A stretch of DNA of 64,000 nucleotides from Blautia schinkii DSM 10518 (GTDB taxonomy: Bacteria; Bacillota; Clostridia; Lachnospirales; Lachnospiraceae). Each line of letters begins with the position of its first letter. Within the stretch, counting starts at the first letter, position 1. The notes under the pieces are model-generated. The model had not been told where the DNA came from, ran no database searches, and saw only the letters and a list, made by a program, of their open reading frames with translations. This document shows, one piece after another, positions 1 to 64,000 of the stretch. The stretch lies in NCBI GenBank assembly GCA_000702025.1, contig JNKJ01000021.1, positions 1 through 64,000 of the forward strand, in the 5' to 3' direction. The position numbers and the translations under genes are program-made.

Positions 1-255
1 CCTTCAACTAAGTTCTAACTGCGACTAAGCCGCTCACGAAGAGCGTTCGCGTCTAAGTCTCCGTAAGAACTGGATTTTCAGGCGCGCTTCCGCAAATCAG
101 CCCAACGCGGATAAGACCTCCCCCAGCCCCTGATTCCACCTCCGCCCACTGCCCGGCACCGCTACGGGAAACCCATTCGCTCCTCCGCACCTGCCACTAC
201 GTTTTCCTTCCCCCTTTGGGTGGATTGTCGCTTTTGGCGGGTGGTTTATTTATGC
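1..255 (+). repeat. structured repeat, copy 1 (cut by window start)
   Basis: The first ~100 bases match the 124-base core of two further copies (787-910 on the minus strand, 57978-58101 on the plus strand). Shared blocks are the CGCTC-nCGAA-GAGCG hairpin, CTAAGTCTCCGTA and GGCGCGCTTCCGCAAA. A neighbouring stem covaries: GTTCT/AGAAC here, TTGCC/GGCAA in copy 2 and CGCC/GGCG in copy 3. Bases ~200-255 (ACGTTTTCC, a C/T run, TTGTCG, GGTTTATT) resemble the sequence following copy 3. The left end is lost at the window edge. No protein gene is supported here. Confidence 0.75.
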
Positions 256-742
256 GAGAGGTAAGATTAGCGGATGTGTCTGCTTGTCCATGCGGCAAAT
301 GGTGTGCGCTTAAACGCTCTTCAGCCTCTGTTGCGGCTAGCGCGAATTAGATGGCCGATGCCTTGCTGCGGGATATTTGACTTCTGCGAGAAACGAGGTT
401 ATAGGATGTGTTGTAGTACAGGTTTATGCGTGGAGCTTGTGTTTTTTATGCACGTTTCTTATGTTCGTTTCTTGTGACTCTCGTTTGTCGTGTGTGTTCA
501 ACTGGCAGTGCGGTGATGTGGCGGCGCGTACAGAGACGCTTGTCTCTTGCAGTATGCCTTAAACAGTTCTTGATTATCAAAAAAGCTAGAACTATTCAGT
601 GTGTCCCACAGAATCTAATTCATCAAGGCAACGGTAACGTAACGCCTGTGGGTTTTGCTGTTGCCGCCCTTTATTTTTACACTCAAGAAAAATCCCTCGG
701 CAAAAGCTGCAGACGGTACGGTGCCACGAAAACGTAGCGCCA
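256..742. other. no recognisable gene
   Basis: Short open frames occur, but none has a convincing ribosome binding site, family resemblance or coding-like composition. The right part (about 680-742) is the tail of the minus-strand repeat copy and contains the GCTACGTTTTC block when read on the minus strand. I see nothing else that can be named. Confidence 0.5.
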
Positions 743-953
743 GGTGAGGAGAAGGAAATTGGGGGCGGGGCGGGCACTGTTCAGTTGTCAGGCATTTTGC
801 GGAAGCGCGCCTGAAAATCCATTGCCTACGGAGACTTAGGCGTGAGCGCTCTTCGCGAGCGTCTTAGTCGCAGTTGGCAATTAGTTGAAGGGAAGCGAGC
901 AATGCCTGACAATGAACAGTGCCCGCCCCGCCCCCAATTTCCTTCTCCTCACC
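743..953 (-). repeat. structured repeat, copy 2 (complete, inverted)
   Basis: A 124-base core (787-910), bounded by GTCAGGCATT and AATGCCTGAC, lies inside a long inverted repeat. The arms at 743-796 and 901-953 pair over their whole length with a single bulge, so a transcript would fold into one very long hairpin with a branched tip. The arm sequence differs from copy 3 at many places yet each copy pairs with itself. Homology continues outward beyond the arms (CCGGAAAG...ACGGTGAG read on the minus strand). Confidence 0.85.
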
Positions 954-1132
954 GTCCAATACTTTCCGGGAAACCACCCATCCAGTAACCTGCCGCCCCC
1001 ATTTTGTGTAAAAATTGTGTATTTTTTCGATTTATCTTGCCCAAAAGCCAAAAAAAGTTTATACTCTACTGTAGTGAACTGTCTGCACAGGTTTTTCTTG
1101 TGGACAGAAATCGTGTAACAATGGAGGAAGAA

Positions 1133-2506
1133 ATGAGAGAGATAGCAAAAAGAACAGCCGTAGCAGCTCTTACCGGTGTTTTAGCCGTGGGTATGCTCGC
1201 GGGCTGCGGAGAGAAAAAATTAGACGGAACCAAAACTGTGGCTACTGTGGACAAAACTGAAATCCCGCTGGGCGTTGTAAGCCTGATGGCCCGCCAGCAG
1301 CAGGCTCAGACAGAGGCTATGTACAGAAGCTTTATGGGTGACAGTGTCACTTCTATCTGGGATGAAAAGGCGGACGAGGAATCCGGTGAGACTTACGGTG
1401 AGCAGGCTGTACAGCAGATTCTTGAGCAGGTAGAACTGATGTACATCATGAAGGAAAAGGCCGCAGATTATAATGTGGAGGTTACCGAGGATGAGCAGAA
1501 AGCTATCGGCGAGGCCGCTGCCACATTTATGAAGGCGAATGATGAGGAAACTTTGGAAGCGCTGGCTGTGAGCGAAGACCAGGTAAAGACTTTATTGGAG
1601 CTCCAGACCTACCGTGAGCGGATTCATGATGCGCTTGTCGCAGAAGCGAATATAGAGGTTTCTGACGAGGAAGCACAGCAGTCCGCATTTACCTATGTTA
1701 GCGTATCTACGAGCGGAGAGGATCTGACGGAAGAGGATATCGCTAAGAAAAAAGAACAGGCGCAGGAGATTCTTGATACGATGAAGGAAACACCTGACGC
1801 AGATATGGATGAAACAGCCAAGGCTGTGGATGAGAGCTACAGTGCACTGAGCGGAACCTTTACCACAAATGAGAGTGAGGACGAGGATGCTTCTTCTTCC
1901 GCATATCCGGAGGAAGTGATCAAGGTACTCAGAGAGCTTAAGGAGGGCGAGGTTGCCGACGAGCTGATTGAGACAGATACCAGTGTTTATGTGGTAAGAC
2001 TGGACAAGGAGCTTGACGAGGATGCTACTGAGTCTAAGAAAGAGTCCCTTAAGTCAACTAAGGAGAACGAATATTATACTGAGACTACACAGGGATGGCT
2101 GGATGCTGCAGATGTGAAGGTTGAGGATAAAGTTCTGAAAACTCTTACTATCACCGATGCACATAGCTTTAGTTTGAAATCAAACACTGAAGAAGCGGAT
2201 ACTGCAGGAGGGACAGACAGCACTGAAGATGCAGACACTACCGGAGAAACAGACGGCGTTGCGGATGTAGACACTACCGGAGAAACAGACAATGCTGACG
2301 ATGCGGATGCCACTGGAGGTACAGACGGTGCTGACGATGCGGACACTACTGAAGAAGCAGATGGTGCCGGAGACACGGACGGCGCCGGAGATGCGGATAC
2401 TACGGGAGAAACAGACGGCGCTGATGACGCAGATGCCGATGATACAGGTAATACTGCAGACGTAAGCGAAGGGGCTAAAACAACACCGGAAGCGGAACAG
2501 GAATAA
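1133..2506 (+). CDS. parvulin/PrsA-like lipoprotein with acidic repeat tail
   Basis: Predicted membrane-anchored foldase of 457 residues acting outside the membrane. The start at 1133 follows GGAGGAAG at 1123; an upstream in-frame extension lacks these signals. The N-terminus is a lipoprotein signal ending in LAGC near residue 22. A SurA/PrsA-type helical domain follows, then a degraded rotamase-like stretch around residues 250-330 (PEEVIKVLRELKEGEVAD, then SVYVVRL), which resembles the end of parvulin domains. From about residue 350 the chain is a low-complexity tail of roughly 12-residue units built on GETDGADDADTT, very acidic and without aromatic residues. Peptidyl-prolyl isomerase activity is inferred from the fold and is uncertain. 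A strong terminator follows. Confidence 0.75.
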   Translation: MREIAKRTAVAALTGVLAVGMLAGCGEKKLDGTKTVATVDKTEIPLGVVSLMARQQQAQTEAMYRSFMGDSVTSIWDEKADEESGETYGEQAVQQILEQVELMYIMKEKAADYNVEVTEDEQKAIGEAAATFMKANDEETLEALAVSEDQVKTLLELQTYRERIHDALVAEANIEVSDEEAQQSAFTYVSVSTSGEDLTEEDIAKKKEQAQEILDTMKETPDADMDETAKAVDESYSALSGTFTTNESEDEDASSSAYPEEVIKVLRELKEGEVADELIETDTSVYVVRLDKELDEDATESKKESLKSTKENEYYTETTQGWLDAADVKVEDKVLKTLTITDAHSFSLKSNTEEADTAGGTDSTEDADTTGETDGVADVDTTGETDNADDADATGGTDGADDADTTEEADGAGDTDGAGDADTTGETDGADDADADDTGNTADVSEGAKTTPEAEQE

Positions 2507-2530
2507 AGGAAAATATAGTAAACGACAAAT

Positions 2531-2562
2531 GAGGAACTGCTGCGGCAGTTCCTCTATTTATA
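2531..2562 (+). terminator. terminator after the parvulin-like gene
   Basis: Perfect 10-bp stem GAGGAACTGC / GCAGTTCCTC with a TGCG loop at 2531-2554, followed by a T/A-rich tail, 24 bases after the stop codon. Confidence 0.8.
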
Positions 2563-2765
2563 TAACAAATTTGTGGGCGGCAAAGGGAAGCGGGGTTAAC
2601 GGTCCGGTCTGGTCTGGCCGGCCTGAACTGAACTGTTATAAACTGGGAGATTATTTGACCGGATATAATAATTCATAGTGTTGTTTTGACGGAGGGTTTG
2701 ATATAATGTAACTATTCAAGTAACCATTCAGCAATTTTTAGTGTATTCAGCAGGAGGTGAATGAC

Positions 2766-3654
2766 TTGAAAAAGGCGCTGCCAATAGGGGTGGAAATTTT
2801 TGAGGATATTATAACGGATAGTTATTACTATGTAGATAAAACGTTGTTTATAAAGAATTGTTGGATTTAAAGGGTAAAGTAAATTTATTTACACGTCCCA
2901 GACGATTCGGAAAAACACTGAATATAAGTATGCTCCGGTATTTTTTTGAGGATACCGGAAACACAGAGGAAAATATCCGCAATGCATCACTGTTCCGTGG
3001 CTTGAAGATTACACATATGAAGATATGAAAGAAAATGGGGAAAACATATGGAACTTCCTGTATTTCACCGGATATCTCACCAAAGAAAGTGAGTATTTCA
3101 GGGAGCCTTCTGTTTTTCTAAAAGTGCGTATTCCAAATGTGGAGATTAAGTCAATTTATCAAAACACGATTTTATACTGGTTCCGCGAGAATATTCAAAA
3201 AACAGATTTCCATAACCTGTATCAGGCCATGGAGGAGGCTGACGCTGGGAAAATGAGAAAAATTCTTGAACAGCAGCTTCTGGCTACTATTAGTTTTTAC
3301 GATAGTGCAGAAAATTTTTACCATGGTTTTCTAGCGGGGATATTAAGCCAAAGCGACAGTTATCTGGTGAAATCCAACAGGGAGTCCGGGGAAGGCCGCT
3401 CTGACCTGATGGTAATGAGCCCTTCTCTGCGTGGCAGGGCATTTGTCATTGAAATAAAGGTTTCGGACAGTATTGATCATTTGGAGGCAGATGCTGAGAA
3501 AGCGGTCAGGCAAATCCGGGAACGCAGGTATATGCAGGAATTGTCAACAAAAGGTTACCGACAGATAGAATGCTATGGAATTTCTTTTTACAGAAAAGAC
3601 TGCGAAGTGCGTTATGGCGGCAGGCAGAAGGATGAAACAGATTTACATGTTTAA
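2766..3654 (+). pseudogene. decayed AAA-ATPase-like/PD-(D/E)XK protein
   Basis: Remnant of the family that is intact at 45279-46985. It begins at a TTG at 2766 behind AGGAGGTGA and reads LPIGVEIFEDIITDSYYYVD, the typical N-terminus. It shifts frame near 2860 (FTRPRRFGKTLNISM carries the Walker A-type motif) and again near 3012. The ATPase interior, some 300 codons in the intact copy, is missing: the text jumps from SLFRGLKI to [13 protein letters not shown]. The C-terminal nuclease-like domain survives as an open frame from 3025 ([24 protein letters not shown], with the conserved D and ExK). Two frameshifts plus the deletion make a functional product unlikely, though the 3025-3654 fragment could still be translated. 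Confidence 0.85.
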
Positions 3655-3721
3655 GGCTGCTGGCTGCGCAGCAAAGATTGACGTATAGCAGGCTGTTGCA
3701 GCAAATAATAAGAAAAAGAAG

Positions 3722-3757
3722 GGCCTGTCCGGTATTTATTACCGGGCAGGTCTTTTT
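3722..3757. terminator. bidirectional terminator
   Basis: GCCTGTCCGGTA / TACCGGGCAGGT stem (one wobble) with a TTTATT loop, followed by a T-run on the plus strand and preceded by an A-rich run on the other side. It separates the decayed plus-strand gene from the convergent GGDEF gene. Confidence 0.75.
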
Positions 3758-3758
3758 T

Positions 3759-4841
3759 CTAAAATATAACTTTATTCCGCCCCTGTTTTTTGCCTAAGTA
3801 CAGCTTGTCGTCAGCTTTTTTTATCAAGTCTGTGAGGCTGGAATGGTAATCGTATTCTTCCACTCCGAAGGTCATCGTCACGCGGATTTTTTCGTCCTTA
3901 TATACTATGGGAAGCTGGGAAACCGCAATGTTGATATCATTGATAAAAAGGCTGGCATCATCAAGGTTCATATCCGGAAGGAAAAAGAAAAATTCCTCTC
4001 CGCCCCAGCGGCACACATGCCCTTTGCCGCAGGATTTTTCTTTGAAAAGTACTGACAATTTCCGCAGTACTTCATCGCCGCATATATGTCCCTGCGTATC
4101 GTTGATTTTTTTAAACCAGTCAATATCGCCCAGAGCAACAGAGAACACCGACTTGGGCCGGCTGCGGATCTGTTCTTCCAGAATATCCATCATGTATCGA
4201 CGGTTAGGCAGTGCGGTAAGGGGGTCCGTACATGCCTGCTTCTGTAGTTCTTCATTATATATCAAAAGCTGCTTTTCAGCTTTTTGAATATTCGTACTGA
4301 AAATCATACATACAAACGCCATTTGAATGAAAATAAATGCTGTGTTCAGTATTTGAAGCAGCTCGGAAGGCACCGTCTCCAGGATTATCATAGGTTCATT
4401 GTTGAGACAGTAAAAAAACAGATACAGTCTCAATCCAAAAAGAATTCCCAAAAACAAGAGCTTGCGTCCCATTGTGTCGTACACAGAAAAAAAGGCAATC
4501 ACCAGCAAAGGCATAATGAAATGCTGACCACCGCAATCCCAGCCATATGTACAAACGAACAGGACCAGCCATGAGAGCAAAAGTAGTGTGTAGTAAAAGA
4601 GGTTGTGCCGGCTTGGCCTTGTTTTTGTGACATAAAATCCGATGCCGCACATCGCAGCCCAGGGAATGCTTCCCAAACAACTATTGATGTAACCGAAATA
4701 AAATGCGTAAACCATGAAACATAGGAAATAGAGCAGCATTATTAAATATGACCACTGTAACACTACGGTGAAATAGTGCGGTGTATTCTCGGGCGTAAAT
4801 TCACTGCAGACATCTTCTGTATTATTTGTGTAATTGTCCAT
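3759..4841 (-). CDS. membrane-bound diguanylate cyclase (GGDEF)
   Basis: Makes cyclic di-GMP from two GTP. The 360-residue protein has about six hydrophobic segments in residues 25-185, a short linker helix, then a GGDEF domain from about 195. The signature is intact as RWGGEEF at 278-284, with DPLTALPNRR near 206 and the metal-site stretch ALGDIDWFKKIND near 236-248. The usual RxxD inhibitory site five residues before the signature is absent (CGKGHVC there), so allosteric product inhibition at that site is not expected. No EAL domain. The membrane part does not match a sensor family I can name. It is monocistronic, facing a terminator. Confidence 0.9.
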   Translation of the reverse strand: MDNYTNNTEDVCSEFTPENTPHYFTVVLQWSYLIMLLYFLCFMVYAFYFGYINSCLGSIPWAAMCGIGFYVTKTRPSRHNLFYYTLLLLSWLVLFVCTYGWDCGGQHFIMPLLVIAFFSVYDTMGRKLLFLGILFGLRLYLFFYCLNNEPMIILETVPSELLQILNTAFIFIQMAFVCMIFSTNIQKAEKQLLIYNEELQKQACTDPLTALPNRRYMMDILEEQIRSRPKSVFSVALGDIDWFKKINDTQGHICGDEVLRKLSVLFKEKSCGKGHVCRWGGEEFFFFLPDMNLDDASLFINDINIAVSQLPIVYKDEKIRVTMTFGVEEYDYHSSLTDLIKKADDKLYLGKKQGRNKVIF

Positions 4842-4927
4842 GTTTCATCACCGTTTTTATTTTGATTATACTATACTTTGGTTCGAATTGAAATGCATTA
4901 ATGTGCAAAAGCCCGAAATGAAATGCA

Positions 4928-5728
4928 TTAAATCAGTCCGAAGTGAGAGAGGGCATTATAAATCCCGTTATCCTCAATATCGGTGGTCTGATAGCTGCAG
5001 TAGGGAAGAATTTCTTCCATGGCATTTCCCATGGCAATGCTGTTTCCGGCATATTTGAGCATGGGCAGGTCATTTGTGCTGTCTCCGAATGCATAGCTGC
5101 TTTCCAGAGGAAGCCCCAGATGATCCAGAAGGAAACGGATTCCGGTTGCTTTGCTTAAATCCTTTTGTGTAACTTCCCAGGTATGGCGGCCATGGTCAAA
5201 ATACACGTATTTATCTCTGCAGAATTCTATGAAAGCGTTCTCATCACTATCTGGCTGTAGGAAAGCAAGAAACTTATCAAAGGTATAGCTGTGTTCTTTG
5301 GTTTCATCATATAAGGAAATATCCTCAGTAGGCACCAACTTTTTTAAGTGGGTGACGGCCTCGGACTGTACGGGGGAGCAACCATCAAACAATATTTTAT
5401 CACTGCTCTCAAAAAACGCCGCAATTCTATAATCGCGCAGAGCCTGTATAGTTTCCCGGCAGGTTTCATTGGGAATGCTGCTGGAATAAAGAAGCTCGCC
5501 GTTCAGATAAATCTGGCTTCCGCATCCGCAGACGTAACCGTCAAAGCCCAGCTCCTTAATCGTATCCGGAATCATGGCAAAGGTGCGCCCGGAATTGATA
5601 AAAGCCAAGTGTCCCTGTTCGCGTGCCAGATTGAGCGCTTTGCGTGCACTTTCCGGTACAGTGAAGGGCGGCGGGGTAAGCAGGGTTCCATCAATATCAA
5701 AAAAAAGTATTTTGCGGTTATTCTTCAT
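4928..5728 (-). CDS. Cof-type HAD phosphatase
   Basis: Cytosolic sugar-phosphate or nucleotide phosphatase of the HAD superfamily, 266 residues, normal for Cof/YidA proteins. Motif I is FFDIDGTLL near residue 10 (nucleophile and acid Asp), motif II is INSGRT, and the C-terminal metal motif is GDSTNDLPML with the preceding Lys in DLSKATG. The substrate cannot be told from sequence. The start at 5728 is chosen because GGAGAGGAG lies just upstream; it overlaps the end of the DUF4317 gene by 11 bp, so the two genes are translationally coupled. Confidence 0.9.
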   Translation of the reverse strand: MKNNRKILFFDIDGTLLTPPPFTVPESARKALNLAREQGHLAFINSGRTFAMIPDTIKELGFDGYVCGCGSQIYLNGELLYSSSIPNETCRETIQALRDYRIAAFFESSDKILFDGCSPVQSEAVTHLKKLVPTEDISLYDETKEHSYTFDKFLAFLQPDSDENAFIEFCRDKYVYFDHGRHTWEVTQKDLSKATGIRFLLDHLGLPLESSYAFGDSTNDLPMLKYAGNSIAMGNAMEEILPYCSYQTTDIEDNGIYNALSHFGLI

Positions 5729-6884
5729 CGAAATTCTCCTCTCCATCATAAGCGCCGTTTTCGCTCATATGTACACGAATACCGTTTACTTCCACATTGT
5801 CTTCCATGGGGATTACCAGGCAGCGGCGGCCTTCGATCACTCTCGTTTCCACAAGGTCAGCGCGCTCCGGGTCAACGTGGATCACTACGTCCGGGGTTTT
5901 GATCTCGAACCGGCGGGTGTTGGTAATATTGGCGGCGACCAGGGCGGATTTTTCTCCTGCTGTAATCTCATACTGCTCGTCGAAAGTCTCGAGTTTTTCA
6001 TCTTCCACGCCGCATTCCTCGAACAGACGCTTCACTTCGGATTTTGTGAGTACTACAGGCTCCGGCTCATCCTTCTGCGATTCAATGAGATCGTTGAGCT
6101 TTTCATGAATGTTGATGACTGTATCATACGCACACGCGTCACCCAGGGTTTCCTCCACAAGTGCGTTAAAGGAATCCCTTTGTCCTCCGGCTGAGAGAGG
6201 GGCGCCGCAGCCAAAAAGCTCATCTATGAAGGTAGTGCGCAGCTCCTCAGCATTTTTGGTATAGTAGAGTACGCCGTGAATATCTGTGCTGCGGTCCTGA
6301 AAGAGCGGGAAAAGGAACCCCAGGTCCGGGAGCTCCACAATCCAGTCACGGATACGGTCCTCAATGCTGTTTTTTTCTGCGTTGTAGCACAGTCCTGCTT
6401 TAGAAAGCTTGACCGGGCAGATGCTGCAGAGGATATGCTCGTATATCTCGTCCGAAGCATCGAACATTTCCTGGCCGTCTGAAGATTTGCCGGGGATGTC
6501 ATATACTGCGTGGATTAAAATGATATAGTAGTTTTCCCCATAATCATAGTTTTCAATCACCTTGTCGTAAAAGCTCTCAACCAGTGCGTCGTCTGTAAGC
6601 TTGCTGTTACGCAGCTTAAGCAGGAATTCCTGGGTTCCGCCCTCGCTCTCCTGTTCCAGCGGAAAGGCCATGTTGATCAGATTTTTGCCGATGGTCCCGG
6701 AAAGTGTTTTTCTGAAAATGTCGAAGTATTTAAACATTTCCTCCTCAGATAAGGAGAGAAATGCTTCCTTCAATTCTGTTCTCTTATTTTTTTCTCCGTC
6801 CACATAGCAGCCGCAGATGCGGGTGATGGAACAATTTTCCGGGGTAAATTGCTTCTTTATCTCAGATATTTCTTTTTTGTTCAT
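5718..6884 (-). CDS. DUF4317 family protein
   Basis: Protein of 388 residues resembling the DUF4317 family, common in Clostridia and of unknown function. The N-terminus MNKKEISEIKKQFTPENCSI, with the following ICGCYVDGEKNK, is characteristic. No signal peptide, membrane segment or recognisable catalytic motif is visible; the C-terminus is acidic. It is the first gene of a two-gene minus-strand operon with the HAD phosphatase and has GGAGG upstream of the ATG (minus strand, near 6895). Confidence 0.8.
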   Translation of the reverse strand: MNKKEISEIKKQFTPENCSITRICGCYVDGEKNKRTELKEAFLSLSEEEMFKYFDIFRKTLSGTIGKNLINMAFPLEQESEGGTQEFLLKLRNSKLTDDALVESFYDKVIENYDYGENYYIILIHAVYDIPGKSSDGQEMFDASDEIYEHILCSICPVKLSKAGLCYNAEKNSIEDRIRDWIVELPDLGFLFPLFQDRSTDIHGVLYYTKNAEELRTTFIDELFGCGAPLSAGGQRDSFNALVEETLGDACAYDTVINIHEKLNDLIESQKDEPEPVVLTKSEVKRLFEECGVEDEKLETFDEQYEITAGEKSALVAANITNTRRFEIKTPDVVIHVDPERADLVETRVIEGRRCLVIPMEDNVEVNGIRVHMSENGAYDGEENFDEE

Positions 6885-7222
6885 AAGTGTCCTCCAGTTT
6901 GTTAGGCGTTCTCCGGTGCCGCACCCTATGCGGCTTTATTATGATTTCCTTATTATAGCCCAGATTTGGGGCCGCGGCAAGCGCGTAGAAATGGTATGTA
7001 AAACGTATTAAATTAAAAAATATCAGGTATTTTTTGTGCATCAGAGAGAATGTATGGGCAATATGTATAATTTTAAAACGCGATTTTGTGAAAAACTATC
7101 AAAACTGTTAAGAAATTTATAGGTGGACAGAAAAATATTATATTTTCTTTCCAAAAAGAAATTGCTAGAATAATATCATCAAGCGGACAACAAAGAGCCG
7201 CATAAAAGGAGGACGTATTTTA
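6885..7222. promoter_or_regulatory. divergent intergenic region upstream of mglB
   Basis: Holds the promoters of the DUF4317 operon (leftward) and mglBAC (rightward). A possible mgl promoter is TTTCCA, 17 bp, TAATAT ending near 7176, but the -35 is poor. AAAGGAGGACG at 7207 is a strong binding site for mglB. No operator can be named. Confidence 0.4.
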
Positions 7223-8332
7223 ATGAAGAGAAAATTTTTGGCCGGATTACTTTGTGTAGCAATGGGTGTTACTACTATGGCAGGTACTGCAAGCGTATTC
7301 GCAGCAGAAGCTGATACTGAGACAGAGGCTCCAGCAGATGATGCTGATGCTGAGGCTCCTGCAGATGACGCAGCAGAGACAGTTGATTTGGGAGATATTG
7401 ATGTAGAAAATACCAGGATTGGTATCAGTATTTATCAGTTCGCAGATAACTTCATGACTCTGTACCGTACAGAATTAGTTCGCTACCTGACCGAGGACCT
7501 TGGATTTAAAGAGTCTAACATCATTGTTCAGGATGGTAAGAACGATCAGGCAGAGCAGACAAACCAGATTAACAACTTTATCACAGACCAAGTTGACGTT
7601 ATGATTCTTAACCTGGTTCAGTCATCTTCCGCTCCACAGATTACAGATATTTGTAATGAAGCAGAAATCCCTGTGGTATATATTAACCGTCAGCCAGATG
7701 AAACAGAGTCTGACAGATGGGAAGCAGACGGCATCAAAGCTACATATGTAGGCGCTGATGCAAGACAGTCTGGTACATTCCAGGGTGAAGAAATTCTTGA
7801 AACTGAAAACAAAGGCGATATCAATGGCGACGGCAAGGTTTCATATATCATGGTTCAGGGTGACCCGGAAAACATTGATGCTCAGTATAGAACAGAATAT
7901 TCTGTTAAAGCACTGACAGATGCAGGCATAGAGGTTGAGGAACTGTTACTTCAGAGAGGTGACTGGGATCAGGCGAAAGGCCAGCAGATCGTACAGGATG
8001 CTCTGACACAGTTTGGTGATCAGGTAGAAGTTGTTTTCTGTAACAATGACGCTATGGCTCTTGGTGCATTACAGGCAATCCAGGCAGCTGGCAGAACAAT
8101 TAACAAAGATATCTACTTAGTAGGTGTTGATGCCCTTACAGATGCTGTTCAGAATATCCTTGACGGAAATATGACAGGTACCGTATTTAACGATCACTTT
8201 AGCCAGGCTCAGACAGCAGCTCAGATGGCAGTTAAATACCTTAAAGGCGAAGAAGTTGCTCCTGTAAACATGGTTGACTATGTAAAGGTTACAGCAGACA
8301 ATGCAGCAGAAATTCTTGAAAAGATTAAATAA
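7223..8332 (+). CDS. mglB: galactose/glucose-binding protein of an ABC transporter
   Basis: Extracellular ligand-binding subunit, 369 residues. The N-terminus is a signal peptide (MKRKFLAGLLCVAMGVTTMA, cleavage near SVFAAEA) without a lipobox cysteine, followed by an acidic Ala/Glu/Asp linker to about residue 58. The mature domain starts NTRIGISIYQFADNF, like MglB (IG.xIY..DNF). DINGDGKVSY near residue 195 matches the calcium loop characteristic of galactose/glucose-binding proteins, and CNNDAMALGALQA is the expected hinge and ligand region. It is first in mglBAC, with a hairpin after it that should keep its expression above that of the other subunits. Confidence 0.93.
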   Translation: MKRKFLAGLLCVAMGVTTMAGTASVFAAEADTETEAPADDADAEAPADDAAETVDLGDIDVENTRIGISIYQFADNFMTLYRTELVRYLTEDLGFKESNIIVQDGKNDQAEQTNQINNFITDQVDVMILNLVQSSSAPQITDICNEAEIPVVYINRQPDETESDRWEADGIKATYVGADARQSGTFQGEEILETENKGDINGDGKVSYIMVQGDPENIDAQYRTEYSVKALTDAGIEVEELLLQRGDWDQAKGQQIVQDALTQFGDQVEVVFCNNDAMALGALQAIQAAGRTINKDIYLVGVDALTDAVQNILDGNMTGTVFNDHFSQAQTAAQMAVKYLKGEEVAPVNMVDYVKVTADNAAEILEKIK

Positions 8333-8370
8333 TCAGATTTGAGCAGTAAGCAACAAAGAGTGATTATATT

Positions 8371-8400
8371 GGGTGTGCCGAAAGGGGCACACCCAATTTT
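8371..8400 (+). terminator. intercistronic hairpin, partial terminator
   Basis: GGGTGTGCC / GGCACACCC, nine perfect pairs with a 6-base loop and a following T-run, between mglB and mglA. Such a hairpin both stabilises the upstream mRNA and lets only part of transcription continue, giving excess binding protein. Confidence 0.8.
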
Positions 8401-8425
8401 TGAGAAACGGAAAGGAGAGAGTGGG

Positions 8426-9931
8426 ATGGCAGAATATAGATTGGAGATGCGCGGCGTAAGCAAAAGCTTCCCGGGCGTCAAGGCGCTGGACAAGGTAAAC
8501 TTAAAAGTACGTCCTGGAACAGTCCACGCCCTCATGGGGGAAAACGGTGCAGGTAAGTCCACCCTCATGAAATGCCTGTTCGGCATCTATCACATGGACG
8601 AGGGTGAAGTCTTTGTTGATGGAGAAAAGGTCAATATCAGTAATCCTGATGAGGCATTACATAAAGGTCTTGCCATGGTACATCAGGAGCTGCAGCCGGT
8701 TCCGGCACGTACTATTGCGGAAAATATGTACCTGGGACGTTATCCGACAAAATCAGTAGGACCTCTGAAAGTCATTGACCACAGGACCATGAATGAGGAA
8801 GCAAAGAAATGGTTGGATAATGTTAAAATGCCCTTTGACCCAAAAAGAAAATTAGGAGAATTGTCTATTTCCCAGATGCAGTCTGTGGAAATTGCAAAAG
8901 CGGTTTCTCAGGAGGCCAAGCTGATTATTCTGGATGAGCCGACCTCTTCTCTGACAGATAATGAGGTAGAGGCATTATTTCGTATCGTTCGTGACTTGCG
9001 CGACAGAGGTGTTTCCTTTGTATTTATTTCGCATAAAATGGCAGAACTTCGCAGGATTTCCGACGACATTACCATCATGCGTGACGGCTGCTTTGTAGGC
9101 TCCTGGGAAATGAAAAACATCAGTGATGATGAAATTGTTAAGCAGATGGTTGGTCGTGAGCTGACCAATATCTATCCACCGTTGGATAATAATCCGGGTG
9201 ATGTTCTTTTGGAGGTAAATGATTTTACCAGTATCCATGCAAACTCTTTCAAAAACTGTTCCTTTAAACTTAGAAAAGGTGAAATCCTCGGCTTCGGAGG
9301 CCTTGTAGGCGCACAGCGTACCGAGCTTATGGAAGCGATTTTTGGTATTCGCCATACTGTGAGCGGGGAAGTAAAGCTCAATGGGAATAAGCTTGATATC
9401 AAACGTCCGCAGGATGCAATTAAATACGGTATTGGAATGATTACTGAGGACCGCCGCGGTTCCGGTATTCTGGGCTGTCTTTCAATTGCGGACAACGTTG
9501 CTCTTGCTTCGCTCAACCAATATCTGGAGGCCGGCATTAAGCTGGATAAGAAGAAAATTGAAGAGCTGGTGCAGGACAATGTGGCGAAGCTGAGTATTAA
9601 GACTCCAAGCAGCAAGACCTTGATTCAGGCATTGTCAGGAGGTAACCAGCAGAAGGTTATTATTTCCCGCTGGCTTGCCAATAATCCTGATGTTCTTATT
9701 ATGGATGAGCCAACACGTGGTATTGACGTAGGTGCTAAATACGAGATATATCAAATTATGATTAAGCTGGCAAAAGAAGGCAAAGGAATTATTATGATTT
9801 CTTCTGAAATGCCTGAGCTGATTGGCGTGTCAAATAGAATTATGGTTATGTGTAATGGTAAGATTACCGGGGAAGTATCCGGAGAGGAAGCAACCCAGGA
9901 AAATATTATGCATTATGCTACGCAGTTCTAA
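8426..9931 (+). CDS. mglA: galactose ABC transporter, tandem ATPase
   Basis: Cytosolic energising subunit with two fused nucleotide-binding domains, 501 residues, the usual MglA/RbsA length. Domain 1 has Walker A GENGAGKST near residue 37, signature LSISQMQSVEIAK and Walker B LIILDEPTSSL. Domain 2 has signature LSGGNQQKVI and Walker B LIMDEPTRGIDVGAK, with the degenerate Walker A usual for this family. The start at 8426 (MAEYRLEM) follows AAAGGAGAG; a longer frame from 8339 would run through the terminator hairpin and is rejected. Lies between mglB and mglC. Confidence 0.93.
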   Translation: MAEYRLEMRGVSKSFPGVKALDKVNLKVRPGTVHALMGENGAGKSTLMKCLFGIYHMDEGEVFVDGEKVNISNPDEALHKGLAMVHQELQPVPARTIAENMYLGRYPTKSVGPLKVIDHRTMNEEAKKWLDNVKMPFDPKRKLGELSISQMQSVEIAKAVSQEAKLIILDEPTSSLTDNEVEALFRIVRDLRDRGVSFVFISHKMAELRRISDDITIMRDGCFVGSWEMKNISDDEIVKQMVGRELTNIYPPLDNNPGDVLLEVNDFTSIHANSFKNCSFKLRKGEILGFGGLVGAQRTELMEAIFGIRHTVSGEVKLNGNKLDIKRPQDAIKYGIGMITEDRRGSGILGCLSIADNVALASLNQYLEAGIKLDKKKIEELVQDNVAKLSIKTPSSKTLIQALSGGNQQKVIISRWLANNPDVLIMDEPTRGIDVGAKYEIYQIMIKLAKEGKGIIMISSEMPELIGVSNRIMVMCNGKITGEVSGEEATQENIMHYATQF

Positions 9932-9949
9932 GTGAAGGAGGAGAAAAGA

Positions 9950-10939
9950 ATGGATAAAACAAAGAAATTAGATATAAAAAATATATTGATCAACAATGGT
10001 ATTATTGTATTGTTGATGATTCTTGTGCTTTATGTAAGTATTACAGTACCGACATTTAGAAGTTTTAGAAACTTGATGAACCTGGCAATCAATGCGGCTC
10101 CCCGTGTTATTATCGCACTTGGTGTAAGTGGCTGTCTGATTACGAAAGGTACCGACCTTTCCGCAGGTCGTGCAGTTGGTTTAAGTGCTTGTCTTGCTGG
10201 TATTATGCTCCAGAAACCGGATGCACCCGGCAAGATTTGGCCGAATTTCCCGCAGTTAAATGTATGGATAGTTCTTATTATCGTTATGGCTATCTGTGCT
10301 ATTTTCGGTTTGATTAACGGTATTGTTGTTTCTTTCCTGAATGTACCTGCATTCATCGGTACTCTGGGTATGCAGCTTATCGTTTACGGTATTGCCCTTG
10401 TTGTGACAAACTCCGTTCCGATCGGCGGTTACCGTGCAGACTATATCAGCGTTACACAGGGCAAGGTTGGCCCGATTCCGCTGTTGTTCATCTATTTGAT
10501 CATCGCGGCCGCGATTTTCTGGTTTGTATATAATTACACACGTCACGGAAAATATATGTATGCAATCGGCGGTAATGAAGTAGCAGCAGAGGTTTCCGGT
10601 GTTAATGTTAAAAAGACAAAAATCATCATCTACATAACAGCAGCTTGTATGTATGCAATCGCAGGTTTCCTCCTTGGCGGTAAGTCTGGCGGTACCAGTG
10701 TAAACATGGGTATGGGCTACGAGCTGGAGGCAATTGCCGCATGTACCATCGGCGGTGTGTCTGTTAATGGTGGTATCGGTAAGGTTTCCGGCGTTATCAT
10801 CGGTGTTGCGGTATTCGAGCTTTTGAAATCTGCCATGCAGTTCATGGGACTGAATACCAACTACCAGTATATCGCACAGGGTATCGTTATCGTTGTGGCG
10901 ATTGCACTTGATATTAGGAAGTATATTGCTAAGAAGTGA
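9950..10939 (+). CDS. mglC: galactose ABC transporter permease
   Basis: Membrane subunit of 329 residues, mostly hydrophobic helices (about ten segments) after a short charged N-terminus. The MglC/RbsC type is recognisable from GVSGCLITKGTDLSAGRAVG, INGIVVSFLNVPAFIGTLG, and GGNEVAAEVSGVNV followed later by IAACTIGGVSVNGGIG. The start at 9950 follows AAGGAGGAG, 18 bases inside a longer frame. Completes mglBAC. Confidence 0.93.
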   Translation: MDKTKKLDIKNILINNGIIVLLMILVLYVSITVPTFRSFRNLMNLAINAAPRVIIALGVSGCLITKGTDLSAGRAVGLSACLAGIMLQKPDAPGKIWPNFPQLNVWIVLIIVMAICAIFGLINGIVVSFLNVPAFIGTLGMQLIVYGIALVVTNSVPIGGYRADYISVTQGKVGPIPLLFIYLIIAAAIFWFVYNYTRHGKYMYAIGGNEVAAEVSGVNVKKTKIIIYITAACMYAIAGFLLGGKSGGTSVNMGMGYELEAIAACTIGGVSVNGGIGKVSGVIIGVAVFELLKSAMQFMGLNTNYQYIAQGIVIVVAIALDIRKYIAKK

Positions 10940-10981
10940 TGGAATTTTAGGGGGTTAAAATTTATTAAGACCTTGAGGACC

Positions 10982-11029
10982 TTGAGGGGGACAAGCTCGG
11001 AGTTGCGAAAGCCCGCATGTCCCCCTCAA
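10982..11029. terminator. long hairpin after mglC
   Basis: Perfect 12-bp inverted repeat TTGAGGGGGACA (10982-10993) / TGTCCCCCTCAA (11018-11029) with a 24-base loop. No T-run follows, so an intrinsic terminator is uncertain. It may instead protect mRNA 3' ends on either strand, since the PIN gene ends just to the right. Confidence 0.5.
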
Positions 11030-11082
11030 ACTCCCCCTGTTGGGCACGCTGGATGTGGCGGGCGGGAGTTTGTTGGAAGGGG

Positions 11083-11739
11083 TTATATTAATTTGCTTAG
11101 CGATGTTAATTTTGGCTTGATTTTTATTTTGTGTTTGTCAATTTGTTTTTCTATCCATTTCTTATCTTCATTTCGATAGGGAGCACTCCAGAAACGTCTG
11201 ATGAATTTAGCTACTTGGCTTCTAAAGGACCAATTTAAATTGGATGCTGAGTTGATTTGATTAAAATCTTGTACTGTTTCAAATTCGTTTGCTTTTCCAA
11301 ATAAATATCTCAAAATCAGTACATCAGCAAAATTGAATGGCATTATATCATCTTCGAATTGTAACAGGGACATATATGGACCACCTTGTTTTGTATCGTC
11401 TGTAACTAATGAATATGTACCGATTGTCTGAGCAAGTGAAATAGCATAAACTTCCCCTAGATCACCAGCTCCATACAATAATCTGTTTTCGTGGACGTTC
11501 TCCTGAAATATTTTAAAGACAGCTTCTTCTTTTAATTTATCATTTGTATACAGTTCTATCCTGCCTGCATGAATATCGGCATCAATAATATTTAGCAAAT
11601 CCGCAGCATGATTGGCGAGTTCAATATTTCGTATCTGTTCGTAGATAAAGACGCCATCATCGAAAAAGTTTAATAATATATTTTGCAGATTGGCACGATA
11701 AAAGTGTATAATCACATCTGTATCTAAAGAAGCTTTCAA
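11083..11739 (-). CDS. PIN-like domain protein
   Basis: Putative metal-dependent ribonuclease of 218 residues. The N-terminus MKASLDTDVIIHFYRANLQN gives the first acidic residues of a PIN fold. Further acidic positions are visible at GAGDLGEVYAISLA and in SLVTDD, in the order expected for PIN domains. It is longer than VapC toxins (about 130 residues), with a C-terminal part that I do not recognise. Its start overlaps the stop of the ImmA/IrrE-like gene by 4 bp (ATGA), so the two are translationally coupled. Likely the effector of the three-gene operon. Confidence 0.75.
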   Translation of the reverse strand: MKASLDTDVIIHFYRANLQNILLNFFDDGVFIYEQIRNIELANHAADLLNIIDADIHAGRIELYTNDKLKEEAVFKIFQENVHENRLLYGAGDLGEVYAISLAQTIGTYSLVTDDTKQGGPYMSLLQFEDDIMPFNFADVLILRYLFGKANEFETVQDFNQINSASNLNWSFRSQVAKFIRRFWSAPYRNEDKKWIEKQIDKHKIKIKPKLTSLSKLI

Positions 11740-12554
11740 TCTTCTAAACCTCCTATAAGTTCATCAAGGTTATCATTGTCTGCGCTGTGATTAACAAGTT
11801 TATCATTTATATCCTCAACTGTAAGGTGATAGTAATCCAATGCTTTTTCTAGTGTTTCTATGGGAATTGCTTTTTGATTGTAATTGTAAATTACATAATC
11901 AATGTATTCATAAGGTATGCTGATTGCCTTACTGGGTTCGTTTAATTTGCTGTTGCCGCCAACGCTTATCAGCAAATTGCCAACGCGTGTTTGATTTTTC
12001 TCACTGTCTAAACGTATTCTTTCGGGTAGGTCAATTTTTCTGAGATTCTCCAGGCGATTTAGGGTGGTTTCAAAGCTTACATTAAATTCAGACATTATAC
12101 GAGCGATGTCCATAGCCGATAAACCGTCTTTTTCGAAATTGTTAATTTCTAAATCTAAGAATTTGTCTACTTCATCTGCCGGCATCAATAGGCAGGCAGC
12201 AAAATAATTTGCTTCTTGCTCTTTATCGTCTGTGCTTCTTCCGGATATTGTGATTGTATCATCAATAAATGATGCAGTATTGTCCATATGCAAGGTGGAA
12301 TGTCCAATCTCATGGGCTAAAGTAAACAGTTCTCTTGCTAATCTACTGCTCGTGTTTGTGAATATAACCATATCATTGTCTTTTTTTATGGTGAATCCAA
12401 GATCGGATTCCTCGCTTAGGGGATATCTCAATAATTTATAGCCAAGACGCTCGCAATCTTTGAATAAGTCGATGATTCCATAGCGGCTGATCTTGCATTT
12501 TTCTCGAAAAGAGCAGGCTTTTATTCTAATTTCTTTTTTTCTGTTTTCATCCAT
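11736..12554 (-). CDS. ImmA/IrrE family metallo-endopeptidase
   Basis: Zinc peptidase of 272 residues. The HExxH motif is present as LAHEIGHSTLH near residue 87, with the third ligand probably within the following EQEANYFAACLLMPADEV, the typical COG2856 continuation. Relatives cleave XRE-type repressors after DNA damage or stress to derepress a neighbouring gene. Here it lies 11 bp behind an XRE repressor and overlaps a PIN-domain gene, so cleavage of the 110-residue XRE protein is the natural inference. The C-terminal ~80 residues are not recognisable. Confidence 0.85.
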   Translation of the reverse strand: MDENRKKEIRIKACSFREKCKISRYGIIDLFKDCERLGYKLLRYPLSEESDLGFTIKKDNDMVIFTNTSSRLARELFTLAHEIGHSTLHMDNTASFIDDTITISGRSTDDKEQEANYFAACLLMPADEVDKFLDLEINNFEKDGLSAMDIARIMSEFNVSFETTLNRLENLRKIDLPERIRLDSEKNQTRVGNLLISVGGNSKLNEPSKAISIPYEYIDYVIYNYNQKAIPIETLEKALDYYHLTVEDINDKLVNHSADNDNLDELIGGLED

Positions 12555-12565
12555 ACCAATTTCCT

Positions 12566-12898
12566 CTAATCCGTATCATTATGTTGAAGCTTGTTATACA
12601 GATGCTTATTTGCGTAGAAAAGCTCTATCATATCAAAGATTATTTTTGACGACAAGTTTTCTCTGCCTGCTCTGTAAGCGACAGCGGGTGCCTCGTCTAA
12701 TACTTTAGTTATATCGCCCACTGTAACACCTAAAATTTTTGCAATCTGAGAGAGAATTTCAAGAGTAATATTGTTATTTCCAGACTCAATGCGGGCATAT
12801 TTCTGTCTGCTGATTCCAATCTGGGCGGAAATCTGTTCCTGAGTTAAACCTTTCGCACATCTTAGTGCTTTAATACGGCTTCCTAATAATTCATTCAT
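12566..12898 (-). CDS. XRE-family transcriptional regulator
   Basis: DNA-binding repressor of 110 residues. The HTH runs from IKALRCAKGLTQEQISAQIG through ISRQKYARIESGNNNITLEI, a classical XRE pattern. The start at 12898 follows AGGAGGG; the longer frame to 12949 runs through the promoter. Promoter and an overlapping palindrome lie just upstream, so autorepression is likely. First gene of the XRE/ImmA/PIN operon. Confidence 0.88.
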   Translation of the reverse strand: MNELLGSRIKALRCAKGLTQEQISAQIGISRQKYARIESGNNNITLEILSQIAKILGVTVGDITKVLDEAPAVAYRAGRENLSSKIIFDMIELFYANKHLYNKLQHNDTD

Positions 12899-12921
12899 GA
12901 TAATCCCTCCTATGATACAAT

Positions 12922-12949
12922 ATTTTACTATTATTATAGTAATTGTCAA
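12922..12949 (-). promoter_or_regulatory. promoter and operator of the XRE/ImmA/PIN operon
   Basis: On the minus strand TTGACA (12944-12949), 16 bp, TAAAAT (12922-12927). A palindrome TTACTAT-n4-ATAGTAA (12925-12942) occupies the spacer and the -10, the position expected for an autorepressor site. Confidence 0.7.
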
Positions 12950-12985
12950 GCTTAGGAGTTATGTTTTTGGAACGTTTATTTCTGA

Positions 12986-13005
12986 ATGTAATAAAAATAT
13001 TACAT
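12986..13005. promoter_or_regulatory. palindrome ATGTAATA-AAAA-TATTACAT
   Basis: Perfect 8-bp arms upstream of the XRE promoter and downstream of the DeoR gene. It could be a second operator or a weak terminator; no T-run follows on the minus strand. Confidence 0.45.
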
Positions 13006-13062
13006 GCGTGTAGACAATTTATCACTATAGCGTTTTTATAAAAGCGTTTATTATGACAAAGC

Positions 13063-13851
13063 TCATGTGACAGGGCATTCTTCTTCTGCTATAATGAGGT
13101 TTACATTGGCTTCTATGTATTCGCGGTCCAAGCCGGTGGGCAGGCGGTCGGTGATGAGGTAGTCGATGGCTCCGGAAAAGTCGGCGAATTTGCCGATGTA
13201 GGAGTCGTTGAATTTGGTGTGGTCGGCTATGATGAATTTCTGTTTGGCGGCGGAGATCATGCCTTTTTTGATGGAGCTGTCGTTGAAGTTTGGGTCGGAA
13301 TAGCCGAAGTAGATGTCGATTCCGGTGGTTCCGAGGAAGCATTTGTCTACGCGGATATTTTTGAGCAGGGTATCGGCGAGGGCGCCGAAGGTGCTGTCCA
13401 TGTCGCGCCTTACCTGACCTCCGATGTGGAAGAGGTCCATGTCGCAGCGGGACTGTAGGAGGGCAATGGCTTTAAAGGAGTTGGTTACAATGGTTAAGTT
13501 TTTCTTCGGGCCTTCGATGATGAGGTGGACCAGTTCGAGGGCTGTTGTGGAGGCGTCCAGGAGTATGGCATCGTTGTCCTCTATGAAATGATAGGCGCAT
13601 TGGGCAATCATTTTTTTCTCTGATGGACAGCGGATGGAAAGCTCTTCCTGGGTAAGGCTTTTGCTGGTGGATTTTAGTGGGATGGCGCCTCCGTGGATCC
13701 TGCATACTTTTTTCTGTGCCTGGAGTTCGTCCAGGTCACGTCTGATCGTGACTTCAGTGGTGCTGAATAATTCGCTGAGGTCGCTTACTCTTACAATCTT
13801 ATTTGTATTTACCAGTTCGATTATTTTATCTCTGCGTTCCTGGGCTAACAT
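13063..13851 (-). CDS. DeoR/GlpR-family regulator
   Basis: Sugar-phosphate-responsive transcription factor of 262 residues. The N-terminal winged helix reads RRDKIIELVNTNKIVRVSDL, then FSTTEVTIRRDLDELQAQKK, the DeoR signature. The C-terminal sensor domain has AILLDASTTALELV and LTIVTNSF, typical of the DeoR-C fold that binds phosphorylated sugars. It is transcribed divergently from the ABC/Dha-kinase/aldolase cluster across a 345-bp gap, so control of that cluster by a phosphorylated intermediate is the likely role. Confidence 0.9.
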   Translation of the reverse strand: MLAQERRDKIIELVNTNKIVRVSDLSELFSTTEVTIRRDLDELQAQKKVCRIHGGAIPLKSTSKSLTQEELSIRCPSEKKMIAQCAYHFIEDNDAILLDASTTALELVHLIIEGPKKNLTIVTNSFKAIALLQSRCDMDLFHIGGQVRRDMDSTFGALADTLLKNIRVDKCFLGTTGIDIYFGYSDPNFNDSSIKKGMISAAKQKFIIADHTKFNDSYIGKFADFSGAIDYLITDRLPTGLDREYIEANVNLIIAEEECPVT

Positions 13852-14108
13852 AATTTCTCCGTTTCTTTCTTGAAGGTATATTGTCTGAGTTTTCGTTTGT
13901 AAAAGTACATATTGTTCTGTTTCTTAATCTTTATTTTATCAAAATCCCATGAAAAAGAAATAGGTAAAAGTACAAAAATACGTGCGGGCTATTTGTGGAA
14001 AAAATAAAAAAAATAAAAAAACGTAAATTCGAGGAAATAAAAACAAACAAATATAAAAGCAGTATTTTGTGTATTACTCACAAAAAGTAATTGACGGAAG
14101 AAAAATAA

Positions 14109-14137
14109 TTGACTTTTAGAATAATATGTTCTACACT
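14109..14137 (+). promoter_or_regulatory. promoter of the sugar ABC/Dha-kinase cluster
   Basis: TTGACT (14109-14114), 17 bp, TACACT (14132-14137), 60 bases before the binding-protein start. The 13852-14196 gap is very A-rich and otherwise shows only possible short repeats; a DeoR operator is expected there but not identified. Confidence 0.6.
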
Positions 14138-14196
14138 TAAGTCACTCAAGCGAGAACAACGAATAAAAACAAACAAAAAGAAAAGGAGGAAACAAA

Positions 14197-15162
14197 ATGA
14201 AGAAAAGAATGATGGGGATTATCTTAAGTGCCGCGTTGGCAGCTACTACACTGGCAGTTCCGGCAGCAGTACACGCAGAGGCGGAAGGCGGAGCAGAGGA
14301 AGCGTATCAGGTTGGATTTATCGTAGGATCCAGAGAGCACGTTTTCTACAATCTGATTGAGAGTGCTATTAAGGAGAAATGTGAAGAACTGGGAATCGAA
14401 GCTCTTTGCTATGACGGTGAGCTGGATGCTAATATTCAGTCGAATCATATTGAGAATCTGGTCGCTATGAAGGTTGACGCGATTGCGCTGGCAACTGTTG
14501 ATGCAGCGGGTGTGGGTCCGGCTATCAAGGCAGCGGATGCGGCAGGAATTCCTGTATTTACTTTTGACTCCGGCTGTGACACGGTAGACTGTATTGTCAG
14601 CCATGTAGGTACAGATAATGTGAAGGGCGGAGAGTTAGGCGCAGAGGTTGTTCAGGATTTATTAGGTGAAGAAGGTGGTAAAGTTGGATTTATCGGAAAC
14701 CCTGCTTCCGCAGCATGTCTGGACAGAGAGAATGGATTCCTGACCACCATGGAGAAGGTGGATAACATTGAAGTTGAATTTAATGGAAACTACCAGGGTG
14801 ACGCGAATGTTGCGGCATCTCTTGTACAGGACTGGCTGACAGCAGATCCTGAGCTGGATGCAATCTTCTGTGCGGGTGACCCTGCAGCTTCTGGTGCGCT
14901 TGCATCCATTAAGTCAGCTGGAGCCAGCACCTTAATCATCGGTTATGACGGAAATCCGGAAGCAATCGACGCAATCTATGCGAAGGACGGCGACGGAAAA
15001 TGGTGGGTATCTGAGATTTCCCAGAATCCTCCGCTTATCGGTTCTACCATTGTTGAGCAGATACACAAATATCTGACAGAAGGCAAGGTTGATGCAGAAC
15101 AGATTCCTATTGACCCATATATCATCGACTACGATTACATTGTAGAAGAGGGTCTGAAATAA
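14197..15162 (+). CDS. sugar ABC transporter substrate-binding protein
   Basis: RbsB-like extracellular binding protein, 321 residues. Signal peptide MKKRMMGIILSAALAATTLA with cleavage after VHA; no lipobox. The mature part has GFIVGSREHVFYNLIESAIK, then VDAIALATVDAAG, IPVFTFDSG and AIFCAGDPAASGAL, the type I binding-protein pattern of the pentose/polyol subgroup. The ligand is not readable; the Dha-kinase and aldolase genes downstream suggest a C4-C6 ketose or polyol. Start preceded by AAAAGGAGGAAAC. First gene of the cluster; a weak hairpin follows at 15255-15276. Confidence 0.9.
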   Translation: MKKRMMGIILSAALAATTLAVPAAVHAEAEGGAEEAYQVGFIVGSREHVFYNLIESAIKEKCEELGIEALCYDGELDANIQSNHIENLVAMKVDAIALATVDAAGVGPAIKAADAAGIPVFTFDSGCDTVDCIVSHVGTDNVKGGELGAEVVQDLLGEEGGKVGFIGNPASAACLDRENGFLTTMEKVDNIEVEFNGNYQGDANVAASLVQDWLTADPELDAIFCAGDPAASGALASIKSAGASTLIIGYDGNPEAIDAIYAKDGDGKWWVSEISQNPPLIGSTIVEQIHKYLTEGKVDAEQIPIDPYIIDYDYIVEEGLK

Positions 15163-15307
15163 GTATAGCAATATCTGAAGCAAGTAGAGTTAAGTCTGCA
15201 ACAATCAGATAAACAAACGTAGCAAAGAAATAAGGATGGGATCGCTGCAAAGTACATATTGGGACTGGCGGCGGTCCTTTTCTATTAAAAAGTGAGCGGG
15301 ATAGCAT

Positions 15308-16831
15308 ATGGATAAAAAAGAAAACACAAATCAGCCAATCCTACAGGTAAAGAATATATCAAAGGTTTTTCCGGGTGTTAAGGCCCTGACCGATATATCG
15401 ATCGACTTTTATCCGGGAGAGGTACACGCTCTGCTGGGTGAGAACGGCGCAGGAAAGTCAACCCTGATCAAGATTATTTCAGGAGTCTACACGCCCACGG
15501 AAGGAAAGGTCATATTTGAAAACCAGGAGAAGCATTATAAAAATCCGGGTGAGGCGCTGGACTGCGGGATATCCGTTATCCACCAGGAGCTGAGTATCGC
15601 CAATGAGCTGTCGGTTGCGGAAAATATTTATGTAGGACGCGAACCATCTACAGGAAAAAAGGGCTTTATCCTGAACAGAAAAAGGATGGAGCAGGATGCG
15701 CAGAAGGCTCTGGATTTTATGGGCGTTGATATTAAGTCCACGGACATTGCGGGGAAACTTTCCGCCGCACAGCAGCAGATGATTGAGATTGCCAAGGTTA
15801 TCACCAGAAACTCTAAGCTTGTGATTATGGACGAGCCTACTTCTTCCTTGTCAGACAGTGAGATTGAAGCACTTTTTAAGCAGGTGGAGCTGTTAAAGAA
15901 GAATAACGTAGCAATCATATATATCACCCACAGATTAAAGGAGCTTCCGGTGATTGCAGACAGAGTAACCATTTTACGTGACGGTCAGTTCGTAAAAAGC
16001 TGTTTGTTTAAAGACATTACAGAAGCGGAAATCGTAGCTAATATGGTAGGCCGTGAGATTTCTGATTACTACAACCAGCAGGAGCATACTCGGCGCAAGG
16101 AGATGCTGCGTGTGGAGAATCTCACAGTGGAGGGACTCTTTAAGGATATCTCATTTACGGCTTATCAGGGAGAGATTCTGGGCGTGGCAGGTCTGGTAGG
16201 AGCGAAGCGTACAGAAGTGATGGAAACCATTTTTGCCGACAGAAAGAAAACCTCGGGAAAGGTCTATGTACAGGGAGAGGAAGTACACTTAAAATCGCCC
16301 CGTGACGCCATTGCCCATAAGATTGGTTTTGTAACTGAGGACAGGCGGCGTACCGGCCTTATGCTGGAAGCCTCGATTAAGAATAATATTGTGCTCCCAA
16401 GTCTGAAGATGACGAAGAAAAAGGGCGGTATCCTAAACCCGAAATGGGAAAAGCAGGTTTGTGACGAATACTTTGGCAAGTTAAAGATTAAGGCTCCCAA
16501 TATGAATACCCTGATTAAGAATCTTTCCGGCGGCAACCAGCAGAAGGTTATTCTGGCAAAGTGGCTGGTAGCCCAGTCAGAGATATTAATCCTGGATGAA
16601 CCTACCAGAGGTATTGACGTAAATGCAAAGGCGGAATTCTATGGACTGATGAATGCCTTTGTGGAAGAGGGAGGCTGCATTGTGATGGTTTCTTCGGAGA
16701 TGCCGGAAATCCTAGGAGTATCAGACCGTGTAATGGTTATGCGTGAGGGTGTGAAATGCGGGGAATTAGCGAAGGAAGAGGCAACAGAGTACAGGATCAT
16801 GCAGCTTGCAAGTATACAGAGTGAAGCGTAA
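15308..16831 (+). CDS. sugar ABC transporter, tandem ATPase
   Basis: RbsA-like ATPase of 507 residues with two fused domains. Domain 1: GENGAGKST, signature region LSAAQQQMIEIAK, Walker B LVIMDEPTSSL. Domain 2: LSGGNQQKVILAK and LILDEPTRGIDVNAK. All expected catalytic residues are present. Paired with the binding protein upstream and the permease at 16904. The start lies at an ATG behind GTGAGCGGGATAG, a modest binding site. Confidence 0.9.
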   Translation: MDKKENTNQPILQVKNISKVFPGVKALTDISIDFYPGEVHALLGENGAGKSTLIKIISGVYTPTEGKVIFENQEKHYKNPGEALDCGISVIHQELSIANELSVAENIYVGREPSTGKKGFILNRKRMEQDAQKALDFMGVDIKSTDIAGKLSAAQQQMIEIAKVITRNSKLVIMDEPTSSLSDSEIEALFKQVELLKKNNVAIIYITHRLKELPVIADRVTILRDGQFVKSCLFKDITEAEIVANMVGREISDYYNQQEHTRRKEMLRVENLTVEGLFKDISFTAYQGEILGVAGLVGAKRTEVMETIFADRKKTSGKVYVQGEEVHLKSPRDAIAHKIGFVTEDRRRTGLMLEASIKNNIVLPSLKMTKKKGGILNPKWEKQVCDEYFGKLKIKAPNMNTLIKNLSGGNQQKVILAKWLVAQSEILILDEPTRGIDVNAKAEFYGLMNAFVEEGGCIVMVSSEMPEILGVSDRVMVMREGVKCGELAKEEATEYRIMQLASIQSEA

Positions 16832-16903
16832 GTGCGCTGGCAGCGGATTACGGACATGGACTGCTGTAATCCATACAGAATGAAAGTAAAAGGGGAAGTA
16901 ACT

Positions 16904-17884
16904 ATGGAGAAATTGAAAGAATGGTCAAAGAAAAATGCGGTGGTCATCGTCCTGCTTGGACTGATCGTATTCTTTGGCATAGCAAATAAGACATTTTTAA
17001 CTCCGACCAATGTCATCAATATAACTGCACAGATGTCAATCAATGCTCTGCTCTGTGTCGGTATTACCTACGTAATCATTACCGGAGGAATTGATATCAG
17101 TATCGGTTCTGTTGCGGCATTTGCGGGAATTTTTGCTGCATATCTGGGTCTGAAATTTCCCGATGCTCCGTTGGTGATAATTCTGTTTATCCAGATCGGC
17201 AGCGCGGTGCTGATTGGAGGAATCTGTGGTCTGTTTAACGGAATCATGATTGCGAAATTTAAGGTTGTGGCAATGATCGCGACCCTTGCCATGATGACCA
17301 TGGCCAGAGGACTTGCGTATGTTATCACGGACGGTCAGCCTGTTTACGGACTTCCTGACAGCTTCGCGTGGCTGGGAGCAGGGAGGCTGCTGAAAACGGA
17401 ATCTGTGCCTCTGGGTATTATTCCGATTATTACGATTTTCACAATTATTATTGTGGTTCTCATGCATCTTCTGCTGACAAAGACTGTTTTCGGACGCCAT
17501 GTGTTTGCTGTGGGAAGTAATGAAAAGGTTGCCCACTTAAGCGGAATCAATGTGGACTGGGTGAAAATCCGTGCACACATCATCTGTTCCATCATGGCTG
17601 CGTTGGGTGGTGTATGCGTAACCTCTAAGCTGAATAACGGACAGCCGGCTGCTTGTGATGCGTATGAAATGTATGCTATTGCCGCGACGGTCCTGGGCGG
17701 CACCAGTTTCCTGGGAGGTATCGGTTCTGTGCTCCGCGCTATGATCGGCTGTGCCATTATTGCTATCATCAACAATGGTATGAACCTGATGCAGATTTCT
17801 TCCTACTGGCAGAAGGTTATTATGGGACTGATCATCCTTCTCGCTGTAATCGTTGATATGGCGCAGAAGAGAGAAAAGGATTAA
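16904..17884 (+). CDS. sugar ABC transporter permease
   Basis: RbsC-like membrane subunit of 326 residues with about ten hydrophobic segments. GVTYVIITGG has the usual family counterpart GITYVIITGGIDISIGSVAA here, with VGSNEKVAHLSGINVDWV and AATVLGGTSFLGGIGSVLRA further on. The start at 16904 follows AAAAGGGG; an in-frame extension to 16832 is rejected because it directly abuts the ATPase stop and has no binding site. Followed after 14 bp by the DhaK-like gene, indicating one operon. Confidence 0.9.
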   Translation: MEKLKEWSKKNAVVIVLLGLIVFFGIANKTFLTPTNVINITAQMSINALLCVGITYVIITGGIDISIGSVAAFAGIFAAYLGLKFPDAPLVIILFIQIGSAVLIGGICGLFNGIMIAKFKVVAMIATLAMMTMARGLAYVITDGQPVYGLPDSFAWLGAGRLLKTESVPLGIIPIITIFTIIIVVLMHLLLTKTVFGRHVFAVGSNEKVAHLSGINVDWVKIRAHIICSIMAALGGVCVTSKLNNGQPAACDAYEMYAIAATVLGGTSFLGGIGSVLRAMIGCAIIAIINNGMNLMQISSYWQKVIMGLIILLAVIVDMAQKREKD

Positions 17885-17898
17885 GCAGGTGACTACAT

Positions 17899-18852
17899 AT
17901 GAAGTTATTGAATTCTACGGAAACCGCGCTGGATGACATGCTAAAAGGATTGATGCTGGCCCAGCCGGGGGAATTCCGGCGTATTGAGGATGAATACAGC
18001 TATGCCCTGGTGAGACAAAGTCTGAGGTTTGGAAAGGTACAGGTCATGGTGAATGGCGGCGGAGGCTGGGGCCCTCTTTTCCCCGGAGTTGTAGGAGAAG
18101 GGCTTGCGGATGCCATGGTTCACGGAGATTTCAACTGTGCGCCCAATGCCTGGCTCATCTATCAGGCAGCCCGGGAGATTGAGGATGGAAAGGGTGTTTT
18201 TATCCTGACAAATAATTACGCGGGAGATTACCTGAATAATGATATGGCCCAGGAGCTTTTAAACCACGAGAATATCCCTTCTTATGTGTGCTATGTGAGT
18301 GACAATGTATGCAGTGCAAGAGGAGAGGGCAAGGATAAACGCGGAGGTATGACAGGAATCGGGCTGCTGCTTAAGCTCGCTTCGGCATTGTCACAGGAGG
18401 GTGCTGAGCTTGAGGAGATTACAAGAGTTGTGGAGAAGGCGAATGACAGGCTTCGTACCATTGCTGTGTGCTGCAGTGAGGATGGAGATGTGGTGGAATA
18501 CGGAAACGGTTTTTCCGGGGAGCCGCCTGCATTCCGGGAGAAATACCGTTCTGCGGACGCTTCTGCACAGCGGATTCTGGACTTTCTGTTGCCGGAGCTT
18601 GAGGACTTCCGGGGAGATTCCCTGTTTTTGATGGTAAACCGGATGAAAAAGATGTCTTATCTTGAGGGGTATGTGATGCTCAATGCTCTGTCTGGGGAGC
18701 TTGCAAGGCGTGGGTATAGTCTTGGAGGCTGTGCGGTGGGCGGATATTTTGATGCCTTTGACACGAATGGCTGTATTGTCAGTGTAATGGCCTGTGACCA
18801 GGAGCTCAAGTCCTGCCTCAAGCCGGTTAAGGGTTATGACTTTACCTTGTAA
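17899..18852 (+). CDS. DhaK-like protein lacking both active-site histidines
   Basis: Resembles the substrate-binding subunit of dihydroxyacetone kinases (Dak1 domain), 317 residues. Compared with the canonical DhaK next door (19726-20733), GGSGHLPVFLGYVGEGML is here GGGGWGPLFPGVVGEGLA, so the first histidine is Trp, and GIHGEPG is GFSGEPP, so the histidine that forms the hemiaminal with substrate is Ser. The catalytic Asp region is kept (NNYAGDYLNND versus GNYGGDTMNFE). Known DhaK chemistry needs the covalent His, so this protein either uses a different binding mode, serves a different substrate, or acts as a regulatory partner. Lies 14 bp after the permease. Confidence 0.8.
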   Translation: MKLLNSTETALDDMLKGLMLAQPGEFRRIEDEYSYALVRQSLRFGKVQVMVNGGGGWGPLFPGVVGEGLADAMVHGDFNCAPNAWLIYQAAREIEDGKGVFILTNNYAGDYLNNDMAQELLNHENIPSYVCYVSDNVCSARGEGKDKRGGMTGIGLLLKLASALSQEGAELEEITRVVEKANDRLRTIAVCCSEDGDVVEYGNGFSGEPPAFREKYRSADASAQRILDFLLPELEDFRGDSLFLMVNRMKKMSYLEGYVMLNALSGELARRGYSLGGCAVGGYFDAFDTNGCIVSVMACDQELKSCLKPVKGYDFTL

Positions 18853-18862
18853 CCTATAAGAA

Positions 18863-19046
18863 GATGTGACTCCCACTACTATAGGCGGTGAGTGAAAGAA
18901 AGTTAGTCTTAGCGGGAGTACAGGCTTATTTCAGGATAAAGACACCGGCAGATTGCAGAGCCACACAGATAAATAATGTCATGCAAATCATGGCGTGCAG
19001 CCCGCGACAAGTACGCCGGGGTGTACTTAAATATAGAAGGTGTGCC
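18863..19046 (+). other. structured intergenic segment before dhaL-1
   Basis: The segment begins with CTCCCACTACTATAGGCGGTG, a short hairpin, and ends in the region GTGCAGCCCGCGACAAGTAC, then GGTGTACTTAAATAT. A related though diverged segment lies before dhaL-2 at 20775-20935: CTCCCACCTCTACAGGTGG, then ACGCAGCC...GTCGTACTCTG. Either a leader regulatory RNA or remnants of an IS605-type right end. Confidence 0.4.
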
Positions 19047-19070
19047 TAAGCGAAAGGAATGAGATTTTTT

Positions 19071-19745
19071 ATGAGGGAACTTACGGTATCAATGCTGCAG
19101 GATATTTTTAAGCATGTGGCAGATACAATTATACAAAATGAGCCATATCTAACAGAGATAGATAACGTGATCGGTGACGGTGACCATGGCACAGGGATGA
19201 AGCGCGGATTTACCGCTCTGGGGAAAATGCTGGATTCCAAGGAATTTACAGATGTGAATGAATTGTGCGGCGCAGTGGGTATGGAATTGCTGAGAAGTAT
19301 GGGCGGGGCCTCGGGAGTTATTTTCTGCACCATGTTTTTTGGCGGACTTGATTGCCTGCCTCACGGGGAAAAGGCTGGGCTTTCCGAGCTTGCCGCATAT
19401 TTTACAGCCGGGGAAGCAGCGATAGAGAAAAGAGGCAAAGCGAAGCCGGGACAGAAAACGATGCTGGATGCACTTTACCCGGCAGTACATGCGCTGAAAG
19501 CTGCGGATGAGCAGGGGGTAGAGCTTGAGGAAGCTTTCCGGATGGCATATGAAGCCGCACTTGAGGGTGTGGAGGCAAGTAAAGCCATGCAGTCCAGGGT
19601 GGGGCGGTCTAAGAATTTCCACGAGGCGACCATCGGCTGGCCTGACCCGGGAGCGGTGTCTACCAGTTTGATATTTAAAGCATTTTTAGAAGGAATTATT
19701 TCCTGCGGAGAAAGAGAGGTTGACCATGAGAAAAATTATCAATGA
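19071..19745 (+). CDS. dhaL: DhaL-like kinase subunit 1
   Basis: Nucleotide-binding Dak2 domain protein of about 224 residues. The magnesium/ADP site is intact as DNVIGDGDHGTGMKRGF; further family motifs are SMGGASGVIFCTMF, KPGQKTMLDAL and WPDPGAVSTS. It would transfer phosphate to substrate bound by a DhaK partner. I prefer the ATG at 19071 (MRELTVSML), matching DhaL N-termini; 19059 is an alternative. The 3' end overlaps the DhaK start by 20 bp, showing that the two form a coupled pair. Confidence 0.88.
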   Translation: MRELTVSMLQDIFKHVADTIIQNEPYLTEIDNVIGDGDHGTGMKRGFTALGKMLDSKEFTDVNELCGAVGMELLRSMGGASGVIFCTMFFGGLDCLPHGEKAGLSELAAYFTAGEAAIEKRGKAKPGQKTMLDALYPAVHALKAADEQGVELEEAFRMAYEAALEGVEASKAMQSRVGRSKNFHEATIGWPDPGAVSTSLIFKAFLEGIISCGEREVDHEKNYQ

Positions 19746-20733
19746 TCCCCGGGATTTTGTCCCGGAGGTGATGGAAGGTATTTTGGCAGCATATAAGGAC
19801 AAGGTGACAACTCTTGACGAGGATAACCGTATTCTTATGCGCAATACACCTGTCAAGCCGGGCAAGGTGGGAATCGTCACAGCCGGAGGAAGCGGCCATC
19901 TGCCGGTATTTCTTGGTTATGTGGGCGAGGGAATGCTGGACGGCTGTGCGGTGGGCAATGTGTTTGCATCTCCGTCTGCAAAGAAGATGGAGGAAATGAT
20001 TAAGGCCGCGGACCATGGCAGCGGAGTGCTCTGTCTCTATGGAAATTACGGCGGGGATACCATGAACTTCGAGATGGCATGTGAGAACGCGGAATTTGAT
20101 GATGTTGAGACCATGCAGGTTCTGGTAAAGGACGATGTGGCTTCCAGGCCAAAAGAAGAAATGGACATGCGCCGCGGTGTGGCGGGTATGGTATATGCGT
20201 TTAAGGTAGCCGGAGCTGCTGCGGAGGATATGCTTTCGCTTAGAGAGGTGGCAGAGGTCGCGCAGGAGGCTCTTGACAATATCAGGACTATGGGCTTTGC
20301 GCTTTCTCCGTGCATCGTGCCTGAGGTGGGGAAGGCGACCTTCAGCATTGGTGAGGATGAACTGGAACTGGGAATGGGCATTCACGGAGAGCCGGGTATT
20401 GAAGTGTGCAAGATGGTGAAGGCTGACGAGATTGCAGATAAGGTGCTGGACAAGCTTTTGGAGGATATGCCGCTTAACAGTGGTGATGAGGTATCTGTGA
20501 TGATCAATGGGCTGGGAGCAACGCCTCTCGAGGAGCAGTTCATACTTTACCGCAGAGTGGCTTATAGACTTGAGGAGATGGGCGTGCAGATTTACATGCC
20601 GCATATCGGAGAATTTGCGACCTCTATGGAAATGGCAGGGGCGTCGGTCACTATATTTAAGCTTAATGAAAGGCTGAAAAAATATTTAAGGGAGCCAGCA
20701 AATACTCCATTCTATACAAACAGTAATAAATAG
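19726..20733 (+). CDS. dhaK: dihydroxyacetone-type kinase, DhaK subunit
   Basis: Substrate-binding subunit of a dihydroxyacetone-family kinase, 335 residues. The active-site histidines are present in AGGSGHLPVF near residue 60 and in GMGIHGEPGIE near residue 223, and the Asp in GNYGGDTMNFE near residue 112. Other family blocks: YVGEGMLDGCAVGNVF and ALSPCIVPEVGK. No DhaM phosphotransferase subunit is seen in the cluster, so ATP rather than PTS phosphate may be the donor, as in two-subunit ATP-dependent kinases. The substrate could be dihydroxyacetone, erythrulose or another short ketose. The start at 19726 is preceded by AGAGAGG. Confidence 0.88.
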   Translation: MRKIINDPRDFVPEVMEGILAAYKDKVTTLDEDNRILMRNTPVKPGKVGIVTAGGSGHLPVFLGYVGEGMLDGCAVGNVFASPSAKKMEEMIKAADHGSGVLCLYGNYGGDTMNFEMACENAEFDDVETMQVLVKDDVASRPKEEMDMRRGVAGMVYAFKVAGAAAEDMLSLREVAEVAQEALDNIRTMGFALSPCIVPEVGKATFSIGEDELELGMGIHGEPGIEVCKMVKADEIADKVLDKLLEDMPLNSGDEVSVMINGLGATPLEEQFILYRRVAYRLEEMGVQIYMPHIGEFATSMEMAGASVTIFKLNERLKKYLREPANTPFYTNSNK

Positions 20734-20774
20734 TGCAGACAGTAATAACGTAAAGAATATAATTTTAACGAAAT

Positions 20775-20935
20775 AAGTGAGAATTCTCCCACCTCTACAG
20801 GTGGCGAGATGAATCAACAAAAACAAGATTAACGGCAGTGGTGGGCAGAGAAATCGGTATGCCCCACTGACATGAGGTCAAGACACGCAGCCATAAAAGT
20901 CGTACTCTGTGAAATTATCGAGCATGAATTAAAAA
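20775..20935 (+). other. structured intergenic segment before dhaL-2
   Basis: Counterpart of 18863-19046: a CCCACC-TCTACA-GGTGG hairpin followed by conserved blocks in the same order (GAG.TGAA, CGG.AGT, CGCAGCC, GTAC). Contains an extra hairpin GTGGGC...GCCCCAC. Function unknown; transposon remnant or leader RNA. Confidence 0.4.
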
Positions 20936-20969
20936 AAGAAAGAAAATACAGAAAAAGGGGAGGATTCCG

Positions 20970-21599
20970 TTGAAAAAAGAACAATTAAAATATATTTTGG
21001 GAGAAATCAGCAGGATAATGGACGAAAGCGCAGACTATCTTGTGTCCCTGGACGCGAAGTTTGGAGACGGGGATTTAGGAATTTCTATGAGCCAGGGATT
21101 TAAGAAAGTTGCGGAATATATGGAGACAGCACAGGAGGATGACCTGGGTAAGCTTCTAAGAGCCTGCTCCTCCGAATTTAATGAGGTTGCACCGTCGACA
21201 TTGGGAACGATCATGTCATTTGGTTTTATGGGAATGGCTAAGGTGCTTAAGGGAAAAATGGAAGCCACGCTGCCAGAGATGGCCGCAGCAATGGAGGCTG
21301 GCGTGCAGATGATCATGGATAAGGCGAAATCCCGTCCGGGTGACAAGACCATTCTGGACAGCCTGATTCCCGGGGTGCAGGTATTGAAAGAACAGTGCAG
21401 TGAGCCGGATGTGTTTGAGAAAGCATATCAGGCCGCCTATGAGGGAATGGAACTGACTAAAACCATGAAAGGCAAGCATGGAAGGATTGCCTACTATGGG
21501 GACAAGACGATTGGTGAGGTGGACGGCGGAGCTACGGTTGGAATGTTGATTTTCAAGGCGGTTTCCGATGCGGTCAGCAAATTGACTGAAGTGCAATAG
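20970..21599 (+). CDS. DhaL-like kinase subunit 2
   Basis: Second Dak2-type protein, 209 residues, starting at TTG behind GGGGAGG. The acidic ADP/magnesium motif is retained but altered: KFGDGDLGISMSQGF replaces the usual GDxDHG form. The loop that reads GGASG in DhaL-1 is APSTLGT here, and DPGATS is VDGGATV. Conserved parts remain (SRPGDKTILDSL). It probably pairs with one of the two DhaK-type proteins; the atypical loops suggest a different partner from DhaL-1, perhaps the histidine-less one. Confidence 0.82.
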   Translation: MKKEQLKYILGEISRIMDESADYLVSLDAKFGDGDLGISMSQGFKKVAEYMETAQEDDLGKLLRACSSEFNEVAPSTLGTIMSFGFMGMAKVLKGKMEATLPEMAAAMEAGVQMIMDKAKSRPGDKTILDSLIPGVQVLKEQCSEPDVFEKAYQAAYEGMELTKTMKGKHGRIAYYGDKTIGEVDGGATVGMLIFKAVSDAVSKLTEVQ

Positions 21600-21672
21600 G
21601 CCGCAGTGCAATAGGCCGCAATGCAATAACCCACAACGCAATAACCCGCAATGCAATAACGCGTAGTGCAAG
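21588..21672 (+). repeat. short tandem repeat around GCAATAACCCGCAAT
   Basis: About six imperfect 14-15-bp units (AGTGCAATAGGCCGC, AATGCAATAACCCAC, AACGCAATAACCCGC and so on), beginning in the last codons of dhaL-2 and running into the gap before the aldolase. Confidence 0.8.
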
Positions 21673-21864
21673 TAATATCGTTTTATGGAAATAGCAAAGC
21701 TGTATGTACCAATATACATCTATGTTGGCATACGACACAGGACGTGGGTGTCAGCAAATACACAGGAGCGAAGTTGAAGCAACCAAACCAATCAAACCAA
21801 ACAAAATAAACAAAACAACCAAACCATACTATAACATAATAAAAGTAAAGAGAGGATACATATC

Positions 21865-22710
21865 ATGGCATTAGTAAAAGTTAGTGAAATATTGAGAATG
21901 GCAGACGAGGCGAATACCTCTGTAATTGCATTTAACTGTACAGATTATAATATGATTTATTCCGTTGTCACAGTGGCGGAGGAGCTGCAGAAACCTGTAA
22001 TCATCATGCTCTACCCGGAGCATCATCATTTGAATAATGCGGCAGACCCGGCTGCCTTTGCCGCAACGGTGAAGAGCCTTGCAGCTAATGTAAAGGTTCC
22101 TATCGGGTTTCATTTGGACCACAGCAGTGATATCAACTACATTATGAAAGCTATTAAGGCCGGCTTTACATCCGTGATGATTGACGGTTCCATGCTTCCC
22201 CTGGAAGAGAATATTGTGCTCACCAAGAAGGTAGTAGAGATTGCTCATGCCTTTGATGTGGATGTGGAGGCAGAGCTTGGACGGGTAGGATTTGCCAAGG
22301 ATTCTGACCAGGATAAGCTTGACATGTATACCAAGCCAGAAGTGGCAGCAGCCTTCTGCGAGGAGACGAAGGTTGATTCCGTGGCAGTGGCAATCGGCAG
22401 CGCACACGGCGTATATCTGGAAACACCGAAGCTTGACCTGGAGCGCCTGGCAGCAATCAATGCGGCTACAAATGTACCGCTGGTACTTCACGGCGGAAGC
22501 GGTATTCCCAATGACCAGTTGGAGCAGGCGTTTACCAAGGGTATTAATAAATTTAATGTAGGAACAGAATTCTTCCAGTTGAATTACGACAGTATTAAGG
22601 AATACTGCGAGACATATAAGGAAAAAGGAAATGTGTTTGATATGCCTAAATTTGTACAGGAGAAATTGATGGCATATCTGAGAAAGAAAATGGAGTTGTC
22701 TAAGTTTTAA
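21865..22710 (+). CDS. class II ketose-bisphosphate aldolase
   Basis: Zinc-dependent aldolase of 281 residues in the FbaA/GatY/KbaY family, cleaving a ketose-1-phosphate or 1,6-bisphosphate to glycerone phosphate and an aldehyde. Visible sites: GFHLDHSSDINYI near residue 76 (proton-donor Asp and zinc His), VEAELGRVGF near 131 (Glu), IGSAHGVY near 175 and LHGGSGIPNDQL near 205 (zinc His and phosphate loop). Family members do not reveal the sugar. As last gene of the ABC/Dha-kinase cluster, it would cleave the phosphorylated product. Start preceded by AGAGAGG. Confidence 0.9.
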   Translation: MALVKVSEILRMADEANTSVIAFNCTDYNMIYSVVTVAEELQKPVIIMLYPEHHHLNNAADPAAFAATVKSLAANVKVPIGFHLDHSSDINYIMKAIKAGFTSVMIDGSMLPLEENIVLTKKVVEIAHAFDVDVEAELGRVGFAKDSDQDKLDMYTKPEVAAAFCEETKVDSVAVAIGSAHGVYLETPKLDLERLAAINAATNVPLVLHGGSGIPNDQLEQAFTKGINKFNVGTEFFQLNYDSIKEYCETYKEKGNVFDMPKFVQEKLMAYLRKKMELSKF

Positions 22711-23078
22711 AATGTATGTCGGCCTAAACACCTCCACAGCCATTAATCTTTTTGTGAAAACAGTTTTACGTGAAAACCGTATTCCATTTGAAATTACACA
22801 GTCCGCCGCTCCTTTTTTTCAAAAACCGATATGGCCTGTGTGAAAAAATCCGTCCAGGAACTCCGAGAAGGAAAGAGAACGGTACACGAACTGATTGAGG
22901 TAGAGGATGAGTGAAAAAATCTGGTCAGATGATACTTGGGAAGACTACCTCTATTGGCAGACACTATAATCCCCGCCCTTTCAAATCCCCGCAGTTCAGA
23001 GCAGGGAGAATTGAAAGGGTGGGGATTACATCGTGGGAAACATATTACTCCGAATATAAAAAAAGGAGTGTGTTCATT
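22711..23078. other. gap with a 17-bp inverted repeat
   Basis: AATCCCCGCCCTTTCAA (22968-22984) pairs with TTGAAAGGGTGGGGATT (23011-23027), one mismatch, 26-base loop and no T-run. A fragment around 22840-22914 reads VKKSVQELREGKRTVHELIE before a stop and may be a gene remnant. AAAAGGAG at 23061 belongs to the HTH gene. Confidence 0.5.
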
Positions 23079-23393
23079 ATGAAGAAAAAATATCCTGTAA
23101 TTGATATAGCAAGAACGGGCCAGAATATAAAGCGTATAATGAAGTTTAAAGGACTTACGGTGAAGGGCATTCAGGAATTTTTAGAACTGAGCACACCACA
23201 GAGTATTTATCACTGGTTTGATGGAAGGAATCTGCCTACAATAGATAATCTATATGCATTAAGCGAGCTTTTCCATCTGCCGGTGGATGCGCTATTAATA
23301 GGCGACAGGAAATTTGAGTGCAAGTGCCGGAGTGATATACATCAGCGTGTGTTTGCATATTATGAACGTTTTATTGAGTTTAAGGCCGGATGA
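23079..23393 (+). CDS. HTH (XRE-like) regulator
   Basis: Small DNA-binding protein of 104 residues. The helix-turn-helix is read in LTVKGIQEFLELSTPQSIYH, then WFDGRNLPTIDNLYALSELF and LPVDALLIG, a Cro/C1-type pattern. The start at 23079 is chosen for the AAGGAG upstream; a longer frame starting at 22911 runs through the inverted repeat and is rejected. It opens the accessory island and could regulate the RNA-ligase genes or the RloAB operon; neither is shown. Confidence 0.8.
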   Translation: MKKKYPVIDIARTGQNIKRIMKFKGLTVKGIQEFLELSTPQSIYHWFDGRNLPTIDNLYALSELFHLPVDALLIGDRKFECKCRSDIHQRVFAYYERFIEFKAG

Positions 23394-23481
23394 AATGAGA
23401 ATTATATTTTGCTGTGTTTTCGCAAATGAAACGGAGCCAGCCAGGGCATTATACTACAGGTACAATGACAAAACATAGTTC

Positions 23482-23530
23482 CTCTCTTAAAATGATTTCA
23501 TTGAGATCACTTTGAGAGAGGATTTTTTAT
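23482..23530 (+). terminator. terminator upstream of the RNA ligase gene
   Basis: CCTCTCTTAAA...TTTGAGAGAGG stem followed by TTTTTTATT, between the HTH gene and the ligase. As it sits 36 bases before the ligase start, it may act as an attenuator. Confidence 0.7.
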
Positions 23531-23565
23531 TGGTGTATTGCCAATTGAAATAAGGGTAATTAGAA

Positions 23566-24594
23566 GTGGAAAAGAGAAAATTAGCATCGGTGCAGTATGT
23601 GCACCACATAACTCCGATAGAGGGAGCAGACAGAATAGAGTGCGTACATGTCCTAGGCTGGCAGTGCGTTGCAAATAAGGGACAGTTCCAGGTTGGAGAC
23701 CACTGTGTGTATATGGAAGTGGATTCTTTTCTTCCTGTATGTGAGCAGTTTGAATTCTTAAGAAGCAACAGCTTTAAGAAAAGCGAGATTCTTGGTGAAG
23801 GTTTCCGATTGAGAACCTTGAATTTTAGAGGACAGATTTCGCAGGGCTTGATTCAGCCTTTATCAATATTGCCGGAAGGAAATTATGAGCTTGGCGATGA
23901 TGTAACTGCTTTACTTGGAATTAGGAAGTGGGAGGTCGAAGAGAGAGTAACCAATAGCGGTACAGTAGTGGGCGACTTTCCTGATGGAATTCCTAAGACT
24001 GATGAGCTAAGAGTGCAATCCTATCCGGAATTGATTGAAGAATTCAAAACCGTAAAGGGGTATTACATCAGCACTAAGATGGATGGCACCAGTGTCACCA
24101 TGTATTGGAAGGGTGGTCACTTTGGTATCTGCGGTAGAAATTATGAATACGCAGATGATGATAAGTGTGCAATGTGGAAGTACGCTCATGAGCACGGAAT
24201 TCCTGAGAGAGTAGCAAAAAATAATCTGCCGAATATTGCAATTCAGGGTGAGTTCTGCGGTGCCGGAATTCAGAAAAACAGATTAAAGCTTGTCAAGCCC
24301 GAGTGGTATGTATTTACCATGATTGATTTAGAAACCCACAGAAGATTACCTCTTGCAAAGATGAGGGAATTATGCGAGCTCTTGAAGTTTAAAATGGTTC
24401 CTGTAGAAGAGGAAAAGGAAGTATTTGAGTATGACAGTATTGAGGTGCTTCTTGCGAGGGCAAAGGGTACGTATGCTTCCGGTATGGATAAGGAGGGAAT
24501 TGTAATCCGCCCAACAGAATCAGTATACTCCAAAACCATTGGAGGACCACTGTCTATGAAAGTGCTGAACAATGATTATTTATTAAAAGAATAA
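23566..24594 (+). CDS. RNA ligase, DRB0094 (Rnl5) type
   Basis: ATP-dependent RNA ligase of 342 residues, the length of the Deinococcus radiodurans enzyme. An N-terminal OB-like domain (residues 1-120, LGWQCVANKGQFQVGDHCVY) precedes the nucleotidyltransferase. Motif I is STKMDGTSV with the adenylated Lys at 171; then GRNYEYAD, AIQGEFCGAGIQ (motif IIIa-like), KEGIVIRP (motif IV) and LSMKVLN (motif V). Family members seal 3'-OH/5'-phosphate breaks in duplex RNA. Start is GTG with AAGGG upstream. It is 13 bp from the coiled-coil gene and close to a tRNA-like RNA and a PARG, suggesting repair of a specific RNA. Confidence 0.9.
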   Translation: MEKRKLASVQYVHHITPIEGADRIECVHVLGWQCVANKGQFQVGDHCVYMEVDSFLPVCEQFEFLRSNSFKKSEILGEGFRLRTLNFRGQISQGLIQPLSILPEGNYELGDDVTALLGIRKWEVEERVTNSGTVVGDFPDGIPKTDELRVQSYPELIEEFKTVKGYYISTKMDGTSVTMYWKGGHFGICGRNYEYADDDKCAMWKYAHEHGIPERVAKNNLPNIAIQGEFCGAGIQKNRLKLVKPEWYVFTMIDLETHRRLPLAKMRELCELLKFKMVPVEEEKEVFEYDSIEVLLARAKGTYASGMDKEGIVIRPTESVYSKTIGGPLSMKVLNNDYLLKE

Positions 24595-24607
24595 GGAGGA
24601 AGTAAAG

Positions 24608-25267
24608 ATGGCTGAGAAAATGCTTGTAACGCAGGCGCTGGATGAAAGAGACATGCTTGTAAAGAAAATCCAGGACAAGATTGCAAAGGCTTCCTTTACG
24701 GATGTGAAGAGGCACAATGAAAAGAAGGTTATTGACCGCAGAGTGCTTGAGGAAACCTTCCGTCAGGAGGCTGAGAGTGCTTATCAGCAAATCATGGATT
24801 TAATCGAACGATTCCAGAAGTTAGATGCGGCTATTGTGGCTTCTAATGCCGCAACCATAATTCATATTTCTTTTGGTGATTACACTGTAGCTGGTGCAAT
24901 TTCACTTAGAAGCAGAATGCGAGGAAACGGCAGCTACGATGATGAGGCTGATTTCGAGCAGAGCCTTTACATCAAGATGAAGAATGAGCTGGACAAGAGA
25001 CTTATTTCTATTGAAAATAAGAATAAGCAGCTTGAGACTACTGCAGAGAGCATGCGTCTGAGCATTCTTGGTAAGGATAGCAAGATGAAGGATGACAAGC
25101 CTCTTGAGGTGGTGGCTGCTTATGTACAGGAGAACACAGCTGAGCTTGTGGATCCACTCGATGTACATAAGAAGGTAGAAGAGATTCAGGAGAAAAGAGC
25201 AAAGCTTCTGTCGGAGCTTGATACTCAGATTAAGGTATCAAACGCTACAACCTTTATCGAGATTTAA
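24608..25267 (+). CDS. coiled-coil protein, partner of the RNA ligase
   Basis: Charged, helical protein of 219 residues beginning MAEKMLVTQALDERDMLVKK behind AAGGAGG. It has no membrane segment or catalytic motif. Two similar blocks, LDAAIVASNAATIIHISFGD near residue 80 and LDTQIKVSNATTFIEI at the C-terminus, and the N-terminal ALDERDxL recall the DIP1984/septicolysin-like family, but this is a weak resemblance. The close spacing (13 bp) to the RNA ligase implies a joint function, possibly as an RNA-binding or scaffold partner. Function otherwise unknown. Confidence 0.7.
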   Translation: MAEKMLVTQALDERDMLVKKIQDKIAKASFTDVKRHNEKKVIDRRVLEETFRQEAESAYQQIMDLIERFQKLDAAIVASNAATIIHISFGDYTVAGAISLRSRMRGNGSYDDEADFEQSLYIKMKNELDKRLISIENKNKQLETTAESMRLSILGKDSKMKDDKPLEVVAAYVQENTAELVDPLDVHKKVEEIQEKRAKLLSELDTQIKVSNATTFIEI

Positions 25268-25385
25268 ACATTTTTGTCTGCAACACGAAAACGCCAAACT
25301 CGGTTTCCCCTGGCAGCGGGGTTAAGCTGCTCTAAATTAATCGATGGTATGTCTTGAAAACATACAAGGTACGATTAAGAGGACT

Positions 25386-25458
25386 TCCTAAATAGCTCAG
25401 TGGGTAGAGCACATGACTTAAAATCATGATGGCGAAGGTTCAAATCCTTCTTCAGGAT
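25386..25458 (+). tRNA. tRNA-Lys-like RNA with UAA anticodon, probably not a normal tRNA
   Basis: Full cloverleaf of 73 bases: acceptor TCCTAAA/TTCAGGA with one A-C mismatch, D stem GCTC/GAGC with GG in the loop, anticodon stem CATGA/TCATG, 5-base variable loop and T stem GAAGG/CCTTC with TTCAAAT loop. The D and anticodon arms (GAGCACATGACTT...AATCATG) match bacterial tRNA-Lys, but the loop is CTTAAAA rather than CTTTTAA, so the anticodon is UAA. That would read Leu UUA, yet the long arm of tRNA-Leu is missing. CCA is not encoded (T then CCC). Flanking bases can extend the acceptor stem (AGAGGA / TCCCT, with bulges). Confidence 0.7.
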
Positions 25459-25886
25459 CCCTATATTGGAGATTGTAAACGGTTTTAGATTTTTTATCAT
25501 TGGTGAATTTTGAATGTTGAACCTTTTTGTTCGTAAACTGTGGTATGTAACGTATGAACTTTTCTGTAGGCATAGCAATATGCTAAAATCCATGGGAAAG
25601 GTTTCGTGCTGAACCGATTGACGTGGAGTATACCTCATGGCTGTGTTGTAGGCATTTTTGTTCATTATGAAAACCAGGGAGGGTGACTTATTTTGAGGCA
25701 GATATACAATCTGTCTTTTTGTCATGTTGTATACTGTTTTGTTTAGTAAAACTCTTGATGGTGAATATAAACACTACCGATGAACAACGTCCCGGTGCTC
25801 CTGCAGCATCTATGGACTATATCAGGTGGCAAACAATCTTAAGAAGCTTATAAAAGATGCTATAAGAGTAGAAAGGCGTGGTTATT
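25459..25886 (+). other. spacer between tRNA-like RNA and PARG gene
   Basis: No gene recognised. AT-rich with several possible weak promoters. GAAAGG before 25887 is the PARG binding site. Confidence 0.4.
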
Positions 25887-26732
25887 ATGTTTGATAGAAG
25901 AGAAAAGAATATAGATATATTTAGAGATTCGGTGAAATTGATGAAAGCTAATTTTAGATTGAAGCAGTCTGTAGAGGATTCGATTCAGAAGCAGAAGCTG
26001 TACTTGGAATCGAATGAAATAGCTATCCCAGATGATAAGAATATAGCTTGTCAAACGCTTGTTTCAAAAAAGAGAAGCTTTGAAGCAGCTTCAGAATATG
26101 CGAGATTAGGCAAGAAGGTTTGTGTGCTTAATTTTGCATCGGCTACTAATCCAGGTGGTGGAGTGACACATGGAAGTTCTGCACAGGAAGAGTGCTTATG
26201 CAGATGTAGTACATTATATCCTTGTTTGAATATAGATACTATATGGAGGCAGTTTTATAAGCCTCATAGAAAAGCAGAGAATCCTTTGTATAATAACGAT
26301 TGTTTATACACACCAGGTGTTGTTGTATTCAAAAGTGATATTTCATTCCCGGAAAGAATGGAAGAAAAGGATTGGTATCAAGTAGATGTATTGACTTGTG
26401 CAGCACCTAATCTGAGAAATATTCCAAGCAACAGTATGAATCCATCTGCGGGAAAGAAGGCTATGAATGTTAGCAATAGCAGCTTATATGAGCTTCATAT
26501 AAAAAGAATTGAGTGCATATTTAAGGCAGCGGCAGCTAATGGAGCGGAAGTCCTTGTGTTGGGGGCATTTGGCTGTGGGGCATTTTGCAATCCCCCTGAG
26601 GTTGTGGCGAAAGCTTTTAGGAACGTACAGGAGAAATATGCAGGGTATTTTGAGACGATAGAGTATGCGGTGTTCTGCAGAGGACATGAGACAGAGAATT
26701 ATGACGCGTTTTGCAAGGCGTTTAAGGAATAG
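25887..26732 (+). CDS. TIGR02452 family poly(ADP-ribose) glycohydrolase-type macrodomain protein
   Basis: Microbial PARG-like protein of 281 residues that would remove ADP-ribose chains or modifications. The family signature is complete: NFASATNPGGGVTHGSSAQE followed by ECLCRCSTLY, covering the GGG loop and the QEE catalytic glutamates near residues 88-102. Further blocks: VLTCAAPNLRN and VLVLGAFGCGAFCNPPEVVA, the macrodomain end. The start at 25887 (MFDRREK) is preferred over a GTG nine bases earlier. It lies downstream of RNA ligase, coiled-coil and tRNA-like RNA; this combination fits RNA repair or reversal of RNA/protein ADP-ribosylation. Confidence 0.9.
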   Translation: MFDRREKNIDIFRDSVKLMKANFRLKQSVEDSIQKQKLYLESNEIAIPDDKNIACQTLVSKKRSFEAASEYARLGKKVCVLNFASATNPGGGVTHGSSAQEECLCRCSTLYPCLNIDTIWRQFYKPHRKAENPLYNNDCLYTPGVVVFKSDISFPERMEEKDWYQVDVLTCAAPNLRNIPSNSMNPSAGKKAMNVSNSSLYELHIKRIECIFKAAAANGAEVLVLGAFGCGAFCNPPEVVAKAFRNVQEKYAGYFETIEYAVFCRGHETENYDAFCKAFKE

Positions 26733-26801
26733 ATTCCGGTTATGTGGACATTATATAGTCCGCCTATTATGGGAGAATCAGCATAAAGGAGGAGGTGTAG
26801 T

Positions 26802-26837
26802 ATGAACCCATATAGAGTAGGATCTTTTAATTTATAA
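26802..26837 (+). CDS. very short frame (11 codons) with strong ribosome binding site
   Basis: MNPYRVGSFNL behind AAGGAGGAGGTG. The binding site is among the best in the window, yet the frame stops after 11 codons. Probably a truncated gene remnant or a leader peptide. The rest of 26733-27030 has no gene. Confidence 0.3.
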   Translation: MNPYRVGSFNL

Positions 26838-26976
26838 AAGTTCAGTGCAAATACTCATAAGGATATTCATTTTGTTTCAAAAACAGCACTCCGGAAGAAT
26901 TATACAAATCTGCCAATAATGAAATGATACAAAATCAAGTATTATAATGTGAAAATTGTGAAAAACTCACAAAAAC

Positions 26977-27014
26977 TTGACATAAAATATTGAAAATGGT
27001 ATATTCTATACCAT
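26977..27014 (+). promoter_or_regulatory. promoter and operator of rloAB
   Basis: TTGACA (26977-26982), 17 bp, TATATT (27000-27005), almost consensus. A perfect palindrome ATGGTATA-TTC-TATACCAT (26996-27014) overlaps the -10 and the expected start of transcription, the place for a repressor site. Confidence 0.8.
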
Positions 27015-27030
27015 AAGGAGGTGCTGTGAT

Positions 27031-28227
27031 ATGTTGGTGCAGTTTATGCTGAAAAATGTTTTATCCTTTAAGGACGAAACAGTATTGGATATGACAGCAA
27101 TTAATGCGTACAAAGAGCATGAGAGTAATTTGATTGATATTAAAGCTAAAGAAAAGTTTCTCAGAGTTGCAGCGATTTATGGAGCCAATGCCAGTGGAAA
27201 ATCAAATCTATATTTAGCTATGACCTATTTTCAAAGAATAATCGTAGAGTCACTGAATAACGTTGACGATGGTGCGAATACTGCTATAAAAAAATTCTAT
27301 GTGCCGTTTTCTTTTGAGAACGACAATAGGGAAAATTCTGAATTTCAAATTATCGAAATTTTGGGAGATTTCGAGTACCGTTATGGATTTGAATATAATG
27401 CAGAATGCATTGTAATGGAATGGTTATATAGAAAAAACTTAAAAACGAACAGAACAGCAATTATTTTTGAGAGAACAACAGAGGCTGTAGAATTTGGTGC
27501 AGCAGTAAGAAAAGAATGTGAAGTATATAAAGAGCAGCTTCCGGTAGAAACATTGGCATTATCTTTTTTAAATAAATTGAAATTAAAAACTGATATTTTC
27601 AGAAGTGTCTATTCAGGAATCATGGATACTTTGGTTGTCCCGACGAATTTCTGTGAAGACGCGAGAATACTCCAGACCTTTTTACCTCAGGTTATCGATC
27701 ATGACAAAGAAAAATTAGTAGGGTTTTTAAATGCTATTGATACGGGGATTAAGGATATTAAATATGATGATAGTGATAAGGAAACTAAATTTGTAACCTT
27801 CCATAAAGGGAGAGATGAGCAGGAGTATCCGTTAGACTTGTATTACGAGTCTGAGGGAACTATAAAGAGTATTATGCTGTTTATTTATGCGCGTATGGCC
27901 ATTCATAATAATCGTTCCATTTTTGTAGATGAATTAAATGTAAAACTTCACCCTCTTCTTCTGAAATTTATTATCGATTTGTTTTATAACGAAACTTCAA
28001 CTGCTCAACTGATTTATACAACCCATGACACTACATTAATGGACAAAAAATTCTTTAGAAGAGATCAAATCTGGTTTGTACAGAAGGATGAATTCGGATA
28101 TTCGGAATTGGTTGCTCTGTCTGATTTTAAAGTCAGATCAGATGCTTCTTTTGAAAAAGACTATTTGGCAGGGGTATACGGGGGGATTCCGCTTCTTCGG
28201 GATTTTGATATGAAAGAAGGTGAATAG
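27031..28227 (+). CDS. rloA: RloA-like AAA family ATPase
   Basis: SMC/OLD-like ATPase of 398 residues, probable defence protein. The N-terminal strand MLVQFMLKNVLSFKDETVLD, where FKDE replaces the usual FRD, precedes Walker A GANASGKSN near residue 50. Toward the C-terminus are Walker B-type FVDELNVKLHP near residue 305 and the H-loop TTHDTTLMD. Start preceded by AAGGAGGTG. The downstream gene begins directly at its stop codon and encodes RloB. RloA/RloB were first described as restriction-linked genes in Campylobacter and resemble AbiL abortive-infection pairs; no restriction genes are seen here. Confidence 0.88.
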   Translation: MLVQFMLKNVLSFKDETVLDMTAINAYKEHESNLIDIKAKEKFLRVAAIYGANASGKSNLYLAMTYFQRIIVESLNNVDDGANTAIKKFYVPFSFENDNRENSEFQIIEILGDFEYRYGFEYNAECIVMEWLYRKNLKTNRTAIIFERTTEAVEFGAAVRKECEVYKEQLPVETLALSFLNKLKLKTDIFRSVYSGIMDTLVVPTNFCEDARILQTFLPQVIDHDKEKLVGFLNAIDTGIKDIKYDDSDKETKFVTFHKGRDEQEYPLDLYYESEGTIKSIMLFIYARMAIHNNRSIFVDELNVKLHPLLLKFIIDLFYNETSTAQLIYTTHDTTLMDKKFFRRDQIWFVQKDEFGYSELVALSDFKVRSDASFEKDYLAGVYGGIPLLRDFDMKEGE

Positions 28228-28911
28228 ATGGGGAGCGATGATCTGTTTAAAAAGAGGCGGGAAGACAGAAGAAGAAGGCAATACGAATACAAAAAACCAA
28301 GAGCCAATTCTTTTTTAATAGTAACGGAAGGCAAACGTACAGAACCTTTATATTTCAAAGGAATGGAAAAAATTATTAAGGGGCGGATTGGCGGGATAGT
28401 GGATGTAGTTGAAAATCCTGTAATTGATATTTATGGGGAAGGCTGTTCTACCGGAAAACTCATTGAGGTTACGGAACGAATAGTGAAAAATGCAAAAATA
28501 AATTATCAAAATATATGGGTGGTATTTGATAAAGATGATTTTGAAGATTTTGATCAGGCGATAAAACAAGGGAAAGAAAAAGGCTATAAGGTAGCATGGA
28601 GCAATCAATCTTTTGAATATTGGATTTATTTACACTTCTATTTTAGTGATGCCGCATTGCATAGGGATGATTGGAATGAGAAGCTTAATGAAATATTTAA
28701 ACAGTATAATCTGGGGGAAGGGAAATACCAAAAAAATTACCAGGATATTTTTCGTATGGTAAACAATTATGATGGTGTGAATACAGCAATAAAAAATGCC
28801 AAAAGAAGGATGGCAGGCTTCGACGTAGAAAACGGTAAGCCGTCTGAATATGACCCGGGAACGGTAGTGTATAAGCTAGTTGAAGAGCTTAAGCAATATA
28901 TTGATGAGTAA
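28228..28911 (+). CDS. rloB: RloB-like TOPRIM-type protein
   Basis: Partner of RloA, 227 residues. The basic N-terminus (KKRREDRRRRQYEYKK) precedes FLIVTEGKRTEPLYFKGM, with the TOPRIM-type glutamate, and later WVVFDKDDFEDF with the acidic pair. The pattern E...DxD fits a TOPRIM nuclease-like fold as in OLD proteins, split here from its ATPase. SNQSFEYWIYLHF is a family block. It starts immediately after the RloA stop. Target nucleic acid unknown. Confidence 0.87.
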   Translation: MGSDDLFKKRREDRRRRQYEYKKPRANSFLIVTEGKRTEPLYFKGMEKIIKGRIGGIVDVVENPVIDIYGEGCSTGKLIEVTERIVKNAKINYQNIWVVFDKDDFEDFDQAIKQGKEKGYKVAWSNQSFEYWIYLHFYFSDAALHRDDWNEKLNEIFKQYNLGEGKYQKNYQDIFRMVNNYDGVNTAIKNAKRRMAGFDVENGKPSEYDPGTVVYKLVEELKQYIDE

Positions 28912-28984
28912 ACATGGGATTTTTATAATAAATTCATATGAAGAGAAGATTATGGTAATACTGGAAAAGCTGAAAGTATGCGAA

Positions 28985-29032
28985 AAGGAGAGTGTGTGAC
29001 TAATAGGAGGAGTCATGCCCTCTCTTTTTTTG
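28985..29032 (+). terminator. terminator after rloB
   Basis: GGAGAGTGTGTGACT / AGTCATGCCCTCTC imperfect stem followed by seven T; closes the accessory island. The remaining 29033-29176 holds only the leader of the next operon. Confidence 0.75.
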
Positions 29033-29176
29033 ACGAATTTTCCGCCGATAAAAGAATCTTATACAAAATAAAAGTTTTCTTTATGTAATCCCCCTTCAAT
29101 CTACAGTAAATTAGAATCATCAAAGGAATTCAATGCGCATACGAAGGAGAATGAAATCAGAAGGAGGTGGCACAAC

Positions 29177-30673
29177 TTGGAGAAGAAGGTTCTTTTAGAA
29201 GTAAATCATATTTTCAAATCCTTTGGTATTACCAAGGCGTTGAAGGATGTATCCTTCAAGGTGTACGGTGGCGAAGTGAGAGGTCTGATCGGTGAAAACG
29301 GTTCAGGAAAATCCACAGTATCTTCGATTATCTCGGGAATACAGAAGGCTGACCAGGGAGATATGGTTTATGAGGGAAAGGCCTACCAACCGGAGAATAT
29401 ACTTGATGCTAACAGCCAGCATATCTGTATGATCGTGCAGGAACAGAGCACGGTTGCAACTATATCTGTCGCGGCTAATATTTTTATCGGTAAGGAAGAT
29501 ATGTTTTCCAAGGCAGGTGTGGTGGACAGCAGAAAAATGGAGGCAGAGGCCCGCAAGGCGCTGGAGGAGGTGCAGATTAAACATATCCAGCCCGGCACGC
29601 TGACGAAATACCTGAGTTTTGAGGACAGAAAGCTGATTGAAATTGCAAGGGCATTTTACATGAAGCCGAAAATATTGATTGTAGACGAAACAACCACCGC
29701 GTTGTCGAGACAGGGACGTGAGCTTTTGTATTCCCTAATGGAGCGTCTGTGTAAGGAGGGTGGTTCTGTACTTTTCATCTCTCACGATATTGAGGAGGTA
29801 ATGGCAAAAAGTAATGCGGTTACTGTGCTGAAAGACGGAGTGATGACAGCAACCTTGGAGAAAAGCGAATTTTCCGAAGATAAGATCCGAAACCTGATGG
29901 TGGGAAGAGAAATCAGCAGTGATTATTACCGGGTGGACAAGGAATGCAAGTATGAAAATAAAGTGGTACTTAAAGCAGAAAACATTACACATGGAATGCT
30001 GAAGGACGTCACAGTGGAGCTGCATAAGGGAGAGATTCTTGGAATAGGCGGTTTGACAGAATGCGGAATGCATGATTTAGGAAAGCTGATGTTCGGGGTT
30101 ATGAAGCCCGAGCGGGGAAAGGTGGTCTTTAACGGGAGCATTCCTGTCACCACACCCAGTATAGCAATCAAAAACCACATTGGATATATGTCAAAAAACA
30201 GAGACACGGAGGCGCTTCTCACTACCTTATCCATACAGGATAACATCTGTGTTTCGGGATATCAGGAGATTTCTCAAAAGGGGATTATAACAGCCAGAGC
30301 GGAACGGGAGTTTTCCGGAAAGTGGGCAAATGAAATCAATGTGAAAATGTCCTCAGTCAAAGCATCCGTGAACAGCCTGAGCGGCGGAAATAAGCAAAAG
30401 GTTGTAGTTGCCAAATGGCTTGCCAACGGAACAGAGATTTTTATTATGGACTGTCCCACACGAGGAATTGACGTGGGAGTTAAAGCTGCTATTTACCGGC
30501 TGATGGAACGTCTTAAGGCAGAAGGAAAATCTATTTTAATGATTTCCGAGGAACTGACCGAGCTTCTGGGTATGAGTGACAGAATCATTATCCTGAAGGA
30601 CGGCAGAACCGCAGGTGAATTCAGAAGAGATGAGGTATTTACTGAACAGAAAATCATAGAGGTTATGATATAA
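29177..30673 (+). CDS. sugar ABC transporter, tandem ATPase (atypical second site)
   Basis: RbsA-like ATPase of 498 residues starting with TTG behind AAGGAGGTGG. Domain 1 has Walker A GENGSGKST and Walker B LIVDETTTAL with its catalytic Glu, but a weak signature (LSFEDRKLIEIAR). Domain 2 has the signature LSGGNKQKVVVAK, while Walker B reads IMDCPTRGIDVG: Cys replaces the Glu found in both other ATPases of this window (MDEPTRGID, LDEPTRGID). The second site is thus probably non-hydrolytic, the first one active. It begins the rhamnosidase-linked operon. Confidence 0.88.
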   Translation: MEKKVLLEVNHIFKSFGITKALKDVSFKVYGGEVRGLIGENGSGKSTVSSIISGIQKADQGDMVYEGKAYQPENILDANSQHICMIVQEQSTVATISVAANIFIGKEDMFSKAGVVDSRKMEAEARKALEEVQIKHIQPGTLTKYLSFEDRKLIEIARAFYMKPKILIVDETTTALSRQGRELLYSLMERLCKEGGSVLFISHDIEEVMAKSNAVTVLKDGVMTATLEKSEFSEDKIRNLMVGREISSDYYRVDKECKYENKVVLKAENITHGMLKDVTVELHKGEILGIGGLTECGMHDLGKLMFGVMKPERGKVVFNGSIPVTTPSIAIKNHIGYMSKNRDTEALLTTLSIQDNICVSGYQEISQKGIITARAEREFSGKWANEINVKMSSVKASVNSLSGGNKQKVVVAKWLANGTEIFIMDCPTRGIDVGVKAAIYRLMERLKAEGKSILMISEELTELLGMSDRIIILKDGRTAGEFRRDEVFTEQKIIEVMI

Positions 30674-30691
30674 GGAAGGAGGAAGCAGAAT

Positions 30692-31672
30692 ATGAATGAA
30701 AAAATATTGACGCTAAAGGAAAACAATTTAAAGCAAAAAGAAAACAGCGATGAAAGAAAACAAATGCTTCTGACTTCTGTCCCTGTGATTGTTTTGGTGC
30801 TGATGGTCATCTTTTTTGAGATTGTCAGTGAGGGACGTTTGCTTTCCCTGCGGAATATTGATGCACTGTTTAATTCCATGTTTTCTATTGCTTTAGGAGC
30901 ATCCGGGGTAGCGTTTCTTATGGCGCAGGGCAGTCTGGACTTTTCTATGGGAGGTATTGTGGGTCTTACGGCAGCTCTCTCCGGCTTCGCGGCAGGAGTC
31001 AGCCCGGTATTGTCTGTTGTGGTGGGAATTATTACAGGTGGTCTGTGTGGCCTGTTGAATGGTATTATACATGCAAAGTTTAAGGTATCGGCTATTATCA
31101 CTACCTTATCGACTGCGTTTATTTTTAGGGGAATACAGGGAACCTTGATTACCCAGGGCGCCGTGAGCCTGCCCGGAAGTATGATGTTTCTGGAGGATAC
31201 CACAATCAAGGTTACGCTGATGATGGCAGTGTTTATTGTGTGCGGAATTTTCTACACAAAGACAAAGACCGGAAAATTCTGTAAAGCCATAGGCGCAGGA
31301 GAAGAGGCTTCCCACCAATCCGGAATTAAGGTAACGAAATATAAAATCGGTTGCTTTGTCCTGTCGGGTGCAATGGCCGGGCTGGTTGGATTTTTTTACC
31401 TGGTAAGAGCAGCGTCCGCATCTGCCAATACAGGTTCGGGTTTTGAATTCGATGTACTGCTGGCTATGCTTTTGGGCGGAATGCCGATTTCCGGCGGTTC
31501 CGGTGCGAGATTCCGAAGTGTGATAATCGGAAGCTTAATCATGACTGTTTTATCCAACGGCATGATTCTCTGGGGCTTGGATTCTGTGCTGCAGCAGTTT
31601 ATCAGAGGTATTATTTTCCTCGTTTCCGTATCAATTTCATTCGATAGAAGAAATATTACAACTATAGTATAA
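30692..31672 (+). CDS. sugar ABC transporter permease 1
   Basis: RbsC-type membrane subunit of 326 residues. A hydrophilic N-terminus of about 30 residues (KENNLKQKENSDERKQ) is followed by some nine hydrophobic segments. Family blocks: GVAFLMAQGSLDFSMGGIVG, LLNGIIHAKFKVSAIITTLS and AMLLGGMPISGGSGARFRS. Lies 18 bp after the ATPase with AAGGAGGAAG upstream. Forms a heteromeric channel with permease 2 at 32858. Confidence 0.9.
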   Translation: MNEKILTLKENNLKQKENSDERKQMLLTSVPVIVLVLMVIFFEIVSEGRLLSLRNIDALFNSMFSIALGASGVAFLMAQGSLDFSMGGIVGLTAALSGFAAGVSPVLSVVVGIITGGLCGLLNGIIHAKFKVSAIITTLSTAFIFRGIQGTLITQGAVSLPGSMMFLEDTTIKVTLMMAVFIVCGIFYTKTKTGKFCKAIGAGEEASHQSGIKVTKYKIGCFVLSGAMAGLVGFFYLVRAASASANTGSGFEFDVLLAMLLGGMPISGGSGARFRSVIIGSLIMTVLSNGMILWGLDSVLQQFIRGIIFLVSVSISFDRRNITTIV

Positions 31673-31695
31673 TAAAAAACAGGAGGGTTTTTAAA

Positions 31696-32829
31696 ATGAA
31701 GAAAAGATTAGTGGCAGTTACAATGGCGGCAGTGATGGCAGCAGGAACATTTGGGGTGACGGTACCTGTTTATGCGAAGGATGACAGTTCCTTTACTATT
31801 GGAGCGCGTTTCCCTGTGACAATTGACCAGATGCAGCAGCAGACCATGGATAATATCACACAACTGGTAGAGGCAGCAGGAGGAGAGCTCCTGGTGGAAA
31901 ATGCGGCATTGACACCGGAGGGCAATATCCAGGCTTATGAAAGATTGATTGCAGCAGGCGTAGACGGACTGGTAGTCATTCCCGCAGCAGACTCTGTATT
32001 GCCCCGAATTAAAGAGATGTGCGAGGATGCGGAGATTCCGTGGTCTGTTTACTATCGATCCATCCTTGACGAGGACATAAAGAAGGAAGTAGAATCTTCC
32101 GAATATTATCTGGGAAATACATACGAAGACGAAATCATGGCAGGATACAACCTGACGGCTAAAATGGGCGAGGCCGGATGCAAGAATATTGTTCTGTTTT
32201 CCACTGCACTCGGCGATACGACCGGAGCACAGAGGGAAGAAGGTATGAACCAGGCATGTGAGGAATATGGAATCGAAGTCATCAATGAATTCCGTGCAAC
32301 TGCCCAGGCTTCAGACGCAGCCCAGTCTATCGAGAGTGTACTTACCACCCATCCTGAGGTTGACGGAATCTTTATTGCGGCAGGAACGATCACACCGGGA
32401 ATCCTTCCGGCAATCACAAGTGTACTTGACCAGTACGGACGGGATGATGTGAAGATTACGATTATTGACTATCCGCAGGGACTTCAGGACGCTTTTGCCG
32501 ATGGCTATATGCTGGCTGCATGCGGCGGACATAATGTGACTGACCCGCTGTTTGCGACCTCCCTTGTGCTTAATAAAATTAAGGGAACCCCTCTTTCCGA
32601 GGAAGCGTTTTCGGTTCGTATCAATCAGATGATTCTGGAGAGCGAAGAAGACGTTGTGAACTATTTCAAATACTGCGAGAGCGGTGTTCCTACCTATACA
32701 CCGGATGAGGCAAAGGAAATGCTGTTTAAATGGGAAAATGATGAAGTGACGCAGGAGAGTTTCCTTAAAGTGGCAGAGGAATATACCATTGATTCTGTTA
32801 TTGAACGGCATAAAGGACTTGTTGATTGA
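31696..32829 (+). CDS. sugar ABC transporter substrate-binding protein
   Basis: Extracellular binding protein of 377 residues. Signal peptide MKKRLVAVTMAAVMAAGTFG with cleavage after VYA; no lipobox. The type I fold is seen in SFTIGARFPVTIDQMQQQTM, LIAAGVDGLVVIPAADSVLP, VLFSTALGDTTGAQREEGMN and EVDGIFIAAGTITPGILPAI. The ligand is presumably the oligosaccharide or rhamnose released from it, judging by the GH78 gene downstream. Not closely similar to the other binding proteins here. AGGAGGG precedes the start. Confidence 0.88.
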   Translation: MKKRLVAVTMAAVMAAGTFGVTVPVYAKDDSSFTIGARFPVTIDQMQQQTMDNITQLVEAAGGELLVENAALTPEGNIQAYERLIAAGVDGLVVIPAADSVLPRIKEMCEDAEIPWSVYYRSILDEDIKKEVESSEYYLGNTYEDEIMAGYNLTAKMGEAGCKNIVLFSTALGDTTGAQREEGMNQACEEYGIEVINEFRATAQASDAAQSIESVLTTHPEVDGIFIAAGTITPGILPAITSVLDQYGRDDVKITIIDYPQGLQDAFADGYMLAACGGHNVTDPLFATSLVLNKIKGTPLSEEAFSVRINQMILESEEDVVNYFKYCESGVPTYTPDEAKEMLFKWENDEVTQESFLKVAEEYTIDSVIERHKGLVD

Positions 32830-32857
32830 GAAAGCTTAGAGAAAGGCAGGTAAAAGG

Positions 32858-33826
32858 ATGGACGGGAGAAAATTAAAAGGGATAGCAGGCTCCTTACTGC
32901 TGCCTCTGGCAATCTACCTTTTGTTTGTGATTACTGCCAGGGAGCGCTTTGCGGGACTGGGTGTATTGAGAGCCATTGTCATCCAGTCGTTTATCCCGCT
33001 GCTGTGTGCATATGGGATGGTATTCGGCAGGTCCATGAGAATGCTGGATTTGAGCATTGGTTCCAGAATTATCGCTGCAAGTATGATTGGCGGAATTGCC
33101 GCGGAGAATTATAATCTGGGACTGGTTGGCTTCGTGGCGGTTACGGTGGTGTCAAGCATATTGCTCGGGGCTGTATGTGGATTGGTGTTCCGCTATTTCA
33201 GGATTCCGTCCATTGTGGTTTCCCTTGTAATTGCAATGATATTTGAGGTAATCGGGGCAAAGGTCACAAACGGAATGGGATTTTTGAAGCTGGATAAAGA
33301 ACTGGCGGTATTAGGCGGAATACCATATAATGTAATTGTGGTGATTATTACAACGATTATCTTCTATTACGTATATTATAAAACAAAGTTTTGCTATAAT
33401 GTAAGGGCAATCAGCGGAGATGAGGTGATTGCCGGGAATAATGGTATTAATGTTGCGAAAACTAAATTTTTAGCTTATGTAGTGGGAAGTTTTTTTATAG
33501 GAATTGCGGCGATCATTCAGATAAGCTATGCGACATCTATGTCAGCGAAGCTCAGTATGGAGAGCTTATCTATGTCTTTCAAACCATTGATGGCAATGAT
33601 CATCGGTGTCCAGCTCCAGGACTATATCGGACTGCCTGTAGGGATTTTTATCGGTTCCTTTATGATTTCCACATTGTTCAGCGGCCTGGTGGCATTGGGA
33701 TTCCCTGCCCCGGCGCAGGATATTGCACTGGGTGTTTTCCTGGTGATCGTGGTGTCTATGTCCACAAATACGGAGAAGATTGGAGAGCTTCTCCAAAAGC
33801 GAAAAAGAAGCAGGGCGGCAGCCTGA
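32858..33826 (+). CDS. sugar ABC transporter permease 2
   Basis: Second RbsC-type permease, 322 residues, about nine hydrophobic segments and a basic C-terminus (KRKRSRAAA). Blocks: LCAYGMVFGRSMRMLDLSIG, FRYFRIPSIVVSLVIAMIFE and ISGDEVIAGNNGINVAKTKF. Placed after the binding protein, so the transporter has the order ATPase, permease, binding protein, permease. Confidence 0.88.
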   Translation: MDGRKLKGIAGSLLLPLAIYLLFVITARERFAGLGVLRAIVIQSFIPLLCAYGMVFGRSMRMLDLSIGSRIIAASMIGGIAAENYNLGLVGFVAVTVVSSILLGAVCGLVFRYFRIPSIVVSLVIAMIFEVIGAKVTNGMGFLKLDKELAVLGGIPYNVIVVIITTIIFYYVYYKTKFCYNVRAISGDEVIAGNNGINVAKTKFLAYVVGSFFIGIAAIIQISYATSMSAKLSMESLSMSFKPLMAMIIGVQLQDYIGLPVGIFIGSFMISTLFSGLVALGFPAPAQDIALGVFLVIVVSMSTNTEKIGELLQKRKRSRAAA

Positions 33827-33908
33827 ACTTGTAAGCAGGCCGCAGCCATGGAATCATAAACAGCTAAGCGGATGAGGGATATCCGTTTCAAATGTGCGGA
33901 GAGTGATT

Positions 33909-35465
33909 ATGGATAAAATTCGTGTTATGCTTATTGACGATGACCGACTGGCTGTTTCCTATCTGGAAAGTATTGTAGATTGGGAAGCGCTGGGATATGA
34001 GATTGTGGGAATTGCATATAACGGAAAGCAGGCATTGAAGCTGGTCCATGAATGCTCTCCGCAGCTTGTTATTACAGATATCATCATGCCACATATGGAT
34101 GGGATAGAGCTGAGCCAAAAGGTGAAGGAAATCTCAAAGGATATCCGGGTTGTGCTTCTCACTGCTTACGGAGAATTCGAGTATGCGAGAAATGCTATGC
34201 AGCTTGGCGTGGATTATTATCTGATGAAGGATGAAATCAACCAGGACTACCTGGAAGAAAAACTCAGATTTCTCAAAGGGCTGATTCAGGATAATGAAAA
34301 GGTTTCCCGTATTTTATTCCAGAAGGCTGTGATCGATTATGTACAGCTTGGAGAACAGTATGTGATGGATTCCTACCAGGACAGGGCTCTGCGGGAATTC
34401 TTTTCTGCCAGGCATAATTACATTCTCATCGAACAGAATTTCCCCATTGTCTTAAGTGATAAATGGGAGCTTAAGGTAGAACAGAGGGATTTCGCAATGA
34501 TGCTTGAGAAATGCCTGGAGGTTGCCGGGGTTGATTCTGAGAGGATAAGGATTCACAGTATTCTTCCGGAAAGCAGGATTCTGTTTGTTCTGGAAAGACT
34601 GGGCAACGGGGAATATGAGGAAAGCAGAAAGAACAGGAGTATAGCGGAAAGAATCTGCAAAAATATAAATTTCGGTCAGGAGGCACGCTATACCGTATAT
34701 GTCACTGGCCATCCGATAAAGTTTTCTGAGCTTTATGAAAATCTTACTGCTAAGGAATCTGCTTTCCAGGCAAAGAAGTTCGCCGGTACGGGAAGAGTGT
34801 ACAGTATTACAGACTCCTGCATGGAGCTGGGTGAGTTTCCTAAGGGCCTGTCCGTGGATGTGTGGAAAAAATACCTGAAGGACGATACGTTGGAGGACAT
34901 GCTGACAGAAGTTTATTCTCAGGCGTACTTGAAAGTGGGAGCTGCCTCTGATTTATTGTATAATTTCAGACAGGTATACCAGGCGCTTTTTCAGGAAGAG
35001 AAGAAATATTCTATTCTTCTCTTCGACAATGATACCATGTGCGGGAATCTTTATGATTATCAGGAGGCTTTCCATTGGCTCATACAATATTCCGGGCATG
35101 TGAAAAATCTCAAGGCCGCGGGAGAAAAAAATTCGTACCGTCCCGAGGTGGAAAGGGCTATGAACTATATGTGGGCCAATTATGCGCAGCCATCTCTGAA
35201 GGTTTCGGAAATCGCGCAGCATCTTAACATCAGCGAGAGCCGGATCAGTGTTATCTTCAAAGAAGATACGGGCAAAACCCTGATACAGTATTTGACTGCG
35301 GTAAGGCTTGACCGGGCAAAGAATCTGCTGAAAAATACGGATCTTAAAATCTATGAGATTGCAGAGGCAGTAGGGTACAATAACAGTCAGTATCTCAGCA
35401 ACCTTTTTTATAAAGAGACAGGCTGTTTTCCATTGGAATACAGGCACAGGAATCAGGAAGAATGA
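33909..35465 (+). CDS. response regulator, AraC-type (YesN family)
   Basis: DNA-binding response regulator of 518 residues. The receiver domain has acidic residues LIDDDR at 9-13, phosphoacceptor Asp57 in LVITDIIMP, Thr in LLTAYGEF and Lys in YYLMKDE. A long middle region of unknown fold follows, then an AraC-type double helix-turn-helix at about 410-515 (LKVSEIAQHLNISESRISVI, then IYEIAEAVGYNNSQYLSNLF). The start at 33909 is chosen for GGAGAG upstream. The stop overlaps the kinase start by 4 bp (ATGA). Probable activator of the rhamnosidase-linked transporter. Confidence 0.92.
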   Translation: MDKIRVMLIDDDRLAVSYLESIVDWEALGYEIVGIAYNGKQALKLVHECSPQLVITDIIMPHMDGIELSQKVKEISKDIRVVLLTAYGEFEYARNAMQLGVDYYLMKDEINQDYLEEKLRFLKGLIQDNEKVSRILFQKAVIDYVQLGEQYVMDSYQDRALREFFSARHNYILIEQNFPIVLSDKWELKVEQRDFAMMLEKCLEVAGVDSERIRIHSILPESRILFVLERLGNGEYEESRKNRSIAERICKNINFGQEARYTVYVTGHPIKFSELYENLTAKESAFQAKKFAGTGRVYSITDSCMELGEFPKGLSVDVWKKYLKDDTLEDMLTEVYSQAYLKVGAASDLLYNFRQVYQALFQEEKKYSILLFDNDTMCGNLYDYQEAFHWLIQYSGHVKNLKAAGEKNSYRPEVERAMNYMWANYAQPSLKVSEIAQHLNISESRISVIFKEDTGKTLIQYLTAVRLDRAKNLLKNTDLKIYEIAEAVGYNNSQYLSNLFYKETGCFPLEYRHRNQEE

Positions 35466-37192
35466 GAGAGTCTAAATTAAGAAACAAGACAATACGTCTG
35501 GTGCTGCAAATATATGCACTGGTAATGGCTGCAAGCTTAATCCTAATTTTCATGTTCGTAGTGCGCCCTCTCATGGAGGATGCGCTTGAAAGATACACGG
35601 AACAGAATTCATACATTCTGGATGAAGTGGATTCATCTCTTAATTCTGTGGCGGAGTATACAAACTTTATCGCGTATTCGGAGGATTTTCTTGATAAGCT
35701 CGACGCATATACAGGGAATCCTCAAGATGCAGTTGTGCGTCACGATCTGGAGACGAAGTTATATAATGCCAAAACAATCAAGAGAGAGATTCAGAGTGTG
35801 GCTGTGGACGTGGAGGGCTATGATATCGTTTCCTCTATTCTGAGGTTGAAAACCGAGGAAGAGGAGCTGATGGAATCACAATGGTATGAAAAGATACGGA
35901 ACACTAGCTATACGGGCGGATTTTCAAAGGGAATCACCATCCAGGAGGATGGTCATGAGACACGTTTGATCGCATATACGAAGAGCTATCATTTTAAAAA
36001 CAGGAAATTCACTCTTACTGTTTTTTTTCGCTATAATGATTTACTTGGAAGTATTATCAGGTATTATAAGAGCAATTTTGAGAAGCAATATTGGATAACA
36101 GCAGACGGAAAAGCCCTTTTTGAAAGCGAGCAGGACGAGATTGATGAGCTGTGTGCCTTGTTTGACGGGGAGGAAGGATGGCCCCGCCGGAATTCTGACG
36201 GTGTTTTATGGCAGGACGGGTTGCTGAATGCATCCTATAGTTCAGTGTCTTATATACCGTCGGCTTATCTTTTAGACCGGATAAGAGAAAATATCGTGAT
36301 CATGGTTTCTATGGCAGTTGTTCTGCTTATTGGAACGTTGTTTATTGTTATTTATGTAGTAAATAGGATTACCGGGCCGCTGCACAGTATGACAGAGGCA
36401 ATGAAGGGGGTAGTGTCAGACAATTTTGAGACAAAGCTTCCTGTGGAAAGCGACGACGAGATCGGCTACCTCAGTGAAACCTTTAACAGCATGGGGGAAA
36501 AGCTTCAAGAGTATTTCAAACAGCTTGTGAAAAAGATGGAGAATGAGCAGGAGATGAAATTCGGACTGCTGATCAGCCAGATTGATCCGCATTTTGTCTG
36601 CAATACTTTAAATACCATCAAATATCTGGCTATGCAGAAAAGAACGGACGACGTACAGAAGGTAGCCAGCGCATTGTCCAACATACTGCGGGACAGGCTG
36701 CGCGTGAAGGATTTCCAGATTTATGACACTGTACAGCAGGAGGTGGATACCATTGAGCAGTATCTCGCTATACAGGAATACCGTTATGGTGGAGAGGTCC
36801 GGCTGGAGTGCGAGATTGCGGAAGAGGTAAAGGAATGCAGAATACCGAAAAATATGATGCAGCCCCTTGTAGAAAATGCTTTGTTTCACGGTCTGGCAGA
36901 CGAGGATGACGGTTCTGTCAGAGGGACCATCCGCATCCAGGTCAAAAGGCAGGGAGACGCTCTTTCAATCGTGGTAGCAGATAATGGCGCGGGAATTTCC
37001 CCGGAGCAGGTGCAGAGTCTGCTTCATCCTCAGCCGGATGTTTCTGAGCACCGAAAGGGGCATGGGATTGGTATTGCCAATATTATGGAGCGATTGGAGA
37101 TTTTGTACGGGGATATGGCAGAGTTTCATATCCACAGCGAATTGGACAAGGGCACGGAAATGGAGATTTTAATTTGGAGTAAATCGGAGTGA
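35462..37192 (+). CDS. sensor histidine kinase (YesM family)
   Basis: Membrane sensor of 576 residues. TM1 at about 14-36, an extracellular sensor region to about 275, TM2 at about 277-300, HAMP at about 300-352, and the phosphorylated His at 377 in QIDPHFVCNTLNTI, the His_kinase type of LytS/YesM enzymes. The C-terminal ATPase has NALFHGL, ADNGAGI and GIGIANIMERL. Overlaps the regulator gene by 4 bp and the alpha-rhamnosidase reading region directly. It most likely senses a sugar, directly or through the binding protein. Confidence 0.92.
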   Translation: MRESKLRNKTIRLVLQIYALVMAASLILIFMFVVRPLMEDALERYTEQNSYILDEVDSSLNSVAEYTNFIAYSEDFLDKLDAYTGNPQDAVVRHDLETKLYNAKTIKREIQSVAVDVEGYDIVSSILRLKTEEEELMESQWYEKIRNTSYTGGFSKGITIQEDGHETRLIAYTKSYHFKNRKFTLTVFFRYNDLLGSIIRYYKSNFEKQYWITADGKALFESEQDEIDELCALFDGEEGWPRRNSDGVLWQDGLLNASYSSVSYIPSAYLLDRIRENIVIMVSMAVVLLIGTLFIVIYVVNRITGPLHSMTEAMKGVVSDNFETKLPVESDDEIGYLSETFNSMGEKLQEYFKQLVKKMENEQEMKFGLLISQIDPHFVCNTLNTIKYLAMQKRTDDVQKVASALSNILRDRLRVKDFQIYDTVQQEVDTIEQYLAIQEYRYGGEVRLECEIAEEVKECRIPKNMMQPLVENALFHGLADEDDGSVRGTIRIQVKRQGDALSIVVADNGAGISPEQVQSLLHPQPDVSEHRKGHGIGIANIMERLEILYGDMAEFHIHSELDKGTEMEILIWSKSE

Positions 37193-37206
37193 ACAAGGAG
37201 AAGTTT

Positions 37207-39882
37207 ATGAATATATATGATGTTACAGTGGAATATCAAAGGAATCCGCTGGGGTTGGATACACGGGCGCCCAGATTTGCCTGGAAGCTCGAAAGCGAGG
37301 AGAAGGGGTGTTTTCAGAGCGCCTATCAGATACAGGTATCAAGGACAACAGATTTTGCGGACTGTGACTGGGATACAGGAAAGGTGATCTCCCAGGATTG
37401 CGTCCAGATACCATATGCAGGCAGGGAATTGGAGAAATTCACCGAGTATTTTGTGCGTGTCAGGGCGTGGGATAGAGTGGGACAGGAGAGCCGATGGAGT
37501 GATACATCCCGCTTTGAAACTGCGATGCTGTCATACGAAGATTGGACCGCGGACTGGATTACCCCGGAATATGATTACACGGCACCTAAGACGGCCTGCC
37601 CTATTATAAGAAAAGAGTTTCAAACAGCCGGAAAGATAAAGCGTGCAAGAGTATATGTGACAGCGAAGGGGTTGTATGAACTAAGACTGAATGGTAAAAA
37701 GGTGGGCGGCGATTATCTGACACCCGGCTGGACGGCGTACAATAAAAGAACCATGTATCAGACTTATGATGTGACAGATATGGTTGCAGAAGGCGGGAAC
37801 GCCATTGGCGTGACGATTGGAAGCGGCTGGTATAAGGGCGAACTGGGCTGGCGCTCCAGAAGGAATCTCTATGGAGGGCGTGAGGCGCTGATTCTTGAGC
37901 TTCATCTCACTTACGAGGACGGGCATCAGGATAAGATTGTTTCGGACGGGACCTGGCAGTCCACCTACAGAGGTCCGGTACTGTATAGTGAAATCTATCA
38001 TGGAGAGACGTATGACAGCCGCAAGGAAATTGATTTTGATAAATACGGCTGCAGCTTCGGGGATTGGTTTGGCGTAAGAGTCATGGGGGCTGTGACGAAG
38101 CAAAACCTCATAGCGCAGGAATGTCCGCCTGTCAGGGAAAAGCTGGTGTTAAGGCCTGTGAAACTAATTGTCACACCTTTGGGAGAGAAGGTTCTGGACA
38201 TGGGGCAGGACATGACAGGCCATGTGAGATTCCGGGTAAAAGGAAAAGCCGGGGACAGGGTGATTCTGCAGCATGGAGAGATTCTGGACGGAGAAGGAAA
38301 TTTTTATACCGATAATTTAAAAGGGGCTAAGCAGCGGATTGAATATATAGTTAAGGATGAAAAAGAAGCTGTGTTCCAGCCGCATTTTACATATCAGGGC
38401 TTTCGCTATGTGAAGATAGAAGCTTATCCGGGAGAAATCAACCCCGATGATTTCGAGGGCGTGGTTTTGTATTCGGATTTAAAGCAAACGGGATTTTTCG
38501 ACACAAGCAATCAGGACTTGAAGCAGCTTACCCAGAATATTTTGTGGGGGCAGAGAGGGAACTTTGTGGATATTCCAACGGACTGTCCGCAGAGATGTGA
38601 GAGACTTGGATGGACAGGGGATATTGAGATTTTTGCAAATACAGCGGCTCTTAATATGGAAATCCCGCTTTTCCTGAGAAAGTGGCTTCATGACCTGCGT
38701 GCAGAACAATTTGAAAGCGGAGGCGTGCCATGGGTGGTGCCGGATATCTATGACGACACCTATGCATACGATCTCGCCGGGTACACAGGACAGAGTGAAA
38801 AGGTCGCGGCTGCCTGGGGGGATGCGGCTACGATATGCCCATGGAGTCTGTACCTTGCATACGGTGACAAGCGTATTCTGGAAGAACAGTTTGACAGTAT
38901 GTGCAGATATGTGGAGTTCATCAGAACGCAGGGGCCAAACGAATATACCTGGGAGGGCGGGCACCAGCTCGGGGACTGGGTTGCGTTGGATGCGCCCTAT
39001 GGCAGCTTTGTGGGGGCAACAGATGTAGAATATGTGGCAACTGCTTATTATGCAAGGTCTGCTGAAATTCTGTCAAAGGCCGCGCAGATTATCGGGAGAG
39101 AAGAGGAACATCTCAAATATAAAGAGCTTCATAATAAAATCGTGGAGGCTTTCCGGCAGTTGTATGTTGAAGAGGACGGTTCCCTTAAGGTTAAGACACA
39201 GACTGCACTGATTCTGGCAGTGGAGTTCGAATTGGTTCCGTTGCCGCTTGCAGAGAGATACAGTGCACAGTTGGCTCAGTGGCTTAAGGATACCAATTAT
39301 GATTTGATTACAGGTTTTGTGGGAACTCCTTACATCTGTCATGTACTATCGAAATTTGGGCATGAGGATGCGGCATATGAGCTTTTATTTAAGAAAGAAT
39401 ACCCCTCATGGATGTACCAGGTAACACAGGGGGCGACTACTGTATGGGAGCATTTGGACGGTATTAAGCCGGACGGGACATTGTGGAATCCCCGGATGAA
39501 TTCTTTTAATCATTATGCGTATGGCTCTGTTGCGGAATGGATTTTTAAAGAGATTGCCGGGCTGCAGCCATGTGAGGAAGCGCCGGGATATAAGAGATTC
39601 CGTATCCGGCCTTGTCCGGGTGTACAACTTGAGGATGCGGGATTTACTTTTGAGAGTATGTATGGAACCATTGTCAGTGCATGGAAGAAAGTAGATGGCG
39701 GCATTAAATATGACATTACAGTACCGGCAAGCACAGAGGCGGAGGTTTATCTCCGGGGAAATGACATTCTGCAAAACGGAAGCCCGGTTGAAGAGGCGAA
39801 TGATATTAAAATACTTGAGAAGGATAGGAAAGGCTGCCTTATGGTACTGACAGGAGGAACTTATCAGTTTTTCTGCAGATAG
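37207..39882 (+). CDS. GH78 alpha-L-rhamnosidase
   Basis: Hydrolyses terminal alpha-L-rhamnose from plant glycosides or polysaccharides. Of 891 residues and without signal peptide, so probably cytosolic and acting on imported oligosaccharides. N-terminal beta-sandwich domains (YEVTVEY-like start, LYGGREALILEL) precede the (alpha/alpha)6 barrel with the family signature DCPQRCERLGWTGD near residue 458, containing the conserved acidic residues, and a C-terminal Glu candidate in VTQGATTVWEHLDG. The ATG at 37207 has AAGGAGAAG upstream; a GTG at 37189 is the alternative. A hairpin follows before the glycerate kinase gene. Confidence 0.9.
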   Translation: MNIYDVTVEYQRNPLGLDTRAPRFAWKLESEEKGCFQSAYQIQVSRTTDFADCDWDTGKVISQDCVQIPYAGRELEKFTEYFVRVRAWDRVGQESRWSDTSRFETAMLSYEDWTADWITPEYDYTAPKTACPIIRKEFQTAGKIKRARVYVTAKGLYELRLNGKKVGGDYLTPGWTAYNKRTMYQTYDVTDMVAEGGNAIGVTIGSGWYKGELGWRSRRNLYGGREALILELHLTYEDGHQDKIVSDGTWQSTYRGPVLYSEIYHGETYDSRKEIDFDKYGCSFGDWFGVRVMGAVTKQNLIAQECPPVREKLVLRPVKLIVTPLGEKVLDMGQDMTGHVRFRVKGKAGDRVILQHGEILDGEGNFYTDNLKGAKQRIEYIVKDEKEAVFQPHFTYQGFRYVKIEAYPGEINPDDFEGVVLYSDLKQTGFFDTSNQDLKQLTQNILWGQRGNFVDIPTDCPQRCERLGWTGDIEIFANTAALNMEIPLFLRKWLHDLRAEQFESGGVPWVVPDIYDDTYAYDLAGYTGQSEKVAAAWGDAATICPWSLYLAYGDKRILEEQFDSMCRYVEFIRTQGPNEYTWEGGHQLGDWVALDAPYGSFVGATDVEYVATAYYARSAEILSKAAQIIGREEEHLKYKELHNKIVEAFRQLYVEEDGSLKVKTQTALILAVEFELVPLPLAERYSAQLAQWLKDTNYDLITGFVGTPYICHVLSKFGHEDAAYELLFKKEYPSWMYQVTQGATTVWEHLDGIKPDGTLWNPRMNSFNHYAYGSVAEWIFKEIAGLQPCEEAPGYKRFRIRPCPGVQLEDAGFTFESMYGTIVSAWKKVDGGIKYDITVPASTEAEVYLRGNDILQNGSPVEEANDIKILEKDRKGCLMVLTGGTYQFFCR

Positions 39883-39897
39883 GCAGTCTGGCTTTGG

Positions 39898-39936
39898 ACG
39901 GGGATTTTGGCATAGCGGCAAAATCCCCGTTGTTTG
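39898..39936 (+). terminator. hairpin between rhamnosidase and glycerate kinase genes
   Basis: Perfect 12-bp stem ACGGGGATTTTG / CAAAATCCCCGT at 39898-39930, followed by TGTTTGT. A partial terminator lowering glycerate kinase expression. Confidence 0.7.
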
Positions 39937-39972
39937 TATTATGGGAAGAAATAATCAGGAGGATGAGATGAT

Positions 39973-41106
39973 ATGAGAAAATGTATAATTGTACCGGATT
40001 CCTTTAAAGGAACATTAAGTGCAGTCAGAGTATGCGAAATTATGGAACATAAAGTGAAAGAGCATTTCAGCGGCTGTAAGGTTATGACAATTCCTGTGGC
40101 GGACGGCGGAGAGGGCACAGTGGATTGTTTCCTTTATGCCATGGAAGGCAGACGGATAACGGTTCCTACAACCGGACCTTTCGGAGATGCTGTCCGGGCG
40201 GAATTTGGGGTGTTTGGAGATACAGCGGTGATAGAGACTGCAAGCGCGGCAGGAATTACCTTAGCTGAGGGTAGGCTCAATCCCCTGGAAGCGACTACAT
40301 ACGGTCTGGGGGCATTGGTAAGAAGTGCTCTGGAAAACGGATGCAAAAAAATTATTTTAGGCTTGGGTGGAAGCTGTACCAATGATGGCGGTGTTGGTCT
40401 GGCTGCGGCGTTGGGCGCAAGATTCTATTCGCAGGAGGGAAAGGAATTTTTGCCTAAGCCCTATGAATTTACAAAAATCGCATGGATTGACTGTGAGCCG
40501 GTCAGGGAATTGCTTGAGGGTGTTTCTGTGGATGCAATGTGTGACATTGAGAATCCCATGTATGGAAAGAATGGCGCAGCTTATGTATTTGCACCGCAGA
40601 AAGGGGCTGATCCGGAGACGGTGGAAATCCTTGATCTGAATCTGAGAGCTTTGGATCAGGCAATTAAAAAAAGTATGAACCTGTCTGTGGCGCAGATATC
40701 AGGAAGCGGTGCAGCAGGAGCCTTAGGGGCGGGCGTGGTGGCATTTCTGGGAGGAATACTTAAACCCGGTATTGAGGCAGTTTTGGATGTGGTGGACTTT
40801 GACAAAAAGATTCGGAATGCAGATGTTATTTTCACAGGAGAAGGTAAAATCGATTCCCAGAGTGTGTGGGGAAAGGTTATTGCCGGAGTAGGACGGCGTG
40901 CGAAGCTTCAGAATATTCCTGTGATCGTGGCTGCGGGATGCCGCGGGGAGGGTGCGGAGGAAGCATACCAGATGGGTGTTTCCGCCATTTTTCCCACCTG
41001 CCTGGAACCCAGAAGTTTCGAAGAAATGAGGGGAGACAGTGAGGAATATTTGGAGAAAACAATGGATTCGATACTGAGGGTGATGAAGCTGCCGTTCGTA
41101 CGTTAA
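39973..41106 (+). CDS. glxK: glycerate kinase (type I)
   Basis: Phosphorylates D-glycerate with ATP (GlxK/GarK family), 377 residues. Family blocks: VPDSFKGTLSAVRVCEIM at the N-terminus, IPVADGGEGTVDCFLYAM near residue 40, LGGSCTNDGGVGLAAALG near 135, SGSGAAGALGAGVVAFLGG near 240 and VIFTGEGKIDSQS near 290. Start behind AGGAGGATG. Placed after the rhamnosidase; how glycerate arises from rhamnose here is not evident, but aldehyde products of short-sugar breakdown could feed it. Confidence 0.92.
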   Translation: MRKCIIVPDSFKGTLSAVRVCEIMEHKVKEHFSGCKVMTIPVADGGEGTVDCFLYAMEGRRITVPTTGPFGDAVRAEFGVFGDTAVIETASAAGITLAEGRLNPLEATTYGLGALVRSALENGCKKIILGLGGSCTNDGGVGLAAALGARFYSQEGKEFLPKPYEFTKIAWIDCEPVRELLEGVSVDAMCDIENPMYGKNGAAYVFAPQKGADPETVEILDLNLRALDQAIKKSMNLSVAQISGSGAAGALGAGVVAFLGGILKPGIEAVLDVVDFDKKIRNADVIFTGEGKIDSQSVWGKVIAGVGRRAKLQNIPVIVAAGCRGEGAEEAYQMGVSAIFPTCLEPRSFEEMRGDSEEYLEKTMDSILRVMKLPFVR

Positions 41107-41256
41107 ATATTTAGTCGGTTATAAATTGCGGTGTAAACTAAATATTTATAAGCATTCTACGGTGTGCATGCTTTTGTAAAAAGCAAAGGCAGAAGTGTAT
41201 AAACTACGTTACTATTCACGGTATAGGTGAACACAATGGTACCATAGCAGTATCTT

Positions 41257-41290
41257 AAGAGCTCCCGGCTTGTAGGCCGGGAGCTCTTAC
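41257..41290. terminator. terminator at the left end of the insertion sequence
   Basis: AAGAGCTCCCGGC / GCCGGGAGCTCTT, 13 perfect pairs with a TTGTAG loop. It ends minus-strand transposase transcription or blocks read-in from glxK. Confidence 0.75.
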
Positions 41291-41348
41291 ACAAATAGAC
41301 AAGATAGTAGATTTATATTTTCCCACTCTAACAGGAGGCAGCCTGGTC

Positions 41349-42953
41349 TTAAACTGCCCCTGTTCCCTGGTTAAAACGTTCCCGTACTCCTTCGTACATG
41401 TTCTCGCCATCCGCTCTCATGCTCTCCATTACAGAAAGGCCATCACAAAAATAATCCCGCCCTTCCCCGCTCCGGAAACACATCACCTGAGCATTTTTCC
41501 TTTTGTATTTCCTCGCTGCGTTCTCTGCTGCATTGTTCGTTGGCGGGATGGAGGGGTCATACAGGAACAGCAGGTAATCATCCCTGTCCTCCCACATCCG
41601 TTTATACAAGTTGTACCCGTCCTTAAAATAGTCTCCTGGCGGCTCATATTCGTATTCTTCTTTTGCCTTTTCCAGGATCTTTCCATACCGCTCCACCAGT
41701 CTTTCGATCTCCTGTGGGTCTGCTCCTCCTCCTTCTGGCATGCTGTTCCTCCAATGGACTGCCTCTTTTATCCATTCTAGCATCTGCTTGTTCCACTTAA
41801 GCCACGGCTCATTCTCTATGCTGGAACGCAGGTATCTTTCTACATGTGCCAGGCACTCCTGGTGACGCTTTCCGTAGTTTTGCCAGGTCGCCTCATGGTC
41901 ATGGATGAGTGTCCCGTCATAAAATTCGGCTGGTGAGCCCTTCACACCTTCGTGGCCTTTCTTTTCCTTGCCCTGGTAGAGTACCCGCCCTCCTGACGCG
42001 CACACCATGACAGTGCCCTGTTTCCCGTTTACACGGCCAAAGGTAAAGTCTACGTGCATATGGGGGGGAGGCCTGCAGCTCCAGGAAGATCTCGCTGCGT
42101 TCCTCCTGCGTCTTTTCTGAAAATTCTTTGGAAAGGCCGCATATCATCCCGCCGGACAGGTCAAGCTTCCCTCCAGAGACCGTTTTTAAGAATTCTCCTG
42201 TCTTACTGACGGAAACATAGCACTGGTTATTGAGCAGGTATGCAGCTGCTTTTACCGTCCCGTCATAGTTCACATCGTCTTTCACCCCTTCCGGGAATGG
42301 GGCATGGACTTTTTTACCGGTCACTTTGCTGACGTATTCCGGTGTGACATATTCCACCACCTCTGTCGACACGTGCAGGAACACTACCTGCCTGCGGACA
42401 AGTTTCCCGGTCGGACGGTATCCACTGCTGCATGACACTTCTTCCGGCGCCGGGATCTCTATAATCCGGGTTGGCTCCTGCCGTTTCCTTTTATGGTGTG
42501 GGTGCCCCGGCTGACCGCCCGGCCTCCGCCCGCTCTTTTCCCTTCCATTATGGATCTTCCCATGGTCTGGGGCCTGGGATGAGGACTTCGAGGAATTGGT
42601 ATAGTCGCGGTTGACACGGGCTGTCAGTTCCCGGTTCTTCTCCTTTTCCTCCTCAAGCTGCGTCATCACTCCATATAGCTCCGTCCTCAGCCTGCCCAGC
42701 TTCTCAAGAGCATCATCCCGCTCGTTCTGCGCACGGTACATGGCTTCCCTTGCTTTCTCCAGTTCCCGGTCTTTCCGGGCCAGCTCCGCTTCTTTTTCAA
42801 GGCGCGGTTCTCACGTTCCAGCCTTTTTATCTCCCTGAGGTGTCCTTCTTCCTGCCGGATGTACTGTTCCCCGGACTGGAAGGCTTCCACAAGCCTGCTC
42901 AATTTTTTGACTTCGTACTGGAGCCTTGTAATGGATTCAAAAGTTACACGCAT
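41349..42953 (-). pseudogene. IS66 transposase with two frameshifts
   Basis: DDE transposase. The N-terminal coiled-coil starts at 42953 (MRVTFESITRLQYEVKK). The frame changes near 42797 at TTG-AAA-AAG, then continues through GRRPGGQPGHPHHKRKR and CSSGYRPTGK, and changes again at a seven-base G/C homopolymer at 42062-42068. The last part holds MHVDFTFGRVNG with the first catalytic Asp and IPPTNNAAENAARKYKRKN with the catalytic Glu. Both breaks are at slippery runs, so programmed or transcriptional slippage, or sequencing error, cannot be excluded. As written no complete enzyme is made. Confidence 0.85.
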
Positions 42954-43000
42954 CTGGGGGACCCTCCTCTGTTTTTCGATGCCTCCTGGGCAATGGCAGT

Positions 43001-43270
43001 TTACTTTTCCGAAAAGATCCTGGAAAAGGATGTGAGCAGTTCCTGCTGCTCCGTACATATTTTTTCAAGCTTTTCATTGGCGGCCGCCATTTCGTTTCCC
43101 GCATCGAGCAGGGCCTGCTTTTCTTTTTCCAGCAGAGCGGCTTTTTCCTGCTGGGCCTGGAGCAGCTTTTTTTGTGAGGTGATCAGCCTCTGGTCTGCTG
43201 CGTGCTGTTTTTCAAGGGCCGCGATCAATCCCTCCTGTTTTTTTATGACCTGTTCGAGTCTGCTGTCCAT
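43001..43270 (-). CDS. small coiled-coil protein carried by the insertion sequence
   Basis: Eighty-nine residues beginning MDSRLEQVIKKQEGLIAALE, almost entirely predicted coiled coil rich in Gln, Glu, Lys and Ala, ending FSRIFSEK. It lies just upstream of the transposase, on the same strand and inside the terminal repeats. It replaces TnpA/TnpB of classical IS66 elements; its role is unknown, perhaps assembling transposase. Start is the first ATG after AAGGCAGGT. Confidence 0.6.
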   Translation of the reverse strand: MDSRLEQVIKKQEGLIAALEKQHAADQRLITSQKKLLQAQQEKAALLEKEKQALLDAGNEMAAANEKLEKICTEQQELLTSFSRIFSEK

Positions 43271-43682
43271 ATCTTTACCTGCCTTTTCTTTGTTAATGGG
43301 ATTATACCAAAGAGGGGAGAAAAAGTCGAACGGGAGGAAAAAGGGACACTGGCATTTTGACGATGGAAAACCTGGGGGACATCGCTGCCGGCTGTGGATA
43401 TCTTCTGATAAAAACAGGCCAAAAAGGTCATTGGGACAATGATAGGACGGGGTAGGGCAAGGAACTGGATATCCCTGTAAAAAATGGATGTTTTCAAGGC
43501 TGCGTCTTGACAGATGGGTGTGGATAACTTCTGAGAAAAAATATGGATTTCTACGATTTGCACAAAAGAACTTTCTATATATTAAAAGGGCGGTGAAACA
43601 GGGAAAATATATTCCTGTGCTCAACCGCCCCGTGAATAGTAACTAAACTACAGAATGAAACAAAGCAAATCAATTTTAAGTC

Positions 43683-43809
43683 TTGAATTTGCAGAGGAAG
43701 AGTGTTATAGTATAAACATAAAGAGGAACAACCGCCCACAAGGTGGGTTGACCAGTTAATCAGATAGAAATGCCACCCTTTCGCTCGCCAAAGTTTAGGG
43801 GTGGTTTTT
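43683..43809 (+). ncRNA. antisense RNA, candidate type I antitoxin
   Basis: Near-ideal promoter TTGAAT (43683-43688), 17 bp, TATAGT (43706-43711). A transcript from about 43718 would end at the CCACCC...GGGGTGG hairpin plus T-run (43773-43809), about 92 bases, and includes a second hairpin CCGCCCACAAGGTGGG. No coding frame lies in it. It converges with the small toxin gene at 43820-43906 on the other strand, so their 3' ends should overlap, as in bsrG/SR4-like systems. Confidence 0.65.
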
Positions 43810-43819
43810 CTATGCTAAG

Positions 43820-43906
43820 CTAGTGACATATCAAATAAATGAATGTCAGCAACGCCAAAATAAACATTCCAAAAGCCATGAGGTCTTTAAAATCGAAATG
43901 TTTCAT
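43820..43906 (-). CDS. holin-like small membrane toxin (type I)
   Basis: Peptide of 28 residues, MKHFDFKDLMAFGMFILALL followed by TFIYLICH: a short polar head and one membrane helix, the pattern of the putative holin-like toxins of Firmicutes type I systems. The start is fixed by GGAGGTGATGTCT just before the ATG at 43906. Overproduction of relatives damages the membrane. Convergent with a small plus-strand RNA. Confidence 0.75.
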   Translation of the reverse strand: MKHFDFKDLMAFGMFILALLTFIYLICH

Positions 43907-44379
43907 AGACATCACCTCCATCCTATGTAGAATGAAGGTCAACACCACCCTGTAACACGATTGTTCCTTAAAATAAATATAACATAATTTACCAGGACGG
44001 TCAAGAAAATAGAATAATATTATTAACAACATTGTTGAAATAATAAATTAATATGATATAATAAAGTATGTCGGGATAAAACCTGTGGATTGAAATAACA
44101 ATGTTGTTAATAAAGAAGAGCTTGCTGTTTAACAAACATCAGCTAACTCTTCTTTGTTTTTGTCAGCAATCCGTTCCAGTCGGCGTGAGTTCTTTTGTAA
44201 ACTTACCTAACTTGTGGTATAAACTACAAAAAACGGCATAATTAATTGGATTTATGATAAGTGTATGCCCTTGTAAAATATAGATTTATAGTAAGTTGAA
44301 ACTACACATTATGCTATTGAAAACAGCAGAGAAATTATCTATACTGAAAGTGAGAATAACACTTGAATGAGATGAGCAT
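43907..44379. other. gap with a 17-bp inverted repeat pair and a hairpin
   Basis: TTATTAACAACATTGTT at 44020-44036 is perfectly repeated in inverse at 44097-44113, with 60 bases between. AAAGAAGAG...CTCTTCTTT (44112-44157) forms a terminator-like hairpin followed by GTTTTTG. 44161-44230 (CAATCCGTTCCAGTCGGCGTGAG...TTGTAAACTTACCTAA) resembles 45045-45110 (CAACCCGTTTCACGGTCTGCGTG...). No gene seen. Confidence 0.6.
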
Positions 44380-44800
44380 ATGCGGAAATTGAAAATATAT
44401 TTAGATATGTCGGTTTTAGTTATCTGTAGCAGGAAGATACTCCGGAACGCATGAAGGATACGCTTAAATTGTGGAAACGGTTTGTATCTAAAGATTTTGA
44501 GATATTTCTGTCACAAGTGACCTTAAATGAAGTTGAACAATGTCCGGAACCAAAAAATTACATTGTATGATTATTTGAGCAGAGTTGAGTATACTACATT
44601 AATGATAACCGAAGAGCTTTGATGACTGTCAGCATATTGCCGCTGCAGTGGTCTGTAATTGTGATTGTATTATTTCGTGGAATTCTAAGCATATTGTAAA
44701 TATAAAGACAATCCGTGGGGTGAGAGTAATCACAAATTTAGAAGGCTATAAAGACATTGATATTATTAGTCCGTCTGTATTGTTGGAAAGCGAGGAATGA
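44380..44800 (+). pseudogene. decayed PIN-domain toxin
   Basis: Starts MRKLKIYLDMSVL (usual form KIYLDTSVI) at 44380, then falls into several frames: KDTLKLWKRFVSKDFEIFLS, VTLNEVEQCPEPKNYIV, QHIAAAVVCNCDCIISWNSK and HIVNIKTIRGVRVITNLEGY, ending LLESEE at the stop at 44798. The order matches a PIN-type toxin with its acidic positions, but stops and shifts interrupt it. The small protein downstream would have been its partner. Confidence 0.8.
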
Positions 44801-44802
44801 GA

Positions 44803-44976
44803 ATGAGCGGAATGGTAATTAGTACCAATTTTACCATTGACGATATTCACAAAATCCGTGAAGAGAACTATGAACATACTAAAAATATGTCGATGGAAGA
44901 AAAAGTGGCATATTACAATGGACTAGGAAAGAAAGCAGAAGAAGAAGAAATTAAAAAGCGAAGAAAGTTAGTTTAA
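44803..44976 (+). CDS. small partner protein (antitoxin-like) of the decayed PIN gene
   Basis: Intact 57-residue protein beginning MSGMVISTNFTIDDIHKIRE and ending in a basic tail (KKRRKLV), two bases after the toxin remnant's stop. Acidic and helical in the middle. The place directly behind a PIN gene suggests an antitoxin; no DNA-binding motif is recognised. The following 44977-45278 has no gene. Confidence 0.6.
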   Translation: MSGMVISTNFTIDDIHKIREENYEHTKNMSMEEKVAYYNGLGKKAEEEEIKKRRKLV

Positions 44977-45278
44977 GTAAAAGATTATGAAAGCATCTGT
45001 AGGAGAAATTTTGCAGATGCTTTTGTAATCTCTATCGTATTTTGCCAGCAACCCGTTTCACGGTCTGCGTGTAGTTCCTTGTAAATTGACCTAAATATAT
45101 CACAAATATTACGGTGCTGGTGCAGGTCATTTTCTCATTGTGTACCTTGTTATTTCCCTGTTTTCATGATACTCTAAAATACAGGTAAGAGTACAAATTT
45201 TCAACTTATTAGGTAAGGTTCAAATACGGCCGAAGATAATTTTATGAGCCTTAAGTCTTAAGGCAGGATGGTGGTCAT

Positions 45279-46985
45279 ATGGCAAGGACAGTAGGGATTG
45301 GCCTGCAGGATTTTGAAAAAATAAGAGCGCAGAAGCTTTTTTATGTTGATAAAACCATGTTCATCAAAGAGTGGTGGGAATCCATGGATGATGTTACCTT
45401 GATCACCCGCCCCAGGAGGTTTGGGAAAACATTGGCTATGAGTATGGTTGAGAAATTTTTCTCTGTGGATTACGCGGACAGGGGCGATTTATTTGAGGGC
45501 CTGGCTCTGTGGGAATACGAGGAATACCGGCAGATGCAAGGCAAATGGCCGGTTATTTTCCTAAGCTTCGCAAATGTGAAGGAGACTTCGTATCTGCAGA
45601 CAAAGCGCAAGCTCTGTCAGGTGATAGAGGAGGCATATAATAAATGCGACTTCCTGCTTGATGGAGATTTGCTTAATGAAAAGGAAAAAGCATATTTCCG
45701 TACAGTAAAGGCGGATATGGAGGAATATATCGCGACCTCGGCCATCCGGGCATTATCAGATTTTTTGTCCAGATATTATGGGAAAAAAGTGCTTCTTCTT
45801 TTGGACGAGTATGATACGCCCATGCAAGAGGCGTATGCATATGGCTATTGGGAAGAAATTTCAGGCTTTACCAGGAGTCTGTTCAATTCTGCGTTTAAAA
45901 CGAATCCGTATCTGGAGAGGGCCTTGATGACAGGTATCACAAGGGTCAGTAGGGAGTCGGTATTTTCCGATTTGAATAATCTGGTGGTGATAACAACATC
46001 GACGGATTCTTACACAGACAGTTTTGGCTTCACTCAGGAAGAGGTAGATGAGGCTCTCGAGGAATACGGCTTTCTTGCACAGAAGGATTTAGTGCGGCAA
46101 TGGTATGACGGATTTACCTTCGGGAGCAGGAAAAATATATATAATCCCTGGTCCATTCTTAACTATCTGAAAACAGGGAAATTTTCTGCCTACTGGGCGA
46201 ATACCAGCAGCAACAGTCTTGTTGGGAAAGTCATTCAGAAAGGCAGTGCAGATATCAAGAGTACAATGGAGCTGCTTTTAAGCGGGCAAAGCTTTCATAC
46301 GCAGATTGATGAGCAGATTGTATTTAACCAGTTGGACCAAAGAGAGAATGCCATTTGGAGCCTGCTGCTGGCCAGCGGGTATTTAAAGGTTGAGAACCAT
46401 ACCGTAGATGAAATGAGCGGAAAGGAAGAGTACGAGCTTTCACTCACGAACAAAGAAGTATACATTATGTTCCAGCGTATGATACAGGAGTGGTTTGCCC
46501 AATGTATGCCTTTTTATAATGATTTTATCAGGGCACTTCTCAATGGTGACGTCAAGGCTATGAATGCCTACATGAATAAGGTCGCTCTTGCCACATTCAG
46601 CTATTTTGATACAGGCAAAGGTCCGTCAGACCAGACAGAACCGGAGCGTTTTTATCATGGGTTTGTTTTGGGGCTTATTGTAGATTTATCTGACAGGTAT
46701 ATCATAACATCGAACCGTGAAAGCGGGTTTGGCAGATATGACGTAATGTTGGAGCCTAAGGTGGAACAGGCAAATGCAGTTATCCCACAGTCGGATGCTA
46801 TGATTCTGGAATTTAAGGTGCAGGAGCCGGACGAGGAAAAGGAATTATCCGATACGGTCGCGGCGGCGCTGCGCCAGATAGAGAAAAAGGCATATGCATC
46901 CGCGCTGGAGGCTAAGGGAATCCCTCAAAGCAGAATCCGGAAGTATGGATTTGCTTTTCAGGGGAAGAAAATATTGATTGGGTAA
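45279..46985 (+). CDS. AAA-ATPase-like/PD-(D/E)XK nuclease-like protein
   Basis: Intact member, 568 residues, of the family decayed at 2766-3654. The N-terminal ATPase-like domain has LFYVDKTMFIKEW, LITRPRRFGKTLAMSM (P-loop variant) near residue 45 and LLLLDEYDTPMQEAY near 175. TGITRVSRESVFSDLNNL and WYDGFTFGSRKNIYNPWSI are characteristic. The C-terminal nuclease-like domain has FYHGFVLGLIVDL, SNRESGFGRYDVML and MILEFKVQEPD with the acidic residues and Lys. Common in multicopy in gut anaerobes; biological role unknown, often supposed to be mobile or defensive. Confidence 0.88.
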   Translation: MARTVGIGLQDFEKIRAQKLFYVDKTMFIKEWWESMDDVTLITRPRRFGKTLAMSMVEKFFSVDYADRGDLFEGLALWEYEEYRQMQGKWPVIFLSFANVKETSYLQTKRKLCQVIEEAYNKCDFLLDGDLLNEKEKAYFRTVKADMEEYIATSAIRALSDFLSRYYGKKVLLLLDEYDTPMQEAYAYGYWEEISGFTRSLFNSAFKTNPYLERALMTGITRVSRESVFSDLNNLVVITTSTDSYTDSFGFTQEEVDEALEEYGFLAQKDLVRQWYDGFTFGSRKNIYNPWSILNYLKTGKFSAYWANTSSNSLVGKVIQKGSADIKSTMELLLSGQSFHTQIDEQIVFNQLDQRENAIWSLLLASGYLKVENHTVDEMSGKEEYELSLTNKEVYIMFQRMIQEWFAQCMPFYNDFIRALLNGDVKAMNAYMNKVALATFSYFDTGKGPSDQTEPERFYHGFVLGLIVDLSDRYIITSNRESGFGRYDVMLEPKVEQANAVIPQSDAMILEFKVQEPDEEKELSDTVAAALRQIEKKAYASALEAKGIPQSRIRKYGFAFQGKKILIG

Positions 46986-47030
46986 AGCTATAAGCAGTGG
47001 CGGGTGGACAGGAAAGGATAGAATACAATC

Positions 47031-48677
47031 ATGGATTTATACAATATTTTACTGGTAGATGATGAGGCGGATGTATTGCAGGCCATGAAGAGAAAGATTG
47101 ACTGGGAGGCCATGGGCTTCTGCCTGGCGGGGACGGCGGAGAACGGGCAGGAGGCCCTGGAGATGGCGGAGCAGCTCCACATCGATGTGGTGATGACAGA
47201 CATTAAGATGCCCTACATGGATGGCCTCACACTCTGCAGAAAGTTAAAAGAGAGCTACCGGAATATGAAGGTGGTCATTTATTCCGGGTTTGACGATTTT
47301 GAGTTTGCCAGGGAAGCAGTGCATCTCGAGGCTGAAGAGTACCTGCTCAAGCCCATCAGTGCCAAGGATATGGAAAATGTATTTCGGAAAATCAAGGATA
47401 AGCTTGACCAGGAGTTCAGCGAGCACCGCAACTTAAGCAAGCTTTCCGAGTATTATCAAAAGAGCCTTCCTGCCATGCAGGAGCAGCTTGTGATGGGTAT
47501 CCTCGAAGGCAAGATTACAGGTGACAGGGCGAAAAACATGCTGGAAACCTATGAAATGCACCTGGAATCCCCTTACTACGTGGCGGCAATGCTTTACGCT
47601 GACATTAACAGTAAGGACAGCCACGGCAAGACTCAGCAGTTACTCACACTCTCTCTAAAAGAGATGGCCCAGGATTATCTGAAGGAGCGGATTGGCTTCT
47701 ACACTACGGTTTATCTTGATGAAGTTTTGCTGGTGTTCATGCTGGAGAAAAAGGATGAGATGGACAAGGTGCTGTACCATCTCGACCAGATTTGTAAGAT
47801 GGGAACCCGTGTACTTAAGGTTCCGGTGACGGCATCTGTGGGACAGCTTTGTGACCAGATGGATCATCTCACCTCCTCGTACCAGGAGGCGCAGAATGCA
47901 ATGGAATACCGAACCATTATGGGCGGCAGTCAGGTACTTTACATCCATGATATTGAGCCAAGCCCCCAGGATTCCGTTTCCCTGATGGAATATGATTTCC
48001 AGAATCTTATGCGTGCGGTGAAGCTGGGCGACAGGGATGAAACGAATGCGGCCATCACACAGTTTATGGAAAGCATCCGCAGTCTTTCGCTGACACCCAA
48101 CCAGTATCAGCTTTTGTGCATGGAGCTGCTGACGGAATTTATGAAAATAGGCCGTTCCTATAAGCTGCGTACCAAGCAGATTTTTGGCGACAACGACATT
48201 CCGTGGCAGGAGCTGTACAGATATATTTCCGTGGATGAGCTGGAACATTGGCTGCAGGAGATTTGTACCAATCTGCGCCATACCCTGCGCCATGAGCGGA
48301 CAGATTCTACCATGAAGCTCACAGAGCAGGCGAAAGCGTACATTGAGGAGCACTATAAGGAGAACGAGCTTTCTGCGGAAACGCTGTGCCGCCATCTGAA
48401 TGTAAGTGCGGCGTATTTTTCCACGATTTTCAAAAAAGAGGTGGGCTTGAGTTTTGTGGCGTATCTGACAAAAATCCGCCTGGAGCATGCGGTGGAGCTG
48501 CTTCGTACCACAGAGGATAAGACGTATGTGATCGCTGAAGCGGTGGGGTACACAGAGCCTAATTATTTTAGCTACGTGTTTAAGAAGCAGTATGGCATCT
48601 CGCCTTCTAAGTACAGAGCCAACCTTCAGGAGCAGGGGAAATCTATGCCTCGTGAAGCGGTAACTATGAAGGTCTAG
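47031..48677 (+). CDS. response regulator, AraC-type (YesN family)
   Basis: DNA-binding response regulator of 548 residues. Receiver: LVDDEAD at 8-14, phosphoacceptor Asp57 in VVMTDIKMP, Ser in VIYSGFDDF and Lys in EYLLKPIS. The middle is a long linker region, and the AraC-type DNA-binding domain lies at about 430-530 (LSAETLCRHLNVSAAYFSTI, TYVIAEAVGYTEPNYFSYVF). First gene of a four-gene set with a histidine kinase and two sugar-binding proteins, so it probably controls a sugar transport operon, perhaps mgl. Confidence 0.92.
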   Translation: MDLYNILLVDDEADVLQAMKRKIDWEAMGFCLAGTAENGQEALEMAEQLHIDVVMTDIKMPYMDGLTLCRKLKESYRNMKVVIYSGFDDFEFAREAVHLEAEEYLLKPISAKDMENVFRKIKDKLDQEFSEHRNLSKLSEYYQKSLPAMQEQLVMGILEGKITGDRAKNMLETYEMHLESPYYVAAMLYADINSKDSHGKTQQLLTLSLKEMAQDYLKERIGFYTTVYLDEVLLVFMLEKKDEMDKVLYHLDQICKMGTRVLKVPVTASVGQLCDQMDHLTSSYQEAQNAMEYRTIMGGSQVLYIHDIEPSPQDSVSLMEYDFQNLMRAVKLGDRDETNAAITQFMESIRSLSLTPNQYQLLCMELLTEFMKIGRSYKLRTKQIFGDNDIPWQELYRYISVDELEHWLQEICTNLRHTLRHERTDSTMKLTEQAKAYIEEHYKENELSAETLCRHLNVSAAYFSTIFKKEVGLSFVAYLTKIRLEHAVELLRTTEDKTYVIAEAVGYTEPNYFSYVFKKQYGISPSKYRANLQEQGKSMPREAVTMKV

Positions 48678-48701
48678 AATAGATAAAAGAGAGTTTGGAA
48701 T

Positions 48702-50501
48702 ATGAAGTATATCAAAAAGAAATGGCATGCATTCTTATCCTCTGTGAGCAACAGGGGAATGCAGTTCATGATCTCCGTGTCCTTTACCTTGGTTGCGCTG
48801 GTTGGAATGGGGTTTATCGGCGTCTTTCTTTTCCAAAGCTATGGGAAAGCCTCCGAGGAAATCGTCACCAACGACAGTAAGCAGCTGCTTAACCAAGTGG
48901 AGATTAATCTAAATACTTATCTGCGGAATATGATGCGTATTTCCGATGCCATGTACTATAATGTGATTAAAAATATTGACCTGGACGAGAGTAGTATGAC
49001 CCAGGAGATGAACCTGCTCTATGAAGTTTATAAGGACAGTCTTGTAAGTCTGGCCTGTTTTACGGAGGAGGGGGAGCTCATCGGGGCGGCACCGGTGGGA
49101 TCTATGAAAAAGGACACGGACATTACTGCCCAGACCTGGTTTACCAGTGCGGTTGATAAGATGGAGAATCTGCATTTTTCCGAGCTTCACGTGCAGAACA
49201 TCTTTGAGAATAGCAGCAATCGCTATTATTGGGTTATCTCGTTGAGCCGCGGGGTGGAGCTTACCAGCAGCGGCAAAATGTCCGGGGGTATCTTTCTTGT
49301 AGATATGGATTTCAGTGGTATCCGCCAGCTTTTTACAAAGGTGAACAGTCAAGAGCTTGGATATGTTTATCTCATCAACAGTGACGGCGGGATTATTTAT
49401 CATCCAAGACAGAACCTGATTTTTTCCAATATGCTTAAAGAAAATAACATTGTGGCGAGCCAGTATGACGACGGCGCTTATAAGGAGCGCTTCCAGGGCG
49501 AGGACCGTATGGTGGTGGTAAAGACGGTCGGATATACGGGATGGAAGATTGTAAGTGTGACCCCGATGGAAAACTTTTTCCAGAACTTTAACCGGACGCA
49601 GATTATGGCGGTTATTATCATCATACTTTCCATTTTGCTCATGATGTTTGCCAATCAGTTTGTGGCGGTGCGGATTGTCCAGCCTTTAAAGCGCCTGGAG
49701 GATTCCCTCAAGGGTATCGGCGTGGACCAGGAGCCGCAGATTTATATCGGAGGCTCACCGGAAATCCAGCATCTGGGGGAAACGATACGCTCTATGGTGG
49801 AACAGCTTCGGGAGCTCACAGACGATATTGTGCGGGAGCAGGAAGAGAAGCGGAAAAGTGAGCTTGATGCCCTGCAGTCCCAAATAAATCCGCATTTTCT
49901 CTACAATACGCTGGACTCGATCATGTGGATGGTGGAATCGGAAAAATATGAGGATGCGATTTCCATGGTTCAGGCGCTGGGAAGTCTTTTCCGTATCAGT
50001 CTTTCTAAAGGAAAGAATATTATTTCTGTGGGCGAGGAGCTGCACCATGCCCGGAACTATCTGGACATCCAAAAGTTCCGTTATAAAAATAAGTTTACTT
50101 CCTATTTTGAGATTGAGGAAGGGATTGAGAAGTATAAGACTATTAAGCTGATTATTCAGCCGCTCATCGAGAATGCCATTTATTATGGTATGGAATATAT
50201 GGACGGTGAAGGGGAAATTCACATACGTGCATATACCCGTGAGGAGAATTTATTTATTGAGGTTGAGGACAATGGCCTGGGAATGCCGGAGGAGCAGGTA
50301 GCACAGCTTCTCACAGATGATACACATATCCGCAGCAAGGGTTCGGGAATCGGCATCCGCAATGTACACCAGCGCATCCAGCTCTATTTTGGCACGGATT
50401 ATGGACTTGAGATTTTCAGCGAGCCGGACGAGGGTACAATGGTGAGGATCCATCTGCCAAAAACGGAGGAAGTGTCCGCAGAGCATAAGGAGGGAGCATA
50501 A
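48702..50501 (+). CDS. sensor histidine kinase (YesM family)
   Basis: Membrane sensor of 599 residues. TM1 at about 21-45, an extracellular dCache-like domain to about 297 (ELIGAAPVGSMKKDTDITAQ, YVYLINSDGGIIYHP), TM2 at about 301-320, HAMP, the phosphorylated His at 398 in QSQINPHFLYNTLDSI and a C-terminal ATPase with IIQPLIENAIYYGM, EDNGLGM and GIGIRNVHQRI. Shares one base with the next gene (TAATG). The two binding proteins downstream could present ligand to its extracellular domain. Confidence 0.92.
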   Translation: MKYIKKKWHAFLSSVSNRGMQFMISVSFTLVALVGMGFIGVFLFQSYGKASEEIVTNDSKQLLNQVEINLNTYLRNMMRISDAMYYNVIKNIDLDESSMTQEMNLLYEVYKDSLVSLACFTEEGELIGAAPVGSMKKDTDITAQTWFTSAVDKMENLHFSELHVQNIFENSSNRYYWVISLSRGVELTSSGKMSGGIFLVDMDFSGIRQLFTKVNSQELGYVYLINSDGGIIYHPRQNLIFSNMLKENNIVASQYDDGAYKERFQGEDRMVVVKTVGYTGWKIVSVTPMENFFQNFNRTQIMAVIIIILSILLMMFANQFVAVRIVQPLKRLEDSLKGIGVDQEPQIYIGGSPEIQHLGETIRSMVEQLRELTDDIVREQEEKRKSELDALQSQINPHFLYNTLDSIMWMVESEKYEDAISMVQALGSLFRISLSKGKNIISVGEELHHARNYLDIQKFRYKNKFTSYFEIEEGIEKYKTIKLIIQPLIENAIYYGMEYMDGEGEIHIRAYTREENLFIEVEDNGLGMPEEQVAQLLTDDTHIRSKGSGIGIRNVHQRIQLYFGTDYGLEIFSEPDEGTMVRIHLPKTEEVSAEHKEGA

Positions 50502-51601
50502 TGGTACGGCAGATACGTTGGAAAATATGGGCAGTTATCTGCGCTGCCGTCCTTGTGTTGATTGCAGCTTATTATTACGGTGTGGTCCGAGAGGGTTCGG
50601 GAAGGAACCCGGCAGTTTATTCGGTAATCCTTTATCAGAATACGGACAACGAATGGGCTACTTTGGTTCAAGGCATCCAGCAGGCGGAAGAGGATTTTAA
50701 GGTTAAAGTCAATTACATTTACATGAGTGACAAGGATACGGTGCAGGACCAGGCACAGAGAGTTCAGAAGGAGGCAGACGCGGGAGTTTCCGGTATTCTG
50801 CTGGCTGCGGTAAACAGTGAGGCGCTGAAGTGGGAACTTTCAGAAATGCATATCCAGATTCCTGTGATCACAGTGGAATCCGGGATGGACGGATATGTGA
50901 ATATTTCTGCGGATAACTACAAGATGGGACAGGAGCTGGGGTATAAAATCCTTGAGGATATCGATGCATCTGAAAAAGAAGCAGGGCAGCCAGGCCCGAG
51001 TGACGCAGAGCCGGAACAGTCAGGATTTGTTAACATAGAATCAGGACAATTAAAACCAGGTGACGAAGAATTACAACGGCCGAAAGCGAATCATTACGTA
51101 GTGACAGTGATTAAAGAATATATACAGAGGGACAGTGTCTCAGAGCGCTATAAAGGGCTGACGGACGTGCTGTTGTCCTCGGACAAAAATATCCGTATCC
51201 AGGACCGTTCCCGCCAGGAAGGTGATTTCAGTCTGCGCCTTTTTATTGGGACGATTTTCAGCGATTGCGGGGAATATATAGTGGCGCTTGATAAATTCAG
51301 CACGGAGGAGGCAGCCGCAGCCTGGGATTCTAAGCGCGCAGCCTACGAACCGTATGGAATGAAATTTAAGATTTACGGAATCGGCAATACCGCGCAGACA
51401 GTGAATGACCTGGATAATGAGAGGCTGCGCGCCCTGGTATATCAGAATGAATTTAATATGGGTTATGAGGGAATCCAGGCGCTTGTGGAAAAAGAAAAAA
51501 AGGGTTACGTGAACGAGCAGTTTGATATTAGATACAAGCTGGTCACTAAGGATACTTTATATGAATCAGAAAATGAACGGCTTCTGTTCCCAAGTATTTA
51601 G
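50501..51601 (+). CDS. membrane-anchored sugar-binding protein
   Basis: Type I periplasmic-binding fold, 366 residues. Instead of a cleavable signal it has an N-terminal membrane anchor (IWAVICAAVLVLIAAYYYG, 9-27) with no lipobox. The fold is seen in AVYSVILYQNTDNEWATLVQ, VSGILLAAVNSEALKWEL, VDGYVNISADNYKMGQELGY-like text near residue 130, and TVNDLDNERLRALVYQNEFN. A Gln/Pro/Glu-rich insert lies near residues 160-200. Its start overlaps the kinase stop. Likely a sensory accessory rather than a transporter subunit. Confidence 0.8.
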   Translation: MVRQIRWKIWAVICAAVLVLIAAYYYGVVREGSGRNPAVYSVILYQNTDNEWATLVQGIQQAEEDFKVKVNYIYMSDKDTVQDQAQRVQKEADAGVSGILLAAVNSEALKWELSEMHIQIPVITVESGMDGYVNISADNYKMGQELGYKILEDIDASEKEAGQPGPSDAEPEQSGFVNIESGQLKPGDEELQRPKANHYVVTVIKEYIQRDSVSERYKGLTDVLLSSDKNIRIQDRSRQEGDFSLRLFIGTIFSDCGEYIVALDKFSTEEAAAAWDSKRAAYEPYGMKFKIYGIGNTAQTVNDLDNERLRALVYQNEFNMGYEGIQALVEKEKKGYVNEQFDIRYKLVTKDTLYESENERLLFPSI

Positions 51602-51614
51602 GCAGGTGAGAGAG

Positions 51615-52688
51615 ATGAGAGAGTTTTGTAAAAAAATTCAGGGATTAATTGCAGTTGGAACAGTGGGTGTGCTTCTGCTTTCCGGCTGCGGGGCAGACGG
51701 AGGGTTTCGTGAGGAAAAACCGGAGAGTTTGAAAATCGGCATTAGTGTGTACGACCAGTATGATACTTTTGTCTCGGAACTTGTTTCTTATGTGCAGTCT
51801 TATGCGAAAGAGAAGGAAAAGGAATGGGGAGTGTCTATCGTATTGGAAATACAGAATGCCAATGGCAGCCAGATGCTGCAGAATGACCAGATGGACAAGT
51901 TCATCGACGACGGATTTGACATTGCGTGTATCAATTTGGTGGACCGTACTGACGCTTCCTCAATTGTGGAGAAGGCAAAAAGCAGCGATGTTCCGGTCAT
52001 CTTTTTTAACCGTGAGCTGGTGAAGGAGGACCTGGAACGCTGGGATAAGCTCTACTATGTAGGTGCGGATGCTTTCCAGTCAGGAGAGCTTCAAGGAGAA
52101 ATCCTGGTGGAGGAGTGCAAAAAGAACTTTTCCAAGATTGACAAAAACGGCGATGGTGTACTCCAATATGTAATGCTGGAGGGTGAGGCAGGGCACAATG
52201 ATTCCATGGTGCGGAGCATGTCAGTGATCAATGAGATAACAGAGCGCGGATACCTTGTGAAAAAGCTTTCGGATGAGATCGCTAATTGGAACAGGGACCA
52301 GGCAGCCAATAAAATGAAGCAGTTCATGGACGAATACGGGGATGAAATCGAAGTGGTCCTTGCAAACAATGACGACATGGCTCTTGGCGCAATCGATACA
52401 TTGAAGGCAGCGGGAATGGAACCGAAATCAGAAGAATGGCCAGCCGTGCTTGGAATCGACGGGACCTCGGTGGGGTTGGAGGCAGTTGAAGCGGAGGAAA
52501 TGTTGGGCACAGTGCTTAACGATGCGAAAGGCCAGGCGCATGGAATGCTGGAGCTTGCCTATTCTCTGGTAATGGGAACGAAGCTTTCCGATGAGTTCGA
52601 GCTTTTGGACGGAAAGTATATCCGCCTCCCCTATAAAATCATTACAAAGGATAATCTTGGCGAAATCCAGATGGAGCTGATGAATTAA
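51615..52688 (+). CDS. galactose-binding-protein-like lipoprotein
   Basis: MglB-like binding protein, 357 residues, with a lipoprotein signal ending in LLSGC near residue 23. The mature domain starts LKIGISVYDQYDTFVSELVS, like MglB at 7223, and keeps the calcium loop KIDKNGDGVLQYV and VVLANNDDMALGAIDTL. No transporter ATPase or permease follows, so it is either a second ligand receptor for mglAC or, more likely given the operon, a sensor partner for the histidine kinase. The start at 51615 follows GGTGAGAGAG; a frame opening at 51522 inside the previous gene is rejected. Confidence 0.88.
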   Translation: MREFCKKIQGLIAVGTVGVLLLSGCGADGGFREEKPESLKIGISVYDQYDTFVSELVSYVQSYAKEKEKEWGVSIVLEIQNANGSQMLQNDQMDKFIDDGFDIACINLVDRTDASSIVEKAKSSDVPVIFFNRELVKEDLERWDKLYYVGADAFQSGELQGEILVEECKKNFSKIDKNGDGVLQYVMLEGEAGHNDSMVRSMSVINEITERGYLVKKLSDEIANWNRDQAANKMKQFMDEYGDEIEVVLANNDDMALGAIDTLKAAGMEPKSEEWPAVLGIDGTSVGLEAVEAEEMLGTVLNDAKGQAHGMLELAYSLVMGTKLSDEFELLDGKYIRLPYKIITKDNLGEIQMELMN

Positions 52689-52781
52689 GCCCGCAAATGC
52701 CCAGCTTCACTGTAACAAGGTCGGATAAGATAAACAGAAGCAAAGAGCCAATAACGAAAATATAATAAAACCCCGAAATGT

Positions 52782-52835
52782 TTCACCAACATTTAACATA
52801 AGAAGTAAGCGCATTTCATAATGCACTGATATAAT
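52782..52835 (+). promoter_or_regulatory. Pho-box-like repeats and promoter of alkaline phosphatase
   Basis: Four hexamers at an exact 11-bp period: TTCACC (52782), TTAACA (52793), AGTAAG (52804) and TTCATA (52815), resembling the TT(A/C)ACA boxes bound by PhoP/PhoB. A consensus -10 TATAAT (52830-52835) follows nine bases after the last box, with no separate -35, as in activator-dependent pho promoters. Confidence 0.65.
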
Positions 52836-52897
52836 ATGCTTGTCAAAACGAAATTCCTGTTATCAAACCGAGAACACAGAAAAAAGGAGAAAACGTT

Positions 52898-54481
52898 ATG
52901 AAAGCAAAGAATATCAGTGCATTTTTAATCGCGGCAACTCTGCTTGCACCATGTGCGGCACCCGTACAGAACGTGATGGCAGCAGACACAAGTGCTGAGG
53001 CAGCAGATGCTGCAAGCGGCACAGACGGTACATCGTCCGAGACATCCGCACCCAAGTACATTTTTATGTTTATCGGAGATGGAATGAGCTATCCGCAGAT
53101 TCAGAGTACCAATTATTATTTAAGCGCAGTCAATGACGACGGAGATGAGATACTTACCAGCCAGGACAATTTAAACATGTTTTCCTTTCCGGTAGCAGGC
53201 TCTGCACAGACCTATGACAGTACTTCATTCTGCCCGGACTCAGCATCCACAGCCACTTCCATTTCCACAGGACATAAGACCTACAGCGGAACCATCAACA
53301 TGGACGAAAAAATGGAAACCTCCTACGAGACCATCGCTGAGAAGCTCAAAGATCAGCTGGGTTATAAGGTGGGCATTCTTTCCTCTGTAAACTTAAATCA
53401 TGCCACACCAGCAGCGTTTTACGCTCATCAGGCATCCCGGAATAACTATTACGAAATCGGTGAGGAGATGATTGCCAGCGAGTTTGATTATTTCGCGGGC
53501 GGTGCTCTGAAAAAGCCGACAGGCAATGAGGGGGATAAAAAGGACCTCTATGAACTGGCGGAAGAGGCTGGCTACAAGGTGGTAAAGACCCAGGCTGAAG
53601 CCGAGGCTCTTACAGCGGATTCCGGAAAAGCGATTGTGATCGATGAGAATCTGGCAGATGACGATGCCATGAGCTATGACATGGATTTGGCAGAAGGCGC
53701 GTGGAGCCTTGCAGACTATGTGGAAAAAGGCATCGAGGTGCTGGACAATGATAACGGTTTCTTCATGATGGTAGAGGGCGGAAAGATTGACTGGGCCTGC
53801 CATGCAAACGATGCAGCCGCTGCGATCACCGATACCATAGCACTTGATAATGCGGTAGAAAAGGCTGTTGAGTTCTACAACGAGCACCCGGAGGAGACCC
53901 TGATCCTTGTGACCGGAGACCACGAGACAGGCGGTCTTACGATTGGCTTTGCAGGGACGGATTATGATACTTTCCTCACAAATCTCACCAGCCAGCAGAT
54001 TTCCTATGCGAAATTTGACTCTGACTATGTGAGCGCCTATAAAGAAAACAAGACAGATTTCGACACTGTTATGAAGGATGTGACAGAGCTGTTCGGACTT
54101 CAGGCACCGGCTGGCGGCGAGGAAGCCGAGATTCAGATGGACAGCAAGGACCAGCATCCGGAGTCTGAGAATACAGGGGCTCTGGTCATGACAGAATATG
54201 AATATGAAAAACTGAAAGCAGCATATGAGGAAACCATGACCAGAACTGAGGAAGATGAAATCGGCCAGGAGGAATACATTCTTTATGGAAGTTATGAGCC
54301 TCTTACGGTTACGATCACTCACATCCTCAATAATAAATCAGGAATCAGTTTTTCATCCTATGCACATACAGGATTGCCAGTGGAGGTATTTGCCATGGGA
54401 GCAGGCCAGGATGAGTTCGGCGGCTACTACGACAATACAGATATCTTCAACAAGGTGGCTAGCCTCACAGGAGTAAACTAA
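52898..54481 (+). CDS. phoA: secreted alkaline phosphatase
   Basis: Hydrolyses phosphomonoesters outside the cell, 527 residues. Signal peptide MKAKNISAFLIAATLLAPCA with cleavage after VMA; a Ser/Thr/Asp-rich linker follows. Catalytic core: IFMFIGDGMSYPQI with the first metal Asp near residue 60, FCPDSASTATSISTGHKT with nucleophilic Ser near 112, FFMMVEGGKIDWACHANDA near 285, VTGDHETGGLT near 340 and SYAHTGLPVEVFAMG near 483. Acidic insert of about 60 residues before the last block. AAAAGGAG precedes the start. The Pho-box-like promoter fits induction by phosphate limitation. Confidence 0.93.
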   Translation: MKAKNISAFLIAATLLAPCAAPVQNVMAADTSAEAADAASGTDGTSSETSAPKYIFMFIGDGMSYPQIQSTNYYLSAVNDDGDEILTSQDNLNMFSFPVAGSAQTYDSTSFCPDSASTATSISTGHKTYSGTINMDEKMETSYETIAEKLKDQLGYKVGILSSVNLNHATPAAFYAHQASRNNYYEIGEEMIASEFDYFAGGALKKPTGNEGDKKDLYELAEEAGYKVVKTQAEAEALTADSGKAIVIDENLADDDAMSYDMDLAEGAWSLADYVEKGIEVLDNDNGFFMMVEGGKIDWACHANDAAAAITDTIALDNAVEKAVEFYNEHPEETLILVTGDHETGGLTIGFAGTDYDTFLTNLTSQQISYAKFDSDYVSAYKENKTDFDTVMKDVTELFGLQAPAGGEEAEIQMDSKDQHPESENTGALVMTEYEYEKLKAAYEETMTRTEEDEIGQEEYILYGSYEPLTVTITHILNNKSGISFSSYAHTGLPVEVFAMGAGQDEFGGYYDNTDIFNKVASLTGVN

Positions 54482-54482
54482 T

Positions 54483-55649
54483 ATGCCGGTGAAATTCAAA
54501 GACTACTCTGTGTCTTTGCTGGCGATTCTGTTGATTGTCATCCTCATAGTCCTTCCGACAGGCTATGAGGATGCTGTCATATATAAGGGAACAGACAGAG
54601 TGCGGGCAAAGGTCTTGGAGACAGACGAAAGTACAGTAAAAAGCTCCGGACTGATACAATCCGGGGAGCAATACTGTCATGTGGAGATTCTGGCCGGAAA
54701 ATTCAAAGGCGAGACTGCAAAGGCTGTAAATATGCTGAGTGGTTCCCTGGAAACAGACAAAATATTTAAACCGGGGGATATTGCCCAGGTGGTTGTGAGC
54801 CATAATGAAAATGGAATCCTGACTGTAACTATGACAGACCACTACCGAATCAATATGGAGCTTATCCTGGCCGGTCTGTTCGTAGCCTTGCTGATTCTGT
54901 TTGCGGGAAAAACGGGGCTTCGGGCCGTGTATTCTTTCGTAATAACGGTACTGGCAATCTGGAAAATCATGGTACCTGCATACCTGCGGGGAGTCAACCC
55001 CATTTGGTGCGGAATTCTGCTCACTACTTTTCTCACAGTGCTTATTATTTTTCTGGTGTACGGCTGGAGCAGGAAAACAATTGCCGCCAGCAGCGGGGCC
55101 TTGCTGGGCGTACTGGTTACTTGTATCATCGGCTGTATCTTTACGGATGCTTTTAAAATCCATGGGGCGGTCATGTCCTATTCGGAGAGCCTCCTCTATG
55201 CCGGATACCAGGATTTAAATCTCACAAAAATCTTTATGAGCGGGATTTTTATCGGCGCTTCTGGTGCAATGATGGATCTGGCAGTGGATATCACCTCCGC
55301 GGTCAATGAGGTAATTGATAAAAAGCCGGATATCTCCTGGAGAGAGGCCGCGCGTTCCGGCATGAATGTAGGCCGGGCTGCCATGGGGACCATGACCACG
55401 ACGCTGCTTTTGGCCTATTCCGGCGGTTATATAGCGCTGCTGATGACCTTCATGGCCCAGGGAACACCTATAGACCATATCTTAAACTATAAATATGTAT
55501 CTGCGGAGATTCTCGATACAGTGGTGGGAAGCTTCGGCCTGGTGACGGTTGCGCCATTCACAGCCCTCACAAGCGCGCTGCTCCTCGCACGGAAAAAAGC
55601 GCCCGCGCTTGAAACAACTTATGATACAAATAGTGAAACAGCACAGTAG
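54483..55649 (+). CDS. YibE/F family membrane protein
   Basis: Integral membrane protein of 388 residues, family YibE/F, of unknown function. N-terminal TM (about 10-28), an extracytoplasmic beta-rich region to about 115 (RVRAKVLETDESTVKSSGL, HVEILAGKFKGETA), then seven or more TM segments with the family block SGIFIGASGAMMDLAVDITS, RSGMNVGRAAMGTMTTTLLL and AYSGGYIALLM. One base separates it from phoA, so they are co-transcribed. The 3' end overlaps the convergent exporter gene by 31 bp. Confidence 0.88.
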   Translation: MPVKFKDYSVSLLAILLIVILIVLPTGYEDAVIYKGTDRVRAKVLETDESTVKSSGLIQSGEQYCHVEILAGKFKGETAKAVNMLSGSLETDKIFKPGDIAQVVVSHNENGILTVTMTDHYRINMELILAGLFVALLILFAGKTGLRAVYSFVITVLAIWKIMVPAYLRGVNPIWCGILLTTFLTVLIIFLVYGWSRKTIAASSGALLGVLVTCIIGCIFTDAFKIHGAVMSYSESLLYAGYQDLNLTKIFMSGIFIGASGAMMDLAVDITSAVNEVIDKKPDISWREAARSGMNVGRAAMGTMTTTLLLAYSGGYIALLMTFMAQGTPIDHILNYKYVSAEILDTVVGSFGLVTVAPFTALTSALLLARKKAPALETTYDTNSETAQ

Positions 55650-56203
55650 ACCAGTAAAAGAGCCATGATTGCATTTACCACTTTTGTGTGTTTCGAGAGG
55701 AATCTACAAAATATGGACCCAAACATTGCCCAAACAAAAGAACCAGAAGCGCCAATCAGAGTTAAAATTACAGTGAATCCAATTAATGCCATAGTGGAGT
55801 GATATACAGGTAAAATATAAAGCGACATCGCTGTAATTGCGTAAATATAAATTTTGGGATTTGCAAATTGTAATAGCATACCGGAAAGGAAACTGGCCTC
55901 TTTTCCGCTATCGGTACTTAATTCACCGGAACTTTTCCAAACCTTGCATGCCAGATACAACATATAAGCTGCGCCCAATATCTGCATAACAATCTTTACT
56001 TTCGGGAGGAAAGCAAAAATCGTGGCGCTAAAAGTGGCGCAGACAGACATAACCACTGCAAATCCAGCCAAAATTCCGAGATTAAAGCGGAAACTGCGGC
56101 GAAACCCAAGGCGTATCGCATTGCTCATGGACAGCAAATTGTTAGCTCCAGGTGTATAAGCTGTAACAAAACAATAGATTACAAAATCCGATAAATGAAA
56201 CAT
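55619..56203 (-). CDS. LysE/RhtB-type amino acid exporter
   Basis: Membrane transporter of 194 residues with about six hydrophobic segments. LysE family traits: FVTAYTPGANNLLSMSNAI at the N-terminus (the PGP/PGA...N block), RRSFRFNLGILAGFAVVM, LGAAYMLYLACKVW and LLQFANPKIYIYAITAMSLY. Exports an amino acid or similar small molecule. Divergent from the cupin regulator at 56334 across a perfect 26-bp palindrome, so it is probably the target of that regulator. Confidence 0.9.
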   Translation of the reverse strand: MFHLSDFVIYCFVTAYTPGANNLLSMSNAIRLGFRRSFRFNLGILAGFAVVMSVCATFSATIFAFLPKVKIVMQILGAAYMLYLACKVWKSSGELSTDSGKEASFLSGMLLQFANPKIYIYAITAMSLYILPVYHSTMALIGFTVILTLIGASGSFVWAMFGSIFCRFLSKHTKVVNAIMALLLVYCAVSLFVS

Positions 56204-56262
56204 ATAGGAACCCCTCCTCTTTACAAACTTAGAAAAAAACTATATAATGATACAAAATGAAA

Positions 56263-56288
56263 ATTATATCGTACATGTACGATATAAT
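56263..56288. promoter_or_regulatory. 26-bp perfect palindrome, operator
   Basis: ATTATATCGTACA and TGTACGATATAAT, each 13 bases, are exact reverse complements without a gap. It is placed in the divergent 130-bp region between the exporter and the cupin regulator, where it can control both promoters. Confidence 0.8.
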
Positions 56289-56333
56289 AATATAACTTGT
56301 GCACTATATTGTCAATAGAGGAGAGAGAATTTT

Positions 56334-56885
56334 ATGGATTCCATGAATTTGATTGTTGCCAAAAACATTCGGCGTTTGCGAGAGGAAAACAAGCTTAGTA
56401 TGGACGAACTTTCAAAGCTCAGCGGTGTCAGTAAGAGTATGCTGGCGCAAATAGAACGCGGTGAGGGAAACCCAACCCTGTCCACACTTTGGAAACTGTC
56501 AAATGGTATGAAAGTGCCTTTTGATGCCCTGACGGTGCGTCCAAAAACTCCTTACGAAATCGTGAAAACATCAGAGATACAGCCGTTACTTGAAGATAAT
56601 GGAAAAGTCAAGAATTATTCCATATTTCCAGACGATGAAAACCGCAGATTTGCAGTGTATTATCTGGAATTAGACAAAGGAAGCTATTGGGAATCCGAAC
56701 CGCATTTAAAAGGAACCACAGAGTTCATTACAATTTTTACCGGCTGCATTCAAATCTGCACGGACGGTCAGCAATTTACCGTTGCCAAAGGTGAAAGTAT
56801 ACGGTTTAAGGCTGATAAGATTCATTCTTACAAAAATATTGGGGATGAATCTGCAATTCTGCATATGATTCTTTTTAACCCTTGA
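56334..56885 (+). CDS. XRE regulator with C-terminal cupin domain
   Basis: Transcription factor of 183 residues. N-terminal HTH: IRRLREENKLSMDELSKLSG, VSKSMLAQIERGEGNPTLST. C-terminal cupin at about 105-180: GTTEFITIFTGCIQICTDGQ, GESIRFKADKIHSYKNIG, a small-molecule-binding barrel. Proteins of this design often regulate amino acid or polyamine export and metabolism. Faces the LysE-type exporter. Binding site AGAGGAGAGAG. Confidence 0.92.
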   Translation: MDSMNLIVAKNIRRLREENKLSMDELSKLSGVSKSMLAQIERGEGNPTLSTLWKLSNGMKVPFDALTVRPKTPYEIVKTSEIQPLLEDNGKVKNYSIFPDDENRRFAVYYLELDKGSYWESEPHLKGTTEFITIFTGCIQICTDGQQFTVAKGESIRFKADKIHSYKNIGDESAILHMILFNP

Positions 56886-56953
56886 ATCCGCATGGCTAAT
56901 AGCATGGATTGAAACGAAGTGTAGACCAACGTAGCAGATGAACAAACAGAAAA

Positions 56954-56990
56954 GCCACAGGATACTTTATTATCCTGTGGCAAATTTGGT
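56954..56990 (+). terminator. terminator after the cupin regulator
   Basis: GCCACAGGATA / TATCCTGTGGC, 11 perfect pairs with a 6-base loop at 56954-56981, flanked by A- and T-rich stretches. Confidence 0.75.
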
Positions 56991-57099
56991 TGATTGTTTT
57001 GGTAAGCAACGAGCCAAGTGGATATGTTCGTAAGCTCATTTCACTCAAGGATGCTTAGACATACGACATATATGCACGACATAAATGCATTTTGCTGGG

Positions 57100-57741
57100 T
57101 TAGATTTTTGCATATCCGTAGCTATTAACAATAGCGTCTATTTTCTGACGGTTTTTACATAGCGGACAATCCTGGATTTTGTATGTACCGTAATCCGGGA
57201 TGTCCTTGAGGGTAAAGATTGAATGCACGGGCATTTCGGCAACCTTATTGACAGCGCTGAAAATTGCAGCAACTCCGCGGATTTTGCCGCCGTAATAAAG
57301 GATACTTTCAACAGCCCGAATAAGAGTTTCTCCTGTTGTGATAGAGCCGCTCAAAATCAGTATATTCTTGCCATTGATCATCATCTGAACATTTTCCCGG
57401 AAAATCATCTGGCCAACGCTGTTATATTCCGGAGATGTCACATAGATGGTCTGGTGGGCATTCATAGACAATACCCCGGCCTGGGTAAGCTCCTCGGCGA
57501 GATAAGCCCCGACTACCTCCAGCCCGTCCATACAGATGATGGTGTCTATGGGGATGGAGGTTTCATAATTAACGGAAAGTGCCTTGGCTATTCGTTTGGC
57601 TTCTGAACAGCGGGATTTCATGGTGGTCATATCCAGGAAATGCGTAATATGCGATTGAGGCGTAGCAAAATGTCCCGGAAAAATCTTCAATTGGATACGC
57701 TCGTCACTGCGGGCATAAATCTTATACATTCTTTCTTCCAT
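57100..57741 (-). CDS. phosphoribosyltransferase-family protein (orotate PRTase-like)
   Basis: Cytosolic protein of 213 residues. The PRPP-binding loop is ILILSGSITTGETLIRAVES near residue 133, though the usual acidic pair before the loop is absent (ILSGS instead of VxDD). DTIICMDGLEVVGAYLAEEL near 68 is the conserved PRTase core. CPLCKNRQK near the C-terminus could bind a metal. The missing acidic pair makes regular PRTase catalysis doubtful; a regulatory or salvage role is possible. Start at 57741 after AAAGGAGG. Confidence 0.75.
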   Translation of the reverse strand: MEERMYKIYARSDERIQLKIFPGHFATPQSHITHFLDMTTMKSRCSEAKRIAKALSVNYETSIPIDTIICMDGLEVVGAYLAEELTQAGVLSMNAHQTIYVTSPEYNSVGQMIFRENVQMMINGKNILILSGSITTGETLIRAVESILYYGGKIRGVAAIFSAVNKVAEMPVHSIFTLKDIPDYGTYKIQDCPLCKNRQKIDAIVNSYGYAKI

Positions 57742-57933
57742 AAAAAAACCTCCTTTGCCATACAATATTCAAAGTTTACTTGCGGACACCTTATTGGCGC
57801 AGGGTTTGCGGCGACACGTCAGGTGCTTCTTCCACTAAAGATATTATAGCATTAAAAGGCTGAATATGGGAGGGAAATATTGGAATTTTCTGTAATTATT
57901 TATGGTGGGAGGGGCCCCGGAAAGGGGTTGAAC
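57742..57933. other. leader region and outer flank of repeat copy 3
   Basis: Contains the upstream region of the phosphoribosyltransferase gene and, from about 57905, the outer flank GGCCCCGGAAAGGGGTTGAACG shared with copy 2. No gene. Confidence 0.5.
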
Positions 57934-58145
57934 GGTGAGCGTAAGGAGATTGGGTGCGGGGAACTGGCGCTGGTCTTGTCAGGCATTGCTCGCTTCCCTT
58001 CAACTAATCGCCAACTGCGACTAAGCCGCTCACGAAGAGCGTTCGCGGCTAAGTCTCCGTAGGCGCTGGATTTTCAGGCGCGCTTCCGCAAAATGCCTGA
58101 CAAGGCCAGCGCCAGTTCCCCGCACCCAATCTCCTTACGCTCACC
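57934..58145 (+). repeat. structured repeat, copy 3 (complete)
   Basis: Core 57978-58101, bounded by GTCAGGCATT / AATGCCTGAC, within 54-base inverted arms (57934-57987 and 58092-58145) that pair at every position, with one G-U wobble in RNA terms. The tail 58146-58215 (CACGTTTCC, TTGTCG, GGTTTTATT) matches copy 1. 58330-58385 holds a further inverted piece of the outer flank (CACCGTTCAATAACTTTCCG), perhaps a fourth broken copy. Confidence 0.85.
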
Positions 58146-58415
58146 TTCCTCCACGTTTCCACCCCCTTGAAGTGCTTGTCGTCTACTGCGGAGGTTTTAT
58201 TCAGTGCGGATAATCAGAAAGTTGAAATGTTTTCATAAAATTTCTTCATGCTGGATAGACTTTTCGGTGAAAAACACAAACATTACGAAGGGGTGGGAAC
58301 CAGAATCCCCCCTGCCCCGGCCGCCCATTGCCTCCTCCGCACCGTTCAATAACTTTCCGGGGAACCCCTTCGCCCCCCCCCTTAGGTTTAGTGCTGCCAA
58401 CACGTAAAAACTAAA
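58146..58415. other. tail of the repeat and GC-rich spacer
   Basis: No gene seen. A C9 run at about 58374-58382 and the partial inverted repeat flank are the only recognisable items. Confidence 0.5.
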
Positions 58416-59417
58416 TCAGAGAAACAATAAATCATGATTAACCGTCTTGTAAAACATTTCTCTACATTTCCCTGGCTCCCTGCTCTGTCCCAGCACCCAC
58501 ATCATTTTTGTCACGCTTGCTTCCAAAGTCATATCGTACGATTCCAAAACCTGAAAACGATCTTTGATTACTTTCCCAACTTGATATACGCTCATGTCGC
58601 TTCCTTCATGTGTTACCTGCGTTGCCAGGGCTACAAGCTTGCCGCTGGAAATCCATTTATCAAGGGCCTTAAGAAAGCTGTCGTCGCCGTAATTCGGTAG
58701 TCCGCCCACGCCGAAAGATTCAATCATCAAACCGTCATGGGAGTCCATTAAAGCGTCCAGGACTTTTCCGTTAATGCCGGGAATGAGTTTTAGCAGAAAA
58801 ATGCGCTCGTTCATATTGTGGTAAAACTGCAGAGGGGCTGTGCACTGATTTTTATCGTCAATGTAAAAGATAATCCTCTCATCATGAATAGACGCAATGG
58901 CAGGATAATTAATGCTGGAAAATGCGTTATAGCTTTTGGAGAATTCTTTTTTGGCTCTGGTGCCGCAGATTACTTTTCCGCCGAAAACAATGGTAACACC
59001 GTGTGCTTTGTCATGTGATGCAAACCGGAGACTGTCCAGTAAATTGGACCGTGCATCAGTGATGGCAAGGTCTATGGGCTTTTGGGCGCCGGTAATGACG
59101 ACGGGGCGGCGGTTGTTTTGAATTAGATAAGAAAGTGCGGCAGCGGTGAATGCCATGGTGTCTGTGCCGTGACAGATTACAAAACCATCGTAATTTTCGT
59201 AGTTCTTTTCTATCAGTCCTGCGAGCTGTATCCAGTGAGCTGCGTTTACGTTGGTGCTATCCAGGCTAAATGGCTGGATAGTGTCTATGGTACAGAATTC
59301 TCTGGCTGTGGGGACATAGGACAGCAGCTCTTCAGCATTGAGCTGCGGTGCCAGGCCGCTTTCTGTGAATTTCGATGCAATGGTGCCTCCGGTGGCGATA
59401 AGAAGGAGTTTTTTCAT
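58416..59417 (-). CDS. ansA: L-asparaginase (type I)
   Basis: Hydrolyses L-asparagine to aspartate and ammonia, 333 residues, no signal peptide, so cytosolic. First catalytic Thr in LLIATGGTIASKF near residue 12; second site in GFVICHGTDTMAFTAAALSY near 85, with Thr-Asp; PVVITGAQKPIDLAITDARS near 110 and the Lys block RAKKEFSKSY near 160. C-terminal allosteric-like domain GLMIESFGVGGLPNYG. Monocistronic; upstream gap is AT-rich. Confidence 0.93.
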   Translation of the reverse strand: MKKLLLIATGGTIASKFTESGLAPQLNAEELLSYVPTAREFCTIDTIQPFSLDSTNVNAAHWIQLAGLIEKNYENYDGFVICHGTDTMAFTAAALSYLIQNNRRPVVITGAQKPIDLAITDARSNLLDSLRFASHDKAHGVTIVFGGKVICGTRAKKEFSKSYNAFSSINYPAIASIHDERIIFYIDDKNQCTAPLQFYHNMNERIFLLKLIPGINGKVLDALMDSHDGLMIESFGVGGLPNYGDDSFLKALDKWISSGKLVALATQVTHEGSDMSVYQVGKVIKDRFQVLESYDMTLEASVTKMMWVLGQSREPGKCREMFYKTVNHDLLFL

Positions 59418-59601
59418 AATAGTTCCTTTCAGATTTCAGATGGATGAGCGTTTTCAGATGAATAAACCGTTTACAAAGGTATTGGGTCAAGTATAACAAT
59501 GATGACTGGGAGCGTCAAGGAGCATTACGCAGGTAGAACTGATGCATAAAGCGAGTTACTGGCCCGAAAAGGAATAGTATTCGGATATATCCTATTTTAT
59601 C
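59418..59601. other. divergent gap between asparaginase and MATE genes
   Basis: AT-rich upstream region of both genes; AAAGGAAC near 59422 (minus) is the asparaginase binding site. No further feature besides those listed to the right. Confidence 0.4.
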
Positions 59602-59649
59602 ATAAGGTATTGCATAAATAAGGTATTGCACAAATAAGGTATTGCAAAA
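59602..59649 (+). repeat. three 16-bp tandem repeats
   Basis: ATAAGGTATTGCATAA, ATAAGGTATTGCACAA and ATAAGGTATTGCAAAA, directly adjacent, in the region upstream of the MATE gene. Could be regulator sites. Confidence 0.9.
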
Positions 59650-59714
59650 AGTATAAAAATCGGTTAATCTTTAATAGGTTCAAAAAATAGATGGAATAAA
59701 CAAAATAGATATGC

Positions 59715-59753
59715 AAGCCTTCCCGCATCAAAACAGGCGGTGGAGGCTTTTTA
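59715..59753 (+). terminator. attenuator-like hairpin before the MATE gene
   Basis: AAGCCTTCCCGC pairs imperfectly with GGCGGTGGAGGCTT and is followed by TTTATTATT, only 23 bases before the start codon. Might control read-through into the transporter gene. Confidence 0.55.
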
Positions 59754-59775
59754 TTATTGTATAGAGGGATTTATT

Positions 59776-61149
59776 ATGGAAAAAACACAGAAAGTACAAA
59801 GAAAATCAAACACCATGGGAGACAACCCTATGGGACAGAAGCCTGTTTTGCCGCTTTTAATCTCAATGTCCATTCCGGTGGTCTTATCAATGCTTATTCA
59901 GTCACTGTACAATATCGTGGATAGTATTTGGGTGACACGGTTGGGAACAGATGCTCTGACTGCAGTATCGCTTGCATTTCCTCTTCAGAATATAGTGATG
60001 TCGGCCGGAGTGGGTATGGGGATTGGAATTGGTTCGGTGATTTCCATGAGTCTGGGAGCAGGCAGGCGGAAGGATGCGGATGAGGCAGCCTCGGTGGGAA
60101 TCGCGCTGGTTGTGATACATTGTCTCATATTTGCAGTGGCGGGGCTGCTTATCACTAAGCCGTTTCTGTCCATGTTTACGGACGATCCTCTGACCTATGA
60201 ATGGGCGTGTGATTACACATATATTGTACTATGCCTTTCCTTTGGCGAGCTGCTTCAGATGTGTCTGGAGAAGATTTTTCAGGGGCTTGGAAGGATGAAA
60301 ACGACTATGTTCTTGATGGCGAGTGGGTGTATCATCAATATTGTGCTGGATCCGGTGCTGATTTTCGGATGGTTTGGATTCCCGGCTATGGGTGTGAAGG
60401 GTGCGGCGGTTGCAACAGTGGTTGGCCAGATTGCGGCTTTTCTTTTATATATAGTGATTTGCCTTCGTGGGAATATAGGGGTTACCATTCATCCTAGGTA
60501 TATGAAGCCGGATATGCAGGTGGTAAAGAATATTTACTCTATTGGAATTCCGTCCAGCCTGATGCTGGCAATGCCTTCTATAATGGTAGGGGTGCTTAAC
60601 GGTATTTTGTCTCAGCTTGACAAGGTATATGTGGCTGTGTTTGGCCTTTACTTTAAGCTTCAGACATTTATCAATATGCCTTCCAATGGAGTGGTACAGG
60701 GAATGCGGCCGATTATCAGTTTTAATTATGGAGCAGGTGATATGAAGCGCGTACGGGAAACGGTGTCGCATAGTATGAAAATTGTAGCGGTGATCATGCT
60801 GCTGGGTACTGTGGCAGCAGTGGGATTTCCGGAGATTATATTAAAGGCCTTTAATGCGGACAGTAAACTTATGGAGTACGGAATACCGGCCTTTCGTATT
60901 ATAGGACTGAGTTTTATGTTTTCGACAATCGGTATTGTGAGTGCAGGAGTTTTTGAGGCGATGGGAAAGGGGAAGGATTCCTTGCTGATATCTATGCTTC
61001 GGCAGTTTGTGGTTATCCTCCCGCTGGGATGGATACTGTCCGGGTTAATGGGCGCAGCGGGGATTTGGATTACTTTCCCGATTGCGGAGGCGGTAGCTGC
61101 TGTGGCAGCGGTTGTGATGCTTAAGAGGGCCGGGGTCTTAGGGCATTAG
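59776..61149 (+). CDS. MATE family efflux transporter
   Basis: Cation-coupled multidrug exporter, 457 residues, 12 hydrophobic segments. N-terminal block MGDNPMGQKPVLPLLISMSI is typical of the DinF/NorM-like clostridial MATE branch; then SLYNIVDSIWVTRLGTDALT, and in the second half FGLYFKLQTFINMPSNGVVQ and GMRPIISFNYGAGD. The start at 59776 has AGAGGG upstream; a longer frame lacks a binding site and runs into the hairpin. Possible attenuation at the hairpin upstream. Confidence 0.92.
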   Translation: MEKTQKVQRKSNTMGDNPMGQKPVLPLLISMSIPVVLSMLIQSLYNIVDSIWVTRLGTDALTAVSLAFPLQNIVMSAGVGMGIGIGSVISMSLGAGRRKDADEAASVGIALVVIHCLIFAVAGLLITKPFLSMFTDDPLTYEWACDYTYIVLCLSFGELLQMCLEKIFQGLGRMKTTMFLMASGCIINIVLDPVLIFGWFGFPAMGVKGAAVATVVGQIAAFLLYIVICLRGNIGVTIHPRYMKPDMQVVKNIYSIGIPSSLMLAMPSIMVGVLNGILSQLDKVYVAVFGLYFKLQTFINMPSNGVVQGMRPIISFNYGAGDMKRVRETVSHSMKIVAVIMLLGTVAAVGFPEIILKAFNADSKLMEYGIPAFRIIGLSFMFSTIGIVSAGVFEAMGKGKDSLLISMLRQFVVILPLGWILSGLMGAAGIWITFPIAEAVAAVAAVVMLKRAGVLGH

Positions 61150-61169
61150 AATTTTTGGCAGAAACAAAA

Positions 61170-61197
61170 AACAGGAACCCTTTTTACGGGGTTCCTG
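61170..61197. terminator. bidirectional terminator
   Basis: CAGGAACCC / GGGTTCCTG stem with CTTTTTACGG between. T-run lies on the minus-strand side, so it mainly ends the Hsp20 transcript; also closes the MATE gene. Confidence 0.75.
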
Positions 61198-61227
61198 GAA
61201 TTAAGAGGGGGAAACACTTAGGGGTAA

Positions 61228-61686
61228 TCAGCCTTCGATTTCTATATAACCATTTTCTTCGATTGCTTTAGCCTCTTTCTTAGGTACTGCAAGTTTGAGA
61301 ATGCCGTCCTCATATTTAGCATGGATTTCTTCTTCTGTGACGGCATTTCCGATATAGAAGCTTCTGCTCATGCTGCCGGCGTAACGTTCGCGGCGGATGA
61401 AGCTGCCCTTTTTATCTTTTTCTTCTTTGTCAAGACTCTTGGCTGCGGAGATTGTGAGGTAACCATCTTTAAGCTGTACGTTAATGTCGTCTTTCTTGAA
61501 TCCCGGAAGGTCTATGTCGACTTCGTAGCCGTTATCTGTCTCGCGGACATCGGTTTTCATCATATTTCTTGCATGTTTGCCATACAGGGGATTTTTCTTT
61601 CCCATCAATTCGGTGACAGACGGGAAGTCCATCCATTCGTCAAAATCATCAAATAAATTTTCTCCAAAAATACTAGGCATCATCAT
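61228..61686 (-). CDS. Hsp20/alpha-crystallin small heat-shock protein
   Basis: ATP-independent holdase that binds unfolding proteins, 152 residues. Alpha-crystallin domain from about 45: ETDNGYEVDIDLPGFKKDDI, YLTISAAK, FIRRERYAGSMSRSFYIG and the end AKYEDGILKLAVPKKE. N-terminal region is short and aromatic (MMMPSIFGENLFDDFDEWMD). C-terminal IxI anchoring motif could be IEIEG. AGAAAGGAG precedes the ATG. Confidence 0.93.
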   Translation of the reverse strand: MMMPSIFGENLFDDFDEWMDFPSVTELMGKKNPLYGKHARNMMKTDVRETDNGYEVDIDLPGFKKDDINVQLKDGYLTISAAKSLDKEEKDKKGSFIRRERYAGSMSRSFYIGNAVTEEEIHAKYEDGILKLAVPKKEAKAIEENGYIEIEG

Positions 61687-61801
61687 AAGTCATTCTCCTT
61701 TCTAATGATTACTGAATATCTACAGTTAGCACTATCGGAAGAACCCGAGGTGTTGTTTTTTCTAAAACTTCGGAAGGTTTCTCTTCTTTTGTTCTATTTG
61801 T

Positions 61802-61830
61802 AATATAACACGTATTATTAGCAGTGTCAA
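61802..61830 (-). promoter_or_regulatory. promoter of the Hsp20 gene
   Basis: Minus strand TTGACA (61825-61830), 17 bp, TATATT (61802-61807). The ~110-base leader holds TTAGCACT (near 61716, plus strand), one half of a CIRCE-like site, but no second half is seen. Confidence 0.65.
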
Positions 61831-62215
61831 CCCCTGAGTGATAATTCTTATGTGAAAATTTTGTGAAGTCCCGTTTTTCATTGACTTTTTCAGGATTGAT
61901 AGAGTTTCTTCTATATTCTGTCCATACTGGCTATATATCAAATCACGCCGTATTATCTGCTCTGAGATGAATTAGAAGAAAACGAGCAGTAAAATTTCTC
62001 CAATAAAAAAAGAAACGAGCAGCCCGCTTGAGTAAAAACTGTACGGTGAAAACCCATTTCTCTTTTACAAATTTTGTGTGACAACAATATTTTTGTCAAT
62101 AAGGAATTGTAAATTTTTTGAAATATCCGAGATCATAAAATATCCCATGTCTATTCTTATAGCGATATACATACAAAATAGAATCAAACCACTTCGGTAT
62201 TTTACGCAATTATCT
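61831..62215. other. gap without recognisable gene
   Basis: AT-rich sequence of 385 bases between the Hsp20 promoter and the CmpB-like gene end. Two short open frames are present on opposite strands at 62065-62344 but have no convincing start signals. Confidence 0.4.
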
Positions 62216-63568
62216 TTAATCCTTGACAATTTTGGCATTCGGGTATATTTTTTCCATCCGCTCATTGGGAAAATGCGTATCCAAAAAGCCGGTTATAGCG
62301 CTTTCATGCGCAGTTCCGTTCTGTCGCTCGGAATAGCGGTTTAGTGCGAGGCCGGATATAATAATGTTAAAGACCATAAATAGCACCATTACCCAGGTGA
62401 GAATTATCCCTGCCCGTTTGGGGATTTTTTCTATAAGCGCGGATAACCGGGGATACAGGAATTTAAGCCACACAACAGCCGCGATTCCCCAGAAAAAGCA
62501 GAACAACAGGTTAATCCTCCCGGCAAGGTTAAATGGAAGGTGGCTGTAGTCCCAGAACACGGTACCGAAAACAAGCTCTGTAAAAACGCTGCATATGTAT
62601 TCGTAGGCTCCGCCAAGCACAGTGCCAAACATAAAAATAAAGCTGTCGCTGCGGTTTCTGTACTGGTAGAGGATTGCGGTGAGGAGCACGCAGCCCAGGC
62701 CCCATACAATGCTGAACGGTCCGTATACGACGCTGCTGCGGCTCATCAGTCGTCCGGTGGTTGCGAGGCAGAAAATTGTTTCCGTTATATCACCCAGAAA
62801 AGCTCCCAGGAAAAACAAGCAGGTAAGCTTATAGAAGCAGCAACCCACGGCAAATACTCCGGCTTTTTCCTTTGCGGCTTCGGCCAGACGCTCCTTTTCC
62901 TGCCGTGCCGCCAGCAGTTCCTGCGCAGCGAGGCTTGGATATGCTTTTGACAAATGTTTCTGTGTCCAGCCGGCCAGACCTTCGCCCATGAGGTCGGCGG
63001 TTTTCTGCAGGTTCTCAGATACATCATCAATGATAGACATTTTGCGCAGCCGTGAACGTACAGCCACGATACCGCTGACTGTTCCGGTCAGGTCGAGGCC
63101 TACGATTACATATGCGGCAATCAGCAGGATTTTGCCAAGCTGGGTGGGAACGAAGGAAATTACCTGCCCAAGAAACGGATTCACAAAGGAGATGCATACA
63201 ACCGCTGCGATGCCCCACACTACGGTGTAGGGAAGATTGACATAACCTCCGAACTGAAATTTCTTGCGGGAGTAGTCCCACCATTTACGGTGAAAAATCC
63301 GTTCCAGCACAAAGCCTGTGAGCTGAGTCACAACAGAGGATAGGATTACTCCGCCCAGGAACAGAAAAAACAGCCGGTTGCGAAGCTCAGGCAGAAATAT
63401 GGCAAAGGCCGCAGCGCCCAGCCCGTAAGCCGGACAGTATGGCCCATATAGAAAACCTACATCAACAAACTTCTTTTCCCTAACCGCAGCCGCTGCAGTA
63501 CCGATGACCCAGCCGATAAAAGAATATAATAAGAAAAACCATGCCAACTGGTAAATTGAATATCCCAA
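62216..63568 (-). CDS. duplicated CmpB-type membrane protein (putative ABC transporter permease)
   Basis: Membrane protein of 450 residues with two copies of the PF06541-type unit. The first has WFFLYSFIGWVIG-like text with FLYGPYCPAYGLGAAAF and FQFGGYVNLPYTVVWGIAAV; the second FLGAFLGDITETIFC, VVYGPFSIVWGLGCVLLTAI and FNLAGRINLLFCFFWGIAAV. About twelve TM segments in all. A helical stretch of around 60 charged residues joins the halves (residues 200-245). The start is TTG at 63568, nine bases after GGAGG; the longer frame to 63718 has no signal. Function unknown. Confidence 0.85.
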   Translation of the reverse strand: MGYSIYQLAWFFLLYSFIGWVIGTAAAAVREKKFVDVGFLYGPYCPAYGLGAAAFAIFLPELRNRLFFLFLGGVILSSVVTQLTGFVLERIFHRKWWDYSRKKFQFGGYVNLPYTVVWGIAAVVCISFVNPFLGQVISFVPTQLGKILLIAAYVIVGLDLTGTVSGIVAVRSRLRKMSIIDDVSENLQKTADLMGEGLAGWTQKHLSKAYPSLAAQELLAARQEKERLAEAAKEKAGVFAVGCCFYKLTCLFFLGAFLGDITETIFCLATTGRLMSRSSVVYGPFSIVWGLGCVLLTAILYQYRNRSDSFIFMFGTVLGGAYEYICSVFTELVFGTVFWDYSHLPFNLAGRINLLFCFFWGIAAVVWLKFLYPRLSALIEKIPKRAGIILTWVMVLFMVFNIIISGLALNRYSERQNGTAHESAITGFLDTHFPNERMEKIYPNAKIVKD

Positions 63569-63786
63569 GATAAAATAGCCTCCTTTTTTCTTTATGGTAC
63601 TCGCTTTTGTTCTAAAAGTAAACACGTTTGGCGAGATTACTCCATAATTAAGAGCAAACTTTATAGAATTTTCAGGAATTATTTTCATAGTAAACATTGT
63701 CTTTTTAATAAAATTCACATATACTTAAAGTGCAAATAGTAGAGCCTGTAAAATTAAAAAACTCACATTAACGAGGAGGTGTTTTT

Positions 63787-63963
63787 ATGGCAACTTCAAG
63801 CATTACTCATAATTTTGTTGTAACCAATCGTAAAAGCGTTCGTCGTTTTGTCGCGGCGCTGGAAGAGTCTGATCATGACCGCACACCAAAGCAGATACTT
63901 CCCGGACGCGAGCTGACTGACCCAAAAGAAATCTTAGAATTAATGGCAAAAAGGAAGAGATAA
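63787..63963 (+). CDS. small protein, probable antitoxin of the next gene
   Basis: Fifty-eight residues, MATSSITHNFVVTNRKSVRR followed by an acidic middle and basic end (LMAKRKR). Good binding site GAGGAGGTG. Such proteins are commonly found in front of GNAT-type acetyltransferase genes in Lachnospiraceae as toxin-antitoxin-like pairs; this is from memory of gene neighbourhoods. One base separates its stop from the next start. Confidence 0.65.
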   Translation: MATSSITHNFVVTNRKSVRRFVAALEESDHDRTPKQILPGRELTDPKEILELMAKRKR

Positions 63964-63964
63964 T

Positions 63965-64000
63965 ATGTGTGATAAATACTTTACGGTTAATATTCGGGCA
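63965..64000 (+). CDS. start of a gene cut by the window end (possible GNAT toxin)
   Basis: Only MCDKYFTVNIRA is available. It starts one base after the small gene's stop. The identity as an acetyltransferase is suggested only by the preceding gene and is not shown. Confidence 0.4.
   Translation, partial: MCDKYFTVNIRA

Follow-up and report, generated by a model that had tools for sequence, protein, structure and literature searches.

The locus raises the question of which of its genes belong together. In the window, the whole stretch of 64,000 nucleotides of Blautia schinkii DSM 10518 DNA that was analysed, an RNA ligase, a 219-residue protein (CC), a tRNA-like RNA, a PARG-type macrodomain protein and the RloA/RloB pair follow one another (Table 1). 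The original prediction took these for a single combined system, with damage by RloAB, repair by the ligase, de-ADP-ribosylation by the PARG and the tRNA-like RNA as sensor. All five parts were recovered by profile searches. The CC reading frame begins 13 bases past the ligase stop, and the RloA and RloB models match side by side, as is required for AbiL. The separate promoter proposed for RloAB has a candidate in TTGACA-17-TATATT at 26977-27005, with 11 of 12 consensus positions; however, the region as a whole holds 22 promoter-like sites against a shuffle mean of 21.2, and so shows no excess. A larger conserved RNA, of which the cloverleaf is one part, had been overlooked in the first reading.

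Table 1. Features of the locus in window coordinates, with the evidence for each.
Feature	Position	Strand	Evidence
XRE-type helix-turn-helix (HTH) ORF	22911..23393	+	Pfam HTH_19 4.5e-5, under cut-off; likely start at internal ATG 23079
DRB0094-type RNA ligase	23566..24594	+	TIGR02306 152.3 bits vs cut-off 151.15
CC, 219-aa mostly helical protein	24608..25267	+	phrog_1491 full length 2e-33
Structured non-coding RNA, whole (~380 nt)	25275..25654	+	5' and 3' domain profiles; 43 pairs
5' domain: P1 5' strand, CGAAAAC motif, P2/P3 5' strands, H-type pseudoknot	25275..25330	+	nhmmer 1.6e-12
Embedded tRNA-like element, anticodon UAA	25386..25460	+	71.4 bits, Rfam tRNA
Variable AT-rich linker	25461..25565	+	–
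3' domain: P4 hairpin, second pseudoknot P5, P3/P2/P1 3' strands	25566..25654	+	cmsearch R1 94.7 bits
TIGR02452/PARG-type macrodomain protein	25878..26732	+	family profile matches; island cargo
RloA/AbiLi ATPase	27031..28227	+	PADLOC AbiLi 7e-85; island cargo
RloB/AbiLii	28228..28911	+	Pfam RloB 5.6e-42, PADLOC AbiLii 8.6e-30; island cargo

A genome scan with the CC protein found 90 relatives, from which 80 loci were kept, with flanks of 0-6 kb on each side, many of them ended by contig ends. The 5' domain of the RNA is present in all 80 of these loci and the 3' domain in 78, the window itself being in the training set of both domain profiles and of the covariance model R1. Among 299 Lachnospiraceae genomes, the 3' domain is found in 12 of the 14 that have a CC match (P 4.8e-17), and the other two hold merely CC fragments of 21-28 residues. 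The conserved unit is the CC protein plus the RNA directly downstream, not the five-part island, and the tRNA-like element, within the larger RNA, has CC as its constant companion. At one locus, L038, the RNA domain pair lies upstream of the CC gene.

The RNA ligase is an optional neighbour of this module, matching in 14 of the 80 CC loci (over 32 residues only in one, L064); together with PARG, which is present in eight, it is an occasional companion, and RloAB is incidental. Ligase and PARG occur jointly in two CC loci, which are related to each other, and RloAB-like genes in one, so that AbiL, although complete in the window, lies outside the conserved module. Across the 299 genomes, ligase and CC are each found in 14 and both in just one, the window's own (expected 0.66). 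For the whole set, these results amount to the refutation named in the original prediction, a lack of co-occurrence of ligase, tRNA-like RNA and PARG in other genomes, and because of these three counts the combined five-gene system is rejected as highly improbable. In its favour are the 14 loci with a ligase match near CC and the coincidence of ligase and PARG in seven of the 14 ligase genomes (expected 2.1, P 0.0017), PARG being found in 45 of the 299. CC and PARG coincide in five of the 14 CC genomes (expected 2.1, P 0.043), and ligase and the RNA 3' domain in three genomes (expected 0.7, P 0.027) of the same set. The ligase adjoins PARG in two further loci (L118 and L120).

An HTH ORF similar to that of the window lies directly upstream of the CC gene in 18 of the 80 loci and is a recurrent, non-fixed neighbour of the protein-RNA module. 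A scan of 128 hand-picked neighbouring proteins, mostly two per side, covered 33 of 40 long loci and left out six near-duplicates, L018 and, in several loci, the nearest HTH ORF, so that HTH is undercounted. Among the matches listed (25 commonest families), HTH_3 appears 11 times, metallophosphoesterase seven, RNA ligase four and PARG two. No tRNA nuclease consistently linked to the module was found in the flanks of the 80 loci or, among the matches listed, in this neighbour sample. Defence genes are scattered among the matches listed.

Covariation was assessed on 76 unique loci. The 43-pair structure with two pseudoknots is 98.5% paired, with double changes at 33 pairs and 372 double-change cells, compared with at most 126 in 200 shuffles; by this covariation, the predicted RNA folds around the two pseudoknots, and pairing between its two ends closes it. 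The tRNA-like element is, as judged from the aligned copies, an insert and an interchangeable part of this larger folded RNA. Most RNA copies in Lachnospiraceae carry a predicted tRNA-like domain in the linker. However, since the domain is absent in at least nine of 81 copies (the linker of L022 is 21 nt) and was seen embedded in only five phage or viral loci, it is evidently not the core function of the RNA.

Of 81 linkers, 65 were parsed as tRNA-like and 16 were not; L023, L057 and L061 (mis-parsed) and L079 (poor acceptor) were excluded by hand before counting. ARAGORN with a relaxed score reports 68 of 81, some spurious, and assigns a long-variable-arm element to L061. The element had been called tRNA-Lys-like, but the window loop CTTAAAA gives the anticodon UAA, on a backbone with a short variable loop, which real tRNA-Leu is not known to have. 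An ordinary tRNA-Lys was rejected, given this anticodon and its turnover among relatives; as for the lysine anticodons UUU and CUU, ARAGORN gives a linker UUU in one of the 80 loci (L029, with a parsed loop of 5 nt). The window loop A36AAUCA deviates from the AriB motif at position 36.

Eighteen anticodons occur among the 54 loops of seven nucleotides. In Fitch reconstructions, position 73 (23 changes) and position 34 (18) rank first and second of 63 columns, followed among the loop positions by 35 (14), 36 (12) and 37 (11), with 17 changes on each side of pair 31/39 and none at the T-loop core (T53-56, T58 and T61) or at D10 and D14. Anticodon positions average 14.7 changes, versus 8.5 at the other anticodon-loop positions. 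The tRNA fold is, on these reconstructions, kept while anticodon and discriminator base turn over; for example, the window (UAA) and its close relative L024 (CGU) have four other differences. Relaxed constraint may account for some of this turnover, because pair 31/39 changes so often and position 37 nearly as often as 36.

The element is unlikely to be a normal tRNA gene whose product is processed by RNase P and RNase Z and serves in translation, as phage tRNAs do. The window cloverleaf scores strongly, the T loop is conserved as in elongator tRNAs, and a 3' NCC is present in 38 of 61 elements, 13 of these with NCCA. However, no isotype is conserved in anticodon and discriminator, most changes falling at 73 and 34, and further points against a translating tRNA are A34 in 12 of the 54 seven-nucleotide loops, the absence of U33 from ten (it is present in 44, and A37 in 42), loops of other length in seven of 61 elements, and no 3' NCC in 23 of 61.

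The module, its predicted structure, its distribution and the turnover of its anticodon are established at the level of sequence comparison, and we tentatively favour one explanation of them. The module would be a two-part, phage-type unit in which CC and the pseudoknotted RNA associate as an RNP that exposes a variable anticodon arm to nucleases that cut tRNAs, as a decoy or as a sensor. This reading is suggested by the frequent change of the anticodon, as expected for a bait of tRNA-cutting enzymes. In the decoy version the arm would soak up nucleases; in the sensor version it would be cut instead of real tRNAs and so report the attack. In either, a changing anticodon would track changing nucleases, and at loci with an RNA ligase next to the module, that enzyme could rejoin the cleaved arm. 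The phage version of the RNP, often near tRNA genes, may protect or manage phage tRNAs. Against this reading stand the copies that lack the tRNA-like domain, the changes at pair 31/39 and position 37, the lack of a consistently linked tRNA nuclease in the neighbourhoods covered, the deviation of the window loop from the AriB motif, and four loci (L056, L077, L089 and L096) with a broken CC gene beside the RNA. A little more doubtfully, the RNP may be new in kind, with bacteria and phages displaying a swappable anticodon arm as bait or tripwire for the tRNA-cutting nucleases of defence, and the anticodon recording the arms race. The sensor or decoy role in the original prediction thus fits the data, but not its embedding in a joint system of repair, RloAB and PARG.

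In phages, a viral scan with an alignment of nine phage sequences plus the window (A3) found relatives, and one with the Lachnospiraceae alignment (A1) found none. The model R1, which covers the 3' domain and was trained on Lachnospiraceae only, matches 48 of 62 given phage or viral CC loci at E<=10 (14 missed); at E<=0.0027 it matches 18 loci, near-identical ones among them; 46 of its 49 matches begin 190-392 nt past the CC stop. R1 gave no match on T5, Ceto, Milchi, KIL3, Bobbio or L099, nor at 16 DUF6847 loci. A second model, R2, was built from R1's 49 matches (A5, including two doubtful ones and near-duplicates) and tested on loci that R1 had missed, namely 13 viral loci and the six just named. 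Of these 19, it matches 18 where the RNA should lie, with E from 6.8e-10 to 0.051 (T5, E 0.0024), some targets being closely related to its training loci and the E-values of both models being rough (short calibration); only L099 was missed. Among DUF6847 controls, R2 matches none of eight, with a single off-target at E 4.2. It matches L251 (E 5.4e-5) and not L252, a CC homologue from another Bacillota family. Since both model structures are pseudoknot-free, neither search is a test of the pseudoknots. As for the 5' domain in phages, 27 of 49 non-redundant loci have CGAAA within 130 nt of the CC stop (a mean of 7.5 and a maximum of 15 in shuffles), and the other 22 lack it; an H-type pseudoknot follows it in 13 of the 27 (shuffle mean 0.35, maximum 2). 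The predicted RNA and CC travel together in gut bacteria and many phages, including T5.

The RNA is largely uncatalogued: in Rfam, only RAGATH-27 (RF03100) overlaps it, at one phage locus. This match (L098 4644-4727, 77.2 bits, cut-off 76.1) covers the 5' part of the RNA downstream of a CC homologue in Dulem virus 39, and the Rfam model has 86 nt, compared with ~380 nt in the window. RAGATH-27 was not found in the window at threshold or at E<=5, nor in eight other phage loci at E<=1, and the literature searched yielded no paper for the term. Apart from tRNA, Rfam at E<=5 gave two sub-threshold matches in the window, mir-1290 and, antisense to the tRNA, Plastid-ycf2; both were taken as spurious. 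STnc100, in the linker of an Aeromonas phage RNA, was rejected as below threshold (36.9 of 47 bits).

The passages of PMC12286853 on GOLLD and ROOL describe large ornate RNAs of phages and prophages near tRNA islands, with function unknown, with tRNAs sometimes in the GOLLD linker and without an identified protein partner for ROOL. The RNA resembles them in its phage and tRNA setting, and it is possible, though doubtful, that it is a scaffold or cage of this kind with covalently attached tRNAs, the tRNA being cargo or a folding aid whose anticodon drifts as irrelevant. Consistent with this are ARAGORN tRNAs in the fetched flanks at 57 of the 80 viral loci, a count taken without a background rate and with 21 near-identical loci among the 80, and two tRNAs between the CC gene and the 3' domain in L230, L231, L233 and L234. 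However, the RNA is shorter, has a conserved protein partner and an embedded anticodon that turns over, and no GOLLD or ROOL match was found in the window or phage loci at threshold or at E<=1-5. Pure drift does not predict the lower rate at the other anticodon-loop positions, although 37 changes almost as much as 36. For the favoured decoy or sensor reading, the relevant sections of PMC11555353 and PMC12409363 provide a parallel, in which T5 tRNAs counter tRNA-directed defence by bypassing PARIS and retron-Eco7; those are separate tRNAs, whereas the element here sits as a domain inside a different RNA.

The CC model (AF2 pLDDT 90, pTM 0.69) has a single PDB fold match at E<=1, 3kdq (Foldseek E 6.5e-3, prob 1.00), which as top match indicates a fold in common with DUF6847 (PF20935), though at E > 0.001. 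We take 3kdq to be DIP1984, a DUF6847 member, with a solved structure and, to our knowledge, no known function. In hhalign, the phage relatives plus the window align with DUF6847 at E 2.8e-5 (probability 74%), and the Lachnospiraceae set at just E 0.0022 (13%). CC is on this modelled and profile evidence a remote DUF6847/DIP1984 homologue, but none of 12 CC members has a Pfam DUF6847 match at E<=1, and the DUF6847 loci searched gave no R1 or R2 match. A sequence search of the PDB gave nothing for CC at E<=1.

A toxin-antitoxin pair, in which one partner, protein or RNA, would be toxic and the other would neutralise it, would agree with a small two-part module, a pseudoknotted RNA and an HTH ORF directly upstream in some loci. 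It is, however, quite improbable: type III antitoxins are tandem-repeat RNAs, and no tandem repeats were found in window 23000-27000; the sole fold match is of unknown function; CC has no PADLOC match; and virulent phages, T5 among them, have kept CC.

The results define a class of structured RNAs whose protein partner is fixed. With the predicted RNA in the model phage T5 and CC in hundreds of phage records, the class is ready for genetics. It may link phage tRNA arrays, RNA ligases and tRNA-targeting defence, its anticodons being a possible natural record of those under attack, and DUF6847 may gain an RNA-binding role.

The scan of genome contigs for CC, a mostly helical protein of 219 aa, found 90 relatives, from which 80 loci were kept (L017-L096), and in these a strongly conserved non-coding stretch lies 3' of the CC gene (Table). 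With profiles built from the same loci, its 5' block is found in 80/80 and its 3' block in 78/80, being absent from L036 and L081. In L038, a degenerate 5' block adjoins the CC gene, and the block pair lies ~1.9 kb upstream of that block. CC itself has a match in 14 of 299 Lachnospiraceae genomes, two of which hold only fragments of 21-28 residues. R1, a covariance model of the RNA's 3' domain, matches 15 of the 299, namely 12 with a full or near-full CC and three others that yielded no intact CC. One of these three carries a relic (G288, contig C36, locus L116), where an 89%-identical ligase precedes the fused start of a CC gene, the remnant of a tRNA-like element and the 3' domain. The RNA is also present beside a broken CC gene in L056, L077, L089 and L096. 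A second CC gene copy within one genome (G000:C5:227743-228297) is internally deleted, with about 40% identity, and no RNA was found beside it.

Features of the CC/RNA module and its neighbours in the window
Feature	Positions	Strand
RNA ligase	23566-24594	
CC gene	24608-25267	+
Structured RNA	25275-25654	+
RNA, 5' domain	25275-25330	+
RNA, tRNA-like element	25386-25460	+
RNA, linker	25461-25565	+
RNA, 3' domain	25566-25654	+
TIGR02452/PARG	25878-26732	
RloA	27031-28227	
RloB	28228-28911	

The secondary structure was derived over 76 unique loci aligned by sequence (MAFFT), and its helices were picked from these very data. The RNA's 5' and 3' ends pair with each other through P1 (13 pairs), within which P2 (4 pairs) and P3 (7 pairs) are nested. 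An H-type pseudoknot (CCC/GGG with GTAAC/GTTAC) makes up the 5' domain. P4 forms a hairpin, and P5 (CCATG/CATGG) crosses P2 and P3, giving a second pseudoknot. The 43 pairs of the structure are 98.5% paired, with double changes in 33; double-change cells number 372, against 84 on average and at most 126 in shuffles, with kinship among the sequences inflating the cell counts. Pairing drops to 34-38% in a control with slid registers. The linker between domains is just 21 nt in L022, a natural minimal form. The anatomy and conservation of the module are nearly certain.

At E<=1e-3, 622 phage records contain CC relatives, one of which is T5 ORF080. A viral scan gave 208 relatives, of which 80 were kept, and 14 phage or phage-contig regions were fetched; one of these, MT838830, carries only a CC fragment and has no RNA match in its region. 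R1, whose training set was confined to Lachnospiraceae, was applied to 62 loci, seven of them fetched phage regions and the other 55 drawn from the 80 viral loci. It matches 48 at E<=10, always on the coding strand. Match starts lie 190-392 nt beyond the CC stop in 46/49 cases, the remaining three being L145 at 667 and two doubtful matches at 686-687, namely the second one in L152 and that in L198. Eighteen loci reach E<=0.0027, some of them near-identical, and many others are individually weak. R2, built from the R1 phage/viral matches, recovers 18 of 19 CC loci missed by R1 and none of eight DUF6847 controls, with one off-target match at E 4.2. In T5 it matches 261 nt beyond the ORF080 stop (E 0.0024), and the 5' pseudoknot is present there as well. 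Five phage/viral loci have embedded tRNAs (one in MT835544; two each in L230, L231, L233 and L234), and a tRNA gene occurs in the fetched flanks of 57/80 viral loci, a raw count in which 21/80 are near-identical. STnc100 (RF02076), a family that may touch this RNA class, has a below-threshold match in the linker of the RNA from Aeromonas phage 4_4572 (L145:4430-4561). By eye, A-rich quasi-repeats with a ~10-nt period lie between linker and 3' domain in phage loci (e.g. L206 and L187, 3' of the CC gene), possibly a protein-binding array.

The AF2 model of CC (pLDDT 90, pTM 0.69) has as its best PDB match 3kdq (E 6.5e-3, probability 1.00), which we take to be DIP1984, a DUF6847 member; no PDB structure matched at E 0.001 or better. 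Alignment to DUF6847 with hhalign gives E 2.8e-5 (probability 74%) for phage relatives plus the window, and E 0.0022 (13%) for the Lachnospiraceae set alone. R1 finds no match at 16 DUF6847 loci. The "tail fiber" label that CC bears in some phage records found no support.

Complete cloverleaves were counted in 61 of 81 linkers (80 loci plus the window) by a scripted parse, with four loci dropped by hand. The domain is optional, since at least 9/81 copies, by reading, lack it (L021, L022, L023, L057, L074, L082, L087, L089 and L095). The anticodon loop is 7 nt long in 54 domains and of other lengths in 7/61. The 54 loops carry 18 anticodons (UGU 12, CGU 6, AGU 6, UAA 5, GAU 4, and others), with A34 in 12 and U33 absent in 10. 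The window cloverleaf reads UAA and is therefore not the tRNA-Lys-like element of the original prediction. When changes are mapped on the CC-gene tree (53 taxa, 63 columns), positions 73 (23) and 34 (18) rank highest, followed by pair 31/39 with 17 on each side, by acceptor positions and by position 35 (14); positions 36 and 37 show 12 and 11. The mean number of changes is 14.7 for the anticodon, 8.5 for other loop positions, 8.9 for the anticodon stem, 8.0 for the acceptor and 4.7 for the T arm, and the anticodon differs in 31/57 close pairs (<=8 of 60 other differences). These sequence comparisons thus show a domain whose fold and most of whose loop frame are kept while its identity turns over.

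The exact AriB motif, an anticodon-loop motif, occurs in 12/54 tRNA-like domains (11/50 unique) versus 5 of the 259 remaining tRNAs that ARAGORN finds in the fetched loci; the window element has A36. This excess is a lead, not proof, and could also stem from shared descent from a Thr/Lys-like tRNA. Tentatively, CC and the RNA would form an RNP whose changeable anticodon arm is exposed to nucleases that cut tRNAs. That the RNA instead has a GOLLD-like carrier role is possible, on the doubtful side. No description of the RNA was found in the literature searched, which took in a minority of subscription papers and of preprints.

All gene placements first proposed for the island were borne out (HTH ORF, RNA ligase, CC, tRNA cloverleaf, TIGR02452/PARG, RloA and RloB), with a putative dihydroxyacetone-kinase/aldolase-like stretch on one side and a putative sugar-transporter operon on the other. 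Its five parts are not the unit that is conserved, which consists of the CC gene and the downstream RNA. Among the 80 CC loci, an HTH gene lies directly upstream in 18, and matches are seen to ligase in 14, PARG in 8, ligase with PARG in 2 and an RloAB-like pair in 1. Across the 299 genomes, ligase occurs with PARG in 7 of 14 ligase genomes (expected 2.1) and with CC in 1 (expected 0.66); CC with PARG is seen in 5 (expected 2.1) and ligase with the 3' domain in 3 (expected 0.7). By these counts, the ligase recurs beside the module but is loosely tied to it, and RloAB belongs to the incidental cargo. Of the 299 family genomes, three have ligase and PARG as neighbours (in L118, in L120 and in the window). 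In 8/80 loci (L017, L050, L056, L079, L080, L090, L091 and L093), a metallophosphoesterase-like match is found no more than 5 kb from the module and may be an enzyme that heals RNA ends.
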